NCBI RefSeq assembly: GCF_023336905.1
Contig: NZ_JAMBLS010000018.1
Span: 1-64,000 of the forward strand
DNA length: 64,000 nucleotides
Direction: 5' to 3'
Source of the DNA: Bacteroides sp. ET71
GTDB taxonomy: Bacteria > Bacteroidota > Bacteroidia > Bacteroidales > Bacteroidaceae
The translations under genes and the position numbers were made by a program. The notes under the pieces were generated by a model. It did no database searches, had not been told where the DNA came from, and saw nothing but the letters and a program-made list of their open reading frames with translations. This document shows, one piece after another, positions 1-64,000 of the stretch (positions within the stretch are counted from its first letter, which is position 1; every line of letters starts with the position of its first letter).

Positions 1-111
1 TAGTCGAAGAATCTCCCGGCGTGCTTGGGAAGTATGGGTGAGATGTTTCGACTGCGCCCTTCGGGCTCCGCTCAACATGACAGGAAGGTCGAGTATTCAT
101 TCCTTATCCGT
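1..111. repeat. REP-like intergenic element, copy 1
   Basis: This non-coding stretch lies downstream of the minus-strand transglycosylase gene. It contains TAGTCGAAGAATCTC at the window edge and, further on, TTTCGACTGCGC and CTCAACATGACAG, which form an imperfect inverted repeat with the first part. The same word pair (a gtagtcgaagaatctc-like half and a gacagaatgag-like half) recurs near 44111-44193 and 49893-50045, so I read it as a dispersed palindromic element. A short run of TTCATTC repeats follows at about 112-142. The element may continue to the left of the window. Confidence 0.5.
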
Positions 112-146
112 CGTTCTTCGTTCTTCATTCTTCATTCTTCATTAAT

Positions 147-1127
147 TTAGTCTACCGTCCATGCCCGGTTGTGTGCCTGTGTCTTCTGCGGGTCGTAGTG
201 CATGCCGGCCTGGGTGGGGAGTTTCAAGACATAGGTGCGTTCGCTTTTGTTCTGGAGGAAGGTGTCGCGCAGCCAGGGGTTGGCGTCTTTCAGTTGGGCG
301 TAGGTGATGCCTTTGCCGCGGGCGTAGGAGGCCAGGTCGGCGATGCCTGTGGTGACGGTGTCTGTGGTGCAGGGGATGGGGGGATAGAGGTCGGAGTGTT
401 TCAGCAGGAAGCCGTATTGTTGCGGGTGGGTGAGTACGGCCTTGGCGGCGAGGAGACGGAACATGTAGCGGGTGGTCTCTTCGACGAGCCAGAGGTCGAC
501 GGCGCGCTGGACGCCTTGTTTCTGGAGCTGTTGGGTGATGCGCCCTTGTCCGGCGTTGTACGAGGCGGCCACGCAGAGCCAGCTTCCATACTTGGCGTAG
601 GCTTCGCGCAGGTAGGCGCAGGCGGCGCGGGTGCTTTTTTCGATGTGGTAGCGTTCGTCGATGTTGTCGTTCACCTCCAGCCCGTAGTCGCGTCCCGTGC
701 CTTTCATGAACTGCCACATGCCGGCGGCTCCGGCCCCGGAGCGTGCCAGGGGGTTGAGACTGCTTTCGATGACGGCCAGGTATTTCAGGTCGTCGGGCAG
801 GCCTTCTTCGCGCAGGATGGGCTCGATGAGGGGGAAGTAACGGTTGGCGCGCTTGAGGGTGAGCATGGTGGAGGAGTGCATGTAGGTGAAAGCCATCAGT
901 TCGCGGTCCAGCCGCTCGCGCAGGTCGTAGCGGTCGAGGGCGATGGTTTCGTCGGCAAAGCTTATGCTCTGCGGCACCGAGGGCGGGGCGGTGAGCGAGG
1001 GGACTTCCGAACGGACGGAGTCGCGCTCGGGGTTGAAGGTGGCGTGGCCTACCAGCAGCGGCAGGCTGATGCCCGTGCACAGGGCGGCGCAGGCGGTGAG
1101 GAGGGTGAGTTTCAGAGGTCGTTTCAT
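147..1127 (-). CDS. Lytic transglycosylase, MltD-like (SLT domain)
   Basis: Murein lytic transglycosylase of the SLT/GEWL fold, which cleaves the MurNAc-GlcNAc bond in the periplasm. The 326-residue product begins with basic residues and a hydrophobic segment (LTLLTACAALCTGISLPLL), so it is exported or membrane-anchored. The SLT domain spans about residues 105-235: YLAVIESSLNP carries the catalytic Glu, followed by GAAGMWQFMKGTGRDYGL and ASYNAGQGRI, all standard family motifs. Unlike E. coli MltD, no LysM repeats follow; the C-terminal region (about 240-326) is a short module of LysM-like length (ITYAQLKDANPWLRD), which may be a degenerate one. It stands alone, with the SDR gene upstream on the same strand across a 228-base spacer. 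Confidence 0.9.
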   Translation of the reverse strand: MKRPLKLTLLTACAALCTGISLPLLVGHATFNPERDSVRSEVPSLTAPPSVPQSISFADETIALDRYDLRERLDRELMAFTYMHSSTMLTLKRANRYFPLIEPILREEGLPDDLKYLAVIESSLNPLARSGAGAAGMWQFMKGTGRDYGLEVNDNIDERYHIEKSTRAACAYLREAYAKYGSWLCVAASYNAGQGRITQQLQKQGVQRAVDLWLVEETTRYMFRLLAAKAVLTHPQQYGFLLKHSDLYPPIPCTTDTVTTGIADLASYARGKGITYAQLKDANPWLRDTFLQNKSERTYVLKLPTQAGMHYDPQKTQAHNRAWTVD

Positions 1128-1217
1128 TGTCTTTCGTTTTGTATATAGTTTTTATTTATCTGTCTGTCTCATGGCCGAAAGGGCTTATATGCCTCCAGGA
1201 TGCCTCGTGGCGGGGGT

Positions 1218-1284
1218 GGAGATGAGTATAATACTCATCCGGGATGACTATAATACTCATCCCCGAACGATATAATACTGTTTT
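1218..1284. repeat. Three tandem palindromes with GTATAATAC-like core
   Basis: Three adjacent palindromic units lie between the SDR and transglycosylase genes. GATGAGTATAATACTCATC at 1221-1239 is a perfect palindrome apart from its central base; GGATGACTATAATACTCATCC at 1242-1262 (with one broken pair) and a degenerate GAACGATATAATACTGTTTT at 1265-1284 follow directly. The same unit recurs at 29779-29826. Function unknown; possible roles are RNA hairpins at transcript ends or a protein-binding array. Confidence 0.7.
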
Positions 1285-1355
1285 GCCTTTCCCTTGGGAG
1301 CTTTCTGGCTACTCTCTGGGTTTGTATAGATTTTTCCATTAGGAAGATTCCCGTT

Positions 1356-2099
1356 TCAGTTCCTGACAGGCATTCGTTCCCATACCCACCGGGGAATGAG
1401 CCTCCAAAGGAATACCAACAAACGGTAGCGCCCGTCGATGACGCAGACCCGCTCCCGTCGCCCCAGTGCCCGGACGATGCGGGCGGCCACCCGCGCAGGG
1501 TTCATCAGCATGGGATAACGCTTGTCACCCCGCAGCAGGTCGGTGTCTACGAAGCCCGGCCGTATGTCCGTGAAACAGATGGCCAGCCGTTGCATCCGCG
1601 CCAGTTGGGCCAGGGCGTCGATGTACGTGTTCTGGAAGCGTTTCGTGGCGGAATAGGCCGGTGCCGCGCCCAACCCTTTCGTACCCGCGATGGAGCTGAT
1701 GACGCCGATGTGCCCGCCCCCGCGCCGCCGGAAATAGTCGTAAGCCGCGTCCACCATGCGGATGAAACCGTCGACGTTGGTCTGCGCCGTGCCCAGCTCT
1801 ACGTCGGCCTGCAACGTCGGGTTCTGTCTCCCGATGCCCGCGCAGAGCAGGAATACGTCCATCCCTCCCAACTCTTCCACCAAGCCGTGCAGTTGCTCCG
1901 GGGCATCCTCGCGGGTGACGTCCATCTGCCGATGCTTCACCCGGGCGGGAGCCAAGGCTTCTATCTCCCTCAACCTCTCCACCCGCCGGCCTGCCACACC
2001 CACGTGCCACCCCTGCCGGAGCAACTCCATGGCCACCTCGCGTCCGATGCCCGACGTGGCCCCTACGATGACGATTCGTCTCCTTTCCATTCGTTCCAT
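1356..2099 (-). CDS. SDR family NAD(P)-dependent oxidoreductase
   Basis: Short-chain dehydrogenase/reductase with a Rossmann fold. The cofactor loop GATSGIG is at the N-terminus, the NxxG-equivalent segment reads LLCAGIG, and the active site consists of ISSIAG and YSATK (Tyr-x-x-x-Lys). The substrate is not evident. The C-terminus after about residue 225 is hydrophobic and basic (YRLLVFLWRLIPRWVWERM), possibly membrane-associated. An open frame extends to 2138, but a TACCTTTG promoter element at 2125-2132 puts the transcription start near 2118, which argues for a start at 2099 (MERMERRR) or 2090 (MERRRIVIVG). It is divergent from the MaoC gene. Confidence 0.88.
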   Translation of the reverse strand: MERMERRRIVIVGATSGIGREVAMELLRQGWHVGVAGRRVERLREIEALAPARVKHRQMDVTREDAPEQLHGLVEELGGMDVFLLCAGIGRQNPTLQADVELGTAQTNVDGFIRMVDAAYDYFRRRGGGHIGVISSIAGTKGLGAAPAYSATKRFQNTYIDALAQLARMQRLAICFTDIRPGFVDTDLLRGDKRYPMLMNPARVAARIVRALGRRERVCVIDGRYRLLVFLWRLIPRWVWERMPVRN

Positions 2100-2124
2100 T
2101 ATCCCATTTGGCTTCATTCGTGGG

Positions 2125-2132
2125 CAAAGGTA
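2125..2132 (-). promoter_or_regulatory. Bacteroides -7 element for the SDR gene
   Basis: TACCTTTG on the minus strand matches the Bacteroidetes -7 consensus TAnnTTTG, about 26 bases before the preferred SDR start. No convincing -33 TTTG is seen at the right spacing. Confidence 0.5.
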
Positions 2133-2163
2133 CATCATTTCCCCATAAAATACGCAGCAAAAC

Positions 2164-2194
2164 TTTGCATTTGTCAGAATATGAAGTATATTTG
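2164..2194 (+). promoter_or_regulatory. Canonical Bacteroides promoter for the MaoC gene
   Basis: TTTG at 2164-2167, 19 bases, then TATATTTG at 2187-2194. This is an exact fit to the -33/-7 consensus of the Bacteroidetes primary sigma factor. Transcription should begin near 2201, leaving an untranslated leader of about 67 bases. Confidence 0.8.
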
Positions 2195-2267
2195 TTTCCG
2201 TTTTTCACCCGCCAGCGGGTGAGGACCAATCATAAGCATCATAATCACTAAAAACCTGCAGAGAAGA

Positions 2268-2735
2268 ATGGAAAAAGTAATTGTCAATTCGTATGAAGAT
2301 TTTGAAAAACTGGTAGGCCAGCAGATAGGCATCTCCGACTACGTAGAAATAACGCAGGAACGCATCAACCTCTTCGCCGATGCCACCTCCGACCACCAGT
2401 GGATACACGTCGACGTAGAACGCGCCCGGGCCGAAAGCCCCTTCAAAAGCACCATCGTGCACGGCTACCTGACCCTCTCCATGCTGCCTTATCTTTGGAA
2501 CCAAATCATCGAAGTGAACAACCTGAAGATGATGATTAACTACGGCATGGAGAAGATGCGTTTCGGTCAAGCCGTCCTGTCCGGCCAGCGCATACGCCTG
2601 AACGCCCAACTGCAATCGTTGGCCAACCTGCGCGGCGTGGCCAAAGCCGAAATCAAATTCTCCATCGACATCGAAGGCGAACGCAAGAAAGCCCTCGAAG
2701 GCGTGGCCGTATTCCTCTACTATTTCAACAACTGA
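2268..2735 (+). CDS. MaoC family dehydratase
   Basis: Single hot-dog-fold protein of 155 residues, the usual length for (R)-specific enoyl-CoA hydratases and related MaoC proteins. The hydratase signature is clear: FADATSDHQWIHVDVERA holds the catalytic Asp/His pair, followed by the helix FKSTIVHGYLTLSMLPYLW. It probably hydrates or dehydrates an acyl-CoA in the cytoplasm; the acyl chain cannot be told. It stands alone behind a canonical promoter. Its TGA stop (2733-2735) directly abuts the reverse-complement stop of the convergent YgbA-type gene, with no spacer. Confidence 0.92.
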   Translation: MEKVIVNSYEDFEKLVGQQIGISDYVEITQERINLFADATSDHQWIHVDVERARAESPFKSTIVHGYLTLSMLPYLWNQIIEVNNLKMMINYGMEKMRFGQAVLSGQRIRLNAQLQSLANLRGVAKAEIKFSIDIEGERKKALEGVAVFLYYFNN

Positions 2736-3041
2736 TTAGCGGGCAAAGAACTCCCGCCACACATGGCACACGGCTGCCACCGGATGGTACCACAACATGC
2801 GGGGACCGGCATAGCGCATCACACGGCGCATCCGTTCCCGCATGTCCCGTCTATAACAATGCACCGGGCAGACACGGCACGTACCCTTCCGCTCCCCGAA
2901 CGGGCAATGCTCCAGACGCAGCCGTGCATATTCCAACAACTCCCGGCACTCGGCACACAAAACCTCGTTCCCCTCTTTGCGGCGGCAATAGAGGCGGACC
3001 ATCTGTTCTACAATACGTTTCTCCTGTGCAATGCGTGACAT
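2736..3041 (-). CDS. YgbA-family ('nitrous oxide-stimulated promoter') cysteine-rich protein
   Basis: A 101-residue protein matching, as I recall the family, the YgbA/NO-stimulated-promoter group (PF11756). It is rich in cysteine: YCRRKEGN, LCAECRELL, EHCPFGERKGTCRVCPVHCY. The C-x-x-C-type spacing suggests a metal or Fe-S site. The second half is basic (RRDMRERMRRVMRYAGPRM), and the invariant-looking end MLWYHPVAAVCHVWRE fits the family. In enterobacteria relatives are induced by nitric oxide; the biochemical role is unknown. Divergent from the M48 lipoprotein gene and convergent with the MaoC gene. Confidence 0.82.
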   Translation of the reverse strand: MSRIAQEKRIVEQMVRLYCRRKEGNEVLCAECRELLEYARLRLEHCPFGERKGTCRVCPVHCYRRDMRERMRRVMRYAGPRMLWYHPVAAVCHVWREFFAR

Positions 3042-3071
3042 AGCTCTTTCCTCCCATAACGCTTATCCCCG

Positions 3072-3131
3072 CAAAGGTAAAAGATTTCCGCCCATCCTCC
3101 CAACCAACCTGCGGCTTTTTTCTTACCTTTG
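3072..3131. promoter_or_regulatory. Divergent promoter region between the YgbA-type and M48 genes
   Basis: The minus strand carries TACCTTTG (plus coordinates 3072-3079) 31 bases before the YgbA-type start. The plus strand carries TACCTTTG at 3124-3131 for the M48 gene. The plus-strand element places transcription start near 3138, so an upstream in-frame start at 3031 cannot be used. Confidence 0.6.
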
Positions 3132-3156
3132 CCCCGTAATGTTAACGTTTAGCCCT

Positions 3157-3945
3157 ATGATAAAGATACTGCTTCTCATCATACTCTTAGCCTTTTTCCT
3201 CTCCTCCTGCGGTGTAGTCCCCCTCACAGGGCGTCGCCAGATACTTTTGGTCTCCGACCAGGAAGTCCTCTCATCCAGCCTGACACAGTATAAGGATTAC
3301 ATAAAGGCAGCTCCCAAATCCTCTTCTGCCGCGTGGTCTGCCATGGTGACGCGGGTAGGGAAGAACATGGCTGCTGCCACCACACGCTACCTGCGCCAGA
3401 ACGGCCTGTCAGGCGAGATAAAAAACTTCTCTTGGGAATTCAATCTGGTAAAAGACGACCAGGTAAACGCTTTCTGCATGCCCGGGGGCAAGATTGTGGT
3501 ATATGAGGGATTGATGAAGATAATATCCTCGGACGATGAATTGGCTGTGGTATTAGGGCACGAAGTGGCACATGCCGTGGCCAAGCACAGCAACGAACGC
3601 ATGAGCCAGCAAATGCTGACACAATATGGCGCACAAATCCTCAACCATTCTTTATCCGAGAAAAACATAGCTGTACAAAAACTGGCAGGAATCGTATATG
3701 GTGTCGGTACCCAGGTAGGAGTAATGCTGCCTTTCTCGCGCAAGCACGAGTCAGAAGCCGATTACATGGGACTTATCCTGATGAAGATGGCCGGTTATAA
3801 TCCCGATGTGGCCGTAGCCTTCTGGCAAAAGATGGCCTCCGGCAGTACAGGAGCTGCCCCAGCTTTGTTGAGCACACATCCCAGTGATGCCCAGCGCATT
3901 CGTGACATCCGGAAAGCATTGCCGGAGATTAAGGCCAAATACTAA
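3157..3945 (+). CDS. M48 family metalloprotease, lipoprotein
   Basis: Zinc metallopeptidase of the M48/Oma1/BepA-like group, probably an envelope quality-control protease in the periplasm. The start at 3157 gives MIKILLLIILLAFFLSSCG, a lipoprotein signal with lipobox LSSC; longer starts at 3031 or 3139 would precede or overlap the predicted transcription start. The zinc motif HEVAHA follows VVLGHE, and the third ligand lies in the downstream ESEADYMGLILM segment, as in the family. NAFCMPGGKIVVYEGL is the conserved strand before the active site. The end THPSDAQRIRDI is also typical. Its stop overlaps the stop of the convergent pseudouridine synthase gene by four bases (CTAA). Confidence 0.93.
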   Translation: MIKILLLIILLAFFLSSCGVVPLTGRRQILLVSDQEVLSSSLTQYKDYIKAAPKSSSAAWSAMVTRVGKNMAAATTRYLRQNGLSGEIKNFSWEFNLVKDDQVNAFCMPGGKIVVYEGLMKIISSDDELAVVLGHEVAHAVAKHSNERMSQQMLTQYGAQILNHSLSEKNIAVQKLAGIVYGVGTQVGVMLPFSRKHESEADYMGLILMKMAGYNPDVAVAFWQKMASGSTGAAPALLSTHPSDAQRIRDIRKALPEIKAKY

Positions 3946-5555
3946 AACTCTTTCTTTGCACAGAAATGCATGAGCTGTCCCGTCGATGGATGGGTAAACT
4001 CCAGCATGTCGGCATGCAGGTAAAGCCTGTCCGCCCGTTGGCCATAGAGAGCGTCGCCAACAATGGGGCAATGCAATCCCAGGGGATGGGCGGCGTGCAC
4101 GCGCAATTGGTGCGTACGTCCCGTTAAAGGATAAAAAGCAATAAGAGTACGCCCGTCTGTCCGTCGTTCCAATACTTGGTAGTCTGTCACGGCAGCTTTA
4201 CCCGATTGCTGATTGACCATTTGGCGTGGCCGGTCGTACCAGTCGGGACTCAGAGGCAAATCGATACGTCCGGAATCCGACGTTACTACTCCATCCAGCA
4301 GGGCAATGTATCGTTTGCGGATGAGACGTTGTTCAAATTGGGTTTGCAGGTGCTGATGTGCTTCCTTTGTTTTTGCCAGAAGCAACAGTCCCGAAGTATC
4401 CATGTCCAGACGGTGGACTATCAGCGGCTCTTCCGTTTGGGGGAAACGCGCCCTCATCAGGCTGTAAACCGAATCTATCTCTTTTTTGCCGGGCACAGAA
4501 AGCATTCCTGCCGGTTTATCGATTACTATTATAGCATTGTCTTCATAGATGATGCGCAGTGTTTCTTCTTTTCGCCCTTTTTGTGCCAAAGGATTTGGCT
4601 CTACATCTAACCCTTGCAGCATGTGGTGCAGGATGGGGCCACACTTGCCTGTGCACGATGGATAGAAATTTCCCTGTTTCCTTATTTCAGTTTGCGGGGA
4701 AGCTCCCCACCAGAATTCGGCCATGGCTATTGGTTTCCAACCGTTCAGATAAGCATATTGCAGTAATTTGGGGGCTGCACATTCTCCAGCACCGGCCGGT
4801 GGCACTCGTTGTACTGTGTCTGCAAATATCTCGCACAGATCTTTTGTCTCGCCGCGGTGGTTTAGTAACCGGAATTGGGCAAAAAGCCGCTGTTGCAGGT
4901 CTGCGGAGCGTGTTTTTCGTTCGTGTTTCAAGGCTTGCAGATGCATTTCGTAGGCATTTACGGCTTGTAGAACTGTATTAATGCGTTCTTTCCAACGTCT
5001 TTCCAAACGTTTATATTCGGCTTTTTGATATTGGCTTTCGTGGATAAGTTGCTCACCTTCAGCTTGCGTAAAATGGGGAGAACGTCGTCTTTCCTCTCGA
5101 CGTGCTTTGGCATCCTTCATTTTGCGGCGTTCCGTATTCAATTCCTGTGTGGCTTCTTTCTCTAAAGTATGTAGTTCTTGCTGTTGCAGTCGATAGGCAT
5201 CGTTTTCTTCCAGTTCTTTGATACGGGTATTGAGTAGAGATATTGCTGCCTCTTCTTGCTTGAAAAAGCCATTGGGTTGAAGCAGGTCATACACTGGTGG
5301 TACAAAAAAGGGATATCGGTTGCTGCCGACTAAAATGCCTGAGAAGGCAGCCAGATACCCTAATTCTCCGGCGTTGGTTTGTATGACAAGTACGCCAAAC
5401 ATTTTGCCTTCGTTCCATTCCGGATGTTTACGCAAATACTGTTGTACTTCTTCCGCTGCCCGTATGCATAGCGGATGGGGTGTGTAACAAAAAGGGTAGG
5501 TGAATTGTGTTGGTAAGGGAATATCAGCGATGGATGAACAGAATTTGTGAAACAT
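3942..5555 (-). CDS. RluA-family pseudouridine synthase, long Bacteroidetes form
   Basis: RNA pseudouridine synthase of 537 residues. The catalytic domain is in the C-terminal 230 residues: IIYEDNAIIVIDKPAGMLSVPGK, then HRLDMDTSGLLLLAK with the catalytic Asp, and GRTHQLRVHAAH near the end. Ahead of it lies about 300 residues not found in E. coli RluA: a compact segment (1-100, YPFCYTPHPLCIRAAEEV) and a charged, probably coiled-coil region (about 105-235, KDAKARREERRRSPHF), then a Cys-containing linker ending YPSCTGKCGPILHHMLQG. This architecture is common in Bacteroidetes; the RNA target is unknown. A TATTTTTG promoter element (5579-5586, minus) lies 24 bases upstream. Confidence 0.88.
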   Translation of the reverse strand: MFHKFCSSIADIPLPTQFTYPFCYTPHPLCIRAAEEVQQYLRKHPEWNEGKMFGVLVIQTNAGELGYLAAFSGILVGSNRYPFFVPPVYDLLQPNGFFKQEEAAISLLNTRIKELEENDAYRLQQQELHTLEKEATQELNTERRKMKDAKARREERRRSPHFTQAEGEQLIHESQYQKAEYKRLERRWKERINTVLQAVNAYEMHLQALKHERKTRSADLQQRLFAQFRLLNHRGETKDLCEIFADTVQRVPPAGAGECAAPKLLQYAYLNGWKPIAMAEFWWGASPQTEIRKQGNFYPSCTGKCGPILHHMLQGLDVEPNPLAQKGRKEETLRIIYEDNAIIVIDKPAGMLSVPGKKEIDSVYSLMRARFPQTEEPLIVHRLDMDTSGLLLLAKTKEAHQHLQTQFEQRLIRKRYIALLDGVVTSDSGRIDLPLSPDWYDRPRQMVNQQSGKAAVTDYQVLERRTDGRTLIAFYPLTGRTHQLRVHAAHPLGLHCPIVGDALYGQRADRLYLHADMLEFTHPSTGQLMHFCAKKEF

Positions 5556-6246
5556 GGTGTATCAAAATATGTAGTTTGCAAAAATACAAATCATCCGGAA
5601 GAAAGCAAGCTTAAGCGGTTGTGATTTTTTTCTGCGGATGGTTCTTTTTTCTCTTTGCTACAAGCCGGAAACGGTTTTCATGCCATTCTTCGATGTTTCT
5701 ATTCCGTACCTCGTTCGTATCTATATGGATTATTCAGTATATCTCCGAACATTGGATAAACCGAATATCAATGATTTTAGTAGTTATATCAGTTTATGAA
5801 CTACTGTACTTCATATATCGAACTACTGTACTTCATATATCGAACTACTGTACTTCATATATCGAACTACTGTACTTCATATACCGAACTACTGTACTTC
5901 ACGGCGTCAGGTTACACAGAAAGCCCGGACAAAATAGGTTGGGCATAAAATCAAAACAGCTTCTTGTAGAGGCCGGATGATGTAATAATGATGTAGCGGT
6001 GGTTATGGGCAAATGATGGATATATGAGGAGGGTAATCATCCTTTGATGATTTTCTTGCCAATGTGTCAGGGGTTACATCCCAAAGTATAGGCAAGTACT
6101 TTTGTCTTTCATGCTGCCATCTCTTTGGAGGCAAGGGTAATGTAGAAGTTAAAGCGAAACTTTCTTGAATATGATTTATATGCTGGCATGTCCGGCAGCG
6201 GACAGCTTGACGGTGGCGGGCAGATACATGCCCGCCTACCATTCTA
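5556..6246. other. 691-base non-coding spacer
   Basis: It holds the promoter of the pseudouridine synthase (TATTTTTG, minus strand, 5579-5586), the 22-base tandem array at 5799-5901, and a hairpin close to the stop of the small minus-strand gene (GGCGGGCA 6215-6222 with TGCCCGCC 6229-6236, no U-tract). Open frames in it are produced by the repeat or lack family features, and I see no convincing gene. Confidence 0.6.
5799..5901. repeat. Tandem array, 22-base quasi-palindromic unit, 4.7 copies
   Basis: Copies start at 5799, 5821, 5843, 5865 and 5887 with no spacer between them. The unit core is GAACTACTGTACTTC, which pairs with its own reverse complement at 12 of 15 positions, flanked by ATAT on both sides. 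Copies 1-3 are identical; copy 4 has one change (TACC for TATC) and copy 5 is cut short. The near identity suggests recent expansion or ongoing homogenisation. Confidence 0.85.
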
Positions 6247-6432
6247 CTAACGATTTTCTTCCTCTTCTTCTTCTTCGATAAAATCAGCATCATCGGGATG
6301 AGGGGGAAGCACAGGTTCCGGCTGTTGTGTAGCAGTCTTCTTCATTTTTTTACCGTGTTTACGTTCCCATTCCCAAGCCGCTTTGCGTGCCTGGTAATCT
6401 TCATACTGTTTTTCCAGATAGTTGTCTGCCAT
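6247..6432 (-). CDS. Small hypothetical protein, acidic tail
   Basis: A 61-residue protein starting MADNYLEKQYEDYQARKAAW. I do not recognise a defined domain, but this N-terminus resembles a small conserved protein seen in Bacteroidales. The middle is basic (ERKHGKKMKKTA), then comes a proline stretch and a strongly acidic tail (IEEEEEEEN). A longer frame to 6504 exists, but that start would overlap the upstream lipoprotein gene and adds residues unlike the rest. It lies 34 bases downstream of the glycine-zipper lipoprotein and is probably cotranscribed. Confidence 0.6.
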   Translation of the reverse strand: MADNYLEKQYEDYQARKAAWEWERKHGKKMKKTATQQPEPVLPPHPDDADFIEEEEEEENR

Positions 6433-6466
6433 AATCTGTATGTATTTAAGGGTTAAACGAAAGTAT

Positions 6467-7144
6467 TCAGCGTTGAGTAGCGATGGTAAACTCTTGCCAA
6501 TCATATTGTCGCCCGATATCGTCGGCCACGGCTACACGTAGAATGAGTTTCCCGCTTTTTATCCGTTTTCCGGCTGTGACTGTGGCGGTATATTTCACTC
6601 CATTGTGAGGTTTGATTTCTTCTACCAAGATGGAGGGAGAAATGTGAATGTGCTTCATTCCCGTGGTTTCTTCTACTATTGGTACGATATTGATGGCCGG
6701 AAGTGAACCTTCGTTTATGATTTCGAATATCACTTTGCTGTGTTCACCTGACCGAATGACATGGTCGCGGTCATCGTCAATGAAACGTATTTTTTGTATT
6801 CGTAACTGTTCTATATTCGAGGAGTGTGAGTAGATTTCTTCTTCGTTTGGTTCTGTGGACATATTTCCTTCTTGAGCTTTGTTGCGTGAGACAGCATTGC
6901 CGATGACAGCACCGGCCACTGTTCCTACGATAGATCCGATGGCCGATCCACGGTAGCCTCCATGCCAGCCATGTCGGTTTTCACCTATCAATCCACCCAT
7001 TGCGCCGCCAATGTTTCCACCAATGGCTGCCCCTGCTAAAGTTGCACCGGGGTCTCCACTCGTTATGTTCCGGCTAGTTCCGCATCCGCAGACTGTTACC
7101 AGGCAGACAAAGATTGTAATCCATATGAAGCTGTTATGTTTCAT
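6467..7144 (-). CDS. Glycine-zipper lipoprotein with C-terminal Ig-like domain
   Basis: A 225-residue envelope protein. The signal peptide MKHNSFIWITIFVCLVTVCGCG contains a plausible lipobox (LVTVCGC), so it is probably lipidated. Residues about 34-90 form a glycine zipper: GATLAGAAIGGNIGGAMGG, then GSAIGSIVGTVAGAVIGNAV, the pattern of YMGG/SlyB-like outer-membrane lipoproteins. After a polar linker, residues about 105-225 look like an all-beta domain (VIFEIINEGSLPAINIVPIVE, GKLILRVAVADDIGRQYDW). It probably acts in envelope structure or stress. The small acidic protein gene follows on the same strand. Confidence 0.72.
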   Translation of the reverse strand: MKHNSFIWITIFVCLVTVCGCGTSRNITSGDPGATLAGAAIGGNIGGAMGGLIGENRHGWHGGYRGSAIGSIVGTVAGAVIGNAVSRNKAQEGNMSTEPNEEEIYSHSSNIEQLRIQKIRFIDDDRDHVIRSGEHSKVIFEIINEGSLPAINIVPIVEETTGMKHIHISPSILVEEIKPHNGVKYTATVTAGKRIKSGKLILRVAVADDIGRQYDWQEFTIATQR

Positions 7145-7156
7145 GGTGATGTATAT

Positions 7157-7834
7157 TTATAATTCGTCTCGTGTGAATGCGATGGCACGGTTAATATATT
7201 CAACGAATGGATAAGTGGTACGGAACAATTCGATGGTGCGTTCAGCCAGATTGTTCGTCAAAGCAAAGTCTTTCCCTGGTGAACAGACCAGGCAATAGGT
7301 TCGGTATTTTAAATATTCGGAGAAGGCGGTGTCACGTGGATAGCCGTTGGGTACGCGTTTCAGTTTATTGTCGTTGTCCAACTGGAAGTCGGGCGCTTGG
7401 CGTAGTGCCTGTTCGAAATCTCCATCTCCGTTGCAGATATCTTCGCGAAGTGTGCGGAGTGCCTGTGGTTCCATCATGTAATGTCCTGAAGCCAACATGT
7501 TACCGGAATTATAACCGTTTTCTTCCGGCCCCACTTGGAAGTAATAGCCAGCAAATCCTGATTTCTTTCCTCCTGGGCAGATGAAAGCTCCTATGTGTGT
7601 CTTATACGGACTCTTGTCGGACGAAAAACGTGTGTCACGATAGATGCGATAAGTACAATCTTTTACCGTTAGGTCTTTGATACGTTCGTCGAAAGAGGCA
7701 ATGCCTGTGATGAGTTGCTCAGTCAGGTTGTCGAACAGGGTTTGGGCTGCGCGATATTCATCTTTATGTGCAGTGAACCATGTCCGGTTGTTGTTGCGCT
7801 CCAGTTGTTCGAGAAATTTGATGACGGTCTTCAT
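7157..7834 (-). CDS. DUF2461 domain-containing protein
   Basis: A 225-residue member of the DUF2461 (TIGR02453) family, function unknown. Family features are the N-terminal FLEQLERNNNRTWFTAHKDEY, the central YRIYRDTRFSSDKSPYKTHIGAF, and YYFQVGPEENGYNSGNMLASG. The start at 7834 (MKTVIKFLEQL) is preferred; the open frame extends to 7954, but that leader is low-complexity and runs across a TACATTTG promoter element (minus, 7878-7885). The glycine-zipper lipoprotein gene begins 12 bases downstream, so the two may be cotranscribed. Confidence 0.88.
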   Translation of the reverse strand: MKTVIKFLEQLERNNNRTWFTAHKDEYRAAQTLFDNLTEQLITGIASFDERIKDLTVKDCTYRIYRDTRFSSDKSPYKTHIGAFICPGGKKSGFAGYYFQVGPEENGYNSGNMLASGHYMMEPQALRTLREDICNGDGDFEQALRQAPDFQLDNDNKLKRVPNGYPRDTAFSEYLKYRTYCLVCSPGKDFALTNNLAERTIELFRTTYPFVEYINRAIAFTRDEL

Positions 7835-7940
7835 AAGGCTTCTTCTGTAAAATAGTAATGTATGATACCGATAAGCGCAAATGTAGGAATTATTTTGGGA
7901 AAAGGGGGCTGTGGTGCGCTTTTTTTTCGGGAGGGGTATA

Positions 7941-7977
7941 AAAAAAGGATGCACCTGAGTTTGAGTGCATCCTTTTT
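7941..7977 (-). terminator. Rho-independent terminator of the TonB receptor/beta-helix operon
   Basis: GGATGCAC (7947-7954) pairs with GTGCATCC (7965-7972) around a 10-base loop, flanked by A6 on one side and T5 on the other, so it can work on both strands. On the minus strand it lies 28 bases after the stop of the beta-helix lipoprotein gene. Confidence 0.85.
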
Positions 7978-8004
7978 ATCATAAGAATGTTATTTTAAAG
8001 AATC

Positions 8005-9165
8005 TTATTGTTTTACCCAGTTGCCTGTAATCCAATCGCAAGCGTCGATGGCTTCAGCCAAAGTGTAGCTTAAGTTGGCGTTTACGCTGTTGCCTGTGCC
8101 TGCGATGAAATCGGCGTTGGTGTAGATGCCCTGCTCGCTTACAAGGTCGGCACTGATGGTCATGTTTTGCAGTGTGGATTCACCGTCCTTCAAAGAAGTT
8201 TCCGTTTGTGTGGTTTCTACTGTCAGGGGCATGCCTTTGCCGCAAACGATGGCACCGTCGATGTGGACTTTCGTGCCGGCACGGAGGCGGATGCCTTGCG
8301 TGTCAGAGCCGTTTCCTACGAGGAGCAGGTTTTGCAATGTGGGGAAGGAAACCGGAGTAGCTCCTTCGGGGTCGCTGCCGTTGTTATCGGCTTCGATGAG
8401 GCAGTCGCAGTTGTAGCCCAGCGTGTTTTCTGCTTCTTGGTAAGCCAGCAAGTTGGTGGCAGTGCCGTTCCAGCCTTCTGTCCAGTCGAAAGAGTCGTCG
8501 CTGCAGTTTACGGAGATGAGGTTTCTTACGTTTACCGAGCCGCCGAACCATTCGAAACCGTCGTCGGAGCACATGTAAGCTTGGCAGTTTTCTACTACTG
8601 TACCGCTGCCTACGCCATAGAATGTGATGCCGTTGGCTTCTGTTTCAGTGTCGATGGGATAGCCGCCGTATTCGATGCGGACATATTTCAGCGAACCGGA
8701 GTTGTCGTTGTCGTCGTTGCCGCCGTAGGTGGCGCCGCCGATTTCGGAGTTACCTGTTCCGCCAGATACGTTGGTGTGGGCTCTGCCACAGATGTGTAGG
8801 CCGCCCCATGCGCCGGCTGCCTGGTGTTCGGTGGTCATGATGATGGGGTTGCTGGCTGTGCCCTCGGCAATGATTTTGGCGCCTTGTTCCACGAGGATGT
8901 AGTCCAAGATATCGTCGTCTTTGGCTGTGATGGTCACGCCGGCACCGATGGTCAGTGTGGCACCGGATTTCACGCGGCATACGCCGTCTAAGGTCCACTG
9001 TTCGCCTGCATTGATGGTCATGTCCTGCGAGATTTCGCCTGTGAGGGTGGTGTCGCCGCCGCCGTCGCCGCCGCCGTTGTTGTCATTGTCATCGCTGCAA
9101 GCCGAGAAGCATACCATGCCGGCCATCAGCATCATTGAGAATAGTTTTTTGTTCATAATGTTCAA
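8005..9165 (-). CDS. Surface lipoprotein with right-handed beta-helix
   Basis: A 386-residue exported lipoprotein. The signal peptide ends in lipobox FSAC, and the mature N-terminus CSDDNDNNGGGDGGGD carries the acidic stretch known in Bacteroidetes as a surface-export signal, so it is probably displayed on the cell surface. The rest is a parallel beta-helix of the kind in polysaccharide lyases and adhesins: VKSGATLTIGAGVTITAKDD, LVEQGAKIIAEGTASNPIIM, GGLHICGRAHTN, then YVRIEYGGYPIDTETEANGI and FEWFGGSVNVRNLISVNCSDDSFD. No catalytic residues can be named. It sits 61 bases downstream of a TonB-dependent receptor with no SusD, and it probably partners that receptor. A start at 9156 is equally possible. 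Confidence 0.82.
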   Translation of the reverse strand: MNIMNKKLFSMMLMAGMVCFSACSDDNDNNGGGDGGGDTTLTGEISQDMTINAGEQWTLDGVCRVKSGATLTIGAGVTITAKDDDILDYILVEQGAKIIAEGTASNPIIMTTEHQAAGAWGGLHICGRAHTNVSGGTGNSEIGGATYGGNDDNDNSGSLKYVRIEYGGYPIDTETEANGITFYGVGSGTVVENCQAYMCSDDGFEWFGGSVNVRNLISVNCSDDSFDWTEGWNGTATNLLAYQEAENTLGYNCDCLIEADNNGSDPEGATPVSFPTLQNLLLVGNGSDTQGIRLRAGTKVHIDGAIVCGKGMPLTVETTQTETSLKDGESTLQNMTISADLVSEQGIYTNADFIAGTGNSVNANLSYTLAEAIDACDWITGNWVKQ

Positions 9166-9226
9166 TAATTAAAGTGTTGTTGAATAGATTGTTTATTTAA
9201 TTGTTTTTGTTTGGTTTATGTTTGGG

Positions 9227-11923
9227 TCAGAGTCGGTAGCTGAAGCCTACTTCGAAGTTGCTGCCGGTTTTGTATCGTTCCACTTCGACGGTTTGCCCGG
9301 CTTGGGGCAGTTCTTGCTTGAATACGACATCGCGGTTCAGCAGGTCGTTTACTTGCAGTTTTAGCGTGAAGTGGCTGTTCAGGGCGTAGCTGGCGTTGAA
9401 GTTGAGGGTGTGTACGGCTTGTTGTTCTACATCGCCCATGCCGGAGAGGCCTACGGCGTGGATGCGTTTGCCTTGGAGGTTGTAGAGCAAGGTGAGGTTC
9501 AGGGCGCGTTCTTCGCTGAAGCGGGGGGAGTAGGTGAGGTCGGCGTTCAGGAGGATGGGCGATGCGCCTTGCAGGGAGCGTTCTTTGTTGGTGTAGGCGC
9601 CGCTTTCGGGCAGTTTCACGTTGGTGTACATGTAGGATATGTTGGCTCCCAGTCGCAGGTCTTTGAACAGTTGCTTGCGTACTTCGGCTTCGATGCCGGT
9701 GGCCATGCCTTGGTCGGCGTTTTGGAAGGAGTGTGTGGTGCCTCCTCCTTGGTAGATTTGGGTTCGTTCGATGGGTTTGTCCAGGTGTTTGAAGTATCCG
9801 GTGATGGAGAACATGTCGCCGTTGTCGCCGAAGCGTTCGTAGCGCAGGTCGAGGTTGTAGTTGTAGCCGTTTTGCAGGTTTTCGTTACCTCGGATGCGGG
9901 CTGAGCCGTAGGATTCTTCGTAGAGGAAGGGTGCCATTTCGATGAACGAGGGGCGGGTGATGGTGCGCGAGATGGAGAGGCGCAGGTTGTTTTGGTTGTT
10001 GATGCTGTATTTCAGGTTGACGGTCGGGAAGAGGTCGTGTTTGTCCAGGTCGCGGCGGCGCTGGTAGGGGCGTTCGCCTTCGATGGCGTATTCGACCCAT
10101 TGTTGGGCGTATTCGTAGCGCAGGCCTACGTTGACCAGCAGTGAGGCGAGGGGGTAGAAGTCGGTCTGTATGTAGCCGGCGTAGATGTTCATCCCGGCGC
10201 GGTAGCGGTCTTGGGGTTGCATGTTGCGGTTTACGATGATGGTGCCGTTGGCGATGTTTTCTTGGTTGAGGTAGTCGCTGGTGTGGTGGATGTCGTCGAT
10301 TTCGGGGTTCAGGGCGTGCAGGTTGTAGTAGAAGCGTGTGGCCGAGTAGTCGCGGTTTTTGTCTTTGTAGTTGAAGCCGGCGGTCACGTGGTTGTTTTCG
10401 TTCCAGTTGTATTTCAGTGCGAGGCTGCCTACCCATTCGTCTTCTGTCAGGTCGCCGAAGTAGCGGTTGGTTTCTTGTTGGTTCAGTTTGAAGAGTTCGA
10501 GGGTGCCGTCGTTGTTTTGTTCGAACATCACTTGGCGTCGGTCGGGTTCTTGGCTGCTGGTTTTGCCGTATGAGCCTCCCCAGGTGAGGAGCCATTGTTG
10601 TCCGAAGTGGTGCAGGCCGTTGAGTTGGTGGTTCTGGAGGGTGTAGATGTGTGTGACGCTGTTGTTGCCCAGCAGGTGGTTGTCTTCGTAGTCGGTGCCT
10701 TGTCGGTCTTGGTAGCTGTTCTCGGCGTTGCGTGCGTAGAAGAAGCTGTAGCCGATGCGGTCTTCTTTGCGCAGGGTGATGCTGGCGGAGGCCAGTCCGG
10801 TGAGGTTGAGCCGGCTGGTGTATTTGTCGTAGCTGAAGTCGTTTTTGGTGTCGCCCGAGGTGTCCATGTCGCGGTAGAAGGCGTCTTGTATGATTTCGGT
10901 TCCGTTGCTCATGCTGAACGAGGCCAGGAGGCTGAGTGTCTGGTTGCCGATGGTCCAGTCGCGGCCTGCGCCGATGTTTCCGCTCAGTTCGGGCAGGGCT
11001 TTCTTGCGTTCTACGTCGAAGGTGGTGTCGAAGATGTTGTTCTGTTTCACGTAGTCGCGGAAGTCGGAGGTGGAGAGGTTGTAGACGGGGTCGGCCAGGG
11101 TGGAGGTGGTGAAGAGTGAGCCTCGGTCCATGTGGTAGAAGTCTTTGCCCAGGGCGTTGAAGTGTCCGCCTGCGTTGAGGCTGAGGTTGAAGAAGTTGCC
11201 CGTGGTGTTTTCTTTGGTGCTGATGTCGATGTGGGCGCCGGAGTAGTCGGCGAAGACGGCGGCGTCGTAGACTTTGCTGACGGTGATGTTCTGTACCGTG
11301 CTGGAGGGGAAGAGGTCGAGGGGTATCAGTTTGTTGTCGGGGTTGGGCGAGGCGATGGGCAGTCCGTTCAGGGTGGTGGTGCTGTATCGGTCGCCCAGGC
11401 CGCGGACGATGAGTTGTCCGGCGTCGGCAATGGAGATGCCGGTGATTTGTTTGACGCCTTCCTGCACGTTGCTGATGCCTTTGAGGCTCATCTCCTTGGC
11501 TCCCATGTTTTCGATGGCCAGGGTGGCTTTCTGGCGTTCCATCTGGAGGGCGCGTTCGCCTTCGAGGTTCTTGCGGGCGGTGACGGTGACTTCGCCCAGC
11601 ACTTCGGTGTCGGGTCCCAGTTCGAAGTTCAGCACGAGGTTGGCCTGGGTGACGGCCACGTCGCGTGTTTCGGTGCGGTAGCCCACGTACGACACTTGCA
11701 GGGTGTAGTTGCCGGGCCTCAGGTTGAGCTGGTAGTTGCCGTCGATGTCGGCCACGGCTCCCAGGCTTGTCCCGGCCACTTGCACGGTGGCGCCGGTCAG
11801 TGGTTCGCGCGTTTCTTTGTCGCAGATGTTTCCTTTGATGTTTCCTGCCATCAGTGTCATGCAGGAGAGTGTGAAGAGTAAAATAAGGAAGAGGATTCTT
11901 CCCAAATCCAGTCTTGTGCTCAT
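9227..11923 (-). CDS. TonB-dependent outer-membrane receptor (SusC/CarboxypepD_reg type, no SusD partner)
   Basis: Outer-membrane transporter, 898 residues from the preferred start MSTRLDLGRILFLILLF (a frame exists 11 codons upstream). Order: signal peptide; carboxypeptidase-like regulatory domain (about 27-115, GNICDKETREPLTGATVQVAGTS); plug (about 140-250, GISIADAGQLIVRGLGDRYS, then VYDAAVFADYSGAHIDISTK); and a 22-strand-type barrel ending FEVGFSYRL. Residues RYSTTTLNGLPIASPNPDN fit the subfamily often found with metal or peptide ligands rather than glycans, but the ligand is unknown. No susD follows; the next gene is a beta-helix surface lipoprotein. Confidence 0.92.
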   Translation of the reverse strand: MSTRLDLGRILFLILLFTLSCMTLMAGNIKGNICDKETREPLTGATVQVAGTSLGAVADIDGNYQLNLRPGNYTLQVSYVGYRTETRDVAVTQANLVLNFELGPDTEVLGEVTVTARKNLEGERALQMERQKATLAIENMGAKEMSLKGISNVQEGVKQITGISIADAGQLIVRGLGDRYSTTTLNGLPIASPNPDNKLIPLDLFPSSTVQNITVSKVYDAAVFADYSGAHIDISTKENTTGNFFNLSLNAGGHFNALGKDFYHMDRGSLFTTSTLADPVYNLSTSDFRDYVKQNNIFDTTFDVERKKALPELSGNIGAGRDWTIGNQTLSLLASFSMSNGTEIIQDAFYRDMDTSGDTKNDFSYDKYTSRLNLTGLASASITLRKEDRIGYSFFYARNAENSYQDRQGTDYEDNHLLGNNSVTHIYTLQNHQLNGLHHFGQQWLLTWGGSYGKTSSQEPDRRQVMFEQNNDGTLELFKLNQQETNRYFGDLTEDEWVGSLALKYNWNENNHVTAGFNYKDKNRDYSATRFYYNLHALNPEIDDIHHTSDYLNQENIANGTIIVNRNMQPQDRYRAGMNIYAGYIQTDFYPLASLLVNVGLRYEYAQQWVEYAIEGERPYQRRRDLDKHDLFPTVNLKYSINNQNNLRLSISRTITRPSFIEMAPFLYEESYGSARIRGNENLQNGYNYNLDLRYERFGDNGDMFSITGYFKHLDKPIERTQIYQGGGTTHSFQNADQGMATGIEAEVRKQLFKDLRLGANISYMYTNVKLPESGAYTNKERSLQGASPILLNADLTYSPRFSEERALNLTLLYNLQGKRIHAVGLSGMGDVEQQAVHTLNFNASYALNSHFTLKLQVNDLLNRDVVFKQELPQAGQTVEVERYKTGSNFEVGFSYRL

Positions 11924-12089
11924 CTTGTTTGTTCTTTGATTCTTTTTCCGCTGCAAAGATGAGGCTTTCGTGTTACAGGGGTATTGCGCGGCCGGTACGT
12001 TTCTCTTGCGCCGGCGTTACAAAGGTGTGGCAGGGTGTGACAAAGGGGTTACAATGTGGGAGATTTCAAGACTGCGGATGTGGCCGGTT

Positions 12090-12176
12090 GCTACACTCGA
12101 GTGTAGCATCGACCTACACTGGTGTGTAGCAAAGAGCTACCCTTGAGTGTAGCGATGAGCTACCCTCGAGTGTAGC
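12090..12176. repeat. Array of four 16-18-base palindromes (CTACACTCGAGTGTAG type)
   Basis: Unit 1, GCTACACTCGAGTGTAGC (12090-12107), is a perfect palindrome. Unit 2 (12114-12129, CTACACTGGTGTGTAG), unit 3 (12136-12153, GCTACCCTTGAGTGTAGC) and unit 4 (12159-12176, GCTACCCTCGAGTGTAGC) are variants. They are separated by 5-6 bases, giving a period of about 23. The spacers are too short and the units too palindromic for a CRISPR array. Confidence 0.85.
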
Positions 12177-12251
12177 AACCGCCCGTCCTCTACCGTGTCC
12201 CGCGTCGGCCTCCGAGGGGCACGGAGGCTTGCCCTCTTCTGCCGCGGCCAG

Positions 12252-12287
12252 AAAAAAAAGTGCCGGGACGCTCACGCGCCCCGGCAC
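12252..12287 (-). terminator. Terminator of the nuo operon
   Basis: On the minus strand, GTGCCGGG (plus 12280-12287) pairs with CCCGGCAC (plus 12260-12267), followed by eight U residues (plus 12252-12259). It lies 32 bases after the nuoN stop. Confidence 0.9.
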
Positions 12288-12318
12288 ACACCAAGGGATA
12301 TTTTACCAATCGTTCGTC

Positions 12319-13758
12319 TTACAGACCGAACGAGAACTGGTCGATATGTTGGTAGACCACGCTCGCGATACTCAGCACGATGATGCCGGCCGTGCACACA
12401 AGCAGGCTGACACGCGTGTAGTTGTCGCTACGGAACGCGGCTATGGGCTCGTCGCTCTTGTTGATGTACATCGACTTCACCACCCTCAGGTAGTAGTAGA
12501 GCGACAGCACCGTGTTGACCAAGGCGATGAACACCAGCAGGTGGAACCCGCTCTCGAAAGCTGCGGCGAAGATGAAGAACTTCGAGAAGAACCCGGCAAA
12601 CGGCGGGATACCGGCCAGCGAGAACAAGGCCAGCGTCATCAGGAAAGCCAGGCGCGGGTTGGTCGTATACAGGCCGTTATAGTCCGTCAACGTCACCTTG
12701 CCCGTGCGCTGCATCACGATGTTGATGACCGTGAACACGCCCAGGTTGGCAAACAGGTAAATCAGCACGTAGTAAATCAGCGAAGTCATACCCGTCGACG
12801 TCCCGGCAATGACACCCAGCATGATGTAACCCGCCTGCGAGATGCTCGAGAAAGCCATCAGTCGCATCAGGTTCTGCTGGCGCAGGGCAAACAAGTTGGC
12901 CAGCGTGATGGATAAGATGATAATCCAATACAAGATAGTCTGCCACTCCGTCACCATCGGCGCGAACACCTTCACCAGCACCACCATCAGCACAAAGGCA
13001 GCCGAACCCTTCGAGATGACACTCAGATAAGCCGTCACCGTGCTGGGCGAACCCTCGTACACGTCGGCCGTCCACAAGTGGAACGGCACCAGCGAAATCT
13101 TGAAGCCCATGCCCGAGAAGAAGAACACGAAGGCCATCACCTGCAACGCACTGCCATCCAGCGCGGCCGGAATATCCTCGAAATACAACGTCCCCGTCGA
13201 ACCGTAAATCAGCGAAAGACCGAACAGCAGCAGGGCGCTCGAGAACATCGCCGTCAGAATATACTTCGCACCCGCCTCGGCCGACTGCTGGCGGTATTTG
13301 TCAAACGCAATCAGCGCCGCCATCGGGATGCTGGCCGTCTCCAACCCGATGAAGAACATCAGGAAATGTCCGGCCGAAATCATAAAGTACATGCCCAACA
13401 AGGTCGAAAGCGTCAACACATAAAACTCACCCTGCTTGATATGGTTCTCCTCGCGGCGCAACCACTCGTGCGCCATCAGAAACACCACCAGCGTGCCCAC
13501 ACTCAAGATAGACTTCACGATGCTCTGCACCGGAGTATTGACGTACATGCCGCCAAAGAGATTGACATCCCCGCCGGGCACCAGGGTGATGAGCGTATGT
13601 ATCAGAAGCAAAGCTACCGGGAGGATGGTATTCAACATCGGCTTCCCGTCACGCTTGTGATTGTCAGGACTCATGAAGAGGTCTGCCACAAAAAGGATAA
13701 CGATGACCGCAATCAGCGAGAGCTCTTCTTTCATCAGTAGAAATTGACTGTAATCCAT
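12319..13758 (-). CDS. nuoN: NADH-quinone oxidoreductase subunit N
   Basis: Antiporter-like membrane subunit of respiratory complex I, one of three that carry out proton (or sodium) translocation. 479 residues with about 14 predicted transmembrane segments. Recognisable parts are [21 protein letters not shown] (the Glu of the antiporter fold in TM5), [17 protein letters not shown] with a Lys, and [19 protein letters not shown], the conserved TM12-13 motif of the family. It is the last gene of the ten-gene operon, 34 bases after nuoM, and a strong terminator follows directly. Confidence 0.97.
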
Positions 13759-13792
13759 GTTATTGTAACTATTAGTATTTACGGGTTAATGA

Positions 13793-15283
13793 CTATTGAA
13801 CTGCTGCCAGATGATTGATTATCGGCAATACGCTGTCGCCAATCATGTTGCTTATCCACCAAGGAGCCAGCCCCAGGGCAGCTACGCAAGCAATGAGCAC
13901 GATAACCGCCGTGCGCTCGTCCCACGTCGCGTCAGTCAGAGCCAAGTGATGCTTGTTCGTGCACGTGCCGTACAGAATCTTGCCCACCAGGCGCAGGATG
14001 TAGACCGCCGTTATCACGATAGATGAGCAGGCAATGACCGTCCACACACGGTGGAACGTGTCAGCCTGTTGGAACGAACCCGTGAAAATCGTCATCTCGG
14101 CCACAAATCCGCTCAGACCCGGCAAACCCAAGTTGGCCAGACCGGCAATCACATAACATACAGACAAGAAAGGCATGATTTTCATCAGTCCGTTCAACTC
14201 ACGGATATCACGCGTATGAGTCCGTCCGTAAATCATACCGATAAGGGCGAAGAACAAGGCCGTCATCAAACCGTGCGACAACATCTGGAGCACAGCACCC
14301 GTGCTGGCCGTCTGATTCATCATCAGGATAGCGAAGAGCACCAGGCCGCAGTGCGACACCGAAGAATAAGCATTGATATACTTCAAGTCCGTCTGTACGC
14401 AAGCCGAGAACGCACCATATACAACCGAAATACCAGTCAGGATAATAAATATCCAAGCCAATTCGTTGGCAGCCTCAGGCATCAGGTACATGGCAATGCG
14501 GAAGCAACCGTAACCTCCCAGCTTCATCAGCACACCGGCATGAAGCATGGACACAGCCGTCGGCGCCGAAGCATGACCGTCGGGGCTCCATGTGTGGAAC
14601 GGGAACAAAGCACCCAATACGCCGAATCCGATGAAAGTCAAGGGGAACCAGATGCGTTGCTGTTCAATAGGAATATTGTGCAAATCTGCAATCTCCAGCA
14701 AGTTCATGGTCGTCGCACCCGAACCGAAATAGATACCCAGGATACCAATCAGCAGGAAAGCCGAGCCACCCATCAGCATCAATGTCAGTTTCATGGCCGA
14801 GTATTCCTTGTGACCGGAACCCCATACGCCAATCAGCAGATACATCGGAATCAAAGCCACCTCATAGAACATGAACATCGTGAACAAGTCTATCGAGATG
14901 AAGAATCCGAATACGCCCAGCGACAGGAAAGTAAACCAAAGGAAATATTCTTTTGTCAACGGCTGCAGACGCCAGGATGCAAATGTACCTGTAAATACAA
15001 TCAACGACGAAAGCAGCAGCATGGCTACCGATATGCCGTCTACGCCTACCGAGTAATGTATATTAAGAGCCGGATACCAGGCTACGTCAGCGCAAAACAA
15101 CATCTCGTCCGTTGCGCCTCCCTGACGTGCTTGGAGGTACATCACGGTCAGTGCGACAGAAAGTACCAGCAGAGCCGAGGCACCTGTCACCATCACCGCG
15201 CGTATCTGTGAGATGTTGCGGCTTAGCCAAAGTCCCAGCAACATCAGCAGGGGAATGAGAACAAATAATGATAAGAAGTTCAT
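13793..15283 (-). CDS. nuoM: NADH-quinone oxidoreductase subunit M
   Basis: Antiporter-like membrane subunit, 496 residues, about 14 transmembrane helices. The essential Glu lies in FMFYEVALIPMYLLIGVWG, and the family segment FPFHTWSPDGHASAPTAVSM holds the broken helix before the central Lys (GVLMKLGGYGCFRI). ANLGLPGLSGFVAEMTIF is the C-terminal signature. Nothing is missing compared with E. coli NuoM. Separated from nuoL by 58 bases and from nuoN by 34. Confidence 0.97.
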   Translation of the reverse strand: MNFLSLFVLIPLLMLLGLWLSRNISQIRAVMVTGASALLVLSVALTVMYLQARQGGATDEMLFCADVAWYPALNIHYSVGVDGISVAMLLLSSLIVFTGTFASWRLQPLTKEYFLWFTFLSLGVFGFFISIDLFTMFMFYEVALIPMYLLIGVWGSGHKEYSAMKLTLMLMGGSAFLLIGILGIYFGSGATTMNLLEIADLHNIPIEQQRIWFPLTFIGFGVLGALFPFHTWSPDGHASAPTAVSMLHAGVLMKLGGYGCFRIAMYLMPEAANELAWIFIILTGISVVYGAFSACVQTDLKYINAYSSVSHCGLVLFAILMMNQTASTGAVLQMLSHGLMTALFFALIGMIYGRTHTRDIRELNGLMKIMPFLSVCYVIAGLANLGLPGLSGFVAEMTIFTGSFQQADTFHRVWTVIACSSIVITAVYILRLVGKILYGTCTNKHHLALTDATWDERTAVIVLIACVAALGLAPWWISNMIGDSVLPIINHLAAVQ

Positions 15284-15341
15284 CTTATGTGGTATTTAAT
15301 AATTATTGTTTCGATGTTAATTAATCACTTGAACCATGGCC

Positions 15342-17231
15342 TTACAGCAACAGAATCAGTATCAGTGCCAGCACACCCAGCAGGAACACAAGTGCATACT
15401 GCTGTACGCGGCCGCTTTGCAGTGTGCGGATAGAATCGCTGCCAGCATTGGAGCTCCAAGCCAGGAAGTTGAAGAAGCCGTCCACTACGTGGCGGTCCCA
15501 CCAGGCGATAGGAGTAGAGATGCAGCGGAAGATGATCCGGTGCGTCACGAACTGATAAATCTCGTCAATGTAGAAGCGGTGGTATGCCGCTGTCCACAAT
15601 CCACGGAAACGACGGGCCAAAGCATCTGCCACCGGTTGTTTTTCCTTGGCGTAGATGAATGTAGCCAGTGCGATGGCAACTACTGCCACCACAATGCTTG
15701 TAGCAGCTACGCTCCAGTCCAAATGGATTTCGTAAGCATGTCCGTTGGAGGAAACGAATTCACCGAAAGGAATGAATCCGCCTACAACGGTCACTAATGC
15801 CAAGAATATCAGCGGGAAGGACATCGATAAGGGGCTCTCATGAGGCGTGTGGGCTGCATGAAGTTCTTTATTCTCGGTTCCCCAGAAAATGCCGTAATAC
15901 AAGCGGAACATATAGAAAGCCGTCATGCCGGCAATGATGGTCATAATCCAACCCATAGCCGGGCTGAACTGGAAGCAAGCCGTCAGAATCTCGTCCTTCG
16001 AGAAGAATCCGGAGAATGGCGGAATACCGGCGATGGCCAGGCAGGCAATCAGGAAAGTGATGTGCGTGATGGGCATATACTTGCGCAAGCCTCCCATAGC
16101 CGACATCTCGTTGCTGTGTACGGCGTGGATGATGCTACCGGCACCGAGGAAGAGCAGGGCCTTGAACATAGCGTGTGTAAACAAGTGGAACATGCCGGCC
16201 ATGTATCCCAAACCACCGTCATGGGGATCAGCAGCGAAGCAAACACCCAAGGCAACCATCATGAAACCAATCTGAGAAATGGTAGAGAAGGCTAGTACGC
16301 GTTTGATATCAGTCTGCACACAAGCAATGCTGGCTGCGAAGAATGCAGTGAATGCACCCACATAAGCCACAATGTGCAAAGTTGAGGGGGCATATTCGAT
16401 GAACAACGGGAACATGCGTGCAACCAAATATACACCGGCAACCACCATCGTAGCAGCATGGATCAAGGCGCTGACAGGCGTCGGACCTTCCATGGCATCG
16501 GGCAGCCAGATGTGCAACGGGAACATGGCACTCTTACCGGCACCACCGATGAACATCAAGCCAAGTGCCAACGGAATCATGGCAGCACCACCCTTTGCCA
16601 ACATCAATGTATCGGGTTCGAATGTATAAGTTCCGGCGAAGTAACCGTAAATCAGGATACCAATCAGGAAGCCTAGGTCGGCAAAACGGGTTACGATAAA
16701 TGCCTTCTTGGAAGCAGCGATGGCTGAAGGTTTGGTGTAATAGAATCCAATTAATAAATAGGAGGAAACACCCACCAGCTCCCAGAACAGATACATCTGG
16801 AAAATGTTGGTAGCTACCACCAGGCCTAACATGGACATAGTGAACAGCGACAGGAAAGCGTAGTAGCGTTGGAAACCTACCTCGCCCTTCATATAGCCGA
16901 ACGAATAAATATGTACCATGAACGATACCGTGCTGATGACAATAAGCATCATTACGGAAATCGGATCAAGCAAGATACCCATGTCAATACTCAGTCTGTC
17001 AGTGAAAGGCAGCCAAGTAAAATTGTAAGGTATCAGCGTTTCAAAGGTACCGTCTGCCAGACGGGGACTGCTGAAATAAAGGGCAGCTGTCAGATAGGAA
17101 AGCACTGTTACCGCACCCAGCACCACCGTACCAATCATACCGGCTGTCCGGTGGGACATCCATTTACCTCCCAATCCGAGCGTCAGAAACGAGAGAAACG
17201 GAAGCAGTAGGATAAGAATTGTATATTCCAT
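15342..17231 (-). CDS. nuoL: NADH-quinone oxidoreductase subunit L
   Basis: Largest membrane subunit, 629 residues, with about 16 transmembrane helices and the long lateral helix near the C-terminus typical of NuoL. Motifs: LFWELVGVSSYLLIGFYYTK with the key Glu, FPLHIWLPDAMEGPTPVSAL, then HAATMVVAGVYLVAR, and IAGIPPFSGFFSKDEIL. The region about 520-600 (SIVVAVVAIALATFIYAKEK through FYIDEIYQFVTHRI) corresponds to the amphipathic arm that clamps the antiporter subunits. Full length, 39 bases downstream of nuoK. Confidence 0.97.
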   Translation of the reverse strand: MEYTILILLLPFLSFLTLGLGGKWMSHRTAGMIGTVVLGAVTVLSYLTAALYFSSPRLADGTFETLIPYNFTWLPFTDRLSIDMGILLDPISVMMLIVISTVSFMVHIYSFGYMKGEVGFQRYYAFLSLFTMSMLGLVVATNIFQMYLFWELVGVSSYLLIGFYYTKPSAIAASKKAFIVTRFADLGFLIGILIYGYFAGTYTFEPDTLMLAKGGAAMIPLALGLMFIGGAGKSAMFPLHIWLPDAMEGPTPVSALIHAATMVVAGVYLVARMFPLFIEYAPSTLHIVAYVGAFTAFFAASIACVQTDIKRVLAFSTISQIGFMMVALGVCFAADPHDGGLGYMAGMFHLFTHAMFKALLFLGAGSIIHAVHSNEMSAMGGLRKYMPITHITFLIACLAIAGIPPFSGFFSKDEILTACFQFSPAMGWIMTIIAGMTAFYMFRLYYGIFWGTENKELHAAHTPHESPLSMSFPLIFLALVTVVGGFIPFGEFVSSNGHAYEIHLDWSVAATSIVVAVVAIALATFIYAKEKQPVADALARRFRGLWTAAYHRFYIDEIYQFVTHRIIFRCISTPIAWWDRHVVDGFFNFLAWSSNAGSDSIRTLQSGRVQQYALVFLLGVLALILILLL

Positions 17232-17270
17232 ATTAATATTTCAGTTATTAGTTTTTCACTTCAATTGATA

Positions 17271-17579
17271 TTACCACTTCAACTCCTCCAAGCGATTGGT
17301 TTGGATGCTGCGTATATTACGGTAGATGTTAATCATAATGGCGATTGCAATGGCTGTTTCTGCTGCCGCAATGGCAATGGCAAAAAGAGCGAAGAAATAG
17401 CCTTCTAACATGCCAGGAAACAAATAGCGGTTGAACACTGCGAAATTGATGTCTGTAGCATTCAGCACCAATTCAATCGAAATAAGCAGGTGCAGCGTGT
17501 TGCGCCGGGTAAAGAAACCATAGATACCTGCAAAAAGCATGATAGTTGAAACTATCAGATAATATTCTAGATGTACCAT
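17271..17579 (-). CDS. nuoK: NADH-quinone oxidoreductase subunit K
   Basis: 102 residues, three transmembrane helices, the standard NuoK size. The conserved buried Glu is in LLISIELVLNATDINF; a second acidic position lies in the AETAIAIAIMINIYR helix. It is part of the proton path between the quinone site and the antiporter subunits. Separated from nuoJ by 8 bases and from nuoL by 39. Confidence 0.97.
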   Translation of the reverse strand: MVHLEYYLIVSTIMLFAGIYGFFTRRNTLHLLISIELVLNATDINFAVFNRYLFPGMLEGYFFALFAIAIAAAETAIAIAIMINIYRNIRSIQTNRLEELKW

Positions 17580-17587
17580 AGCTATGT

Positions 17588-18100
17588 TTATCTTTTACGT
17601 GCGATTAACAATCCACCGATGATGCACGCCAGCAACAGGATGCTGACTGCTTCAAACGGCAATAAATACCCGTATTTGTCACTGCTCAACATCAGCGTGC
17701 CGATTTCCTTGAATCCGGTTTCGGCATATTCGATGTCAGTCGGTGCCAGGAATTTGTGCTTCAGCAGTACGAACAATACAATGATGCCTCCTGCGAGTGT
17801 AGTTCCCAAGGCAGCCCAGAAACGGCTTTTTTTCAGTTTCTGGAACTTGGCACCTTCACCACTGGTCAGGAAAATGGAGAATACGTAGAGCACGACGACG
17901 CCCCCGGCATAGACCATGATTTGTACTGAACCAAGGAATGTATATCCCAGCAGGAAATAAAATCCTGCCGTGCCGAACAATACGAACAGCAAGTAAGTGG
18001 CCGCGCGCACAATGCGGTTGGTGGTCACCGTCAGGATGGAAAAAACGGCAATGAAAGCCGCAAGGAAGTAGAAAACTACTGTTTCGAGTGTTATTTCCAT
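17588..18100 (-). CDS. nuoJ: NADH-quinone oxidoreductase subunit J
   Basis: 170 residues with five hydrophobic helices, matching NuoJ in length and placement. The conserved TM3 segment reads FLGSVQIMVYAGGVVVLYVFSIFLT, including the glycine-rich part that forms a pi-bulge in complex I. It packs beside NuoK and NuoA near the quinone channel. 12 bases from nuoI and 8 from nuoK. Confidence 0.96.
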   Translation of the reverse strand: MEITLETVVFYFLAAFIAVFSILTVTTNRIVRAATYLLFVLFGTAGFYFLLGYTFLGSVQIMVYAGGVVVLYVFSIFLTSGEGAKFQKLKKSRFWAALGTTLAGGIIVLFVLLKHKFLAPTDIEYAETGFKEIGTLMLSSDKYGYLLPFEAVSILLLACIIGGLLIARKR

Positions 18101-18112
18101 GTCTATAAGTGC

Positions 18113-18604
18113 TTATTGCTTATTAGTAATATCTTTTTTCTTTTCTTCAACGTGACTGCCCGGATGGTTCAGCGTGAGAATCAGTTTGGAGCGGTCGAAT
18201 ACGGCGTGCTCGAAGTTCTGGTCAAACGTGATGGCATTGTGCGGGCAGGCGTTGACGCACAACTGGCAGAAAATGCACGACCCCAAGTTGTATTCATATT
18301 TGGCCAATATTTTCTTTTTCTTGCCGTCTTCGGTTGTTATGGTCTCACTGGTCACCTTGATAGTGCCGTTGGGGCAGGCCATTTGGCACAAACCGCAGGC
18401 AATGCAGTGGTGCTCGTTGTTCTCGTTGTGAGGCATGGTCAACGTCCCGCGGAAACGGTCGAACATCTTCAGTTCTTTCCGGTTCTCAGGATATTGTTCC
18501 GTCACTTTTTTCGTGAAAAATTCACGCATGGTCGTCTTCAGGCCGATGCACAGGCTACGCACCCCCTTAGACAACCCACTGAAATATGTATCTTTTTCTT
18601 CCAT
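18113..18604 (-). CDS. nuoI: NADH-quinone oxidoreductase subunit I (2x 4Fe-4S)
   Basis: Peripheral-arm ferredoxin-like subunit of 163 residues that passes electrons towards NuoB. Two classic 4Fe-4S motifs are visible: CIACGLCQMACP and CIFCQLCVNACP. The N-terminal amphipathic part (SLCIGLKTTMREFFTKKVTEQYP) is as in other NuoI proteins, and RFRGTLTMPHNENNEHHC leads into the first cluster. With NuoEFG absent, NuoI and NuoB carry all recognisable electron-transfer clusters in this operon. Confidence 0.97.
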   Translation of the reverse strand: MEEKDTYFSGLSKGVRSLCIGLKTTMREFFTKKVTEQYPENRKELKMFDRFRGTLTMPHNENNEHHCIACGLCQMACPNGTIKVTSETITTEDGKKKKILAKYEYNLGSCIFCQLCVNACPHNAITFDQNFEHAVFDRSKLILTLNHPGSHVEEKKKDITNKQ

Positions 18605-18626
18605 AAATAGTCACAAACTTTGGGGG

Positions 18627-19703
18627 TTAAAAGTGTAATCCGAAGGTGGCTACCAGTGCCATGAGCAGCAGGTTGACCATCGAGATCGGTACTAAATATT
18701 TCCATTCCAGCTTCAGAATCTGGTCGATTCGCAAGCGGGGGAACGTCCAGCGCATCCACATCATCAGGAATACAACGAAGAACGCTTTGGCAAAGAACCA
18801 AATGACGCCGGGGATATAATCCATTACCATGTTGAAGCCATCTAATCCCGGAATGTGTAAAGGCATCCAACCACCCAAGAACACGGTAGCGGCGATGGCT
18901 GATACGATGAACAGGTTCAGATACTCGGCCAGGTAGAAGAAGCCGAAGTGCATACCGCTATATTCAGTGTGGTAACCGGCGGTCAGCTCACTTTCTGCTT
19001 CGGGCAAGTCAAACGGGCCACGGTTACATTCTGCATTGCTGGCAATCAGGTAGATGATGAAGGCAATGATGGCGGGAATATGTCCCTTGAAGATGAGCCA
19101 TCCGTCTGCCTGCCCACCTACGATTTCAGAAATCTGCATGGTGCCAGTCAGGACAACCATTGTCAGGATGCTCAGGCCCGCGGAAAGTTCATAACTGATA
19201 ATCTGGGCGCCGCTACGCATGGCTCCGATAAGGGAGTACTTGCTGTTCGAGCTCCAACCTGCCAGCAGGATACCTACTACGCCAATGCTGGAAGCAGCCA
19301 TCACGAAGAATATGCCGACGTTGAAGTCCAGCACTTCCATACCCTTGTTTATGGGCAGGCAGGCAAAGGTCAGGAAAGAGGCCAGCAGCACCATGTAAGG
19401 CGCCAGGTTATAAAGCCATTTGTCTACGGTCTTCGGCGTGAAGATTTCTTTTGTCAACATCTTCAGTACGTCGCAGATTACTTGGATGGTTCCGTAAGGG
19501 CCCACACGCATCGGGCCCAGGCGGCACTGGAAGAAACCGCATATCTTGCGTTCCATGTAAATCAACAGGATGGCAAGGATGGCATACATCAGCACGATGC
19601 ATACTCCTACTACTACACACTCGATGAAGATTGCCAGGCCTTCGGGCATGGCAGATGTCAGCATCTGGTGTATCCAGCTTGATACAATACTAAAATCGAA
19701 CAT
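18627..19703 (-). CDS. nuoH: NADH-quinone oxidoreductase subunit H
   Basis: Membrane subunit of 358 residues with eight or nine transmembrane helices, forming most of the quinone-binding cavity. Family motifs: [20 protein letters not shown] near the N-terminus, [19 protein letters not shown], and [20 protein letters not shown], which carries the conserved acidic residues of the E-channel. It follows nuoCD by 39 bases and precedes nuoI by 22. Confidence 0.97.
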
Positions 19704-19742
19704 CTTTTAACGTATTAATATGATTAAGTGCTAATGTATTCA

Positions 19743-21335
19743 TTATCTGTCTATGTCAGGGATGATATAGTCCAATGTACCGCTGATGGCTATCAGGTCG
19801 GCAATCTTTGCTCCTCGGCAAAGCGTGTCCAATGTGCCTACGAGGGGCAAGCCTGTCGAACGATAGTGCAGACGGTAAGGAGTCTTGTCTCCCTTGCTCT
19901 CCAGGTAGACGCCAAACTCGCCACGGCTGCCTTCAACGGCTGCATAATATGAACCTTCAGGCACACGGATAATGGGCTTCATCTTCTCCTGGTAAGGACC
20001 TTCGGGGATGTTGTCTATCAGCTGCTCGATGATGTGCAGGCTTTCCAGGATTTCGTCCATACGTACCATGAGGCGAGCCATACAGTCGCCTTCTGTATAG
20101 GTGATTTCCTTGAAGTCCACCTTGTCATACACACCGTAGGGGATGCGCTTGCGTACATCGCAGGCCCAGCCGCTGGCACGTCCTGTACCGCCGGTGGCAC
20201 CAAAAGAGATGGCATCTTCGCGGCTCAGCACGCCTACGCCTTTCAGACGCTGCTGCACTATGACATTGTTGATAAACACATCGAAATATTCCTGGAGGTT
20301 GTGGCGCATGTAGGGGATGAACTCCTTCACGCGATGTACGAAATTCGGATGAATATCGGCCTGTACGCCACCGATGGTATTGTAGTTCAGAATGAGGCGT
20401 CCGCCGCAGGTTTCTTCGAAAATGTCGAGCACTTTTTCACGGTCGCGGAAGCCGTACAAGAAAGCCGTTGTGGCACCCATGTCCTGACAAAGACAAGCAA
20501 AATACAGGATATGCGAGTCGATACGTTGCAGCTCGTCCATGATGGTACGGATGTATTGCACGCGCTCACTCACTTCCACACCCATGGCCTGTTCGATGCA
20601 CATGCACAACGCATGGCGGCTCTGCATGGCACCTAAGTAATCCAGACGATCGGTCAGAGCCAAAGTCTGAGGGTAGGTGAGACTTTCGTTCATCTTCTCG
20701 ATGCCACGGTGGATGTATCCGCAATTCGGGTCTACCTTCCGGATGATTTCACCGTCCAGCGACACGCGGAGGCGCAGCACGCCGTGCGTAGAAGGATGCT
20801 GGGGACCGATGTTCACCACATATTCCTCGTTGTTGAAGACTTCATTCTTTTTCTCTTTGGAAGTTCCGTCGGGAGTCAGGTCCACTTCGCTGGTTACGTC
20901 GATGGTTTCTTCGTTGTCCATACGCAAGGGGTTCTCCTTGGCGGGGTCATTGTCTTTGCGGAACGGATAACCTACCCAATCGTTGCGCAGGAACAGACGG
21001 CGCATGTCAGGGTGGCCAATGAACACGATGCCGAAGAAGTCATAAGCTTCACGTTCTGGCAAGTCAGCGCCTTTCCAAATATCGGTAACGGTGGGCACTT
21101 CGGGATGTTCGCGGTCCAAGGTGGATGTCTTTACCACCATTCTTTCCTGGGTTACAGTCGATTCCAAGTGGTAAACCACTCCCAAGCCGCGCAGGGTGCC
21201 TTCCGCATCTTTCTCATCGGGAGTTCCCCAGTCCATGCCGGTCAGGCTTCTCAGGAAGTCCATTTGCTTTTCCTTGCGCAAGCGCAGCATGGTGCTGTGC
21301 AGGTCTTCCGGTTTTACGTATATCGTATTTTCCAT
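19743..21335 (-). CDS. nuoCD: NADH-quinone oxidoreductase subunit CD (fused)
   Basis: Fusion of NuoC (about residues 1-165) and NuoD (about 175-530), peripheral-arm subunits close to the quinone site. The NuoC part contains TDIWKGADLPEREAYDFFGI and RNDWVGYPFRKD; the NuoD part starts at VVNIGPQHPSTHGVLRLRV, the quinone-site loop, and includes YIHRGIEKMNE and GSRGEFGVYLESKGDKTPYR. Fused nuoCD occurs in enterobacteria as well as Bacteroidetes. Three bases from nuoB, so translation is probably coupled. Confidence 0.97.
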   Translation of the reverse strand: MENTIYVKPEDLHSTMLRLRKEKQMDFLRSLTGMDWGTPDEKDAEGTLRGLGVVYHLESTVTQERMVVKTSTLDREHPEVPTVTDIWKGADLPEREAYDFFGIVFIGHPDMRRLFLRNDWVGYPFRKDNDPAKENPLRMDNEETIDVTSEVDLTPDGTSKEKKNEVFNNEEYVVNIGPQHPSTHGVLRLRVSLDGEIIRKVDPNCGYIHRGIEKMNESLTYPQTLALTDRLDYLGAMQSRHALCMCIEQAMGVEVSERVQYIRTIMDELQRIDSHILYFACLCQDMGATTAFLYGFRDREKVLDIFEETCGGRLILNYNTIGGVQADIHPNFVHRVKEFIPYMRHNLQEYFDVFINNVIVQQRLKGVGVLSREDAISFGATGGTGRASGWACDVRKRIPYGVYDKVDFKEITYTEGDCMARLMVRMDEILESLHIIEQLIDNIPEGPYQEKMKPIIRVPEGSYYAAVEGSRGEFGVYLESKGDKTPYRLHYRSTGLPLVGTLDTLCRGAKIADLIAISGTLDYIIPDIDR

Positions 21336-21338
21336 ATC

Positions 21339-21926
21339 TTATTCTTCTGTTTCCTTTTCTTTTCTGTTAACTCCTCCGAAAAACTTTTCTATCTTGACCT
21401 TGCGCTGCAATTGCATCATGCCATATAGAAAAGCTTCGGGACGTGGCGGGCAACCAGGTACATAGACATCTACCGGAAGAATCTGATCCACGCCCTGCAC
21501 AACATGGTAGGACTTTCTAAAAGGACCGCCGCTTACGGCGCATCCGCCTACGGCTACTACATACTTCGGGTCTGCCATCTGATCGTACAGACGCTTCAGT
21601 ACGGGAGCCATTTTGTAGGTGATGGTACCGTTTACCAGGATGACGTCAGCCTGGCGGGGGCTGTTACGGGTTACCTCAAAACCGAAGCGTGCCATGTCAT
21701 AACGGGCAGAGGCCACGGCCATGAATTCGATACCGCAACAGCTTGTGGCGAATGTCAACGGCCAGAGTGAGTTACTGCGTCCCCAATCGATGAGGTCATC
21801 TAAAGCTCCTACCATGACATTGACGCCACCGGCATTCAGCTCCTGGATTATTTTTTCCAAGGTTTCATTATCTTGGAACTCTTCGTAGGGGATAGACTTG
21901 ATTTTGGGTCTTTTTGTTACTTCCAT
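21339..21926 (-). CDS. nuoB: NADH-quinone oxidoreductase subunit B
   Basis: 195-residue subunit holding the terminal 4Fe-4S cluster N2, which reduces quinone. The adjacent cysteines are in [20 protein letters not shown], the third in [14 protein letters not shown] and the fourth in [16 protein letters not shown], as expected. The C-terminus ([20 protein letters not shown]) is basic. Its start overlaps the end of nuoA by 10 bases. Confidence 0.97.
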
Positions 21927-22267
21927 TCCAAAGCTCCTTTCTTCCAGGCGTATGCAAGACCCAGAACTAAGATAAACAAGAAAAACAATACACTACACAA
22001 TCCGGCAACGCCCAATTCGGCGGTGACGACCGCCCACGGGAAGAGGAACACGGTCTCGACCTCGAACATCAGGAACAAGATGGCAAACAAGTAGTAACCC
22101 ACGTGGAATTGCATCCAAGTCTTACCACGTGTAGGGATACCACACTCGTAAGGCTCCATCTTCTGCGGATTGTAGGAGCGCGGCGCTATCGCGTTGGCAA
22201 TCACGACAACGAGTCCCACAAAGATGAGGGCCGTCAGCACGACGGTGACTAAAAAAATGAAGTTCAT
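21917..22267 (-). CDS. nuoA: NADH-quinone oxidoreductase subunit A
   Basis: 116 residues, three transmembrane helices, first gene of the operon. The conserved loop reads [20 protein letters not shown] with the Cys that marks the quinone-site loop, followed by [22 protein letters not shown]. Promoter element TATCTTTG (minus) lies about 60 bases upstream. The whole operon is A-B-CD-H-I-J-K-L-M-N without E, F or G. Confidence 0.96.
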
Positions 22268-22326
22268 AAATCTATAAGATTTTGTGCATATATATTAATG
22301 TGTTATAAATATTAAATTACAACGCG

Positions 22327-22334
22327 CAAAGATA
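22327..22334 (-). promoter_or_regulatory. -7 element of the nuo operon promoter
   Basis: TATCTTTG on the minus strand, a match to TAnnTTTG, 60 bases before nuoA. No good TTTG is found 19 bases further upstream. It is the only strong candidate in the 133-base nuoA-trkA spacer. Confidence 0.6.
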
Positions 22335-22400
22335 CAACAACTATCTCTGCCATTTGCTATCTCTAGGTGACAAAAAATTAATATTTTACAATTTTTGGTT

Positions 22401-23741
22401 TTAATTAAAAAACCTTTCTACCTTTTTTATCATCATGCTCAGGCAGAAAACCACTACGTGGTCGCCGGGTTGTATTTGTGTGTTACCCATTACCACAACA
22501 CCTTCGCCATTGCGTATCAATCCTCCGATGGTGACCCCTTTGGGAAAACCGAGGTCTTTTACCGGATGTTTCGTGATTAGAGAACCTTCTTTTACGGTAA
22601 ACTCTGCCACGTCTGCATTGGCAAACGTCAGGCATTTCACGTTGCTCACATCGGCATCCAGCATCATTTGGTAGATGTGGCTGGCTGTTATCATCTTTTT
22701 GTTAATGACTGAACCGATGTCTAAACTCTCGGCCATGCCGATATAGTCTATATTTTCCACTTCGGCTACGGTCTTGCTGACCCCCATCCGTTTGGCGGCC
22801 AGACAGGCCAATATGTTGGTTTCAGAATTTCCGGTCAATGCAACGAAAGCTTCTGTATTTTTCAATCCTTCTTCCACCAGTAAATCCATGTCTCGCCCGT
22901 CGCCATTGATTATCATCGTTTTGTCGTCCAGCAACTCTGTCAGGTGGTTGCATCGGTTCAGGTCATTGTCCACGATTTTCACTTGCATGTAATCGGGTAC
23001 ATACTGTGCAGTGCGGACGGCAATGCGACTGCCTCCCATGATCATGACGTTGCGTACGTCCACATAATCTTCTTTGCCGGTGATTTTTCGCACGTAGGGC
23101 AAATATTTCCGTGTGGTTGTGAAATATACAATATCGTTCAGCCGGATGGCATCATCTCCTCGGGGAATCAAGGTCTCGTTTCCCCGTTTAATGGCCACCA
23201 CATGATAAGGCAATGTAGGGCCTCCTAACTTGTATAGAGGCACATCCAGTATTTCGGCCTTTTCGCGCATTTTGGTCCCAATCAGAATCAAGGCACCGCC
23301 GTAAAATTCCCACCACTGACGGACCCAGCTCATCCGGATGGATGATACAATCTCTTTGGCGGCCAGCATTTCCGGGTAGATGAGCGAATCGACTCCCAGC
23401 TTGTGGAAAAAATCTTTGTTCCGTGGCAATAAATATTCGTAATTGTCTATACGGGCTACGGTCTTTTTGGCTCCCAAATTGCTGGCCAACATGCAGGCAG
23501 TCATGTTACGGCTCTCGTCTGGAGTAACGGCAATAAACAGGTCGGCATCTTTTGCCCCTACTTCTTCCAATCCTTTGATGGAAGTGGGAGAGGCGACGAT
23601 GGTCATCAGGTCAAAGTTAGAGCTGAGAGCACTCAGCCGCTCTTCGCTATCATCCATCAAGGTTATGTTCTGTTTCTCGCGTGATAGCAGTTTAGCCAAA
23701 TGTGTGCCTACTGCGCCGGCACCTGCAATGATGATTTTCAC
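22401..23741 (-). CDS. trkA: Trk system potassium uptake protein TrkA
   Basis: Cytoplasmic regulatory subunit of a Trk/Ktr potassium channel, 446 residues, with two RCK units. Each has a Rossmann NAD-binding half and a TrkA-C half: MKIIIAGAGAVGTHLAKLLS (first) and NVMIMGGSRIAVRTAQYV (second); TrkA-C segments lie at about 145-225 and 370-446. The duplicated form is the standard TrkA. It starts 10 bases after dxs and is probably cotranscribed with it. No trkH follows: the next gene downstream is nuoA, with its own promoter. Confidence 0.93.
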   Translation of the reverse strand: MKIIIAGAGAVGTHLAKLLSREKQNITLMDDSEERLSALSSNFDLMTIVASPTSIKGLEEVGAKDADLFIAVTPDESRNMTACMLASNLGAKKTVARIDNYEYLLPRNKDFFHKLGVDSLIYPEMLAAKEIVSSIRMSWVRQWWEFYGGALILIGTKMREKAEILDVPLYKLGGPTLPYHVVAIKRGNETLIPRGDDAIRLNDIVYFTTTRKYLPYVRKITGKEDYVDVRNVMIMGGSRIAVRTAQYVPDYMQVKIVDNDLNRCNHLTELLDDKTMIINGDGRDMDLLVEEGLKNTEAFVALTGNSETNILACLAAKRMGVSKTVAEVENIDYIGMAESLDIGSVINKKMITASHIYQMMLDADVSNVKCLTFANADVAEFTVKEGSLITKHPVKDLGFPKGVTIGGLIRNGEGVVVMGNTQIQPGDHVVVFCLSMMIKKVERFFN

Positions 23742-23751
23742 GTCTGTCTAC

Positions 23752-25647
23752 TTATTCTAATTGTTTTACAATTTCATCTTCATCCATGTGGCAAAGGTGA
23801 TACAACTCCTGGATGCTGCCGTGTTCTACAAACGTATCCGGCACCCCGATGCGCTTCACCTGTGGCGTGTAGCCATTGTCGGCCAGAAATTCCAAGATAG
23901 CACTTCCCATGCCTCCTTTGAGAACCCCGTCTTCTATGGTGACAATGCGGCGGAAGTTTCGTCCTATTTCGTGCAACATGTCTTCGTCCAACGGCTTCAG
24001 AAAGCGCAAGTCATAGTGAGCAATGGAAAGTCCTTTCTCTTTTTCTGCCCGCCCGATGGCTTTGGCTGCCAGATTGCCGATGGGCCCCAAGGTGATAACC
24101 GCTATGTCTTTGCCGTCTTTCAGTTTGCGTCCTTTGCCTACCGGGATTTCTTCCAACGGGCAGCGCCAATCCGTCAGTACACCTCTGCCTCGCGGGTAAC
24201 GTATGACAAATGGGCCCTTGTCTGGCAGTTGTGCCGTGTACATCAACCGGCGCAACTCATGCTCGTTCATTGGTGAGGAAATGGTTAGATTGGGGATGGG
24301 ACGAAAATAAGCCAAATCGAACACACCGTGGTGTGTGGGGCCATCTTCGCCTACCAGCCCGGCACGATCCAGGCAGAGTACAACGGGCAGGCGTAGCAGG
24401 GCGATGTCATGAATGACGTTGTCATACGCCCGCTGCATAAATGTAGAATAGATGTTGCAGAAAGGTTGTAAGCCTTCTTTAGCCATTCCGCCAGAGAATG
24501 TGGCCGCGTGACCTTCGGCAATGCCTACGTCAAAAGCCCGGTCGGGCATGACTTCCATCAGCTTGTTCATCGAGCATCCGGTGGGCATGGCGGGAGTTAC
24601 ACCCACGATGCGCGGGTTTTGCTGTGCCAACTCCACCAGGGTTTCACCGAACACGTCTTGAAAAAGTGGCGGAAGGTGGGTGTCATCGGTAACATAACGT
24701 TCTCCTGTCTCGGGATTGAAGCGTCCGGGCGCATGCCAGGTGCCCGGGTCTTTTTCTGCCGGTGCAAATCCTTTTCCTTTCACCGTGTGCAGATGTAGAA
24801 TCTTAGGACCTTGCAAATCTTTGATGTCGCGCAATACCCTGGCCAGGTTTCTTACATCGTGTCCGTCTATGGGCCCGAAGTAGCGGATGTTCATCCCTTC
24901 GAAGATGTTTTGCTGCTGGGCAGCCATCGACTTCAGGCTGTTGGCGAAGCGGATGAGTGCCTTACGTCTTTCTTCATTAAGGATGCCCATCTTGAACAGT
25001 AGGCGCGAGGTTTTGAAACGTAGCTGATTATACCGGTTGCTGGTAGTCAGGTTGAACAGATATTGCTTCATGCCTCCTACACTTCGGTCAATGGCCATGT
25101 CATTGTCGTTGAGGATGATAAGCAAGTTGTTCGGGGTTGACGAAGCATTGTTCAGCCCTTCAAACGCCAGTCCGCCGCTCATGCTTCCGTCGCCTATTAC
25201 GGCTACTACGTGCCGGTTTTTCTCTCCTTTTCGGGCAGCAGCCACGGCCATGCCCAATGCTGCCGATATGGAGTTGGAGGCATGTCCGCAGGCAAATGTG
25301 TCGTATTCGCTTTCGTTGGGTGAGGGAAAGGGACGGATGCCGCCCAGTTTCCGGTTCGTATAGAAAGTGTCTCGTCTGCCCGTTAGAATCTTGTGTCCGT
25401 ATGCCTGATGCCCCACGTCCCATACAATGCGGTCATAGGGCGTATTGAGCACGTAGTGCAAAGCGACTGTCAGCTCTACGGTACCCAAGCTGGCGGCAAA
25501 GTGTCCCGGGTTTTGCGACACCTCTTGTATGATGTCTTCACGCAATTCCCGGCATACTTCCGGCAGTTGTTCCGGCCGGAGTCGTCGCAAATCTGCAGGC
25601 GAATCGATGGTATTCAGTAGGTTGTATTTTGTAGGTTCTGTTCCCAT
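23752..25647 (-). CDS. dxs: 1-deoxy-D-xylulose-5-phosphate synthase
   Basis: First enzyme of the MEP isoprenoid pathway; condenses pyruvate and glyceraldehyde 3-phosphate with thiamine diphosphate. 631 residues, normal length. The TPP site is in [20 protein letters not shown], followed by [13 protein letters not shown] with the metal-binding Asn. [14 protein letters not shown] and HVKGKGF-like [12 protein letters not shown] are further family motifs, and the pyrimidine domain carries [28 protein letters not shown] promoter element (minus, 25669-25676) lies 22 bases upstream. trkA follows after 10 bases. Confidence 0.97.
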
Positions 25648-26211
25648 TTTTCAATTCTTAACAGAGCGCAAAAATAGCAAAAAGAAATCGGATGCGCTCG
25701 TCTTCTGTGGAAAAAATGCACATGAGCCTTACCCTTTTGTGGTGCAGGTGCCGTAAAATGCGGTTTCAGGCCTGTTGAAGCGTTTGCGTTTCAGGTCCGC
25801 TTCGGGACTTTCTAGGGATTTCGACCTACCTCCTCCCTACCTCGTCCTTGTCTTACACAAGGACGAGGTAGGGAGGAGATACGACTTTGGTATGTTGGAA
25901 AGGTTATAATAAAGAGGTGAAAGTAAAAAAGAATGTAGGTACTAAAAAATAAAAGAATGGCATGTGGGCTTTCTTGAGAAGAAATGGCTAATTTTGCAGT
26001 CGGAGTGCAAGCTATTGCTTTCATATCTTTTTTGAGATTAATAAAAATAAGAAGCGGTATGCTTCGTTTTTTGTTTTTAGGGGCTTGAAAGTTTTTTCGA
26101 CAGCTAGCATATAGTTTCACGCTTTTGTGTAAAATGATTAAGTTGATGATTCCCATGTTGGTTGTGGTTGTTTTTTTCTATGTCATATAATATATTTCGT
26201 TCTTAATTGGG
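25648..26211. other. 564-base divergent spacer with a long perfect hairpin
   Basis: Region between dxs (minus) and the GSCFA gene (plus). It holds the dxs promoter element at 25669-25676 and a 22-base perfect inverted repeat at 25830-25878. The rest is AT-rich; a 114-codon minus-strand frame at 25812-26156 overlaps the hairpin and shows no domain, so I do not call it. Confidence 0.6.
25830..25878. repeat. 22-base perfect inverted repeat, 5-base loop
   Basis: Bases 25830-25851 are the exact reverse complement of 25857-25878, with loop CTTAC. The arm includes CCTCCCTACCTCGTCC. No U-tract follows on either strand, so it is not a standard terminator. It could be cut from a transcript or serve as a protein-binding cruciform; I cannot tell. 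Confidence 0.85.
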
Positions 26212-27204
26212 ATGGTGAAATTATATACCTCAGTAGAGCGTCCTAAGGATTGCCCGTGCATTGATTACTCGCATCGCCTGATGCTGTTGGGTTCGTGCTT
26301 TGCAACGAATATCGGCACAAGACTGCAAGCTGCCAAGTTCTGTTGCGATGTCAACCCGTATGGGGTGTTGTACAATCCATTGTCTATATCTATGGCTTTG
26401 CGCGAGATGCTGTCGGGCAAGGTTTATGCCTCGGATGACTTGTTCCTGCACCAAGGACTTTGGCATAGCGCTATGCACCACGGAGATTTTTCACATGTTT
26501 TGCCGGAGGAGGCCTTGAGGCAGATCAACGACAGACTGGGGCAGGCAGCGGGTGAAATGGACAGGCTGAATTTCCTGTTGCTTACTTGGGGTACGGCTTG
26601 GGTGTATGAGGACAGGGAAACAGGGCGTGTGGTGGGGAATTGCCACAAATTGCCGGAGAAGTGTTTCCGGAGGCGTCGGCTGAGCGTGGCGGAAATAGTG
26701 AATGACAGCGTGTCGTTGTTTTCAGGACTGTTTGCACGTAACGAACGCTTGCAAGTGGTGCTGACGGTGAGTCCTATCCGGCATGTGCGTGACGGGTTGC
26801 ATGACAATCAGCTCAGCAAGGCTACATTGCTGTTGGCTGCCGAGCAAATAGCGGAGGCTTTCCCACGGCGTGTCTTCTATTTCCCGGCTTATGAATTGTT
26901 GCTTGATGAGTTGCGGGATTATCGTTTTTATGCGGATGACTTGGTGCATCCTTCAGAAGTGGCTGTGCAGTATGTCTGGGAGCGTTTTACGGAGTGGTGC
27001 CTGGCACCGGAAACCGGTAAAGTGATGCAGGAATGTGAGCAAATACATAAAGACTTGTTGCATAAACCTCTGCGTCCTGATTCGGAAGATTATAAGCGTT
27101 TTTTAGGACAAATTTTGTTAAAAATAGAGCGACTTAATGGAAAATACCCGTACTTAGACTTTCAAAACGAAAGAAAATTATGTCTTACACGATTGAACAA
27201 ATAA
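26212..27204 (+). CDS. GSCFA domain-containing protein
   Basis: 330-residue protein of the GSCFA family (PF08885), related to SGNH/GDSL hydrolases. The naming motif is at the N-terminus: LMLLGSCFATNIGTRLQ, where the Ser would be the nucleophile. LLTWGTAWVYED, LTVSPIRHVRDGLHDNQLSK and DLVHPSEVAVQYVWERF (Asp-x-x-His of the triad) are the later blocks. Substrate unknown. The murF-alr start lies 25 bases inside its 3' end, so the two genes are translationally linked. Confidence 0.9.
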   Translation: MVKLYTSVERPKDCPCIDYSHRLMLLGSCFATNIGTRLQAAKFCCDVNPYGVLYNPLSISMALREMLSGKVYASDDLFLHQGLWHSAMHHGDFSHVLPEEALRQINDRLGQAAGEMDRLNFLLLTWGTAWVYEDRETGRVVGNCHKLPEKCFRRRRLSVAEIVNDSVSLFSGLFARNERLQVVLTVSPIRHVRDGLHDNQLSKATLLLAAEQIAEAFPRRVFYFPAYELLLDELRDYRFYADDLVHPSEVAVQYVWERFTEWCLAPETGKVMQECEQIHKDLLHKPLRPDSEDYKRFLGQILLKIERLNGKYPYLDFQNERKLCLTRLNK

Positions 27205-29672
27205 GTGAAATGACTGGTGGCAGGCTTGTCGGGAACATGCCTGCCACTGTCGATTGGTTGTTGACAGACAGCCGTTCATTAAGTTTTCCGGAAGCTACTT
27301 TGTTTTTTGCTTTAGCGACCAAACGCAATGACGGGATGCGTTACGTGCCGGAGTTGTATGTGCGGGGTGTGCGCAATTTTGTGGTCAGCGAAGAGGCTTT
27401 TGATAAGATGAAAAGCGGGGTTTTTGGCGGTATTTGTCAGGATGCCAATTACGTGGTGGTGGGCAATACGCTGAAGGCTTTGCAAAGGTTGGCAGAGCAG
27501 CACCGCTCACGTTTTCAGATTCCGGTCATCGGCATTACGGGTAGTAATGGGAAGACGGTTGTGAAAGAATGGTTGCATCAGTTGTTGGAGGCTGACCGGG
27601 CGATTGTGCGTTCTCCCCGCAGTTATAATTCGCAGATTGGTGTCCCTTTGTCGGTGTGGCGTATGGACGAGCAGGCGGAACTGGGCATCTTCGAAGCAGG
27701 AATATCCGAACCGGGGGAGATGGAATCTTTGAAAAGCATGATTCAGCCTACCATCGGTATATTGACAAACATCGGCAGTGCCCATCAGGAGAATTTCTTT
27801 TCTTTACAAGACAAGTGTGCTGAAAAGTTGGCGCTTTTCAAGGACTGTGATGTGTTGATATACAATGGCGATGATGAATTGATTAGCGGTTGTGTGTCCA
27901 AATACTTGTTTTCGGCACGGGAGATTGCGTGGAGCCGTCGCGACATGGAGCGGCCTTTATATATAAGTAAGGTGGAGAAGAAGGCGGATTGTACGGTCAT
28001 CAATTACCGTTATCTGGATATGGACAATTCTTATACGTTGCCTTTTATTGACGACGCGTCTATTGAAAATTCGCTTCATTGCCTGGCTGCTTGTCTGTAT
28101 CTAATGGTTCCTGCTGAACGTATTGCGGAGCGTATGGCGCATCTGGAGCCGGTGGCGATGCGTCTGGAGGTGAAGGAGGGAAAGAATGGATGTCTATTGA
28201 TAAACGACAGTTATAACTCGGATTTGCTGTCGCTGGACATTGCGCTGGACTTTCTGTACCGGCGGTCGTTGTCCAATAACCTGAAGCGCACGCTCATCTT
28301 GTCTGACATCCTGGAGTCGGGGCAGAATGCTTCTATGCTTTATCGGCAGGTGGTTCAGTTGTTGGAGAGCCGTCATGTGGAGCGTATCATCGGAGTTGGG
28401 GATGATTTGTACAACCATGCGGAGTTGTTCGGGGGAGAGAAGGCTTTCTTCACGGATACGGATGCTTTGTTGCAGGCGTTGGCGAAGGGGGAGTTGCGCC
28501 TGGAGAATGAGATTGTCCTGATTAAAGGTGCCCGCCGCTTTGGTTTCGATGCGTTGACTGAGGAATTGGAGAAGAAGGTGCATGAAACTATCCTGGAGGT
28601 CAATCTGGGGGCGATGGTTGAGAACCTGAATTATTACCGTTCGTTGTTGCGGCCGGGAGTGAAGATGACGTGTATGGTGAAGGCTTCGGCCTACGGGGCT
28701 GGTTCGCATGAGATTGCCAAGACATTGCAGGAGCATCGGGTGGACTATCTGGCTGTGGCGGTGGCTGACGAGGGTTCGGAGTTGCGTAAGGCGGGCATCA
28801 CGACCAACATCTTGATTATGAATCCGGAGATGACGGCTTTCAAGACGATGTTCGACAATCATCTGGAGCCGGAGGTTTACAGTTTCCACCTGCTGGATGC
28901 GTTGATTCGCGAGGCGGAGAAGTCGGGCATTACGAATTATCCCATTCACATCAAGATTGACACGGGGATGCACCGCCTGGGCTTTTTGCCGGAAGAGGTG
29001 CCTGCGCTGGTGGAGCGTCTGAAGGGGCAGGATGCAGTGATTGTGCGGTCGGTATTCTCACACCTGGTGGGCAGCGATGCTGCACAGTTTGATGATTTCA
29101 CGCACGGGCAGATTGACACGTTTACGGCTGCTGCGGACCAGTTGCAGGCTGCTTTCCCGCATCGCATCCTGCGTCATATCTGCAATTCGGCTGGCATCGA
29201 GCGTTTCCCGGAGGCGCAGTTCGACATGGTGCGTTTGGGCATCGGGCTGTATGGTATCAATCCGGTGACCAATGCCGTGATGCACAATGTCAGTTCGCTG
29301 TACACCACCATCTTGCAGATTCACGATGTGCCCCGGCAAGACACGGTGGGTTATAGCCGCCGTGGGCATTTGGAGCGCCCTTCGTGCATCGCCGCCTTGC
29401 CCATTGGTTATGCGGACGGGCTGAACCGCCACTTGGGTAATGGCCGGGCCTATTGCCTGGTGAACGGGCAGCGCGCACCTTACGTGGGCAACATCTGCAT
29501 GGACGTTTGCATGATAGATGTGACGGGTATCGATTGCAAGGAGGGCGACCGGGTGGAGATCTTCGGCGACCATCTGCCTGTGACGGCCTTGTCCGATGCC
29601 TTGGACACCATCCCTTATGAGGTGCTGACCAGCGTTTCCACACGAGTGAAGCGGGTCTATTACCAAGACTGA
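27180..29672 (+). CDS. Bifunctional MurF (UDP-MurNAc-tripeptide:D-Ala-D-Ala ligase) / alanine racemase
   Basis: Fusion of two peptidoglycan precursor enzymes, 830 residues. Residues 1 to about 455 are MurF: Mur ligase N-domain, ATP loop GITGSNGKT at 118-126, and the C-terminal ligase domain with LINDSYNSDLLSLDIALDFL. Residues about 463-830 are alanine racemase: the PLP lysine is K501 in MVKASAYGAGSHEIAK, with the PLP loop and acidic/His residues in KIDTGMHRLGFLPEE, and a C-terminal beta-domain with YVGNICMDVCMIDVTG. The racemase makes the D-Ala used for the substrate of the ligase. The fusion is usual for Bacteroidetes. Overlaps the GSCFA gene by 25 bases. Confidence 0.96.
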   Translation: MSYTIEQISEMTGGRLVGNMPATVDWLLTDSRSLSFPEATLFFALATKRNDGMRYVPELYVRGVRNFVVSEEAFDKMKSGVFGGICQDANYVVVGNTLKALQRLAEQHRSRFQIPVIGITGSNGKTVVKEWLHQLLEADRAIVRSPRSYNSQIGVPLSVWRMDEQAELGIFEAGISEPGEMESLKSMIQPTIGILTNIGSAHQENFFSLQDKCAEKLALFKDCDVLIYNGDDELISGCVSKYLFSAREIAWSRRDMERPLYISKVEKKADCTVINYRYLDMDNSYTLPFIDDASIENSLHCLAACLYLMVPAERIAERMAHLEPVAMRLEVKEGKNGCLLINDSYNSDLLSLDIALDFLYRRSLSNNLKRTLILSDILESGQNASMLYRQVVQLLESRHVERIIGVGDDLYNHAELFGGEKAFFTDTDALLQALAKGELRLENEIVLIKGARRFGFDALTEELEKKVHETILEVNLGAMVENLNYYRSLLRPGVKMTCMVKASAYGAGSHEIAKTLQEHRVDYLAVAVADEGSELRKAGITTNILIMNPEMTAFKTMFDNHLEPEVYSFHLLDALIREAEKSGITNYPIHIKIDTGMHRLGFLPEEVPALVERLKGQDAVIVRSVFSHLVGSDAAQFDDFTHGQIDTFTAAADQLQAAFPHRILRHICNSAGIERFPEAQFDMVRLGIGLYGINPVTNAVMHNVSSLYTTILQIHDVPRQDTVGYSRRGHLERPSCIAALPIGYADGLNRHLGNGRAYCLVNGQRAPYVGNICMDVCMIDVTGIDCKEGDRVEIFGDHLPVTALSDALDTIPYEVLTSVSTRVKRVYYQD

Positions 29673-29778
29673 GGGTTTTATTTGAGGACGAGTAGCAGAA
29701 GCAGGAGCGTCAGGTATTCGCGTAGTTCGTTACGCAAGATTTCCATGGTCTTCTGTTTGTGGCGGTTGACGGCCCTTC

Positions 29779-29826
29779 GGAGATGAGTATAATACTCATC
29801 TCGGAACAGTATAATACTGTTCTCCG
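29779..29826. repeat. Two tandem palindromes, GTATAATAC core
   Basis: GATGAGTATAATACTCATC (29782-29800) is identical to the unit at 1221-1239. It is followed by GAACAGTATAATACTGTTC (29804-29822), also a perfect palindrome apart from its central base. Outer CGGAGA and TCTCCG enclose both. It lies between murF-alr and tatA, about 110 bases after the murF-alr stop. Confidence 0.8.
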
Positions 29827-29913
29827 CCCTCTCCGTCCCTCGCCCGCCGGCACGAAAAACAGGCGCTTCACATTCTTTTGGGGCGATTTGTTTCCCGTTC
29901 CGTTTCTTTGTTA

Positions 29914-29921
29914 TATCTTTG
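29914..29921 (+). promoter_or_regulatory. -7 element of the tat operon promoter
   Basis: TATCTTTG, 27 bases before the tatA start codon. TTTG occurs upstream at 29887-29890, four bases further away than the ideal 19-base gap. Confidence 0.6.
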
Positions 29922-29948
29922 CACGGAAAAATAAAAAACGATAGAACT

Positions 29949-30167
29949 ATGACGAATGTACAGTTTTTAAGCATCCTGCCCAGTGGCTCCGAGTGGATTA
30001 TCATCCTGGTTGTTATCCTGCTGCTTTTCGGTGGCAAGAAAATCCCCGAACTGATGCGCGGTTTGGGCAAAGGCGTGAAAAGCTTCAAGGAAGGCGTGAA
30101 CGAGGCTAAGGAGGAAATCAGCAAGGCCAAGGAAGAAATAGACGAACCCGTAGAAAAGAAGCAATAA
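29949..30167 (+). CDS. tatA: Sec-independent protein translocase TatA/E
   Basis: Small subunit of the twin-arginine translocase, 72 residues from the start at 29949. A short N-terminal stretch precedes one membrane helix, [20 protein letters not shown], with the FGxxKIPEL hinge of the family, then an amphipathic helix ([18 protein letters not shown]) and a charged tail. The open frame extends 10 codons upstream, but this crosses the promoter region. No separate tatB is present nearby, so this protein probably serves both roles with TatC, which starts 9 bases later. Confidence 0.92.
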
Positions 30168-30176
30168 GCGACAGAC

Positions 30177-31016
30177 GTGGCAGATAAGGAACTATCATTC
30201 TGGGACCATCTGGACATCCTGCGCCGGGCGTTGATTCGTATCATCAGCGTGTGGTTCGTCTTGGCAATAGCCTATTTCGTAGCCATGCCCTATTTGTTCG
30301 ACAACGTCATACTGGCCCCCTGCTCCAACGACTTCGCCTTCTACGACCTCCTGCGCTGGATAGGTGAGAAACTGGGGCTGCAAGGCGAATTCTTCACCCA
30401 AGAGTTTCATGTCAAGCTCGTGAACATCAACCTGGCCGCCCCCTTCTTCATCCACATGTCCACCGCTTTCTGGATGTCTGTCGTCACGGCCGCCCCTTAC
30501 CTGTTCTACGAAATCTGGCAATTCATCCGCCCCGCGCTTTATCCCAACGAAGTGCAAGGCGTCAAGAAAGCCCTGGCCCTGGGCACCGTGATGTTCTTTC
30601 TCGGTGTCCTGCTGGGCTACTTCATGGTCTATCCTCTGACCCTGCGTTTCCTGTCCACCTACGAACTGAGCGCACTGATTGAGAACCAAATCTCACTCAA
30701 TTCATACATCAACAACTTTATGATGCTGGTGCTCTGCATGGGCCTGGCCTTCGAACTCCCCCTGGTCACCTGGCTCCTCTCCTTGATGGGCCTGGTCCAT
30801 AAGACCTTCTTGCGCAAATACCGCCGCCATGCAGTCGTCATCATTGTCGTGCTGGCAGCCGTCATCACCCCCACCGGCGACCCCTTCACCTTGTCCGTAG
30901 TAGCCATACCCCTCTACCTGCTCTACGAACTCAGCATCCTGATGGTCAAAGACAAACCACAAGAAGAAGAGGACACAGCCGAAGAGCAGGAGCAACAGAC
31001 GCCCGATGGAGAATAA
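30177..31016 (+). CDS. tatC: Sec-independent protein translocase TatC
   Basis: Polytopic receptor of the twin-arginine pathway, 279 residues with six membrane helices. The start is GTG at 30177 and gives MADKELSFWDHLDILRRALI, in which the WDHLDxLR segment is the conserved binding site for twin-arginine signals; FELPLVTWLL carries the conserved Glu of TM4-5. The C-terminus is unusually long and acidic (QEEEDTAEEQEQQTPDGE). Its last 11 bases overlap the start of the nuclease-helicase gene. Confidence 0.94.
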   Translation: MADKELSFWDHLDILRRALIRIISVWFVLAIAYFVAMPYLFDNVILAPCSNDFAFYDLLRWIGEKLGLQGEFFTQEFHVKLVNINLAAPFFIHMSTAFWMSVVTAAPYLFYEIWQFIRPALYPNEVQGVKKALALGTVMFFLGVLLGYFMVYPLTLRFLSTYELSALIENQISLNSYINNFMMLVLCMGLAFELPLVTWLLSLMGLVHKTFLRKYRRHAVVIIVVLAAVITPTGDPFTLSVVAIPLYLLYELSILMVKDKPQEEEDTAEEQEQQTPDGE

Positions 31017-34000
31017 CGAAGCACTCGAAGCCAGCGAATACTACGACCTCCTCCGAAGCCTCTGCCGCCGCGAAGACACCTCCCTTCGCGATGCCTATCG
31101 GGAGATGCGCGAACTGTTGGAACACCTGTGCCGTTCACAGATGGAAGATGGCCACCTGCAAATGACCGACCTGGCCGCCCGCATCAACTACGTGGGCGCG
31201 AAAATGGGCCTTTCCATGGTCGAACAGAATCGCCTGCATACCTTCCGCCTGACCTCGAACGACATACTGAACCGACGGGCAGAACCGACCCGTGAACACC
31301 TCTTGCGCGATGCCAAAACGCTCGCCTTTTTCATCAAAAGGCTGACAGCCCAAGACATCCCCGATGCATTGTATCAGCTATTGCCACGGGCCGATGCCAC
31401 TTACATCGTCTCTTCGCCGGCTAAAGGACGGATAAACCGCCTGCGCGTCAACTTCCTTCATGCCGATGAATCCTTCTTATATGTACGTCCCGTAGACCTG
31501 TTGACAGAAGAACCCTTGCGCGTGCGCTATCATGTGCCGCAGGTAAATGAAGAATTTGCAGAAACCTGCCGCTTGCTATGGCCCAATGCCCAACTGAATC
31601 TGCTGGACATATCGGTGGACGAATCCGGTATATTAACTCCTTCCTTTTTTGTCTTGGAACCCGACTATCTGATAGATATCAGCACATTGGCCGAATGTTT
31701 CAAAGATTACGGCAGTCATCCGGGCAATTATGTTTTGATGCGTTTGCAGCCGCAGGGCAATACCCGCCCTTTGCTGTTGGGTAATATCGTCAACCTTTTC
31801 CTGGATGAATGGATTTATGCCAAAGGAGAGCCCGATTATCTGGCTTGCATGAAAAAAGCTTTTCGTACCTATCCCATAGAATTGGCAGCTTGTGAAGATT
31901 TGCGTGATATGGAAAAAGAGGCCGTATTCTTTGCCGATTGCAAGTCGCATTTTGAACATATCCGTCAGGTTATAACAGAAACTTTTTCTGCGGCAGGTTA
32001 TGAATTGGACCGGAAGGATGCCGTATTGGAACCTTCATATATCTGTGAATCGCTCGGATTGCAAGGACGGTTGGACTACATGCAGCGGGATATGTCTTCA
32101 TTCATTGAAATGAAGTCGGGAAAAGCAGACGAATACACAGTCCGTCATAAGATAGTGCCTAAAGAAAACAATCGGGTGCAGATGTTGCTTTATCAAGCCG
32201 TGTTGGAGTATTCGATGAAACAGGACCATCATCAGGTAAAACCCTATTTGTTATATACCCGCTATCCTTTACTTTACCCTGCCCGTGCTTCCTGGGCCAT
32301 GTTGCGTCGTGTTATGGATGTGCGTAATCGCATAGTAGCCAATGAATATGGCATACAGTTGCACAATGACCCTCTATTCACGGCAGAATTGCTGAAGAGT
32401 TTTACTCCAGATGCTTTGAATGAACGGAGGTTGCACAATGTGTTGTGGACGCGCTATCTTTGTCCGAATATTGATACTGTCAGAAAACAGTTGGAAGCCC
32501 TCTCGCCATTAGAATCGGATTATTTTTATTCGGTCTATAATTTCATCACAAAAGAACTTTACACCTCCAAATCGGGTGATGTTGCTCATGAAGGGCGTAC
32601 AGGTGCTTCGTCTCTTTGGCTTTCCACCTTGTCTGAAAAGATAGAATCAGGAGAAATTCTTTATAACCTTTTTATTTGTGAAAATCATGCGACAGATGCC
32701 CATAAACCATATCTGGTGCTGAGATGCGAAATAAATGATGCAGAGGCCGAGGCTCCTCTTCCCAATTTTCGTCAAGGAGATGCTGTCGTATTGTATGAAC
32801 GTAATTCTGATGCAGACAATGTGACCAATAAGCTTGTCTTTAAAGGCAATATTGAGGAAATAACGGAGGAGAAAGTACGTGTTCGTTTACGCGCATCCCA
32901 ACAGAATATGGCTGTGCTGCCCGAGCATAGCTTGTATGCAGTAGAGCATGACTATATGGACACTTCTTTTCGTAGCATGTATCGTGGCTTGTCTGCTTTT
33001 TTATCTGCTACACAGCGAAGGCGTGATCTGCTGTTAGGGCAGCGTGAGCCAGAATTTGACTTGTCTTTTGATCAGGCCATTGCGGAAGCGCCGGATGGTT
33101 TTACGCGTATAGCCTGGAAGGCAAGAGCTGCTCAAGATTATTTCTTATTGGTAGGCCCGCCAGGAACGGGTAAAACCTCACGTGCTTTGCGTGCAATGGT
33201 TGAGACTTTCTACAAGGAGCGGAAGCAGATTTTGTTATTGTCATATACCAATCGGGCGGTAGATGAAATATGCAAGATGTTATTGTCTGTCACACCTGCT
33301 ATTGATTTTATACGCATTGGCAGTGAACTTTCATGCGAAGAACGTTATAGGCCCTATCTGATAGAGAATGTGTTAGAGGATTGCCCGAACCGTCGTGCTG
33401 TACAGTTGCGCATTGCCTGTTGCCGTGTCTTTGTAGGAACAGTGGCAACGCTTTCATCCAAGACGGAGTTGTTCCGTCTGAAAACATTTGATGTCGCTTT
33501 GGTCGATGAGGCTACGCAAATATTGGAACCTCAATTATTGGGATTATTATGTTTGCGGGGAATGACAGGAACGGATGTTATCCGGAAATTTGTGTTGATA
33601 GGCGATCACAAACAATTACCGGCAGTGGTGTTGCAATCTTCTGCTCAGTCTGAAGTGCGTTCAGAGAGGTTGAGAGCCATAGGACTGCATAACCTGAAGG
33701 ATTCTTTGTTTGAACGTCTTTATCGGGCTTCTTTGCAGGCAGAAGAAAAGAGCCGGGAGCGTGTCTGCGATATGCTGCACCGCCAGGGGCGAATGAATGT
33801 GGAAGTAGCAGATTTTCCCAACCGCGTGTTTTACGGAGGATTGTTGCTGCCTCTCGGCCTTCCTCATCAGACGGGGACATTGGCGTTGGCACCTGAGCTG
33901 ACAGACTGTGAATTTGCTGATTTGTTGACAAAAAGAGTGGCTTTTTTGCCATCTGAAGCTGAGTCGGGAACAGCATCGGTTAAAATGAACCACTCAGAGG

Positions 34001-34446
34001 CTGTTCTGGTAGCCAGACTGGCGGCTGCTATTTATCGGCAATATTTGTATACGACGGGCTTTGATCCTTTGCAAACTTTGGGAATTATCACTCCTTATCG
34101 TAGTCAGATTGCTTTGATTAGAAAGGAAATTGCCAAATTGGAAATTGCTGATTTGAAACATGTCCTCATAGATACGGTCGAGCGCTTTCAGGGTAGCGAA
34201 CGAGATGTCATTATTTATTCTTTCTGTTTAAACCGTTCTTATCAGCTTAAGTTTATGGCAAATTTAACTGACGATGCTGGCGTATGGGTAGATCGTAAGT
34301 TGAACGTTGCCTTGACCCGTGCCCGTAAGCAAATGTTTATCATAGGGGTGCCTCAGTTATTGAGCTTGAATCCGATTTATAAAGAGCTGTTGTGTGCTTG
34401 TGGAGAAGAAAGTAGAGAAACAAAACGCCAATTTAGCAAATATTAA
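31006..34446 (+). CDS. Dna2-like protein: PD-(D/E)XK nuclease plus SF1B helicase
   Basis: 1146-residue DNA-processing enzyme. Residues about 320-400 hold a Cas4/RecB-type nuclease: GRLDY, then FIEMKSGK (the E-x-K core), and VQMLLYQAVLEYS with the motif Gln. The helicase domain starts near residue 700: Walker A VGPPGTGKTSRA (about 714-725), Walker B VDEATQILEP (about 835), IGDHKQLPAVVLQ, and the C-terminal VERFQGSERDVIIYSF and NVALTRARKQMFII. This order matches Dna2-type proteins, implying repair or replication-fork processing. I see no obvious four-Cys Fe-S set. The start overlaps tatC by 11 bases, an odd partner. Codon use becomes more AT-rich after about 31600. Confidence 0.87.
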   Translation: MENNEALEASEYYDLLRSLCRREDTSLRDAYREMRELLEHLCRSQMEDGHLQMTDLAARINYVGAKMGLSMVEQNRLHTFRLTSNDILNRRAEPTREHLLRDAKTLAFFIKRLTAQDIPDALYQLLPRADATYIVSSPAKGRINRLRVNFLHADESFLYVRPVDLLTEEPLRVRYHVPQVNEEFAETCRLLWPNAQLNLLDISVDESGILTPSFFVLEPDYLIDISTLAECFKDYGSHPGNYVLMRLQPQGNTRPLLLGNIVNLFLDEWIYAKGEPDYLACMKKAFRTYPIELAACEDLRDMEKEAVFFADCKSHFEHIRQVITETFSAAGYELDRKDAVLEPSYICESLGLQGRLDYMQRDMSSFIEMKSGKADEYTVRHKIVPKENNRVQMLLYQAVLEYSMKQDHHQVKPYLLYTRYPLLYPARASWAMLRRVMDVRNRIVANEYGIQLHNDPLFTAELLKSFTPDALNERRLHNVLWTRYLCPNIDTVRKQLEALSPLESDYFYSVYNFITKELYTSKSGDVAHEGRTGASSLWLSTLSEKIESGEILYNLFICENHATDAHKPYLVLRCEINDAEAEAPLPNFRQGDAVVLYERNSDADNVTNKLVFKGNIEEITEEKVRVRLRASQQNMAVLPEHSLYAVEHDYMDTSFRSMYRGLSAFLSATQRRRDLLLGQREPEFDLSFDQAIAEAPDGFTRIAWKARAAQDYFLLVGPPGTGKTSRALRAMVETFYKERKQILLLSYTNRAVDEICKMLLSVTPAIDFIRIGSELSCEERYRPYLIENVLEDCPNRRAVQLRIACCRVFVGTVATLSSKTELFRLKTFDVALVDEATQILEPQLLGLLCLRGMTGTDVIRKFVLIGDHKQLPAVVLQSSAQSEVRSERLRAIGLHNLKDSLFERLYRASLQAEEKSRERVCDMLHRQGRMNVEVADFPNRVFYGGLLLPLGLPHQTGTLALAPELTDCEFADLLTKRVAFLPSEAESGTASVKMNHSEAVLVARLAAAIYRQYLYTTGFDPLQTLGIITPYRSQIALIRKEIAKLEIADLKHVLIDTVERFQGSERDVIIYSFCLNRSYQLKFMANLTDDAGVWVDRKLNVALTRARKQMFIIGVPQLLSLNPIYKELLCACGEESRETKRQFSKY

Positions 34447-34501
34447 GCATTTGTTTTATTCTTATAACATTTGAATAGCACCTCCTTTTGGAAGAAATGC
34501 G

Positions 34502-34583
34502 TACATTTGCATACGTTTTTTTCATAGAGATTTAGATTTAAGGTTAGAAGAATGGTGGAAGTCGTGAGACTTCCACTTTTTTT
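34502..34583 (+). ncRNA. Candidate small RNA (orphan promoter element plus terminator)
   Basis: A TACATTTG -7 element at 34502-34509 is followed about 45 bases later by a terminator, GTGGAAGTC (34555-34563), loop GTGA, GACTTCCAC (34568-34576), and seven T. Transcription from the element would give an RNA of about 70 bases without a coding frame. No -33 TTTG lies at the right distance, so this may only be the terminator of the helicase gene. Confidence 0.3.
34555..34583 (+). terminator. Terminator downstream of the nuclease-helicase gene
   Basis: Nine-base perfect stem with a GTGA tetraloop and a T7 tract, plus strand, about 110 bases after the stop at 34446. It probably ends the tatA-tatC-helicase transcript. 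Confidence 0.9.
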
Positions 34584-34727
34584 ATGCTGGATATAGGAAT
34601 AGCAGTTTGGCTTTTATGCATCCTTGTGTTTGGAGAAAACATGGATACAATAATAAGGTGTGTAAAAAGATTTAGGACTTTTGCGGTTTGTGAGTCTGAA
34701 GACTGATAATCGGGAAATCGTCTTTGA

Positions 34728-35015
34728 TTATCTTCTTCTTCCAAAGAGATTTCTGATTTTTCTCATCATTTTCATTCCCATGATAATGCCGTCAAATACT
34801 ATCATTCCTCGGTTGAAAGCATGCATGAAACTATTGCTTTTACGGGTCGCAGGAGCAAAAGGTGCTGCAAGGTTGTGGGCTGTTTGTGCCATGAGTTTTT
34901 TCTGCTCCCTGATTTCTTGCAAGAGAGAAGCTTTTTGTTGCATCAGCTGGTCTAACGATTCCGGCAGAACCGGTGATGCAGAAGCAGGGAGAGTATTTCG
35001 GCTTGAGGTTGTCAT
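34728..35015 (-). CDS. Hypothetical protein of the YtxH/holin-like operon
   Basis: 95 residues, no recognised domain. The middle is a predicted coiled coil (LDQLMQQKASLLQEIREQKKL), followed by a hydrophobic, glycine- and methionine-rich segment (IVFDGIIMGMKMMRKI) and a basic end (RNLFGRRR), so it may attach to the inner membrane. Its start overlaps the stop of the holin-like gene by four bases, and it is the last of three minus-strand genes; I infer a shared envelope role. Confidence 0.7.
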   Translation of the reverse strand: MTTSSRNTLPASASPVLPESLDQLMQQKASLLQEIREQKKLMAQTAHNLAAPFAPATRKSNSFMHAFNRGMIVFDGIIMGMKMMRKIRNLFGRRR

Positions 35016-35389
35016 AAGAGAGTATCTGGCTTATCGGAATTTTTCATAAACAAGCGGGCGATGAATCTTACCATCGGGTTGATGATAAGTTTTTTGCGAT
35101 AGCTCACTAAAAGGATAGCCAATAGTACGTATAAAGCTGCTACTAGGCTGAAACTGGTAGTTATTCCTCCTACTGCTGGCGCCAGTAGATAGGCTAAGGT
35201 GAAAGATAAGTAAAACAGAGCCATCATGCCCAAAATGACTGTCAGCAGGATGAGGATGAGCATGGAAAGCAGCACAGAAACTTTTTCTGTGATTTCCAGG
35301 CGTGTGTATTCTTTTTGCAGGCTCAAGTATTTCTTGAACTCGACAAAAAGCTGCCGTAAATTTTCGATGCTTTTGTCGTTGTTGAACAT
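35012..35389 (-). CDS. Phage holin family / YqjE-like membrane protein
   Basis: 125 residues with an N-terminal cytoplasmic helix (LFVEFKKYLSLQKEYTRLEI) and two strong transmembrane segments (VLLSMLILILLTVILGMMALFYLS and a second ending YVLLAILLVSY). This layout fits the Phage_holin_3_6/YqjE family, which despite its name is a bacterial envelope-stress protein. A conserved end (NPMVRFIARLFM) follows. It lies between the YtxH gene, 39 bases upstream, and the 95-residue gene, which it overlaps. Confidence 0.82.
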   Translation of the reverse strand: MFNNDKSIENLRQLFVEFKKYLSLQKEYTRLEITEKVSVLLSMLILILLTVILGMMALFYLSFTLAYLLAPAVGGITTSFSLVAALYVLLAILLVSYRKKLIINPMVRFIARLFMKNSDKPDTLL

Positions 35390-35428
35390 GATGGCTCTGA
35401 TTTTTCTTGCTTTTAAGCGAAAATGAAT

Positions 35429-35638
35429 TTATTCATTTCCTTCGCTTTTGATTTCTGCGGCGATTTCGTCTACCAGATCATCCATTTCATTCCGGTTCAG
35501 ACGGATGCCTCTTTTGCGCAAGGCTTCTGCAATCTTGCTGCGTGTGTCTTCACCCTTTTCCGGGGCAAACAAAATGCCAAGGGCTGCACCTACTGCGGCG
35601 CCACCCAAGAAAGCTGCTACTACATTTAAACCTTTCAT
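35429..35638 (-). CDS. YtxH domain-containing protein
   Basis: 69 residues. The glycine-rich N-terminal segment VVAAFLGGAAVGAALGILFAPEKGEDTR is the YtxH signature (one membrane helix, then LFAPxxG), with a charged helical remainder (SKIAEALRKRGIRLNRNEM). YtxH proteins are general-stress proteins in Firmicutes; the biochemical role is unknown. First gene of a three-gene minus-strand operon, with TATATTTG (minus, 35666-35673) 28 bases upstream. Confidence 0.9.
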   Translation of the reverse strand: MKGLNVVAAFLGGAAVGAALGILFAPEKGEDTRSKIAEALRKRGIRLNRNEMDDLVDEIAAEIKSEGNE

Positions 35639-36212
35639 AATACTGTCTTTTTAAAGTTGATAGTACAAATATAGTGATTTCTTGTTTACGGTGTATCTTT
35701 TTTATCTGTTTTTTTACTAAATTCGTTTGGCCGTTCTTATTGGCCTGTTGCTTGTTTGCAGTAAAAAAAGCATATATAAAGTTCCTTCCAAATACCTTCC
35801 TGCTTCGTTTTTTGTTCGAGTCTAAGGACTCGAATTTGGAACGACTTTGGAACGAATTTGGTAGGACTTTGTCCGGAGGTGTTCCGGAAAAGGGAATAGG
35901 GGATTGACGATGTTGAAAATAATTTACATGCGAGCGGCTGGAGGAGCAGCGGACGGATGCTTGGCCCGATTTGTCGTGAGATGAGGAGGAGGTTGGAGCA
36001 AAAGGAGAAAAAACGGAGTGAGTGCCTTGCTTGAGATGTGTACCGGGTTGGGAGAAAGAGTATTCTTTGGTATGCTGTGGAACGGGGTGCGAAAATTTTT
36101 ATTCATTATGTTTTGATAGCTGGGGGATTTTCTGTTATTTTGCTGCCTGAAACAAACGCGAGAAAGGCAATTTGCTTTGTTTGAAATGATTGTTAATAAA
36201 AAATAGAATAAG
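35639..36212. other. 574-base divergent spacer with imperfect hairpin
   Basis: Spacer between the YtxH operon and the SPOR lipoprotein gene. Around 35777-35876 is a large imperfect inverted repeat whose centre is TTCGAGTC (35815-35822) and GACTCGAA (35827-35834). TTTGGAACGA-like words are repeated on its right arm. Promoters for both neighbours are present. No credible gene: a 77-codon frame at 35674-35907 and a 117-codon minus-strand frame near 36000 lack features. Confidence 0.55.
36112..36142 (+). promoter_or_regulatory. Bacteroides promoter of the SPOR lipoprotein gene
   Basis: TTTG at 36112-36115, exactly 19 bases, then TTATTTTG at 36135-36142 (consensus TAnnTTTG, one mismatch). This gives a leader of about 64 bases. 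Confidence 0.7.
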
Positions 36213-36734
36213 ATGAAGAAACTGACATTTTTAGTAGGTATGGGAGTATGCGTGGTGCTGGCATTTTCTTCTTGCAAATCAAGCCAGAGCGCTTACAGCA
36301 AAGCGTATGAAAAGGCGAAGCAGCAGGAATTGGCCGAGCAGCAGACGGCTCCAGAACCTGTCGAGGTTACTCCTGTGGTAACGGCTCCTGTTACAGAGCC
36401 CAAAGTGGTGGAAAGCACTTCTGTGGAAGCTCCCAAAGAAGAAGTGCGTCATGAAAAGGTGACGGTCGTTTCCGGTGATAATGGTCTGTTGGATTACAGC
36501 GTTGTGTGTGGCAGTTTTGGTATCAAAGCCAATGCTGAGGGACTGAAAACTTTCTTGGAGCAGGAAGGTTATACACCTGTTGTCGTTTTCAATGCTGATG
36601 CTGCGATGTATCGCGTAGTGGTAAGCACTTTTGCAGACAAGGCATCGGCGGCTGCGGCTCGTGATGCATTTAAGGCTAAGTATCCTGAGCGGAAAGATTT
36701 TCAGGGCTCTTGGCTGTTATATCGTGTAAAATAA
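36213..36734 (+). CDS. SPOR domain-containing lipoprotein
   Basis: 173 residues. Signal peptide MKKLTFLVGMGVCVVLAFSSC with lipobox FSSC, then CKSSQSAYSKAYEKAKQQEL. A Pro/Val/Thr-rich linker (about 40-85, EPVEVTPVVTAPVTEPKVVE) leads to a C-terminal SPOR fold (about 96-173: YSVVCGSFGIKANAEGLKTF, VVVSTFADKASAAAARDAF). SPOR domains bind denuded glycan strands at division sites, so it probably links outer membrane and septal peptidoglycan. Single-gene unit with its own promoter and two hairpins behind it. Confidence 0.9.
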   Translation: MKKLTFLVGMGVCVVLAFSSCKSSQSAYSKAYEKAKQQELAEQQTAPEPVEVTPVVTAPVTEPKVVESTSVEAPKEEVRHEKVTVVSGDNGLLDYSVVCGSFGIKANAEGLKTFLEQEGYTPVVVFNADAAMYRVVVSTFADKASAAAARDAFKAKYPERKDFQGSWLLYRVK

Positions 36735-36750
36735 GTAAATGTTTAAATGC

Positions 36751-36871
36751 AAGATGCCCGTTCTTTTCCTTCTGCTGAGAAAGGGATATGCGGGCATTTT
36801 GATTCTTCAAGTATAAAAGGCTGGACGTTTTGTATGCTCTGTCCATGTGCATACGGCGTCCAGCCTTTTTT
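36751..36871 (+). terminator. Two tandem hairpins behind the SPOR lipoprotein gene
   Basis: First: TGCCCG (36755-36760) with CGGGCA (36791-36796) followed by TTTT. Second: a 13-base stem, AAAAGGCTGGACG (36815-36827) with CGTCCAGCCTTTT (36857-36869), plus an inner stem GTATGC/GCATAC, ending in six T. Two stable hairpins in a row are unusual; the second also suits a terminator on the minus strand. Confidence 0.75.
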
Positions 36872-37013
36872 GGAAGGGGCGATTGTTGAACAGATTTTAA
36901 GAGCCTGTCGTTTAAAATTCCGAAGAAGCAACTAAAAAGGAAAAACGGGATAGGGCGACGTTAAAAGAAGTTATAAAACAAATGGTGAAAACTTTCTCCG
37001 TGGGAAAAGTTTC

Positions 37014-37021
37014 TATTTTTG
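37014..37021 (+). promoter_or_regulatory. -7 element of the cysQ promoter
   Basis: TATTTTTG 25 bases before the cysQ start; TTTC sits near the -33 position at 36993. It probably drives the whole sulfonation cluster, since no equally good element occurs before the later genes. Confidence 0.55.
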
Positions 37022-37046
37022 CGACTTCATAGAACGGATATAGAAT

Positions 37047-37889
37047 ATGGAATTGCAGTATATATTGAAGGCGATTGATGCCGCTTTTCTGGCCGGTGAA
37101 CAAATACGAAGAGTTTATGATGATCCGGATGCTGACTTTCAGGTAGAGCGGAAGGCAGACAACTCTCCTTTGACGATAGCAGACAAACGGGCTCATGCAG
37201 TTATTGCCGACGTTTTGTCTGCTACTCCTTTCCCGGTATTGAGTGAGGAAGGAAAACATATCTCTTACGCGGAAAGGGCTTCGTGGAAGGAACTGTGGGT
37301 GGTTGACCCGTTGGACGGTACCAAGGAGTTTATAAAGCGTAATGGTGAGTTTACTGTAAATATTGCATGGATTTGCCAAGGTGTTCCGGTGGTGGGAGTG
37401 ATTTATGTCCCGGTAAAGAAAGAGCTGTATTTGGGCATTGAGAAGTTTGGCGCTTTTAAGTTGTCTGATGTCATCCGGCGTGAATTTTCTTCGTTGGAAG
37501 AACTGGCGGAGCAAGCTGTTCGTTTGCCGCTGTCGGAAAAACGTGACTCTTGGGTAGTGGTAGCTTCGCGTTCACATTCTACACCGGAAACGGAAGCTTT
37601 CATCGAACGCCTGAGACAACGTCATTCGAAAGTGGAGCTCTTGTCCAGTGGAAGTTCGTTGAAAATTTGCCTTGTTGCCGAGGGGAAAGCGGATGTTTAT
37701 CCGCGTTTTGCTCCTACGATGGAGTGGGATACGGCAGCCGGGCATGCCATTGTACGGGCTGCAGGCGGAGAAATCTGGCAAACGGATTTGAAAAGACCTC
37801 TCTATTATAATAAAGAAGATTTGTTGAACCCGTGGTTCATTGTGCTTCCTAAGGATAGTCCGGAGTTGATGGTAAGTAACAATGACTAA
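37047..37889 (+). CDS. cysQ: 3'(2'),5'-bisphosphate nucleotidase CysQ
   Basis: Hydrolyses 3'-phosphoadenosine 5'-phosphate (PAP) to AMP. Inositol-monophosphatase fold, 280 residues. Metal ligands: VLSEEGK (the Glu pair) and VVDPLDGTKEFIKRNGEF, the signature Asp-Pro-x-Asp-Gly-Thr; the third Asp is in MEWDTAAGHAIVRAAGG. PAP is the product of every PAPS-dependent sulfotransfer and inhibits sulfotransferases, so it fits as first gene of a cluster with PAPS synthesis and a sulfotransferase. The permease gene begins 11 bases later. Confidence 0.94.
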   Translation: MELQYILKAIDAAFLAGEQIRRVYDDPDADFQVERKADNSPLTIADKRAHAVIADVLSATPFPVLSEEGKHISYAERASWKELWVVDPLDGTKEFIKRNGEFTVNIAWICQGVPVVGVIYVPVKKELYLGIEKFGAFKLSDVIRREFSSLEELAEQAVRLPLSEKRDSWVVVASRSHSTPETEAFIERLRQRHSKVELLSSGSSLKICLVAEGKADVYPRFAPTMEWDTAAGHAIVRAAGGEIWQTDLKRPLYYNKEDLLNPWFIVLPKDSPELMVSNND

Positions 37890-37900
37890 TACCGAAAATT

Positions 37901-39472
37901 ATGAATTTTGAAATCATTTTTGTCTTACTTGGACTGATTGGCATGTTGGTGGCGCTCATCATGGACAAGATGCGCCCGGGCATTGTGTTGCTCAGTCTGG
38001 TGGTATTGTTCATGGTGGCGGGCATCATTACCCCTAAGCAGATGGTGGCCGGATTCAGCAACCGGGGAATGATAACCGTGGCTTTGTTGTTTCTGGTCAG
38101 CGAGGGAATCCGCCAAAGCGGTGCTTTGAGCACGGTGGTCAAGAAACTGTTGCCGGAGAAGGGAACTTCTGTCACCAAGGCGCAGATGCGCATATTGCCG
38201 GTGGTCAGTGCTTTCTCGGCTTTTTTGAACAATACGCCGGTGGTCGTAATCTTCGCGCCGATATTGAAGAATTGGGCCAAACGGGTAGGCTTGTCTTGTA
38301 CCAAGTTTCTTATCCCTCTGTCCTATGCCACGATTTTAGGTGGTTTGTGTACGCTTATAGGTACGTCTACCAATCTGGTGGTGCACGGCATGATGATTGA
38401 CAAGGGAATGGAAGGTTTGAAGATGTTCGACCTGGCCTACATCGGCATCCCTATCACGGTGGTGGGGTTGGCCTTCATCATCTTGACTTCCAAGAAACTG
38501 CTTCCGGCCGAGCGCCCGGATAATTTCGAGGAAGAAGAGACGGATGCCGCCGAGGACACGGGGCGTCACGTGGTGGAGGTCGTGTTGGCCTCCCGTTTCC
38601 CGGGATTGAAGCGCAAGCTGAAGAACTTTGATTTCAAGCGCCGTTATGGGGCGGAGGTGAAAGAAATCCGCCAGAACGGCCAGGTGATAACGGAAAACAT
38701 AGGTGAAGTGCGTTTGCAGGAGGGGGATACGCTGGTGCTGCTGGCCGATGATGCCTTTACACGTACCTGGGGCGATTCGTCTGTCTTCCTGATGATGACC
38801 AACGGACAGGAAATTCCGGCCAATCCGGTGCCTGCATGGAAGAAGTGGACGGCCTTTGCACTGCTCATCGTGATGATTGTTGGAGCCACCATCGGTGAAT
38901 TGCCCTATTTTCAGGAACAATTTCCCAAGGTGAAGATGGATATGTTCTTCTTTGCTTCGGTGACGGCAGTGGTGATGGCTTGGCTGAAGATGTTTCCGCC
39001 CAAGAAATACACCAAATATATCAGTTGGGACATCCTGATTACCATCGCGTGCGCTTTTGCCATCAGTGCGGCGATGGAAGAATCCGGGTTGGCAGCATTG
39101 ATAGCCGACTTCATCAAGAGTGTTTCCGGCTCTTTGGGAGCCTGGGGCGCTTTGGGATTGCTGTACCTGGTGACGCTGCTCATTACGGAACTGATTACGA
39201 ACAATGCCGCGGCTGCTTTGGCTTTCCCGTTGGCGCTGGAGACGGCAGCCAAGTTTGGGGTAGACCCCATGCCGTTCTTCATTGCCATCTGTATTGCCGC
39301 TTCTGCCGGATTTGCCACACCCATTGGCTACCAGACGAACCTGATTGTGCAGGGCGCGGGCAACTATAAGTTTACGGACTTTGTGAAAGTGGGCCTTCCG
39401 ATGGATTTGATAGTGATGATTATTTCCGTGGGACTGATTCCGTTGATTTGGCCGTTTACGAGTGTGGCGTAA
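37901..39472 (+). CDS. SLC13-family permease with TrkA-C domain (probable sulfate importer)
   Basis: 523-residue membrane protein. N-terminal transmembrane half to about 200 with NTPVVVIFAPILKNWAKRVG and GTSTNLVVHGMMIDKGMEG, the paired Asn-Thr motifs of the SLC13/DASS family. Residues about 220-295 form a soluble TrkA-C (RCK-C) domain: FDFKRRYGAEVKEIRQNGQ, then LQEGDTLVLLADDAF. The second half has NNAAAALAFPLALETAAKFG and TPIGYQTNLIVQGAGNY. Proteins of this layout next to cysDN are usually taken to import sulfate; that substrate is inferred from context. Confidence 0.85.
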   Translation: MNFEIIFVLLGLIGMLVALIMDKMRPGIVLLSLVVLFMVAGIITPKQMVAGFSNRGMITVALLFLVSEGIRQSGALSTVVKKLLPEKGTSVTKAQMRILPVVSAFSAFLNNTPVVVIFAPILKNWAKRVGLSCTKFLIPLSYATILGGLCTLIGTSTNLVVHGMMIDKGMEGLKMFDLAYIGIPITVVGLAFIILTSKKLLPAERPDNFEEEETDAAEDTGRHVVEVVLASRFPGLKRKLKNFDFKRRYGAEVKEIRQNGQVITENIGEVRLQEGDTLVLLADDAFTRTWGDSSVFLMMTNGQEIPANPVPAWKKWTAFALLIVMIVGATIGELPYFQEQFPKVKMDMFFFASVTAVVMAWLKMFPPKKYTKYISWDILITIACAFAISAAMEESGLAALIADFIKSVSGSLGAWGALGLLYLVTLLITELITNNAAAALAFPLALETAAKFGVDPMPFFIAICIAASAGFATPIGYQTNLIVQGAGNYKFTDFVKVGLPMDLIVMIISVGLIPLIWPFTSVA

Positions 39473-39494
39473 ATAGAAATTTAGTTAACAAAGG

Positions 39495-39579
39495 GACGAG
39501 TTAACAAGGCTACGAGGACAGAGCTTATTCCTTGTCAATTCGTCATTATTACAAGACCTTGTAGCCTTGTTAACTTGTC
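39495..39579. repeat. Long inverted repeat in the permease-cysC spacer
   Basis: Arm 39495-39517 pairs with 39557-39579: 21 of 23 positions, including the core GTTAACAAGGCTAC. It would form a tall hairpin in the polycistronic RNA just before cysC. No U-tract behind it, so termination is not implied. Confidence 0.8.
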
Positions 39580-39599
39580 AACTATTAAATTATTATTTT

Positions 39600-40196
39600 A
39601 TGGAACAACATATTTATCCGATATTTGATAAGATGCTGGCGCGGGCAGATAAGGAGAAGTTGCTGGGCCAGCGGGGCCTGATGATTTGGTTCACCGGCCT
39701 GAGCGGTTCGGGCAAGAGCACCATTGCCATAGCCTTGGAGCGCGAATTGCACCGGCGGGGTATCCTCTGCCGCATCCTGGACGGGGACAACATCCGGAGC
39801 GGCATCAACAACAACCTGGGCTTCACAGAGGCCGACCGCGTGGAGAATATCCGTCGCATCGCCGAGGTGGCCAAGCTGTTCGTGGATACGGGCATCGTCA
39901 CGCTGGCGGCGTTCATCAGTCCCAACAATGACATTCGCGAGATGGCGGCCCGTATCATTGGGAAGGACGATTTCCTGGAGGTGTATGTCAGCACGCCGCT
40001 GGAGGAGTGTGAACGCCGCGATGTGAAGGGGCTGTATGCCAAGGCACGGCGTGGAGAGATAAAGAACTTTACGGGCATAACCGCTCCGTTTGAGGCACCT
40101 GCCCATCCGGCTTTGACCTTGGATACGTCCGTGCTCAGCCTGGAGGAGTCGGTCAATCGTTTGCTGGAACTTGTATTGCCAAAGATAGGTAGATGA
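39600..40196 (+). CDS. cysC: Adenylylsulfate (APS) kinase
   Basis: Phosphorylates APS at 3' to give PAPS. 198 residues from ATG at 39600; an upstream in-frame ATG at 39567 lies inside the inverted repeat and its residues (MLTCQLLNYYF) do not look like APS kinase. Walker A: WFTGLSGSGKSTIA (G33-T41); then LDGDNIRSGINNNLGFTEADR with the conserved APS-binding segment, FISPNNDIREMAARI, and the lid region KGLYAKARRGEIKNFTGI. Separate from CysN here; in some bacteria it is fused. Confidence 0.95.
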   Translation: MEQHIYPIFDKMLARADKEKLLGQRGLMIWFTGLSGSGKSTIAIALERELHRRGILCRILDGDNIRSGINNNLGFTEADRVENIRRIAEVAKLFVDTGIVTLAAFISPNNDIREMAARIIGKDDFLEVYVSTPLEECERRDVKGLYAKARRGEIKNFTGITAPFEAPAHPALTLDTSVLSLEESVNRLLELVLPKIGR

Positions 40197-40211
40197 GTTT
40201 GTTAGTTTGTT

Positions 40212-40303
40212 AGTTCTTGAGTTTATGAGTTTGTTGTTTCTAATTTGGAGGACTTTTAGATGAAGGTAAAACTGTAACTTATAAACTTAAAAACTCAAGA
40301 ACT
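40212..40303. repeat. Long inverted repeat in the cysC-cysD spacer
   Basis: Arm 40212-40232 (AGTTCTTGAGTTT...) pairs with 40283-40303 at 19 of 21 positions. Runs of GTTTGTTAGTTTGTTAG precede it. Sequence unrelated to the permease-cysC repeat, but same layout. Confidence 0.75.
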
Positions 40304-40324
40304 TAAAAACTTAAAAGAATAAAA

Positions 40325-41233
40325 ATGGAAGAATATAAACTGAGCCACCTGAAGGAACTCGAAGCCGAGTCCATACACATTATCCGCGAGGTGGCCGCGG
40401 AGTTTGAGAATCCTGTGATGTTGTACAGCATCGGCAAAGACTCGTCCGTCATGGTACGCCTGGCCGAGAAGGCTTTCTATCCCGGCAAGGTGCCTTTCCC
40501 CTTGATGCACATCGACTCGAAGTGGAAGTTCAAGGAGATGATACAGTTCCGCGACGAGTATGCCAAAAAGTATGGTTGGAACCTCATTGTGGAGAGCAAC
40601 ATGGAGGCTTTCAAGGCAGGTGTGGGGCCTTTCACTCACGGCAGCAAGGTGCACACCGACCTGATGAAGACGCAGGCCCTGCTGCATGCGCTGGACAAGT
40701 ACAAGTTTGATGCGGCTTTTGGCGGGGCACGCCGTGACGAGGAGAAATCCCGCGCCAAGGAGCGTATCTTCTCCTTCCGCGACCGTTTCCACCAGTGGGA
40801 TCCCAAGAACCAGCGGCCGGAGCTGTGGGACATCTACAATGCTCGCGTGCACAAGGGCGAGAGCATCCGCGTCTTTCCCCTGAGTAACTGGACGGAGTTG
40901 GACATCTGGCAATACATCCGTCTGGAGAATATCCCCATCGTCCCTCTTTACTTCGCCAAAGAGCGTCCGGTGGTGGAGATTGACGGCAACCTCATCATGC
41001 CGGACGATGACCGCCTGCCCGAACAGTACCGCGACAAAATCCAGATGAAGAAAATCCGTTTCCGCACCTTGGGTTGCTGGCCTTTGACGGGTGCCATCGA
41101 GAGCGAGGCGGATACCATCGAGAAGATTGTGGAGGAGATGATGACCACCACCAAGAGCGAGCGCACCACGCGTGTCATCGATTTCGACCAGGAGGCCAGC
41201 ATGGAGCAGAAGAAGCGCGAGGGATACTTCTAA
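40325..41233 (+). CDS. cysD: Sulfate adenylyltransferase subunit 2
   Basis: Catalytic subunit of ATP sulfurylase, makes APS from sulfate and ATP. 302 residues, the usual CysD length. PP-loop: [18 protein letters not shown], then [36 protein letters not shown] and WNLIVESN are further blocks. [20 protein letters not shown] is a strongly conserved segment. The C-terminal [20 protein letters not shown] is typical. It works with CysN, which starts 42 bases later. Confidence 0.97.
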
Positions 41234-41275
41234 TTACATGAAGAATGAAGAATTAAGCATTAAGAATGAAGAATT

Positions 41276-42742
41276 ATGGGAAGCGATAAAGATAAATTAG
41301 ATATAAAGACCTTCTTGGATAATGACGAAAAGAAGGATTTATTGCGTTTCTTGACTGCGGGAAGCGTGGATGACGGCAAGTCTACGTTGATAGGGCGCTT
41401 GTTGTTCGATAGCAAGAAGATATACGAGGACCAGCTGGATGCCCTTGAGCGGGATAGCAAGCGCGTGGGCAATGCGGGCGACCATATAGACTATGCCCTC
41501 CTGTTGGACGGGTTGAAGGCCGAGCGTGAGCAGGGCATTACCATTGATGTGGCCTATCGCTATTTCTCGACCAACAAGCGCAAGTTCATCATTGCCGACA
41601 CGCCGGGACATGAGCAATATACACGCAACATGATAACCGGTGGCTCCACGGCCAATTTGGCTATCATCCTGGTGGATGCAAGATTGGGTGTCATCACGCA
41701 GACGCGGCGACATACGTTCCTGGTCTCCTTGCTGGGCATCAAGCACGTGGTGCTGGCCGTGAACAAAATGGACTTGGTGGATTTCTCCGAAGAGCGTTTC
41801 AGTGAGATTGTAGGCGAGTATAAGAAGTTTATTGAGCCGTTGGGCATCCCCGACGTCACCTGCATCCCGCTGTCTGCCCTCGATGGCGACAATGTGGTGG
41901 AGAAGTCCGCCCGCACGCCGTGGTATGCAGGGCCGGCTTTGCTGGACTTCCTGGAGACGGTGCATATCGGCAATGACCATAACTTGCAGGATTTCCGTTT
42001 CCCCGTGCAATATGTACTGCGTCCCAACTTGAATTTCCGTGGCTTCTGCGGCAAAGTCGCTTCGGGCGTGGTGCGCAAAGGCGATGAGGTGGTGGCCCTG
42101 CCATCCGGCAAAAAGTCGCATATCAAGAGCATCGTCACCTATGATGGGGAGTTGGATTATGCTTTCCCTCCTCAATCCGTTACCTTGACCTTGGAGGACG
42201 AGATAGACGTGTCGCGTGGAGAGATGCTGGTGCATCCGGATAATCAGCCCACGATAGGCCGCAACTTCGAGGCGATGCTGGTATGGATGGACGAGGAGCC
42301 GATGGACTTCCGCAAGTCGTTCTTCATCAAGCAGACTACTCACACCAGCCGTTCACACGTGGACAGCATCAAGTATAAGGTTGATGTCAATACGATGGAG
42401 CATCTTTCGCTGGAAAACGGCAAGCTGACCCGGGAAACCCTGCCCATGCAGCTCAACCAGATTGCCCGTGTGGTGATGACCACTGCGCAGGAAATGTTCT
42501 TCGACTCCTACCGGCAGAACAAGGCCACGGGTGCCTTTATCCTGATAGACCCCATTACCAACAATACCAGTGCCGTGGGCATGATTATCGGTCCGGTGCC
42601 TGAAGAGGAGATGCATGCCGATGCGGGATTGCCCGTGCTCGACCTGCAAAAATTGGGCATCGCCCCCGAACACTACGAAGCCATTGACCGCGCGGTAAAG
42701 GAACTGAGCCGTCAAGGGCTGGAGATTGTGGTGAAGCGATAA
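41276..42742 (+). CDS. cysN: Sulfate adenylyltransferase subunit 1
   Basis: GTPase subunit of ATP sulfurylase; GTP hydrolysis drives APS formation. EF-Tu-like, 488 residues: G1 [17 protein letters not shown], switch [20 protein letters not shown] in [11 protein letters not shown], then two beta-barrel domains. No C-terminal APS kinase domain, in agreement with a separate cysC. The 42-base spacer after cysD contains AAGAATGAAGAATTA-type direct repeats and little else. Confidence 0.97.
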
Positions 42743-42756
42743 ATAATTTATTTTTG

Positions 42757-42903
42757 AGGAGTTAGAGGGAGTTATAAGGAGTCATAGGAAGTTATAGGCC
42801 GATAGTTGGTCCGTCGATAATGGCAAAGGTATTGGCCTTTAACTCCCCCAAGCGAAGCGATAACTCCGTCTAACTCCTTTTAACTCCTGCGGGCAAAGCC
42901 CGC
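42757..42903. repeat. Inverted repeats in the cysN-sulfotransferase spacer
   Basis: Arm 42757-42775 (AGGAGTTAGAGGGAGTTAT) pairs with 42860-42878 at 18 of 19 positions, flanking about 84 bases. A second small hairpin, GCGGGC/GCCCGC, is at 42889-42903. No coding frame in the spacer (42743-42940). Confidence 0.8.
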
Positions 42904-42940
42904 TAAATTCCTATTTGTATAACGAACTATACCTGAAGCT

Positions 42941-44047
42941 ATGGGCTTATTAGAATTCAATAAACTCCCCATCAACACCTTGGTGGGGGCCGACTGGAAA
43001 ACCTTCAAGGCGGTGACCGCCGGGCGACAGATTGACCCGGCCTACCGCAACAAGTATCGGTTGACCAAGGCTGTCTGCCGTTTGCTTTCTACGCTGACTT
43101 CCCTGCAGGACAAGCGCTACGAAAAACTCCTGGCCGACCAACCCTTGGAGCACGACCCGCTCTTCATTCTCGGTCATTGGCGCAGCGGTACGACTTTTGT
43201 GCACAATGTCTTCTCGTGTGACAGCCATTTCGGCTACAACACCACTTATCAGACCGTCTTCCCGCATCTGATGATGTGGGGACAACCGTTCTTCAAGAAA
43301 AACATGAGCTGGCTGATGCCCGACAAGCGTCCGACGGACAACATGGAACTGGCCGTAGACCTGCCGCAGGAAGAGGAGTTCGCCTTGGCCAACATGATGC
43401 CCTACACCTATTACAACTTCTGGTTCTTCCCCAAGTACCAGCAGGAGTATGCCGACAAGTACCTCTTGTTCAACGACATCACGCCGGAAGAACTGAAGGC
43501 GTTTGAGGACACGTTCATCAAGCTCATCAAGATTTCCCTGTGGAACACGCATGGCACGCAGTTCCTCAGCAAGAACCCGCCGCACACCGGGCGCGTCCGC
43601 GAACTGGTCAAGATGTTCCCCAACGCCAAGTTCATCTACCTGATGCGCAATCCCTACACCGTCTTCGAGAGCACCCGCAGCTTCTTCACCAACACCATCC
43701 AGCCCCTGAAGCTGGAGGACATCACGCCCGCGGAGCTGGAGCAGAACATCCTGTCCGTCTATGCCAAGCTCTACCACAAGTACGAGGCCGACAAGGCGTG
43801 CATCCCCGCAGGCAACCTCATCGAAGTGAAGTTCGAGGACTTCGAGGCCGATGCCATGGGCATGACCGATCACATCTACCAGGCGCTCAGTCTGCCCGGA
43901 TTCCCCGAAGCCCGCGCCGCCATCGAGAAATATGTGGGCGCGAAGAAAGGATATAAAAAGAACAAATACAAGTATGACGACCGCACCGTGCAGCTCGTGC
44001 AGGACAACTGGGGCTTCGCGCTGGAGCAGTGGAAGTACGAAATATAA
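42941..44047 (+). CDS. PAPS-dependent sulfotransferase
   Basis: 368-residue cytoplasmic sulfotransferase (Sulfotransfer_3-like). The 5'-phosphosulfate loop is FILGHWRSGTTFVHNV (G78-T85) and the 3'-phosphate site is FIYLMRNPYTVFESTRSFF with R236 and S244. HYDPLF-like HDPLFILGH before the loop and FLSKNPPHTGRVRELVKMFP are standard. It lies directly after cysC-cysD-cysN, so it takes PAPS made by its neighbours. The acceptor cannot be read from sequence. A Bacteroides thetaiotaomicron sulfotransferase in a similar gene context (BT_0416, from memory) sulfonates cholesterol and other steroids, so this is a candidate ortholog. Confidence 0.88.
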   Translation: MGLLEFNKLPINTLVGADWKTFKAVTAGRQIDPAYRNKYRLTKAVCRLLSTLTSLQDKRYEKLLADQPLEHDPLFILGHWRSGTTFVHNVFSCDSHFGYNTTYQTVFPHLMMWGQPFFKKNMSWLMPDKRPTDNMELAVDLPQEEEFALANMMPYTYYNFWFFPKYQQEYADKYLLFNDITPEELKAFEDTFIKLIKISLWNTHGTQFLSKNPPHTGRVRELVKMFPNAKFIYLMRNPYTVFESTRSFFTNTIQPLKLEDITPAELEQNILSVYAKLYHKYEADKACIPAGNLIEVKFEDFEADAMGMTDHIYQALSLPGFPEARAAIEKYVGAKKGYKKNKYKYDDRTVQLVQDNWGFALEQWKYEI

Positions 44048-44058
44048 TGGTAAAACTG

Positions 44059-44267
44059 AGAAATTAAACCACAGATAACACGGATTAAATGAGATGAGCA
44101 CAGAAGCATCTGTCACCCCGAGCGTAGTCGAGGGGACTTACATCATGCGTTACGTGAGATGTCTCGACAAGCTCGATATGACAGATACATATTAAAAAAT
44201 CTGTTTAATAAATCTGTGTAAATCTGTATTATCTGTGCCATCAGTGGTCACTCCCGATAAATTATCA
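44059..44267. repeat. Nested inverted repeats, including REP-like element copy 2
   Basis: Outer arms: CACAGATAACACGGATTA (44072 region) and the reverse complement of CACAGATAATACAGATTT near 44225-44243. Inside, ATCTGTCACCCCGAGCGTAG (about 44108-44127) pairs imperfectly with the CTCGACAAGCTCGATATGAC stretch ending near 44186. The inner part shares the gtagtcgag and atgacag words of the elements at 1-111 and 49893-50045. It fills the sulfotransferase-PCMD spacer. Confidence 0.6.
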
Positions 44268-44274
44268 TTTAATT

Positions 44275-45243
44275 ATGCAACCAAAATCTTATTTATTAAG
44301 CCTTCTCCTCGTCTTCCTGGCCTGCGGCCGCTTGGCTGCTCAAGACGCTGAAGTGGTGGAAGAAATCCCCTTCGGCAACATGGACCAGTGGATTGACCGG
44401 CAGATTGAAGAATCCGGCATCATCGGCGGCGACACCAAGCATGTCTATGCCATCGGCCCTACGCAAACCATCACCAACAATGAAGCCTACCGAAATATGG
44501 GCGGCTCGCCTTGGGCATCGTCCAACGTCATGGCTCGTGTGGCCGGTGTCACGAAGACTAACACCTCGGTTTTCCCAGAGAAGCGGGGTAACGGCTACTG
44601 TGCCCGTATGGATACCCGTATGGAGAGCGTGAAGGTGCTGGGGCTGGTCAATATCACCGTGCTGGCCGCTGGTTCCGTTTTCCTGGGCGAGATGCACGAA
44701 CCCATCACCAGCACCAAGGATCCGATGCGTAAACTGGACACCGGCATCCCCTTCACCAAGAAGCCCAAGGCCATCCGTTTCGACTATAAGGTCAAGATGG
44801 CCGACAGCCCTCATCGCATCCGAGCTACCGGCTTCAGCCGTATCAAAGATGTGGAAGGGCGCGACTTCCCCGAAATTAACTTGTATCTGCAAAAGCGTTG
44901 GGAAGATGAAGATGGCAATATTTACGCCAAACGCATCGGAACGTTGGTTGTACGTTATGACCAGACTACTCCTGATTGGCAGAACAACGTGACGTACACC
45001 ATTCTCTATGGTGACATCACGAATCATCCTGATTATAATCCCGATATGATGCGCCTTCAGGTGCAAGAACGATATGCCGTCAACAGTAAAGGTAAGAGTG
45101 TGCCTATTCAGGAAGTAGGTTGGGGGACAGCAGACGATGTACCCACCCACCTGCAACTTCAGTTCACGTCCAGTCATGGAGGCGCCTATATCGGTTCGCC
45201 CGGTAATTCATTTTGGGTGGATAATGTCCGTTTGGTTTATTGA
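44275..45243 (+). CDS. Secreted PCMD-like protein (putative carbohydrate metabolism domain)
   Basis: 322 residues with a signal peptide (MQPKSYLLSLLLVFLACGRL, cleaved near LAAQ). The mature protein is all-beta in character: FGNMDQWIDRQIEESGIIGG near the N-terminus, FDYKVKMADSPHRI in the middle, and the end GSPGNSFWVDNVRLVY. This resembles the PCMD family (PF13201), a jelly-roll domain of Bacteroidetes exported proteins; assigned from pattern memory, so moderate confidence. It follows the sulfotransferase in the same direction; a role in handling the sulfonated product or an external substrate is only a guess. Confidence 0.68.
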   Translation: MQPKSYLLSLLLVFLACGRLAAQDAEVVEEIPFGNMDQWIDRQIEESGIIGGDTKHVYAIGPTQTITNNEAYRNMGGSPWASSNVMARVAGVTKTNTSVFPEKRGNGYCARMDTRMESVKVLGLVNITVLAAGSVFLGEMHEPITSTKDPMRKLDTGIPFTKKPKAIRFDYKVKMADSPHRIRATGFSRIKDVEGRDFPEINLYLQKRWEDEDGNIYAKRIGTLVVRYDQTTPDWQNNVTYTILYGDITNHPDYNPDMMRLQVQERYAVNSKGKSVPIQEVGWGTADDVPTHLQLQFTSSHGGAYIGSPGNSFWVDNVRLVY

Positions 45244-45394
45244 CTGTTTGCACGGGATTATCGATAAAAATTTTGTAAAGAATGTGCTTTCCCGTCGTTT
45301 GTTCAGTCATTGCACAAAATGGCGGGAAATGTGTTAAATAGGTGACATCATTTCAGAGAGCGGGGAAAAAACTTTTATTTTTCCCTGTTATTTC

Positions 45395-45425
45395 TTTGGT
45401 GTAATGAAAAAAGTGTCTATTTTTG
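45395..45425 (+). promoter_or_regulatory. Canonical promoter of the YjbH/OmpA operon
   Basis: TTTG (45395-45398), 19 bases, TATTTTTG (45418-45425): a perfect consensus, 44 bases ahead of the first gene. This separates the operon from the sulfonation cluster. Confidence 0.85.
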
Positions 45426-45468
45426 CACCGAGTTTTGTGTCGTAATAGATACAAATAGAGATTGAAAA

Positions 45469-46722
45469 ATGAGGTTAAACAAAAGCGCTGACATGAGAAA
45501 GTGCCTGACTACAAAAACAATAGCACTACTGTTTGGATTTTGCCTGTGTTGCCTGTGGATACAGAAAGGATTGGCTCAGACGGGAGAGGAAACGGTAGAT
45601 GCGTTGGTGGAAATGGGATTTGAGAATGTCGGCTGGACGGAAGATGCCGAAGAACGCGTGTATGTGTTGCAAAACACTGCATATCGCCTGCATGGTATCG
45701 GAATCGGTAAAGCCGTCGACGTGATTCAGGAAATAGGGCTGCCCGAAAACAAATCGTGTCGCATTATTGTTCTGGATAATAACGTACCTCAGATTTCTCT
45801 TTGCTACCATCCCATTATTGGGGACAGCGTGCCGGAAGCCGAACGCCGCGACTGGAATGTCAGTTATGATTTAGACGGGGCTTGGAAGAAAGTGCGCAAG
45901 GTGAAGAAGAAAAATAGTTCTTTGTTCAAGGTTGATATAGTGGTGTATCCTGAGTTATCTATGCAGAATCTGGTTATAAATAAGATGTACACTTTCTTGT
46001 TCAACTTAGATCCCACCATAGAGGTTTCTTTGTGGAAAGGGGGAAAGGCTACTGCACAAGTCATTATTCCTGTTTATAATGAATATGGTTCTGCATACGG
46101 GCAAGTCCGGCAAGGATATATCGGACTAAGCCAGCAAGTGCGGTTGCCGTGGAATACATTCCTGACGGCAGCCGTAGGTTCGTTTACCAACAACCGTTGG
46201 GGAGGCGACTTGAGCGCGATACACTATTTTAAGGACGAACGCTTTTCCGTGGAGGGGCGAATCGGGTATACCGGTGCATCGCGTTTTCATAATTGGCGTT
46301 GGAAGGTAAGTCCGTTGAAACGGTTAACGTGGACATTGGGAGGCGGTTTCTATTGGCCTCAATACAATACGCAGTTCAAACTGAAAGTGGAACAGTATTT
46401 GTTGGGGGAAAAGGGAGTCCGGTTTGAAATGACGCGTAACTTTCGCTATACTTCCATCGGTTTCTATGGCATGAAAGTGCAATATGCCGGAAACAATGGT
46501 TATAATGCAGGTTTCCGTTTTCAGATAAACTTGCCTCCGTATAAGTATAAGAGAAGAGGCTATATCCCGCGTGTGTTGCCTTCCCGGTCATTCGGAATGT
46601 CATACAACGCAGGGAACGAACGCTACTATGGCAAGTCCTACACCCCGGTGTTGGGCAATACCATAGCGCAAGAGAATAGTCTGAACCCATATTTTATAAA
46701 GAGTGAATTGTTAAATTTTTAA
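45469..46722 (+). CDS. YjbH-like outer-membrane beta-barrel protein, second-half type
   Basis: 417 residues. Signal peptide (ALLFGFCLCCLWIQKGLAQ), an N-terminal domain of about 130 residues (VDALVEMGFENVGWTEDAEE, reminiscent of secretin/DUF-type soluble domains), then alternating strands such as GQVRQGYIGLSQQVRLPWNT, FSVEGRIGYTGASRFHNWRW and MKVQYAGNNGYNAGFRFQIN. The pattern is like the C-terminal part of YjbH, a lipoprotein/barrel of the Gram-negative exopolysaccharide (group 4 capsule-like) systems. Annotation by resemblance only. First of four genes; a second YjbH-like gene follows two genes later. Start at 45493 also possible. Confidence 0.62.
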   Translation: MRLNKSADMRKCLTTKTIALLFGFCLCCLWIQKGLAQTGEETVDALVEMGFENVGWTEDAEERVYVLQNTAYRLHGIGIGKAVDVIQEIGLPENKSCRIIVLDNNVPQISLCYHPIIGDSVPEAERRDWNVSYDLDGAWKKVRKVKKKNSSLFKVDIVVYPELSMQNLVINKMYTFLFNLDPTIEVSLWKGGKATAQVIIPVYNEYGSAYGQVRQGYIGLSQQVRLPWNTFLTAAVGSFTNNRWGGDLSAIHYFKDERFSVEGRIGYTGASRFHNWRWKVSPLKRLTWTLGGGFYWPQYNTQFKLKVEQYLLGEKGVRFEMTRNFRYTSIGFYGMKVQYAGNNGYNAGFRFQINLPPYKYKRRGYIPRVLPSRSFGMSYNAGNERYYGKSYTPVLGNTIAQENSLNPYFIKSELLNF

Positions 46723-46732
46723 TTTTATTGAG

Positions 46733-47662
46733 ATGAAAATGAAAAGTAAATTTTTCGGGCTGAATGCCAAGTTGGCATTAGCTGTGTTGGCAGTGGGTGC
46801 GATGTTTACTGGCTGCTATGATTCTGAAAACGGTGATGTTACGAAGCCGTATGTTGCACCGGATCCAGTGTATACTGTGTCAGGTACCGTAACGGATGCT
46901 TTGACAGGTGATGTAATTGAGACTGCTAGGGTTACGGTATCGGATAGCAAAGGCGACCTGGAATGGAAGGCAGGAACTTATTCTGTGCAAGTAAATAGTT
47001 CCGGCAGTAAAACTGTTACAGTTGAAGCTGAGGGTTATGATAAAGTGACTCGTGACATCACTATTGCACCTTTGGAGAAGGGGCAAGCTTCTACTACCGT
47101 AGTGAATGTGGCTTTAACTAAAACTGGCGCTATTAATATTAATAATGTTAAGGTTTCTGTCGGTGATTCAAAGGCTGCAGCTATACCTAAAGTTTTGAAG
47201 CCTGAAGGGGAGGAATTTAAAGGATTGGATCTGACTGCGGATGAAAATGAAGCTGTTTTTGTGCGTAATTTCAAGGTTGTAGTCGGCGCTGTTACTGATC
47301 CTGAGGATATCGAAGAAGCCTTTGCCGGTGCTCCTTCTGGTTTGATTGATTATGCCAAAAGTTATTTGGGCGCTTTAATTGGAATGTTCGGTAAAGCGCA
47401 ACAGATAGAAGTTCCTTATACGATTTCTATTCCTCCTTACCAATGCGTTGAGGATGTCACTATTACTTATAATATTGTAGAAACACTTTATACGTTTGAA
47501 TATAAAGGTGACATTTATAATGTTTCGGTTAAAGGTGTAAGGACATATACTTTCAGTACGAATTTTGTACCTAACCATAATTTTAGCCATACTCATGGAC
47601 ACGGGCATGGAGAAAATGGTGCACTGAATGCTGGTGGCGGTATCTTAACTTCCGAAATGTAA
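46733..47662 (+). CDS. Lipoprotein with carboxypeptidase-like domain and His-rich tail (DUF3869-like)
   Basis: 309 residues. Lipoprotein signal ALAVLAVGAMFTGC, then CYDSENGDVTKPY with an acidic stretch. Residues about 42-125 form a CarboxypepD_reg-like beta domain (YTVSGTVTDALTGDVIETAR, VTVEAEGYDKVTRDI). The remainder resembles, from memory, the Bacteroides family DUF3869. The C-terminus HNFSHTHGHGHGENG has six His within 13 residues and suggests a metal-binding tail. It lies 10 bases after the first YjbH-like gene and 40 before the second. Confidence 0.65.
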   Translation: MKMKSKFFGLNAKLALAVLAVGAMFTGCYDSENGDVTKPYVAPDPVYTVSGTVTDALTGDVIETARVTVSDSKGDLEWKAGTYSVQVNSSGSKTVTVEAEGYDKVTRDITIAPLEKGQASTTVVNVALTKTGAININNVKVSVGDSKAAAIPKVLKPEGEEFKGLDLTADENEAVFVRNFKVVVGAVTDPEDIEEAFAGAPSGLIDYAKSYLGALIGMFGKAQQIEVPYTISIPPYQCVEDVTITYNIVETLYTFEYKGDIYNVSVKGVRTYTFSTNFVPNHNFSHTHGHGHGENGALNAGGGILTSEM

Positions 47663-47702
47663 ATTGAAAGGAACTAAGTAGAAAGTAAAGTTAGGAAGAA
47701 TA

Positions 47703-48455
47703 ATGATGTTAAAGAAAATATTATTATTTGGTGTAGTTTTATGCTTTCCTCTCTTGCTTTCTGCTCAATTGACGTATGGCACCACCGGTCTTCTCCATGC
47801 CCCCTCGGCAGAGATGCAGCGGGATAAGACGGTGATGATCGGTGGTAACTTTCTGAACAAGGAGATTACTCCTCCTACGTGGTATTACCATACGTACAAT
47901 TACTTTCTGAATGTAACCATCTTTCCGTGGTTGGAGGTTGCCTATACGTGTACCCTCTTTAAAGCGGAAGCATTGGGTCTGAAGCCCTATGGTTATTCCG
48001 GTTTTACCAACCAAGACCGATACTTCTCTTTCCGGCTTCGGTTGCTGAAGGAAGGCCAGTTTTGGAAGTATATGCCGGCAGTGGTAGTGGGAACCTCGGA
48101 CCCCTATACAGAGTCAGGAGACGGACAGATTTCGTCGACGGAAGGAAACGGGTATTTTTGCCGCTTTTACGTGGCTGCTACCAAGTTCATCCCGGTAGGC
48201 AAGAAAGAACAGATAGGTGTGCACCTGTCTTGGCTTTTCAACCACCGCAAAGACTATCCGCTCAATGGACCGGCTGTAGGGTTGACGTGGAATCCGTCGT
48301 TCCACCCTCAGTTGAGAGTGATTGCAGAATACGACGCGAAAGATGTCGCAGTGGGTGCCACCTATTTGCTTTTCAACCATTTGCACGCGCAGGTAGAATT
48401 GCAAAAAATGAAGTACTTTACCGGCGGTCTTACTTATAAGATTTATTTGAAGTAA
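47703..48455 (+). CDS. YjbH-like outer-membrane protein, first-half type
   Basis: 250 residues. Signal peptide (LLFGVVLCFPLLLSA), mature start QLTYGTTGLLHAPSAEMQRD, which matches the 'YGxxGLlxxPsA' beginning of YjbH proteins. The rest is barrel-like: PWLEVAYTCTLFKAEALGL, FSFRLRLLKEGQFWKYMPAV, LRVIAEYDAKDVAVGATYLL and the closing TGGLTYKIYLK. Its function is unknown; YjbH proteins are connected with polysaccharide export. Full-length YjbH is about 700 residues, so here its two parts seem to be coded by separate genes. Confidence 0.72.
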   Translation: MMLKKILLFGVVLCFPLLLSAQLTYGTTGLLHAPSAEMQRDKTVMIGGNFLNKEITPPTWYYHTYNYFLNVTIFPWLEVAYTCTLFKAEALGLKPYGYSGFTNQDRYFSFRLRLLKEGQFWKYMPAVVVGTSDPYTESGDGQISSTEGNGYFCRFYVAATKFIPVGKKEQIGVHLSWLFNHRKDYPLNGPAVGLTWNPSFHPQLRVIAEYDAKDVAVGATYLLFNHLHAQVELQKMKYFTGGLTYKIYLK

Positions 48456-48512
48456 GAAAATGGTCGGAGCAAATATGAATAAAAAGAGTTGAAATATTAA
48501 AAACAAAAAACA

Positions 48513-49703
48513 ATGAAAAGTAAATTAGTAATATTATCTTTGATGTTGGCAGGTGCAGTAATGACTGTAAATGCACAAACAAAAGAGAAATACGTCAACG
48601 AAAAAGCTTCGGATAATATATTCGTGAGTGTTACGGGCGGTATTTCTATGACGAACTCGGGTAAGAGTGAGGGCAAGTTTGGTAGCCCGGCTCCCCACAT
48701 TACAGTGTCGGTTGGTAAATGGATTACTCCCGTTTGGGCTGTTCGTGCTCAGGGAGGTCTGTGGAGAACTAATTTCGATACATTCTGGTCGAAAGGCACA
48801 TATGCAGAAAATGGTGATATGCTTGGCTCTGACAATAGCTATCACAAGAATGTGGGACAGTTGCGCTTGGATGCTATGTTCAATATTTCTAATGCTATTT
48901 GGGGCTATAATCCTGATCGTCTGTTTAACTTGTCGGTTTTCGCAGGCCCAGGCTTAACGATTGCTAAAGGTAATGGCTCATTTGACGTAGTGAATAATTC
49001 CACTAATACAGCTTGGTCTAAAGTTCAAAGTGGAGATAACAATGTGGGTGCTTATGTGAACGGTTCTGTTGGTTTGCAGGGTAAGTTCAATGTTAATAAG
49101 TATTGGGATATTGATGTAGAAGCTCGCGGTGAGTTGGCTTCTTCTTACTTGGGTTATTTGTCTTCTTCTCGTACGGTAGGTGGTCTCTACTTTGGCGTAG
49201 GTGCTACTTATACTTTTGGTGGCAAGAAGTTTGTGCCTTATACATCTAAGGTTGATATAGACGCATTGAATGCAGAAATCAACAAGTATAGAAGTGAACT
49301 TGAGCAGGCACAGACAGACTTGGCAAGTGCTAAGAATGCTGCTGCAAATGTAGAGCCGGAGGTTCGCGAAGTAGTGAAGGAAGTACAGGTTGCAGGTCCG
49401 CGTGCTATCTTCTTCAAGATTGGTAGTGCCCGTCTGGATGATTATGGCAAGGTGAATATCAAGTTGGCTGCCAAGATTCTGAAAGAAAATCCGGACAAGA
49501 AGTACAAAGTTGCCGGTTATGCTGATAAGGCTACAGGTAGCGCTTCTTGGAACCAGAAGTTGTCTGAAAAACGTGCTCAGGTGGTTTACGATGCTCTGAT
49601 TGCTGAGGGCGTTGATAAAGACCAACTCGAACTCGTAGGCTTCGGCGGTACTGAGAATATGTTCGGTAAGAACTTCTTGAACCGTGTGGTTATTCTTGAG
49701 TAA
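48513..49703 (+). CDS. OmpA family protein
   Basis: 396 residues. Signal peptide (LVILSLMLAGAVMTVNA), N-terminal beta-barrel (about 22-245, ending GGLYFGVGATYTFGGKKFVP), a coiled-coil linker (DALNAEINKYRSELEQAQTD) and the OmpA peptidoglycan-binding domain (about 285-396): FFKIGSARLDDYGKVNIKLA, YKVAGYADKATGSASWNQKL and SEKRAQVVYDALIAEGVDKD, with the C-terminal Arg of the family (NRVVILE). It anchors the outer membrane to the wall. Last gene of the YjbH operon, ending at a terminator. Confidence 0.92.
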   Translation: MKSKLVILSLMLAGAVMTVNAQTKEKYVNEKASDNIFVSVTGGISMTNSGKSEGKFGSPAPHITVSVGKWITPVWAVRAQGGLWRTNFDTFWSKGTYAENGDMLGSDNSYHKNVGQLRLDAMFNISNAIWGYNPDRLFNLSVFAGPGLTIAKGNGSFDVVNNSTNTAWSKVQSGDNNVGAYVNGSVGLQGKFNVNKYWDIDVEARGELASSYLGYLSSSRTVGGLYFGVGATYTFGGKKFVPYTSKVDIDALNAEINKYRSELEQAQTDLASAKNAAANVEPEVREVVKEVQVAGPRAIFFKIGSARLDDYGKVNIKLAAKILKENPDKKYKVAGYADKATGSASWNQKLSEKRAQVVYDALIAEGVDKDQLELVGFGGTENMFGKNFLNRVVILE

Positions 49704-49732
49704 TACTATCCGATAAGTAGTATAATAGGTAG

Positions 49733-49762
49733 AAGGGGCATCCGCAGAGGATGTCCCTTTTT
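49733..49762 (+). terminator. Terminator after the OmpA gene
   Basis: AAGGGGCATCC (49733-49743) with GGATGTCCCTT (49749-49759), then T-rich sequence. One G-T pair in the stem. Confidence 0.85.
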
Positions 49763-49767
49763 CGTTG

Positions 49768-49851
49768 TCTAAAGTGTTACTTTACGATGCTAAAGTAGGT
49801 GTTTACGACGCTAAAGTAGATGTTTACAATGCTGAAGTGGATGTTTGCAGG
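49768..49851. repeat. Tandem array, 21-base unit, four copies
   Basis: Copies begin at 49768, 49789, 49810 and 49831. The core TAAAGTAGGTGTTTACGA is partly palindromic (TAAA ... TTTA). Copies differ at 3-6 positions, so it is older than the 5799 array. Confidence 0.75.
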
Positions 49852-49892
49852 TATAAGTTGATGTTGGGTATACTATAAGGAGGGGGAGTATC

Positions 49893-50045
49893 TGTCATTC
49901 TGAGCGAAGTCCGCAGGACGTAGTCGAAGAATCTCACTACGTGCGCTGCTCAGGGAACCCGTGTCTTTCGGAAGGTGTATCGATTTCATTTTGCATCCTC
50001 TCTTACTTCTCCCGTTTGCAGAGGGGCAATATTCAATATGACAGC
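49893..50045. repeat. REP-like intergenic element, copy 3
   Basis: TCATTCTGAGCGAAGTCCGC and GTAGTCGAAGAATCTCACTA at 49896-49942, and TTCAATATGACAGCAAGC at 50033-50050, together form an imperfect palindromic element with the same words as at 1-111 and 44108-44186. Confidence 0.55.
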
Positions 50046-50119
50046 AAGCGATTTTTGAACGACAAGCTCTGAAGCGGTGATTATTTTCTTGTTTGCATGG
50101 AGAAGTCGCCATAATATTT

Positions 50120-50127
50120 TATATTTG
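50120..50127 (+). promoter_or_regulatory. -7 element of the Rpn gene
   Basis: TATATTTG, 25 bases before the start; no TTTG at the ideal spacing. Confidence 0.5.
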
Positions 50128-50152
50128 CAGTTGTAATTCATATTAGAAGTGT

Positions 50153-51217
50153 ATGACTATCATTGCCAATCCGATTTACGATTCAGTATTCAAGTTCCTG
50201 ATGGAAGATGAGCGTGCAGCCAAGGTGCTGCTTTCCGCATTGTTGAAGCAGGAGGTCCGTGAACTGAAAATGCGGAGAAATGAATATACGAATATCCGTC
50301 AGACACGCATTTCGTTGTTTCGCATTGACTTTTCTGCCAAGATACATGATTCGGCGGGAAAGGAGCAGTTGGTGCTGATTGAGTTGCAGAAAACTTGGTT
50401 GGCCACGGAGACGTTAAGGTTCCGTCAGTATCTTGGTGCGCAATACCTGAACAATGAGAATGTGCCTTCGGGTGAGAATGTCGGCGGCTATGGCTTGCCC
50501 ATCATTTCGATTTATATCTTGGGTCATAAGTTAGGTGATTTGCAGGAACCGGTGGTTTATGTCCGCCGCCGTTATTTGGATTATGACAGTAATGTGATAG
50601 AAGAAGGTGTTCCGGACCCTTTTATTGAGAGCTTGACACATGACAGTGTGATTGTGCAGCTTCCTTATTTGCGTGGTCGTGCCCGTAATCATTTGGAGAG
50701 ATTGTTGAGCGTGTTCGATCAGGAATATCGTGTGGCTGCGGACGAGCATTTGCTCCAAATAGATGATGAGAGAATGGACAGTGAGGGACGTCTGTTGGTG
50801 AATCGCCTGGTAATGGCTGCAGCTTCTCCAGAGATCAGGCGTGATATGCAAGTGGAGGATGAAATCTTGTCTGAAATCGAGGCTCGTGATACGACCATTA
50901 TGATGAAAGACAAGGAGATAGAACAGAAATCTCAGGAGATAGAACAGAAGTCCCAAGAGATAAAGCAGAAAACTCAGGAGATAGAACAGAAATCCCAAGA
51001 GATAAAGCAGAAGTCCCAAGAGATAAAGCAGAAAACTCAGGAGATAGAACAGAAATCTCAGGAGATAGAACGGAAGTCCCAAGAGATAGAGCACCAAAGG
51101 ACTATTTTGCGTGTAACAGTGCGGAATCTTTCTTCGCGTGGTATGACTGTTGCTGAGATTGCCAAAATTTTGTCTGTCCCGAAAGAACTGGTGGATTCTT
51201 TATTAGATGGACGGTAA
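50153..51217 (+). CDS. Rpn family recombination-promoting nuclease/putative transposase, with heptad repeat
   Basis: 354 residues. The PD-(D/E)XK nuclease core is N-terminal: NPIYDSVFKFLMEDERAAKV, RIDFSAKIHDSAGKEQLVLI, ELQKTW (the E-x-Q/K element). Residues 255-310 are eight perfect-length copies of EIEQKSQ/EIKQKTQ-type heptads coded by a 21-base minisatellite at 50915-51082. The end (LRVTVRNLSSRGMTVAEIAK, ILSVPKELVDSLL) is the helical motif of intact family members. Rpn proteins are linked to RecA-independent recombination and, in recent work, phage defence with in-frame short products. No transposase neighbours or terminal repeats are seen. Confidence 0.87.
   Translation: MTIIANPIYDSVFKFLMEDERAAKVLLSALLKQEVRELKMRRNEYTNIRQTRISLFRIDFSAKIHDSAGKEQLVLIELQKTWLATETLRFRQYLGAQYLNNENVPSGENVGGYGLPIISIYILGHKLGDLQEPVVYVRRRYLDYDSNVIEEGVPDPFIESLTHDSVIVQLPYLRGRARNHLERLLSVFDQEYRVAADEHLLQIDDERMDSEGRLLVNRLVMAAASPEIRRDMQVEDEILSEIEARDTTIMMKDKEIEQKSQEIEQKSQEIKQKTQEIEQKSQEIKQKSQEIKQKTQEIEQKSQEIERKSQEIEHQRTILRVTVRNLSSRGMTVAEIAKILSVPKELVDSLLDGR
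50915..51082 (+). repeat. Coding minisatellite, 21-base unit, eight copies
   Basis: Units start with GAGATAGAACAGAA or GAGATAAAGCAGAA and end in TCTCAG, TCCCAA or ACTCAG. All are 21 bases (7 codons), so gain or loss of copies keeps the frame. The variants are partly ordered (pairs such as AAACTCAG recur every third unit), a sign of multi-unit duplication. Confidence 0.9.
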
Positions 51218-51259
51218 TAGAATGCGACACACGTTTCCTCTCTTTCCAAAATTTTGTTG

Positions 51260-51267
51260 TATTTTTG
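51260..51267 (+). promoter_or_regulatory. -7 element of the ruvX promoter
   Basis: TATTTTTG just 10 bases before the ATG at 51277; the transcript would have a leader of only a few bases. Confidence 0.5.
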
Positions 51268-51276
51268 TGCCCGAAT

Positions 51277-51693
51277 ATGAGTAGAATAATGGCCATAGAT
51301 TACGGACGTAAACGTACGGGCATTGCGGTGACTGATACGTTGCAATTGATTGCAAATGGTTTGACTACTGTGCCGACGCACCAGTTGTTGCAGTTTGTCG
51401 TAGACTATGCGGCTCATGAATCAGTGGAGCGTATATTGGTGGGATTGCCTAAGCAAATGAACAACGAGCCTTCGGAAAACATGAAGTATATCGAGCCTTT
51501 TGTGCGTTCTTTGCAGAAACGTTTACCAGATATCCCCGTGGAATATGTAGACGAACGTTTCACTTCTGTTTTGGCACATCGAGCAATGATAGATGGCGGA
51601 TTGAAAAAGAAAGATCGTCAGGATAAGGCGTTGGTGGATGAAATTAGTGCTACTATTATTTTACAGACATACTTGGAGTATAAGCGACAATGA
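51277..51693 (+). CDS. ruvX: Holliday junction resolvase-like protein RuvX/YqgF
   Basis: 138 residues from ATG at 51277 (frame open to 51265, but the promoter lies there). RNase H-like: MAIDYGRKRTGIAVTD holds the first catalytic Asp, RILVGLPKQMNNEPSENMKY the middle block, VEYVDERFTSVLAHRAM the Glu/Asp, and KKKDRQDKALVDEISATIIL the final acidic residue. E. coli YqgF is implicated in 16S rRNA 5' processing. def follows after 31 bases. Confidence 0.94.
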   Translation: MSRIMAIDYGRKRTGIAVTDTLQLIANGLTTVPTHQLLQFVVDYAAHESVERILVGLPKQMNNEPSENMKYIEPFVRSLQKRLPDIPVEYVDERFTSVLAHRAMIDGGLKKKDRQDKALVDEISATIILQTYLEYKRQ

Positions 51694-51724
51694 TCACGAA
51701 TAAAATAAAGAAAACTATAGAAAT

Positions 51725-52282
51725 ATGATTTTACCTATCTACGTGTACGGACAACCCGTATTGAGAAAAGTTGCAGAAGACATTGAACTAGATTACCCGA
51801 ATCTGAAGGAATTGATAGATAATATGTTTGAAACGATGGACAAGGCCGATGGAGTGGGGCTGGCAGCTCCGCAAATCGGATTGCCTATTCGTGTGGTGGT
51901 TATCAATTTGGACGTTCTGGCGGAAGATTTTCCTGAGTATAAAGGCTTTCGTAAAGCATATGTTAATGCCCATATTCTGGAAGTGGGCGGTGAAGAAGTG
52001 CCTATGGATGAGGGCTGCTTAAGCTTGCCGGGTATTCATGAGACGGTAAAACGTGGTAATAAGATTCGTGTGCAATATTTGGATGAGAATCTGGAGGCGC
52101 ATGATGAGATCGTTGAAGGTTATTTGGCGCGTGTGATGCAACATGAATTTGACCATCTGGAAGGAAAAATGTTCATCGATCATTTGTCTCCTCTTCGTCG
52201 GCAAATGCTGAAAGGCAAGTTGAATGCTATGCTGAAGGGCAAAGTATCTTGTACGTATAAAGTGAAGACTGTACATAAATAG
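51725..52282 (+). CDS. def: Peptide deformylase
   Basis: Removes the formyl group from nascent proteins. 185 residues. All three motifs: GVGLAAPQIGLPIRV (motif 1), EGCLSLPGI (motif 2, Cys ligand) and QHEFDHLEGKMF (motif 3, His ligands and Glu). The C-terminal tail (LKGKVSCTYKVKTVHK) is longer than in E. coli, common in Bacteroidetes. In an apparent unit with ruvX. Confidence 0.97.
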   Translation: MILPIYVYGQPVLRKVAEDIELDYPNLKELIDNMFETMDKADGVGLAAPQIGLPIRVVVINLDVLAEDFPEYKGFRKAYVNAHILEVGGEEVPMDEGCLSLPGIHETVKRGNKIRVQYLDENLEAHDEIVEGYLARVMQHEFDHLEGKMFIDHLSPLRRQMLKGKLNAMLKGKVSCTYKVKTVHK

Positions 52283-52400
52283 ACGGGCTTATATAAGAAG
52301 GTGTAAAAGGCTCAAAAAATATAAAAAGTATTTTGTTTATCCTGCCAAATAAATGAAAAGCATTATTTTTGTCCTCGTTTACAAGCATTCATGACACGAG

Positions 52401-54449
52401 ATGATTAGAAAAATATTGACGGCTATCTTGCTGTTGCCCACTTTGCTATATGCGCAAATCAATACGGAACGAGTGATGACCATTGCCCGGAATGCTTTGT
52501 ATTTTGAGGATTATGTGCTTTCCATCCAGTATTTCAATCAGGTCATAAATGCCAAGCCCTATCTGTTTGAACCTTATTTTTTTCGTGGTTTAGCCAAAAT
52601 AAATCTTGATGATTATCAGGGAGCAGAGGCTGACTGTAACGAAGCCATTCGTCGGAATCCGTTTGTCGTAGGAGCTTATCAGATAAGGGGATTGGCGCGT
52701 ATCCGGCAGAACAATTTTGATGGAGCTATTGATGATTATCGGATTGCTTTGAAATATGATCCGGAGAATCTGGTGTTATGGCATAATTTATCTTTGTGCC
52801 ATATACAGAAGAAGGATTATGTGGCGGCCAAGGAGGATTTGGGTAATTTGCTGAAAATCTCTCCTCGTTATATGCCTGCTTATCTGATGCGGGGAGAAGT
52901 GAACTTGCGGCAGAATGACACGATACAGGCATTGGCGGATTTTAATCAAGCCATTGACTTGGAAAAATACGAACCTGACGGTTGGGGGGCAAGGGCAATT
53001 GTCTATTTGTCTCAGGGTAAATACAAGGAAGCTGAGGATGACTTGGACCAGGCAATCCATTTGAGTGCCCGCAACGCAGGGTATTATATAAACCGGGCAT
53101 TGGCGCGTTTTCATCAGAATAATTTGAGGGGAGCTATGCGCGATTATGATCTGGCTCTTGATATAGATCCTAATAATTTTTTGGGGCATTATAACCGTGG
53201 CTTGTTACGTGCACAAGTGGGAGATGATAACCGGGCGATTGAGGATTTTGATTTTGTTTTGGAGATGGAGCCTGATAATATGATGGCAGCTTTCAACAGA
53301 GGTCTGCTTCGTGCGCAAACAGGTGATTATCGGGGAGCTATCAGTGATTATTCAAAGGTTATAGAAGAATATCCCAATTTCGCAACCGGTTATTATTATC
53401 GGGCAGAGGCCCGTCGGAAAATGGGCGATATACAAGGGGCTGAGCAGGATGAGCTTAAATTGATGCAGATGGAGATAGATCGGCGCAATGGGGCTCTTAC
53501 GGCTCAGAACACCGGTGACAAGAACGCAGAAGATGGTGCTGATGAAGAATCGAGTGAAGGGAAGACGCGCAAAAAATCGGATAAGAATATACGTAATTAC
53601 CGCAAGGTGGTTGTGGCAGACGATTCTGAGATGGGACAACGTTACACCAGCGATTATCGTGGCCGAGTGCAAAATAGGAATGTGACGATAAAATTGGAGC
53701 CGTTGTATGCATTGACTTATTATGAAAAGGTGAGCGACGTGAAGCATACGGTGCATTTTTATAGTTTCATTGATTCGCTGAACCAAGAAAAGGTATTCCC
53801 GAGGCCGTTGCGCATTACGAACATGGAAGCTCCTTTGACCGAGGAACAAGTGCGCTTTCACTTCGACCTGATCAATTCACATACGACGGAGATTGTGGAA
53901 AGTCCTCAAGATGCAGTGAAGCGCTTTATGCGTGGATTGGATTTTTATCTGGTGCAAGATTTTGCCAGTTCGATAGACGACTTTACCCAAAGTATTTTGT
54001 TAGACGATCATTTTTTCCCTGCTTACTTTATGCGTGCATTGGTGCGCTATAAAGAATTGGAATACAAAAAAGCAGAAACAGCTTTGCGGGAAGATGCAGG
54101 ACAACAGGTAAAAGCAGCCGACCAAAACCCAGAAGTGAAAGCTGTGGATTACGAAATTGTGCGTAGTGACCTGGATAATGTCATACGTTTGGCGCCGGAT
54201 TTTGTATATGGGTATTATAACAGGGGGAATGTCCTTTCGATGCTGAAGGATTATCGTGCGGCGTTGGCCGATTATGACAAAGCCATAGAATTAAATCCTA
54301 ATTTTGCGGAAGCTTATTTCAATCGTGGTTTGACACGCATTTTCTTAGGCAATAATAAGCAAGGCATTGCCGACTTAAGTAAAGCCGGTGAGTTGGGTAT
54401 TGTTTCTGCTTATAATGTCATAAAGCGTTTTACTGACGTTTCGGAGTGA
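52401..54449 (+). CDS. Tetratricopeptide repeat protein
   Basis: 682-residue exported TPR protein. Signal peptide MIRKILTAILLLPTLLYAQ. Residues about 25-350 contain roughly nine TPR units (AYQIRGLARIRQNNFDGAID, MAAFNRGLLRAQTGDYRGAI). A charged linker (about 365-430, EDGADEESSEGKTRKKSDKN) and a non-TPR segment (about 430-510) follow, then four more TPRs (FYGYYNRGNVLSMLKDYRA-like repeats). Function unknown, probably scaffolding in the periplasm. A TATTTTTG element at 52364-52371 precedes it. Confidence 0.88.
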   Translation: MIRKILTAILLLPTLLYAQINTERVMTIARNALYFEDYVLSIQYFNQVINAKPYLFEPYFFRGLAKINLDDYQGAEADCNEAIRRNPFVVGAYQIRGLARIRQNNFDGAIDDYRIALKYDPENLVLWHNLSLCHIQKKDYVAAKEDLGNLLKISPRYMPAYLMRGEVNLRQNDTIQALADFNQAIDLEKYEPDGWGARAIVYLSQGKYKEAEDDLDQAIHLSARNAGYYINRALARFHQNNLRGAMRDYDLALDIDPNNFLGHYNRGLLRAQVGDDNRAIEDFDFVLEMEPDNMMAAFNRGLLRAQTGDYRGAISDYSKVIEEYPNFATGYYYRAEARRKMGDIQGAEQDELKLMQMEIDRRNGALTAQNTGDKNAEDGADEESSEGKTRKKSDKNIRNYRKVVVADDSEMGQRYTSDYRGRVQNRNVTIKLEPLYALTYYEKVSDVKHTVHFYSFIDSLNQEKVFPRPLRITNMEAPLTEEQVRFHFDLINSHTTEIVESPQDAVKRFMRGLDFYLVQDFASSIDDFTQSILLDDHFFPAYFMRALVRYKELEYKKAETALREDAGQQVKAADQNPEVKAVDYEIVRSDLDNVIRLAPDFVYGYYNRGNVLSMLKDYRAALADYDKAIELNPNFAEAYFNRGLTRIFLGNNKQGIADLSKAGELGIVSAYNVIKRFTDVSE

Positions 54450-54490
54450 CAAATTTCAAATAAAAAATAGAAAATCAGCGAATAATTAGT

Positions 54491-54498
54491 TATTTTTG
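54491..54498 (+). promoter_or_regulatory. -7 element of the thrS promoter
   Basis: TATTTTTG 30 bases before the thrS ATG. Leader of about 23 bases, so no room for a T-box or riboswitch. Confidence 0.55.
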
Positions 54499-54527
54499 CG
54501 AGCTGAAAAAGACGAAAAAGATTGATT

Positions 54528-56468
54528 ATGATAAAAATTACATTTCCTGACGGCTCTGTTCGCGAGTATAACGAAGGAGTAACGGGTTTGCAGATAGCAG
54601 AAAGCATCAGCACCCGGTTGGCACAAGAGGTATTGGCTTGTGGCGTAAACGGTGAAACTTATGATTTGGGGCGTCCTATTATGTCGGATGCTAATGTAGT
54701 CTTGTACAAATGGGAAGACGAACAAGGTAAACATACATTCTGGCACACCAGTGCCCACTTGTTGGCTGAGGCGTTGCAGGAATTGTATCCGGGCATACAG
54801 TTCGGCATAGGGCCTGCCATCGAAAACGGCTTCTATTATGATGTCGACCCGGGCGAAACGCCTATCAAGGAAGCAGACCTGCCTGCTATTGAGAAGAAAA
54901 TGGCGGAACTGGCTGCCAAGAAAGAATCTGTGGTGCGTCAAGACATTACAAAAGCCGATGCTTTGAAGATGTTTGGCGAACGTGGAGAAACTTATAAATG
55001 TGAACTGATTTCCGAATTGGAAGACGGTCATATTACGACTTATACGCAAGGCTCTTTTACAGACTTATGCCGTGGGCCGCACTTGATGACAACGGCTCCT
55101 ATCAAGGCTATTAAACTGACTTCTGTTGCCGGAGCCTATTGGCGTGGACAGGAAGATCGTAAGATGATGACTCGTATCTACGGCATTACTTTCCCGAAGA
55201 AAAAAATGCTGGATGAGTATCTGGTCCTTTTGGAGGAAGCTAAGAAACGCGACCATCGCAAGATTGGTAAGGAGATGGATTTGTTCATGTTCTCGGATAC
55301 AGTGGGCAAAGGTTTGCCGATGTGGCTTCCGAAAGGAGCGGCTGTCCGTTTGCGTTTGCAAGAGTTCTTGCGTCGTATTCAGGCTCGCTATGACTATCAG
55401 GAAGTGATCTGCCCGCCTATTGGCAATAAATTATTGTATATCACTTCCGGGCACTATGCCAAATATGGGAAAGATTCATTCCAACCTATCCATACGCCGG
55501 AAGAGGGAGAAGAATATTTCCTGAAGCCAATGAACTGTCCGCACCACTGCATGATATATAAGAATTCTCCCCGTTCGTACAAAGACTTGCCTTTACGCAT
55601 AGCAGAGTTTGGTACAGTATGCCGTTACGAACAGAGCGGTGAGTTGCACGGCTTGACACGTGTGCGCAGTTTTACGCAAGACGATGCCCATATCTTCTGC
55701 CGTCCCGATCAGGTGAAAGAAGAGTTTTTGCGAGTGATGGACATTATTTCCATCGTCTTCCGCTCTATGAATTTTGAAAACTTTGAGGCTCAAATCTCTT
55801 TGCGTGATAAGGAAAATCGCGAGAAATACATCGGTAGCGACGAAAATTGGGAGAAAGCCGAGCAAGCTATCGTGGAAGCTTGTGCAGAAAAAGGCCTAAA
55901 GGCTAAGATTGAATATGGCGAGGCTGCTTTCTATGGGCCTAAATTGGACTTTATGGTGAAAGATGCCATTGGCCGTCGTTGGCAGTTGGGTACTATTCAG
56001 GTTGATTACAATTTGCCTGAGCGTTTTGAATTGGAATATACAGGAGCAGATAATCAGAAACACCGTCCTGTGATGATTCACCGTGCACCTTTCGGTTCGA
56101 TGGAACGCTTTGTGGCTGTGCTTATTGAACATACGGCCGGTAAGTTCCCCTTGTGGCTGACCCCCGATCAGGTAGCTATCTTGCCTATCAGTGAGAAGTT
56201 CAATGATTATGCCAATGAGGTGAAACAAGTATTGAAGAAATACGATATTCGTGCCATCGTGGATGAGCGCAATGAGAAAATCGGTCGCAAAATCCGTGAC
56301 AATGAGCTGAAACGAATACCTTATATGTTGGTTGTTGGCGAAAAAGAAGCAGAGAATGGTGAAATAGCTGTTCGTAAGCAAGGCGAGGGTGACCAGGGAA
56401 CGGTAAAAATCGAAGATTTTGCTAAAAAAATAAGTGAAGAAGTTCAGAATATGATAAATAAATGGTAA
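54528..56468 (+). CDS. thrS: Threonine--tRNA ligase
   Basis: Class II aminoacyl-tRNA synthetase, 646 residues, full length. Start at ATG 54528 (MIKITFPDG); a TTG two codons upstream is less likely. TGS domain (1-62), editing/SAD domain with [12 protein letters not shown] and the zinc/editing Cys-His segment [11 protein letters not shown], then the catalytic core with [12 protein letters not shown] (zinc), [20 protein letters not shown] (motif 2) and [18 protein letters not shown] (motif 3). C-terminal anticodon domain. Part of the common thrS-infC-rpmI-rplT order. Confidence 0.98.
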
Positions 56469-56473
56469 CTTTG
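56466..56473 (+). promoter_or_regulatory. Putative infC promoter overlapping the thrS stop
   Basis: TAACTTTG fits TAnnTTTG; its first three bases are the thrS TAA stop codon. A start near 56480 would produce a 115-base infC leader that begins with the hairpin at 56485-56532. Confidence 0.5.
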
Positions 56474-56484
56474 CGCCCAATTGT

Positions 56485-56532
56485 AAAGGCATGGCCCTGC
56501 ATAAAGATATAAAAATGTCAGGGACTGCCTTT
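56485..56532 (+). promoter_or_regulatory. Structured infC leader
   Basis: Two coaxial stems: AAAGGCA (56485-56491) with TGCCTTT (56526-56532) and CCCTG (56495-56499) with CAGGG (56519-56523). Not followed by U residues on the plus strand. Possible site of autoregulation of the infC-rpmI-rplT operon; inference only. Confidence 0.5.
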
Positions 56533-56594
56533 GCATTAAAAAAAGTAACCTCAAAGAGTAATTAAAAAAAGGAAAAACGGAAGTAAACGTATTA

Positions 56595-57185
56595 ATGAAG
56601 AATGACAATTTAAAAGGGCAACATCGGATTAATGAACAAATCCGTGCCAAAGAAGTCCGCATTGTGGGCGATGAAGTGGAATCGAAGGTATATCCGATTG
56701 CACAAGCGTTAAAACTGGCCGAAGAACATGAAGCGGATCTCGTAGAAATTTCTCCTAATGCACAACCTCCTGTGTGCCGAATTATTGATTACTCTAAATT
56801 TCTTTACCAGCTGAAGAAACGTCAGAAAGAACAGAAGGCAAAACAGGTAAAGGTCAACGTGAAAGAGATACGTTTTGGTCCTCAAACAGATGACCATGAC
56901 TATAATTTTAAACTGAAGCATGCCAAAGGCTTTTTGGAGGATGGCGATAAGGTAAGAGCTTACGTATTCTTTAAAGGTCGTTCCATATTGTTTAAGGAAC
57001 AAGGTGAAGTGCTGCTGTTGCGTTTTGCTAATGATTTGGAGGAATATGCAAAGGTTGATCAGATGCCGTTGCTGGAAGGTAAACGGATGACGATTCAGTT
57101 GTCGCCTAAGAAGGGTGTTGCTAAAAAGTCTTCTAAACCTGTAACTCAGAAAGCCGAGCTTTCCAAGGTAGAAGAAGATGAATGA
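56595..57185 (+). CDS. infC: Translation initiation factor IF-3
   Basis: 196 residues. N-domain [20 protein letters not shown], linker rich in Lys ([20 protein letters not shown]), C-domain [20 protein letters not shown] and [20 protein letters not shown]. The tail past about 175 ([20 protein letters not shown]) is a Bacteroidetes-type extension. It starts with ATG, unlike the AUU start used for autoregulation in E. coli. Confidence 0.97.
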
Positions 57186-57262
57186 TAAGTTTGAAAGATA
57201 AATGTGTAACGCCTCGGGTATAGTGCGTTGCCATATAGTTTAATAATTAAAAAACAAGTAAA

Positions 57263-57460
57263 ATGCCAAAGATCAAGACTAACTCCGGTGCCAAAAAAAG
57301 ATTCACTCTTACCGGAACGGGTAAAATCAAGAGAAAGCACGCTTTTCATAGTCATATTCTGACTAAGAAAACTAAGAAGCAGAAAAGAAATCTGTGTTAT
57401 TCTACGTTGGTTGATGCAGCAAACGTTCGCCAAGTGAAAGAACTCTTAGTGCTGAAATAA
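57263..57460 (+). CDS. rpmI: 50S ribosomal protein L35
   Basis: 65 residues, very basic, typical: [40 protein letters not shown]. Located between infC and rplT as in most bacteria, 77 bases after infC. Confidence 0.97.
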
Positions 57461-57492
57461 AGCGTTTTTCGAAGTATTTAAAGTTATTAACC

Positions 57493-57541
57493 GAATGTAT
57501 TAGCTTTAAGTCCGCTGCGTGAAGCAACGGCGCTAACATTC
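57493..57541 (+). promoter_or_regulatory. Structured rpmI-rplT spacer, possible L20 site
   Basis: GAATGTATTAGC (57493-57504) pairs with GCTAACATTC (57532-57541), 10 pairs with a two-base bulge. Inside, CCGCTGC (57512-57518) pairs with GCAACGG (57524-57530) with one mismatch. It ends 18 bases before the rplT start, a place suited to translational control by L20, which binds its own mRNA in other phyla. Confidence 0.5.
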
Positions 57542-57558
57542 AAAAAACAAGTAAAACT

Positions 57559-57909
57559 ATGCCAAGATCAGTAAATCATGTTGCTTCAAGAGCAAGAAGA
57601 AAAAAAATTCTGAAATTAACCAGAGGTTATTTTGGTGCAAGAAAGAATGTGTGGACCGTTGCCAAAAATACTTGGGAAAAGGGTCTGACATATGCTTTCC
57701 GTGATCGTAAAAACAAAAAGAGAAATTTCCGTGCTCTGTGGATTCAGCGAATCAATGCAGCTGCTCGTCTGGAGGGAATGTCTTATTCTAAGTTGATGGG
57801 AGCGTTGCACAAGTCAGGGATCGAAATCAATCGTAAGGTTTTGGCCGATTTGGCTATGAATCATCCGGAAGCATTTAAAGCTATTGTGGCTAAAGTGAAG
57901 GTTGCATAA
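57559..57909 (+). CDS. rplT: 50S ribosomal protein L20
   Basis: 116 residues: [20 protein letters not shown], then [20 protein letters not shown], and the globular C-terminal domain [20 protein letters not shown]. Full length; early assembly protein of the large subunit and, in E. coli and Bacillus, autoregulator of this operon. A terminator follows 28 bases after the stop. Confidence 0.98.
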
Positions 57910-57936
57910 ATGGTTATTGGTTAATAAATTTCTGTA

Positions 57937-57976
57937 AGAAGGTGCTGACTGCTATTGCTGTCAGCACCTTCTTTTT
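57937..57976 (+). terminator. Terminator of the infC-rpmI-rplT operon
   Basis: AGAAGGTGCTGAC (57937-57949) pairs perfectly with GTCAGCACCTTCT (57960-57972), followed by T4. Confidence 0.95.
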
Positions 57977-58060
57977 GGATGAGAACGGGGGAAATGTGAA
58001 TAAAAGCTGAAATATTGCAAAGATATTTCGATTTTTCTTGTTTCTTTCAAATAAACTCAT

Positions 58061-58068
58061 TACTTTTG
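58061..58068 (+). promoter_or_regulatory. -7 element of the Bacteroidales-1 RNA promoter
   Basis: TACTTTTG matches TAnnTTTG. TTTC lies near the -33 position (about 58041). Start expected near 58075. Confidence 0.7.
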
Positions 58069-58074
58069 TTGTAG

Positions 58075-58297
58075 AAAAAATAGCCGCATTGATTGGATCG
58101 GGAAACTCATCAATTTATATGAAATACCGAGACAAGCTTCGCTTCTCAATGGCGGGCCACGCCCTTCGGGGTAACCTTTGAGTCGGTGGATTACAAAGAG
58201 GACGAGCACTCAAACCATGTCATTCGGAGTTTCATCACATCATCGGTGCGGCTTTCTATAAAAAGGGCGGCTCTTCTAATTGAGAGCCGCCCCTTTT
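58075..58297 (+). ncRNA. Bacteroidales-1 RNA (possible 6S-like RNA)
   Basis: A non-coding unit with its own promoter and terminator downstream of rplT, the location described for the Bacteroidales-1 RNA motif. Long-range pairs show a rod: AGCCGCA (58082-58088) with TGCGGCT (58247-58253), then an internal loop, then GAAACTC (58102-58108) with GAGTTTC (58227-58233). An inner hairpin pairs CTCAA (58145-58149) with TTGAG (58178-58182). A closing stem, a large central bubble and a terminal domain recall 6S RNA, and I recall that this RNA has been proposed as the Bacteroides 6S; I could not check it by covariance model. Confidence 0.75.
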
Positions 58298-58298
58298 C
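58264..58298. terminator. Bidirectional terminator (Bacteroidales-1 RNA and paaK)
   Basis: GGGCGGCTCT (58265-58274) with AGAGCCGCCC (58283-58292), A-rich on the left and T-rich on the right. It ends the plus-strand RNA and, 13 bases after the paaK stop, also the minus-strand ior-paaK transcript. Confidence 0.9.
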
Positions 58299-58304
58299 TT
58301 TGTC

Positions 58305-59609
58305 TTATTTTTCTCGCAAATCTTTTACCCTTATGGCTTTCCCTTCGTTTTGAGGCAACGAGCCCTTGTTGACGAGTTTCAGTTTGGGTGTTAGCAGGAT
58401 TTCATCTTTAAGTTGTCTCGTAATGTCTTTGCGGATTTTTTCCAATTCGAGGTAGTTGTCTGATATTAAATCACTGAGTTCGACTTCAATTATCATCTCA
58501 TCTTGATTGTGGATGGTGTCGAGGGTAATTAAATAATTACTGCCCAATTGTGGAAATTGTACCAGAATTTTCTCTACCTGCATGGGGAAGATGTTAACCC
58601 CTTTGATAATGAACATATCGTCGGTACGTCCTTTGATTCGGTCTAAGCGACGATGAGTGCGTCCACAAGGGCATTTGCCTGGTAGGATGCGGGTTAAGTC
58701 ACGTGTGCGGTATCGTATCAAAGGCATCATTTCCCTGTCGAGTGTAGTGAGTACCAGTTCACCAATTTCTCCGTCAGGCATGGGTTCTCCGCTTTCCGGG
58801 TCAACGATTTCGGCCAGGTAGCAGTCTTCCCAGATATGCATTCCGTTCTGCTCCAGACATTCGAATCCAACTCCGGGGCCATTCATCTCGGTCATTCCGA
58901 AACTGTTGTAGGCTTTGACACCTAATAGGCGTTCTATTTTTCTGCGTTGTTCTTCGGTGTGCGGTTCTGCACCAATGATTAAGGTCCGCAGTGTGGTGGA
59001 AGTGGGGTTTATGCCTTCGTCTTGAAATACTTCAGCCAAGCGTATGGCATAGCTTGGGATGGCATGCAGGGCGGTTGTGCCAAAGTCTGTGATGAATTTT
59101 ATCTGTCGTTTGCTGTTGCCTGCTGCTGCCGGTACTGTCAATGCACCCAGGCGTTCTGCTCCATATTGAAATCCTAATCCGCCCGTGAACATGCCGTAAC
59201 CTGAGCTGTTTTGGAAGACATCTGTCTTGCGGATGCCTACCATATATAAACAACGTGCTACGAGGTTGGCCCAAGAATCCAAATCATGCTGTGAATGTAC
59301 GATGACGGTGGGAGTTCCGGTAGTACCGCTGGAGGAATGGATGCGTACGCCGTCTTCTCGCATGTTGCCTGCCACTAAGCCAAAGGGATAGTTGGCACGC
59401 ATATCTGCTTTGGTAGTGAAGGGTAGTTTGCGTATATCTGCTACCGAATGTAGGGCATCGGCGGTGATGCCTAATTCTTTGAAAACTTTTCCGTAGTAAG
59501 GAGAGTGGGAGGCGATGTGCATGGTTTTCTTAAGGCGTTGCAGTTGGAGATTCTGCAACGCTTCTCTTGGCATGGTCTCTATGTCTTCTTCCCAATATTT
59601 ACTATTCAT
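58305..59609 (-). CDS. paaK: Phenylacetate--CoA ligase
   Basis: Activates aryl acetates (phenylacetate, indoleacetate) to the CoA thioester. 434 residues, ANL superfamily: IHSSSGTTGTPTVIVHSQ is the AMP/ATP loop, YNSFGMTEMNGPGVGFEC the adenylate motif, RTRDLTRILPGKCPCGRTHR the family-specific Cys-containing hinge, and IKGRTDDMFIIKGVNIFPMQ the C-terminal hinge. Last gene of the iorA-iorB-paaK unit (31 bases after iorB). Together they interconvert aryl pyruvate, arylacetyl-CoA and aryl acetate, in fermentation of aromatic amino acids. Confidence 0.93.
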   Translation of the reverse strand: MNSKYWEEDIETMPREALQNLQLQRLKKTMHIASHSPYYGKVFKELGITADALHSVADIRKLPFTTKADMRANYPFGLVAGNMREDGVRIHSSSGTTGTPTVIVHSQHDLDSWANLVARCLYMVGIRKTDVFQNSSGYGMFTGGLGFQYGAERLGALTVPAAAGNSKRQIKFITDFGTTALHAIPSYAIRLAEVFQDEGINPTSTTLRTLIIGAEPHTEEQRRKIERLLGVKAYNSFGMTEMNGPGVGFECLEQNGMHIWEDCYLAEIVDPESGEPMPDGEIGELVLTTLDREMMPLIRYRTRDLTRILPGKCPCGRTHRRLDRIKGRTDDMFIIKGVNIFPMQVEKILVQFPQLGSNYLITLDTIHNQDEMIIEVELSDLISDNYLELEKIRKDITRQLKDEILLTPKLKLVNKGSLPQNEGKAIRVKDLREK

Positions 59610-59640
59610 GGTTGTGTTCTGGCTGTTTAGTTGTTGTTGG

Positions 59641-60222
59641 TTATAACATTTTCTCGGCGATGGCTTTTCCGGCTTCCAGTGCTTGCAGGTTCATGGCTAC
59701 AATGCTTTCTCCTTTGCGTTGGAAGATGTGGCGGATGCTGTCTTGTATTTTTTCGTAACTGATGCCCAAGAAAGGGACTGTTGCTCCCAATAATACGATG
59801 TTGGCAGTGCGTGAATTTCCGATTTCTTTGGCTGTTTGGTTCACATCCAGCATGATGTGATGAGGCAAATTGTCTATCTCTGCTTGTATCGCTTCTTCTG
59901 CTGGATAATTGGGGATGTTGACAAATGGAGCGGCATTGGTTACCAGCCATCCGTCTTTGCTTAAGTAGGGTAGATAGCGCAACGCTTCCATGGGTTCCAA
60001 GGAAATGATTAGATCACACTTGCCTGTTGGAATAAGGTCGGAAGCTATGGGACGGTCACTGATGCGTAAGTTGGATTGTACGTCACCACCCCGTTGGCTC
60101 ATCCCGTGAACTTCGGCTTGCTTCATATATAAACCATCTTTTAAAGCGGCTTGGCCAATGACGGCAGCGATGGAAAGGATTCCTTGTCCTCCTACGCCCG
60201 ATAATATAATGTCTTTTTTCAT
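59641..60222 (-). CDS. iorB: Indolepyruvate oxidoreductase subunit beta
   Basis: 193-residue gamma-type (POR_gamma) domain protein: DIILSGVGGQGILSIAAVIG at the N-terminus, KQAEVHGMSQRGGDVQSNLR in the middle, and NIVLLGATVPFLGISYEKIQ. It forms the partner of IorA for oxidative decarboxylation of aryl-pyruvates to aryl-acetyl-CoA. 7 bases after iorA. Confidence 0.93.
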   Translation of the reverse strand: MKKDIILSGVGGQGILSIAAVIGQAALKDGLYMKQAEVHGMSQRGGDVQSNLRISDRPIASDLIPTGKCDLIISLEPMEALRYLPYLSKDGWLVTNAAPFVNIPNYPAEEAIQAEIDNLPHHIMLDVNQTAKEIGNSRTANIVLLGATVPFLGISYEKIQDSIRHIFQRKGESIVAMNLQALEAGKAIAEKML

Positions 60223-60229
60223 GGCGTTG

Positions 60230-61825
60230 TTATTTGTTGTTTCTTTTTTTGCGGACTAACGTCTGGATGCACTCGCGTCTTGGAATGATGACTGATACGC
60301 CGTGGTAGTTCAGTTCTTCTCGTAGTATGTTCTCCATTTCTTCGTAATTCTTTTTCAGTGGGACAACAACACGTATGTGTTCTGGGGCTACTCCGATGCC
60401 GGCGCAGATACTTTCCAAACGTCCAGTGCCAGCCGAATCTTGCCCGCCGGTCATGGCGGTGGTTTCATTGTCTGATATGATGACTGTCACGTCGGCTTGT
60501 TCATTGACACAATCCAAAAGGCCTGTCATACCGGAATGCGTGAAAGTTGAATCTCCGATAACTGCTACGGCCGGGTAAATACCAGCATCCGAAGCACCTT
60601 TGGCCATGGTGATGGAAGCGCCCATATCTACACAAGAGTGAATGGCATGGAAGGGGGCGCCGGCTCCGAGTGTATAGCAGCCAATGTCACCGAACACACG
60701 GTGCTCCGGATATTCTTCTCGCAGGACTTTGGTCAGTATGGTGTACATGTCACGGTGTCCGCAACCTTCACATAAAGCGGGGGGACGCATCTCTACCAAT
60801 GGAGAGGCGTCGAACACGCTCTGATTGTCCATGCCTAACGCATGTGCCACAATGTCCGGGTTTAGTTCCCCGTCAGGAGGCAAAGTACCATCCATGCGGC
60901 CCTTTATACGGAGGGCGTTGCCCAGATAACCTTTCAGTTGCTTTTCCACGAAAGGTTGACCGTCTTCAATGACCAGTAGCGAGTCACATTCTGCTGCTAT
61001 CTTTGTCAGTTGTCTGCGGGGGAGGGGATATTGTCCGATTTTCAATACCGGATAAGGGCAGCCGTCGGGATAGTTTTCCATCAGGTAATTATAACCGATG
61101 CCACAGGCAATGATGCCCAGGCTTTTGTCCAGACCGTCTGTGTACAAGTTATAAGGCGATTCTTCGGATGCTTTGAGCAATTCGGTTTGTTTTTCCAGCA
61201 GTGCACGGTAACGACGGCGTGCAATCCCCGGTAGTAGGACAAATTGGCTGGCATCGCTTACGGCAGGCAAGGCGGGAACTGTTTGAGGCTCATGGCGAAT
61301 GACGCCTGACCGCGAATGGGCTAAACGTGTGACGAGACGCATCAGCACCGGCTCGCCCGTCTGCTCTGAGAAGTCGAATCCTCTGTATGCCATTTCGTAT
61401 GCTTCTTGCTGATTGCTGGGTTCATACATCGGTATAAGGGCAAAGTCACCGTAAAAACGGCTGTCTTGTTCGTTTTGTGAAGAATGCATGCCCGGGTCAT
61501 CGGCTGCGACTACAATCAGGCCACCGCGTACGCCGGTAATGGCAGCATTGACAAAACAGTCGGCTGCGACGTTCATGCCTACATGTTTCATGCACACCAG
61601 CGCGCGTTTTCCGGCAAAAGACATGCCCAATGCGGCTTCCATCGCAGTCTTTTCGTTGGCAGACCAGCGGTTGTGTACTTTGCGTTCGCGTGCTTCGGGA
61701 GCAGCCTGTATGTATTCGGTGATTTCGGTAGAGGGAGTACCCGGATAGGCATAAACGCCGGACAGTCCGGCATCCAAAGCTCCTTGTGCCAAGGCTTCGT
61801 CTCCCAATAGAAGCTGTTTATTCAT
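60230..61825 (-). CDS. iorA: Indolepyruvate oxidoreductase subunit alpha, without ferredoxin domain
   Basis: 531 residues. N-terminal pyrimidine-binding region (GDEALAQGALDAGLSGVYAY, then PGTPSTEITEYIQ) and a C-terminal TPP domain with ALCEGCGHRDMYTIL, FGDIGCYTLGAGAPFHAIHS and VIGDSTFTHSGMTGLLDCVN, plus IISDNETTAMTGGQDSAGTG. Archaeal IorA has a further C-terminal 2x(4Fe-4S) domain of roughly 100 residues; here the protein stops just after VIIPRRECIQTLVRKKRNNK. The electron acceptor is therefore reached without an attached ferredoxin. Promoter element TATCTTTG (minus, 61869-61876) lies 44 bases upstream. Confidence 0.93.
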   Translation of the reverse strand: MNKQLLLGDEALAQGALDAGLSGVYAYPGTPSTEITEYIQAAPEARERKVHNRWSANEKTAMEAALGMSFAGKRALVCMKHVGMNVAADCFVNAAITGVRGGLIVVAADDPGMHSSQNEQDSRFYGDFALIPMYEPSNQQEAYEMAYRGFDFSEQTGEPVLMRLVTRLAHSRSGVIRHEPQTVPALPAVSDASQFVLLPGIARRRYRALLEKQTELLKASEESPYNLYTDGLDKSLGIIACGIGYNYLMENYPDGCPYPVLKIGQYPLPRRQLTKIAAECDSLLVIEDGQPFVEKQLKGYLGNALRIKGRMDGTLPPDGELNPDIVAHALGMDNQSVFDASPLVEMRPPALCEGCGHRDMYTILTKVLREEYPEHRVFGDIGCYTLGAGAPFHAIHSCVDMGASITMAKGASDAGIYPAVAVIGDSTFTHSGMTGLLDCVNEQADVTVIISDNETTAMTGGQDSAGTGRLESICAGIGVAPEHIRVVVPLKKNYEEMENILREELNYHGVSVIIPRRECIQTLVRKKRNNK

Positions 61826-61868
61826 CTTTTTAGTTGTTTGTCATGGTTGGAAATTATCGATATCTTCG

Positions 61869-61876
61869 CAAAGATA
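61869..61876 (-). promoter_or_regulatory. -7 element of the ior-paaK promoter
   Basis: TATCTTTG on the minus strand, between mltG and iorA. Confidence 0.6.
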
Positions 61877-61904
61877 CGCTTTTTGCTGATGTTTCGTAAC
61901 TTTT

Positions 61905-62948
61905 TCAGCGAAAAATCTTTCTTTCGTTCAATGCTTGTTGGTAGCGGCGTGCGTTACGTAAATGTTCCGAATAGTTGGAGGCAAAGTTATGGCGACCCGA
62001 GAAATCTTCTTTGGCACACATGTACAGGTAGTTGTGGTGTGCATAGTTTAATACGGCGTCCAAACCCTCAGGCGTGGCAATGCGGATGGGGCCGGGAGGC
62101 AATCCGGTGTGCAGGTAAGTGTTGTAAGGTGAATTGATGGACAAGTCTGCATGGGTAACCCGTTGCCGTTCAAAGTCTCCCACGGCAAAGCGTACGGTGG
62201 GGTCGGCTTGTAGCGCCATTCCCCGGTGCAGCCGATTGATGTATAGTCCGGCCACGATTGGTTTCTCCTGACTGTCGTTGGTTTCCTCTTCCACAATAGA
62301 AGCCAGTGTCGCCACTTCGACGGGCGTCATTCCCAGCGCTTGCGCCTTGTCGCGGCGGTCTTTGTTCCAGAACCGTTCGTACTCTTTCTCCATGCGTTGT
62401 AGAAATTCTTCGGCGCTTATGTCCCAATATACTTCATACGTGTTGGGGATGAACAGAGCCGGTAAAGTCTGCCGGTTGTATCCCAAGACGGTTATGTGAG
62501 CGCTATCGACGAGGAGATTTGCCACATCGGCCGAATCTAGCATCAGTTGTCGACCGATGTTGCGTGACAGCCTGTCCAGTTGACGTACACTTCCTACGAC
62601 AAGGTTCATGGGCTCCTGGTAGCCCCGTAGCAGGCGGCTGAGAACGTGATAAATGCTTTCGCCCGTGCGTATGGCATAGCGGCCGGTATGTACGGATGTG
62701 TCATAGTGCCGGTAGCGTGCCATCCATCGAAGGCTGCCAATTACGGTGTGGCTGCATCCGGTTGTTGTCTCTATCTTGTTATATACGGAGTCTGCTGTGT
62801 CATCATTGTCAACATAAATGTAAGTTGTGTGCTGGGGGAAAAACTGTGGGGCAAACCACAAATAACCAACAGAGGCTGCCGCGATGCCTGCTGCCAGCAG
62901 CAAAGCGGCAATGAATAGGAGGAGTAATCGTTTCTTTTTCTTTTCCAT
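61905..62948 (-). CDS. mltG: Endolytic transglycosylase MltG (YceG)
   Basis: Inner-membrane lytic transglycosylase that cuts nascent glycan strands, 347 residues. One N-terminal membrane helix after a Lys tract (KKKKRLLLLFIAALLLAAGI). The YceG domain includes RTGESIYHVLSRLLRGYQEP, then ATLASIVEEETNDSQEKPIVAG with the catalytic Glu, LQADPTVRFA and SPYNTYLHTGLPPGPIRIAT, all strong family motifs. A TACCTTTG element (minus, 62953-62960) lies only 5 bases from the start codon. Confidence 0.95.
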   Translation of the reverse strand: MEKKKKRLLLLFIAALLLAAGIAAASVGYLWFAPQFFPQHTTYIYVDNDDTADSVYNKIETTTGCSHTVIGSLRWMARYRHYDTSVHTGRYAIRTGESIYHVLSRLLRGYQEPMNLVVGSVRQLDRLSRNIGRQLMLDSADVANLLVDSAHITVLGYNRQTLPALFIPNTYEVYWDISAEEFLQRMEKEYERFWNKDRRDKAQALGMTPVEVATLASIVEEETNDSQEKPIVAGLYINRLHRGMALQADPTVRFAVGDFERQRVTHADLSINSPYNTYLHTGLPPGPIRIATPEGLDAVLNYAHHNYLYMCAKEDFSGRHNFASNYSEHLRNARRYQQALNERKIFR

Positions 62949-62952
62949 GAGG

Positions 62953-62960
62953 CAAAGGTA
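62953..62960 (-). promoter_or_regulatory. -7 element of the mltG promoter, leaderless layout
   Basis: TACCTTTG on the minus strand; the expected transcription start (about 62946-62947) falls on the mltG start codon itself. Confidence 0.5.
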
Positions 62961-63110
62961 AGAAGAATCACTGATATATCGTTTCTTTCTTGGAAATATC
63001 AGCAGGAAGAGTGAAGCGTGCCTGCCTTCGCAGTAGCCGGGGCTCTTCCGTGCGATAGCTTTGCTCCTACCGAATCCAAGTCAGATAAGCCATACGCCCC
63101 GTCCAAATAG

Positions 63111-63138
63111 AAAAGGAGGCATGTTTCCATGCCTCCTT
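63111..63138 (-). terminator. Terminator of tRNA-Thr
   Basis: AAAGGAGGCATG (63111-63122) with CATGCCTCCTTT (63127-63138), a 12-base perfect stem with a 4-base loop; on the minus strand it follows the tRNA by 4 bases and ends in TTTT. Confidence 0.9.
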
Positions 63139-63142
63139 TCAG

Positions 63143-63215
<73 letters not shown>

Positions 63216-63242
63216 ATTTGCTATCGTTTCGCTTACGGGGTG

Positions 63243-63273
63243 CAAAGGTACGGCTTTATTTGGAACTACCAAA
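63243..63273 (-). promoter_or_regulatory. Canonical promoter of tRNA-Thr
   Basis: On the minus strand TTTG (plus 63270-63273), 19 bases, TACCTTTG (plus 63243-63250): a perfect consensus, 28 bases before the tRNA. Confidence 0.85.
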
Positions 63274-63390
63274 CAAAAGTGCGTTTTTTTTCTGCGTTCA
63301 GTGAACTTTCTTTTTGTTCATTGTGCTTTTCTTTGGGTAGAAACCTTGTTACTGTTGCCTTAGCAGCTTGATTTTCTTGTAACGGCAAAC

Positions 63391-63462
63391 AAAAAATCTG
63401 CCATACCCGGCAGGTTTGACAATGGCTTCTTTCCTGAAGGTCTGTCCTGTCCGGTATGGCAG
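63391..63462 (-). terminator. Terminator of dnaJ
   Basis: TCTGCCATACC (plus 63397-63407) with GGTATGGCAGA (63452-63462), inner CAGG/CCTG, followed on the minus strand by six U. Lies 46 bases after the dnaJ stop. Confidence 0.85.
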
Positions 63463-63508
63463 ATGCAAGATGTGTATGTACACCAATAAAAGAGACTACT
63501 ACAAGAGA

Positions 63509-64000
63509 TTATTCGAACAAGGTCTTGAACTTTCGGAAGATTTTTTCTTTGATGGAAGTGTTCGGCTTGAAGTTGTCCGACTTGTCCATTTCTTCCAAAG
63601 CTTTTTTCTCGTCTTTGTTCAGGGTTTCGGGCACGTAGATGCTGACATTTACCAACAGGTCGCCTGTGCCGTATCCGTTAACGCTGGGCAGGCCTTTGTT
63701 GCGCAGGCGGAGGACTTTGCCCGGCTGGGTGCCCGGTTCGATTTTTACTTTCACTCGTCCGTCGATGGTCGGGATTTCCACTGTCCCGCCCAAGGCTGCC
63801 GTGGGGAAGCTGAGCAGTAAGTTATATATCAGGTCATTCTCATCGCGGATAAGCTCTTTGTCGGCCTCCTCTTCTATGAGGATGAGCAAATCGCCTGGCA
63901 CGCCGTTATGTTTTCCGGCATTTCCTTTGCCGCTCATGGAGAGCTGCATGCCTTCGGATACGCCTTGGGGGATTTTGACGGTTACAACTTCTTCGCCGTA
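63509..64000 (-). CDS. dnaJ: Chaperone protein DnaJ, C-terminal part (cut by the window end)
   Basis: The last 163 codons of a Hsp40 co-chaperone running off the right edge. Visible are substrate-binding domain I/II segments: [40 protein letters not shown], and the second beta-domain with [20 protein letters not shown] and [20 protein letters not shown]. The tail ([20 protein letters not shown]) is a usual DnaJ end. The J-domain and zinc finger lie outside. A grpE gene is expected upstream, beyond the window. Confidence 0.93.

Follow-up and report, generated by a model that had tools for sequence, protein, structure and literature searches.

A run of genes in a 64,000-nucleotide contig stretch from Bacteroides sp. 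ET71 (hereafter the window) very probably constitutes a Bacteroides steroid-sulfonation operon of the BT_0411–BT_0416 type. The B. thetaiotaomicron BT_0411–BT_0416 genes have been described as a cholesterol and steroid sulfonation cluster by Le et al. 2022 (PMC9417993) and, as cited in reviews, by Yao et al. 2022. In that cluster the PAPS genes BT_0411–0415, including the sulfate importer BT_0412, adjoin the sulfotransferase gene BT_0416 (PMC9417993), and, going by the paper's description, its gene content is the same as that of the window locus. In the proposed pathway, the permease, for which we infer sulfate as the transported ion, would import sulfate, CysDN would make APS, and CysC would convert APS to PAPS. 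The sulfotransferase would then move the sulfuryl group onto a hydroxyl group of cholesterol or of a related steroid, with the inhibitory PAP presumably cleared by CysQ. The expected product is a sulfate ester, and not the sulfonate ester named in the original prediction.

Gene Content and Order of the Locus

All seven reading frames between 37047 and 45243 are intact and collinear on the + strand, in the order cysQ, sulfate-type permease, cysC, cysD, cysN, PAPS-dependent sulfotransferase, and secreted PCMD protein (Table 1). The collinearity of the first six, as originally predicted, is thus borne out by their frames and by family matches over cut-off. The listed start of cysC is a TTG at 39567; judged from the translation, the ATG at 39600 is the likelier true start.

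Table 1. Features of the sulfonation locus and its downstream neighbor
Feature	Coordinates	Strand	Family evidence
cysQ, 3'(2'),5'-bisphosphate nucleotidase (PAP removal)	37047..37889	+	TIGR01331 equivalog, 263.3 bits (cut-off 228.8); PF00459
SLC13/DASS-like anion permease, type A, presumed sulfate importer	37901..39472	+	PF03600, PF00939
cysC, APS kinase	39567..40196	+	TIGR00455, 233.5 bits (cut-off 138.7)
cysD, ATP sulfurylase small subunit	40325..41233	+	TIGR02039, 506.7 bits (cut-off 396.6)
cysN, ATP sulfurylase GTPase subunit	41276..42742	+	TIGR02034, 610.8 bits (cut-off 336.1)
PAPS-dependent sulfotransferase, predicted BT_0416-group orthologue	42941..44047	+	Sulfotransfer_3 PF13469, 144 bits (cut-off 27)
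Secreted PCMD-domain protein, conserved neighbor	44275..45243	+	PF13201, 81.9 bits (cut-off 28)

Comparison loci numbered 315, of which 80, none of them from B. thetaiotaomicron, were kept. The six core genes, each over more than 85% of its length, are present on the + strand in 64 of these 80, and 62 of the 64 complete loci pass the gene order rule; the two that fail, L058 and L062, do so via a script that overran the cysQ stop, and their match positions keep the same order. Given this conservation, the collinearity is not due to chance. The six core genes and their order in the B. fragilis and P. vulgatus loci match those of the window. The window locus differs from other loci of the cluster in its longer cysN–sulfotransferase spacer, which measures 198 bases against a median of 51 (75 loci, the window included). 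Between 36500 and 46000 the strict version of a Bacteroides-type promoter motif occurs only at 45395, 3' of the PCMD gene, and the loose −7 box has 32 matches on the window + strand, too common to mean much.

The Sulfotransferase Is a Probable BT_0416-Group Orthologue

The window sulfotransferase matches PF13469 over cut-off, has the PAPS-sulfotransferase fold, and is the only Sulfotransfer_3 match in the genome (n = 1). It is 87% identical to its counterparts in P. vulgatus (L062) and B. fragilis (L066) and 86% identical to that of B. faecis (L086), all of which lie in the same gene order. Judged through these three species by identity and synteny, the protein is an orthologue of the BT_0416 group, a kinship that the original prediction had named. 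Residues 78–86 and 207–219, which may be the PAPS (nucleotide-binding) loops, are invariant over 40 sequences, all of them close orthologues with a mean column identity of 89%. Placement against other sulfotransferases was by fold comparison and a phylum sample, in which 11 of 296 genomes matched. The mycobacterial enzymes STF9 and STF1 (2z6v, 2zq5) are only 14–16% identical to the window protein. Human SULT2A1 shares the PAPS-dependent sulfotransferase fold and, like BT_0416, acts on steroid acceptors.

Conversion of cholesterol to cholesterol sulfate has been reported for B. vulgatus, B. fragilis, B. ovatus, B. caccae, B. uniformis, and B. thetaiotaomicron, and BT_0416 makes cholesterol sulfate in E. 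coli and in vitro, its deletion abolishing the product (PMC9417993). The acceptor, which the earlier reading had left open among steroids, lipids, and glycans, is less open than stated because close syntenic orthologues are found in species with demonstrated cholesterol sulfate production; for the window protein itself we infer the assignment. An unlikely alternative is that a lipid or surface glycan made by the bacterium itself is the main acceptor, steroids being side substrates. The broad conservation of the operon across Bacteroidaceae would fit such a role, as would the glycan and protein sulfotransferases among the solved relatives of the fold and the often adjoining secreted PCMD protein, whose only matches among solved structures are weak, partial, and to proteins named putative or hypothetical glycoside hydrolases. 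However, BT_0416 acts on cholesterol as a substrate in vitro and is important for cholesterol sulfate in mice, cholesterol induces both BT_0412 and BT_0416 (PMC9417993), and the PCMD gene is separable from the cluster (see below). A steroid acceptor is the reading we retain.

PAPS Is Predicted to Feed Sulfotransfer

Assimilatory sulfate reduction has CysD, CysN, and CysC in common with the window locus but additionally uses cysH and sulfite reductase. The cysH model found no match over cut-off in the whole genome (99.58% complete, 189 contigs), giving a sub-threshold match to cysD only, and a whole-genome search for the sulfite reductase NIR_SIR domain found none. A second PAPS_reduct match (C2) was rejected as CysH, being a DUF3440 protein. 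The lack of reductive genes noted for the cluster thus extends to the genome, where cysH or cysJI, whose presence, if regulated together with the cluster, had been named at the outset as counting against the prediction, were searched for and not found. Together with the family matches, this supports the predicted series, which leads from sulfate import through PAPS synthesis and sulfotransfer to the removal of PAP.

Within the genus, 20 of 37 genomes (the window's own included) carry both the sulfotransferase and a full APS kinase and 14 carry neither, so that presence or absence is concordant in 34 of 37. The other three (G002, G015, G033) were considered as genomes carrying PAPS genes without a sulfotransferase and rejected, contig ends cutting their loci. 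CysH exceeds its cut-off in 1 of the 20 sulfotransferase-bearing genomes of the genus (G004) and in 13 of 24 genomes from other families of the order. That the cluster is mainly assimilatory, sending PAPS to sulfide and cysteine with the sulfotransferase as a passenger, draws on the commonness of cysDNC in assimilatory pathways and on the 9 of 24 other-family genomes in which CysH over cut-off accompanies a long APS kinase match. Against this, neither CysH over cut-off nor a NIR_SIR domain was found in the nearly complete genome, and same-genus genomes that lack the sulfotransferase also lack APS kinase, the three contig cuts aside. This explanation, tested genome-wide, is hardly tenable and was rejected.

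The cluster is ordinary for the genus, and its gene set is already described. A pathway with reported effects on host cholesterol and cholesterol sulfate is now extended to a species with chicken-gut-named relatives, the nearest being Candidatus Bacteroides merdipullorum and intestinipullorum.

A Second Permease Type and Apparent Exchange of the Core

The permease matches CitMHS (PF03600) with 206 bits (cut-off 32) and Na_sulph_symp (PF00939) with 49 bits (cut-off 27), and falls below the cut-off of the DASS model TIGR00785; the solved structures nearest to it by sequence are VcINDY, followed by human SLC13A1. As in the BT_0411–BT_0416 cluster, an SLC13-like permease thus stands in second place, but its type differs from that of the named species. 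The window permease (type A) shares 56–64% identity with the permeases at 50 of the 65 loci compared, and 61–64% with those in P. vulgatus, B. fragilis, and B. faecis, from whose clusters it sets the window apart. Both types, which are separated by sequence with no functional difference claimed, share the Pfam families CitMHS, Na_sulph_symp, and DctM; a sub-cut-off TrkA_C match is found in both type B permeases scanned and not in the window permease. By sequence comparison, the window permease is a second type that displaced the usual one in place, a feature new to this analysis.

Also new here, the cysC–sulfotransferase segment appears to have been exchanged between species in at least three metagenome-assembled lineages, L035 and L041 being counted once as they are 95–98% identical throughout, flanks included. 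In these metagenome assemblies the exchanged segments begin at cysC or the permease and end near the sulfotransferase stop, suggesting that the genes they span form a unit. No core exchange was seen among 14 loci not metagenome-assembled by title (91 pairs; largest difference 9.2, versus 22.8 overall), a set that omits titles with the word "isolate" and may miss some true isolates. Because exchange was unseen in this set, the apparent exchange may be an assembly artefact. We nonetheless lean slightly toward the sulfonation core being an exchangeable cassette, recombined between gut Bacteroides species beside the same downstream neighbors, with repeated in-place replacement of the usual permease by the second type, and with steroid sulfonation and its sulfate supply spreading independently of species. 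If the exchange is real, the ability to sulfonate steroids would have to be read from a bacterium's gene content and not from its species name.

The PCMD Gene Is a Chromosomal Neighbor

The secreted PCMD protein, its signal peptide judged by eye, had been proposed as an unexplored cluster member. Its gene correlates with the sulfotransferase within the genus: all 20 genomes that carry the sulfotransferase give a strong match, as does 1 of the 17 in which no sulfotransferase was detected (a weak G002 match, E 8.4e-4, left out), and the gene lies downstream in 53 of 64 complete loci. Nevertheless, the PCMD gene is not coinherited with the cluster, dissociation occurring both ways. G034, which lacks the cluster, retains it, flanked by the SPOR gene and ruvX, whereas seven complete loci (L050, L058, L062, L070, L072, L100, and L105), each with more than 8.9 kb downstream, have the cluster without it, P. 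vulgatus-type loci among them. It also lies outside the exchanged segment. We therefore read the PCMD gene as a chromosomal neighbor whose pathway membership is weakened, which sharpens the picture of which genes belong to the steroid-sulfonation pathway. A working role in the pathway, for example in steroid binding or release at the surface, is distinctly improbable given these dissociations, despite the within-genus correlation. Genomes of other families that lack the sulfotransferase (G039, G044, G057) also carry PCMD relatives, at 38–46% identity.

The Window Holds a Member of the Known Steroid-Sulfonation Cluster

The genome of Bacteroides sp. ET71 (3.63 Mb in 189 contigs, 99.58% complete) carries on contig 18, within the window, the collinear series cysQ, permease, cysC, cysD, cysN, sulfotransferase, and PCMD, a secreted PCMD-domain protein gene. 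All seven genes are intact; in family profile searches the four cys genes pass the curated NCBIfam cut-offs, while the permease, sulfotransferase, and PCMD pass those of Pfam. The collinear six-gene core of the original prediction is confirmed, and its kinship with the B. thetaiotaomicron BT_0416 locus is supported. The window's sulfotransferase shares 87% identity with those of P. vulgatus ATCC 8482 (locus L062) and of one strain of B. fragilis (L066), and 86% with its B. faecis counterpart (L086). Kinship with BT_0416 was judged through these three, as the 80 loci retained out of 315 include none from B. thetaiotaomicron. Its nearest species-named relatives among these 80 are Candidatus Bacteroides merdipullorum and Candidatus Bacteroides intestinipullorum, at 97%, in keeping with a Bacteroides host. 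By sequence, the window's cluster is the known BT_0411–BT_0416 cluster: one more member, with a modest twist in its evolution.

BT_0411–BT_0415 are described as putative PAPS genes and BT_0416 as a cholesterol sulfotransferase, whose activity was demonstrated in E. coli and in vitro and was lost on deletion, with effects in monocolonised mice (PMC9417993). The same source reports cholesterol sulfate from all of the seven or so Bacteroides screened, naming B. ovatus, B. fragilis, B. caccae, B. uniformis, B. vulgatus, and B. thetaiotaomicron, and finds that none of the five bile acids tested with B. thetaiotaomicron was sulfated (Le et al., PMC9417993). The acceptors of btSULT are given elsewhere as cholesterol, isoalloLCA, and DHEA (PMC11271093, with reference to Le et al. 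and to Yao et al. 2022). A similar cluster is reported in B. dorei, with a sulfotransferase 87.5% identical to BT_0416 (PMC10666794), and BT_0416 is treated as an established PAPS-dependent enzyme (PMC10932419, PMC13008668).

Features at the cluster and downstream of it in the window
Feature	Position	Strand	Description
Sulfonation cluster with PCMD	37047-45243	+	cysQ, permease, cysC, cysD, cysN, sulfotransferase, PCMD
o417-lipoprotein-YjbH-OmpA block	45469-49703		417-aa protein without Pfam match (o417), lipoprotein with DUF3869 match, YjbH-like, OmpA
354-aa protein	50153-51217		Run of near-identical seven-residue units, in front of ruvX

Gene Order Among Related Loci

All six core genes, each at more than 85% of its length and on the + strand, are present in 64 of the 80 loci. 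The order is the same in 62 of these 64 complete loci by the order rule, and match positions indicate it likewise for L058 and the P. vulgatus locus. In each of the other 16 loci one or more genes are missing, and some of these loci are short contigs or split matches. The sulfotransferase can nevertheless stand apart: in three loci (L030, L089, and L099) the 9 kb upstream of it contain none of the cluster's cys genes, and in three others (L083, L068, and L106) only cysD, or cysD and cysN, precede it.

No Reductive Outlet for PAPS Was Found in the Genome

The proposal that PAPS here lacks a reductive branch holds genome-wide. A search for cysH or cysJI elsewhere in the genome, using the cysH and NIR_SIR models, found neither: the sole cysH match is cysD, below threshold, and NIR_SIR has no match. 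A second protein with a PAPS_reduct domain was considered as CysH and rejected, as it is a DUF3440 protein. Sulfotransfer_3 has a single match in the genome, and the same gene gives the only match, below the cut-off, to Sulfotransfer_1. Seven Sulfatase-family matches exceed the cut-off, and these proteins are a possible source of sulfate.

Among 37 genomes called the same genus, ET71 included, 20 carry a full APS kinase alongside the sulfotransferase and 14 carry neither; in the other 3 the PAPS genes are cut off by a contig end. CysH exceeds its cut-off in 1 of the 20 sulfotransferase-bearing genomes and in 1 of the 17 others (G035), several of the 37 being 61–90% complete, so that absence there is weak. 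It does so in 13 of 24 genomes from other families of the order, in a tally that leaves out the short APS kinase matches of G039 and G047. In the one sulfotransferase-bearing genome with CysH (G004), the two lie on separate contigs (8 and 121). In another genome, G033, the PAPS gene run occurs twice (L125 and L126), each time broken off at a contig end. The two permeases have 97% and 92% identity to that of the window, and the doubling is either a second copy or contamination.

Two Permease Types Occupy the Same Place in the Operon

Sixty-six permeases, including the window's, were compared, and 65 were retained after L082 was dropped for an inner stop. They fall into two types by identity to the window's permease: type A, which contains it, at 85–100% (n = 15, window included), and type B at 56–64% (n = 50). 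The A–B identity has a median of 62–64% in each bin of sulfotransferase identity, and the A–A identity a median of 86–87% across the bins that span 76–92%. On the permease tree type A forms a single clade, whereas the CysD+CysN+sulfotransferase tree does not unite it (AU p 0.0008) and requires three changes, at least two of them forced by well supported branches; both are quick LG+G4 trees in which some rows, such as L107, are long-branched. From this disagreement between the permease and the rest of the operon, we infer that the permease was displaced in place. No second type A copy outside the operon was found in 61 genomes, other matches being far weaker. Type B is present in both checked named species known to make cholesterol sulfate (L062 and L066). 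Neither permease types nor exchange of the core is described in the titles and abstract openings of the papers listed on the locus tags, on sulfate permease together with PAPS and sulfotransferase in Bacteroides, or on horizontal sulfotransferase transfer, a survey mostly of non-subscription papers.

PCMD, Probably a Neighbour, and the Genes Downstream

PCMD accompanies 53 of the 64 complete loci, and strong PCMD matches occur in every one of the 20 same-genus genomes that carry the sulfotransferase and in 1 of the 17 that do not. This one is G034, where SPOR is directly followed by PCMD, ruvX, and def (L129, 3574–7181) and the cluster is missing from between SPOR and PCMD. Seven complete loci with more than 8.9 kb downstream, P. 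vulgatus included, lack PCMD. We read PCMD as a chromosomal neighbour, and its originally predicted membership in the cluster is not upheld. The o417, lipoprotein, YjbH-like, and OmpA genes differ among loci in order, strand, and place beside the cluster, and the block is not part of it. The 354-aa repeat protein has no match at E 1e-5 across the 80 related loci, many of which end short of the region.

The Core May Have Moved Between Lineages

For 703 pairs of 38 loci, the mean nucleotide identity of ruvX and def was subtracted from that of cysD, cysN, and the sulfotransferase. The median difference is 2.4, and it reaches at least 15 in nine pairs, all between metagenome assemblies. L032, L034, L035, and L041 form six pairs, five of which differ by 20.5–22.8; in these five, cysC, cysD, cysN, and the sulfotransferase are 93–98% identical, while cysQ (63–66%), PCMD (68–80%), ruvX (71–73%), and def (74–79%) are far less so. 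L035 and L041, 95–98% identical throughout, were counted as one lineage, for a total of three. L037 may be a fourth, with a core 93–98% identical to those of the four loci, cysQ 67–73%, and permease 76–84%, its contig stopping after the sulfotransferase. Between L032 and L035/L041 the permease follows the core (97–98%); with L034 it does not (74–75%). In 150-base blocks, identity drops roughly where the sulfotransferase gene ends and, on the other side, where either cysC or the permease starts. The cysN–sulfotransferase spacer is 83–99% identical in these lineages, and the cysD–cysN spacer is common to L032 and L034 only. The signal may instead be an artefact of metagenome assembly, since the 14 loci taken as isolates by title (91 pairs) reach a difference of 9.2 at most. 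The window itself shows weaker differences, of 12.7 with L029, 12.4 with L035, and 12.1 with L041, for which stronger constraint acting on the core genes is another possible explanation.
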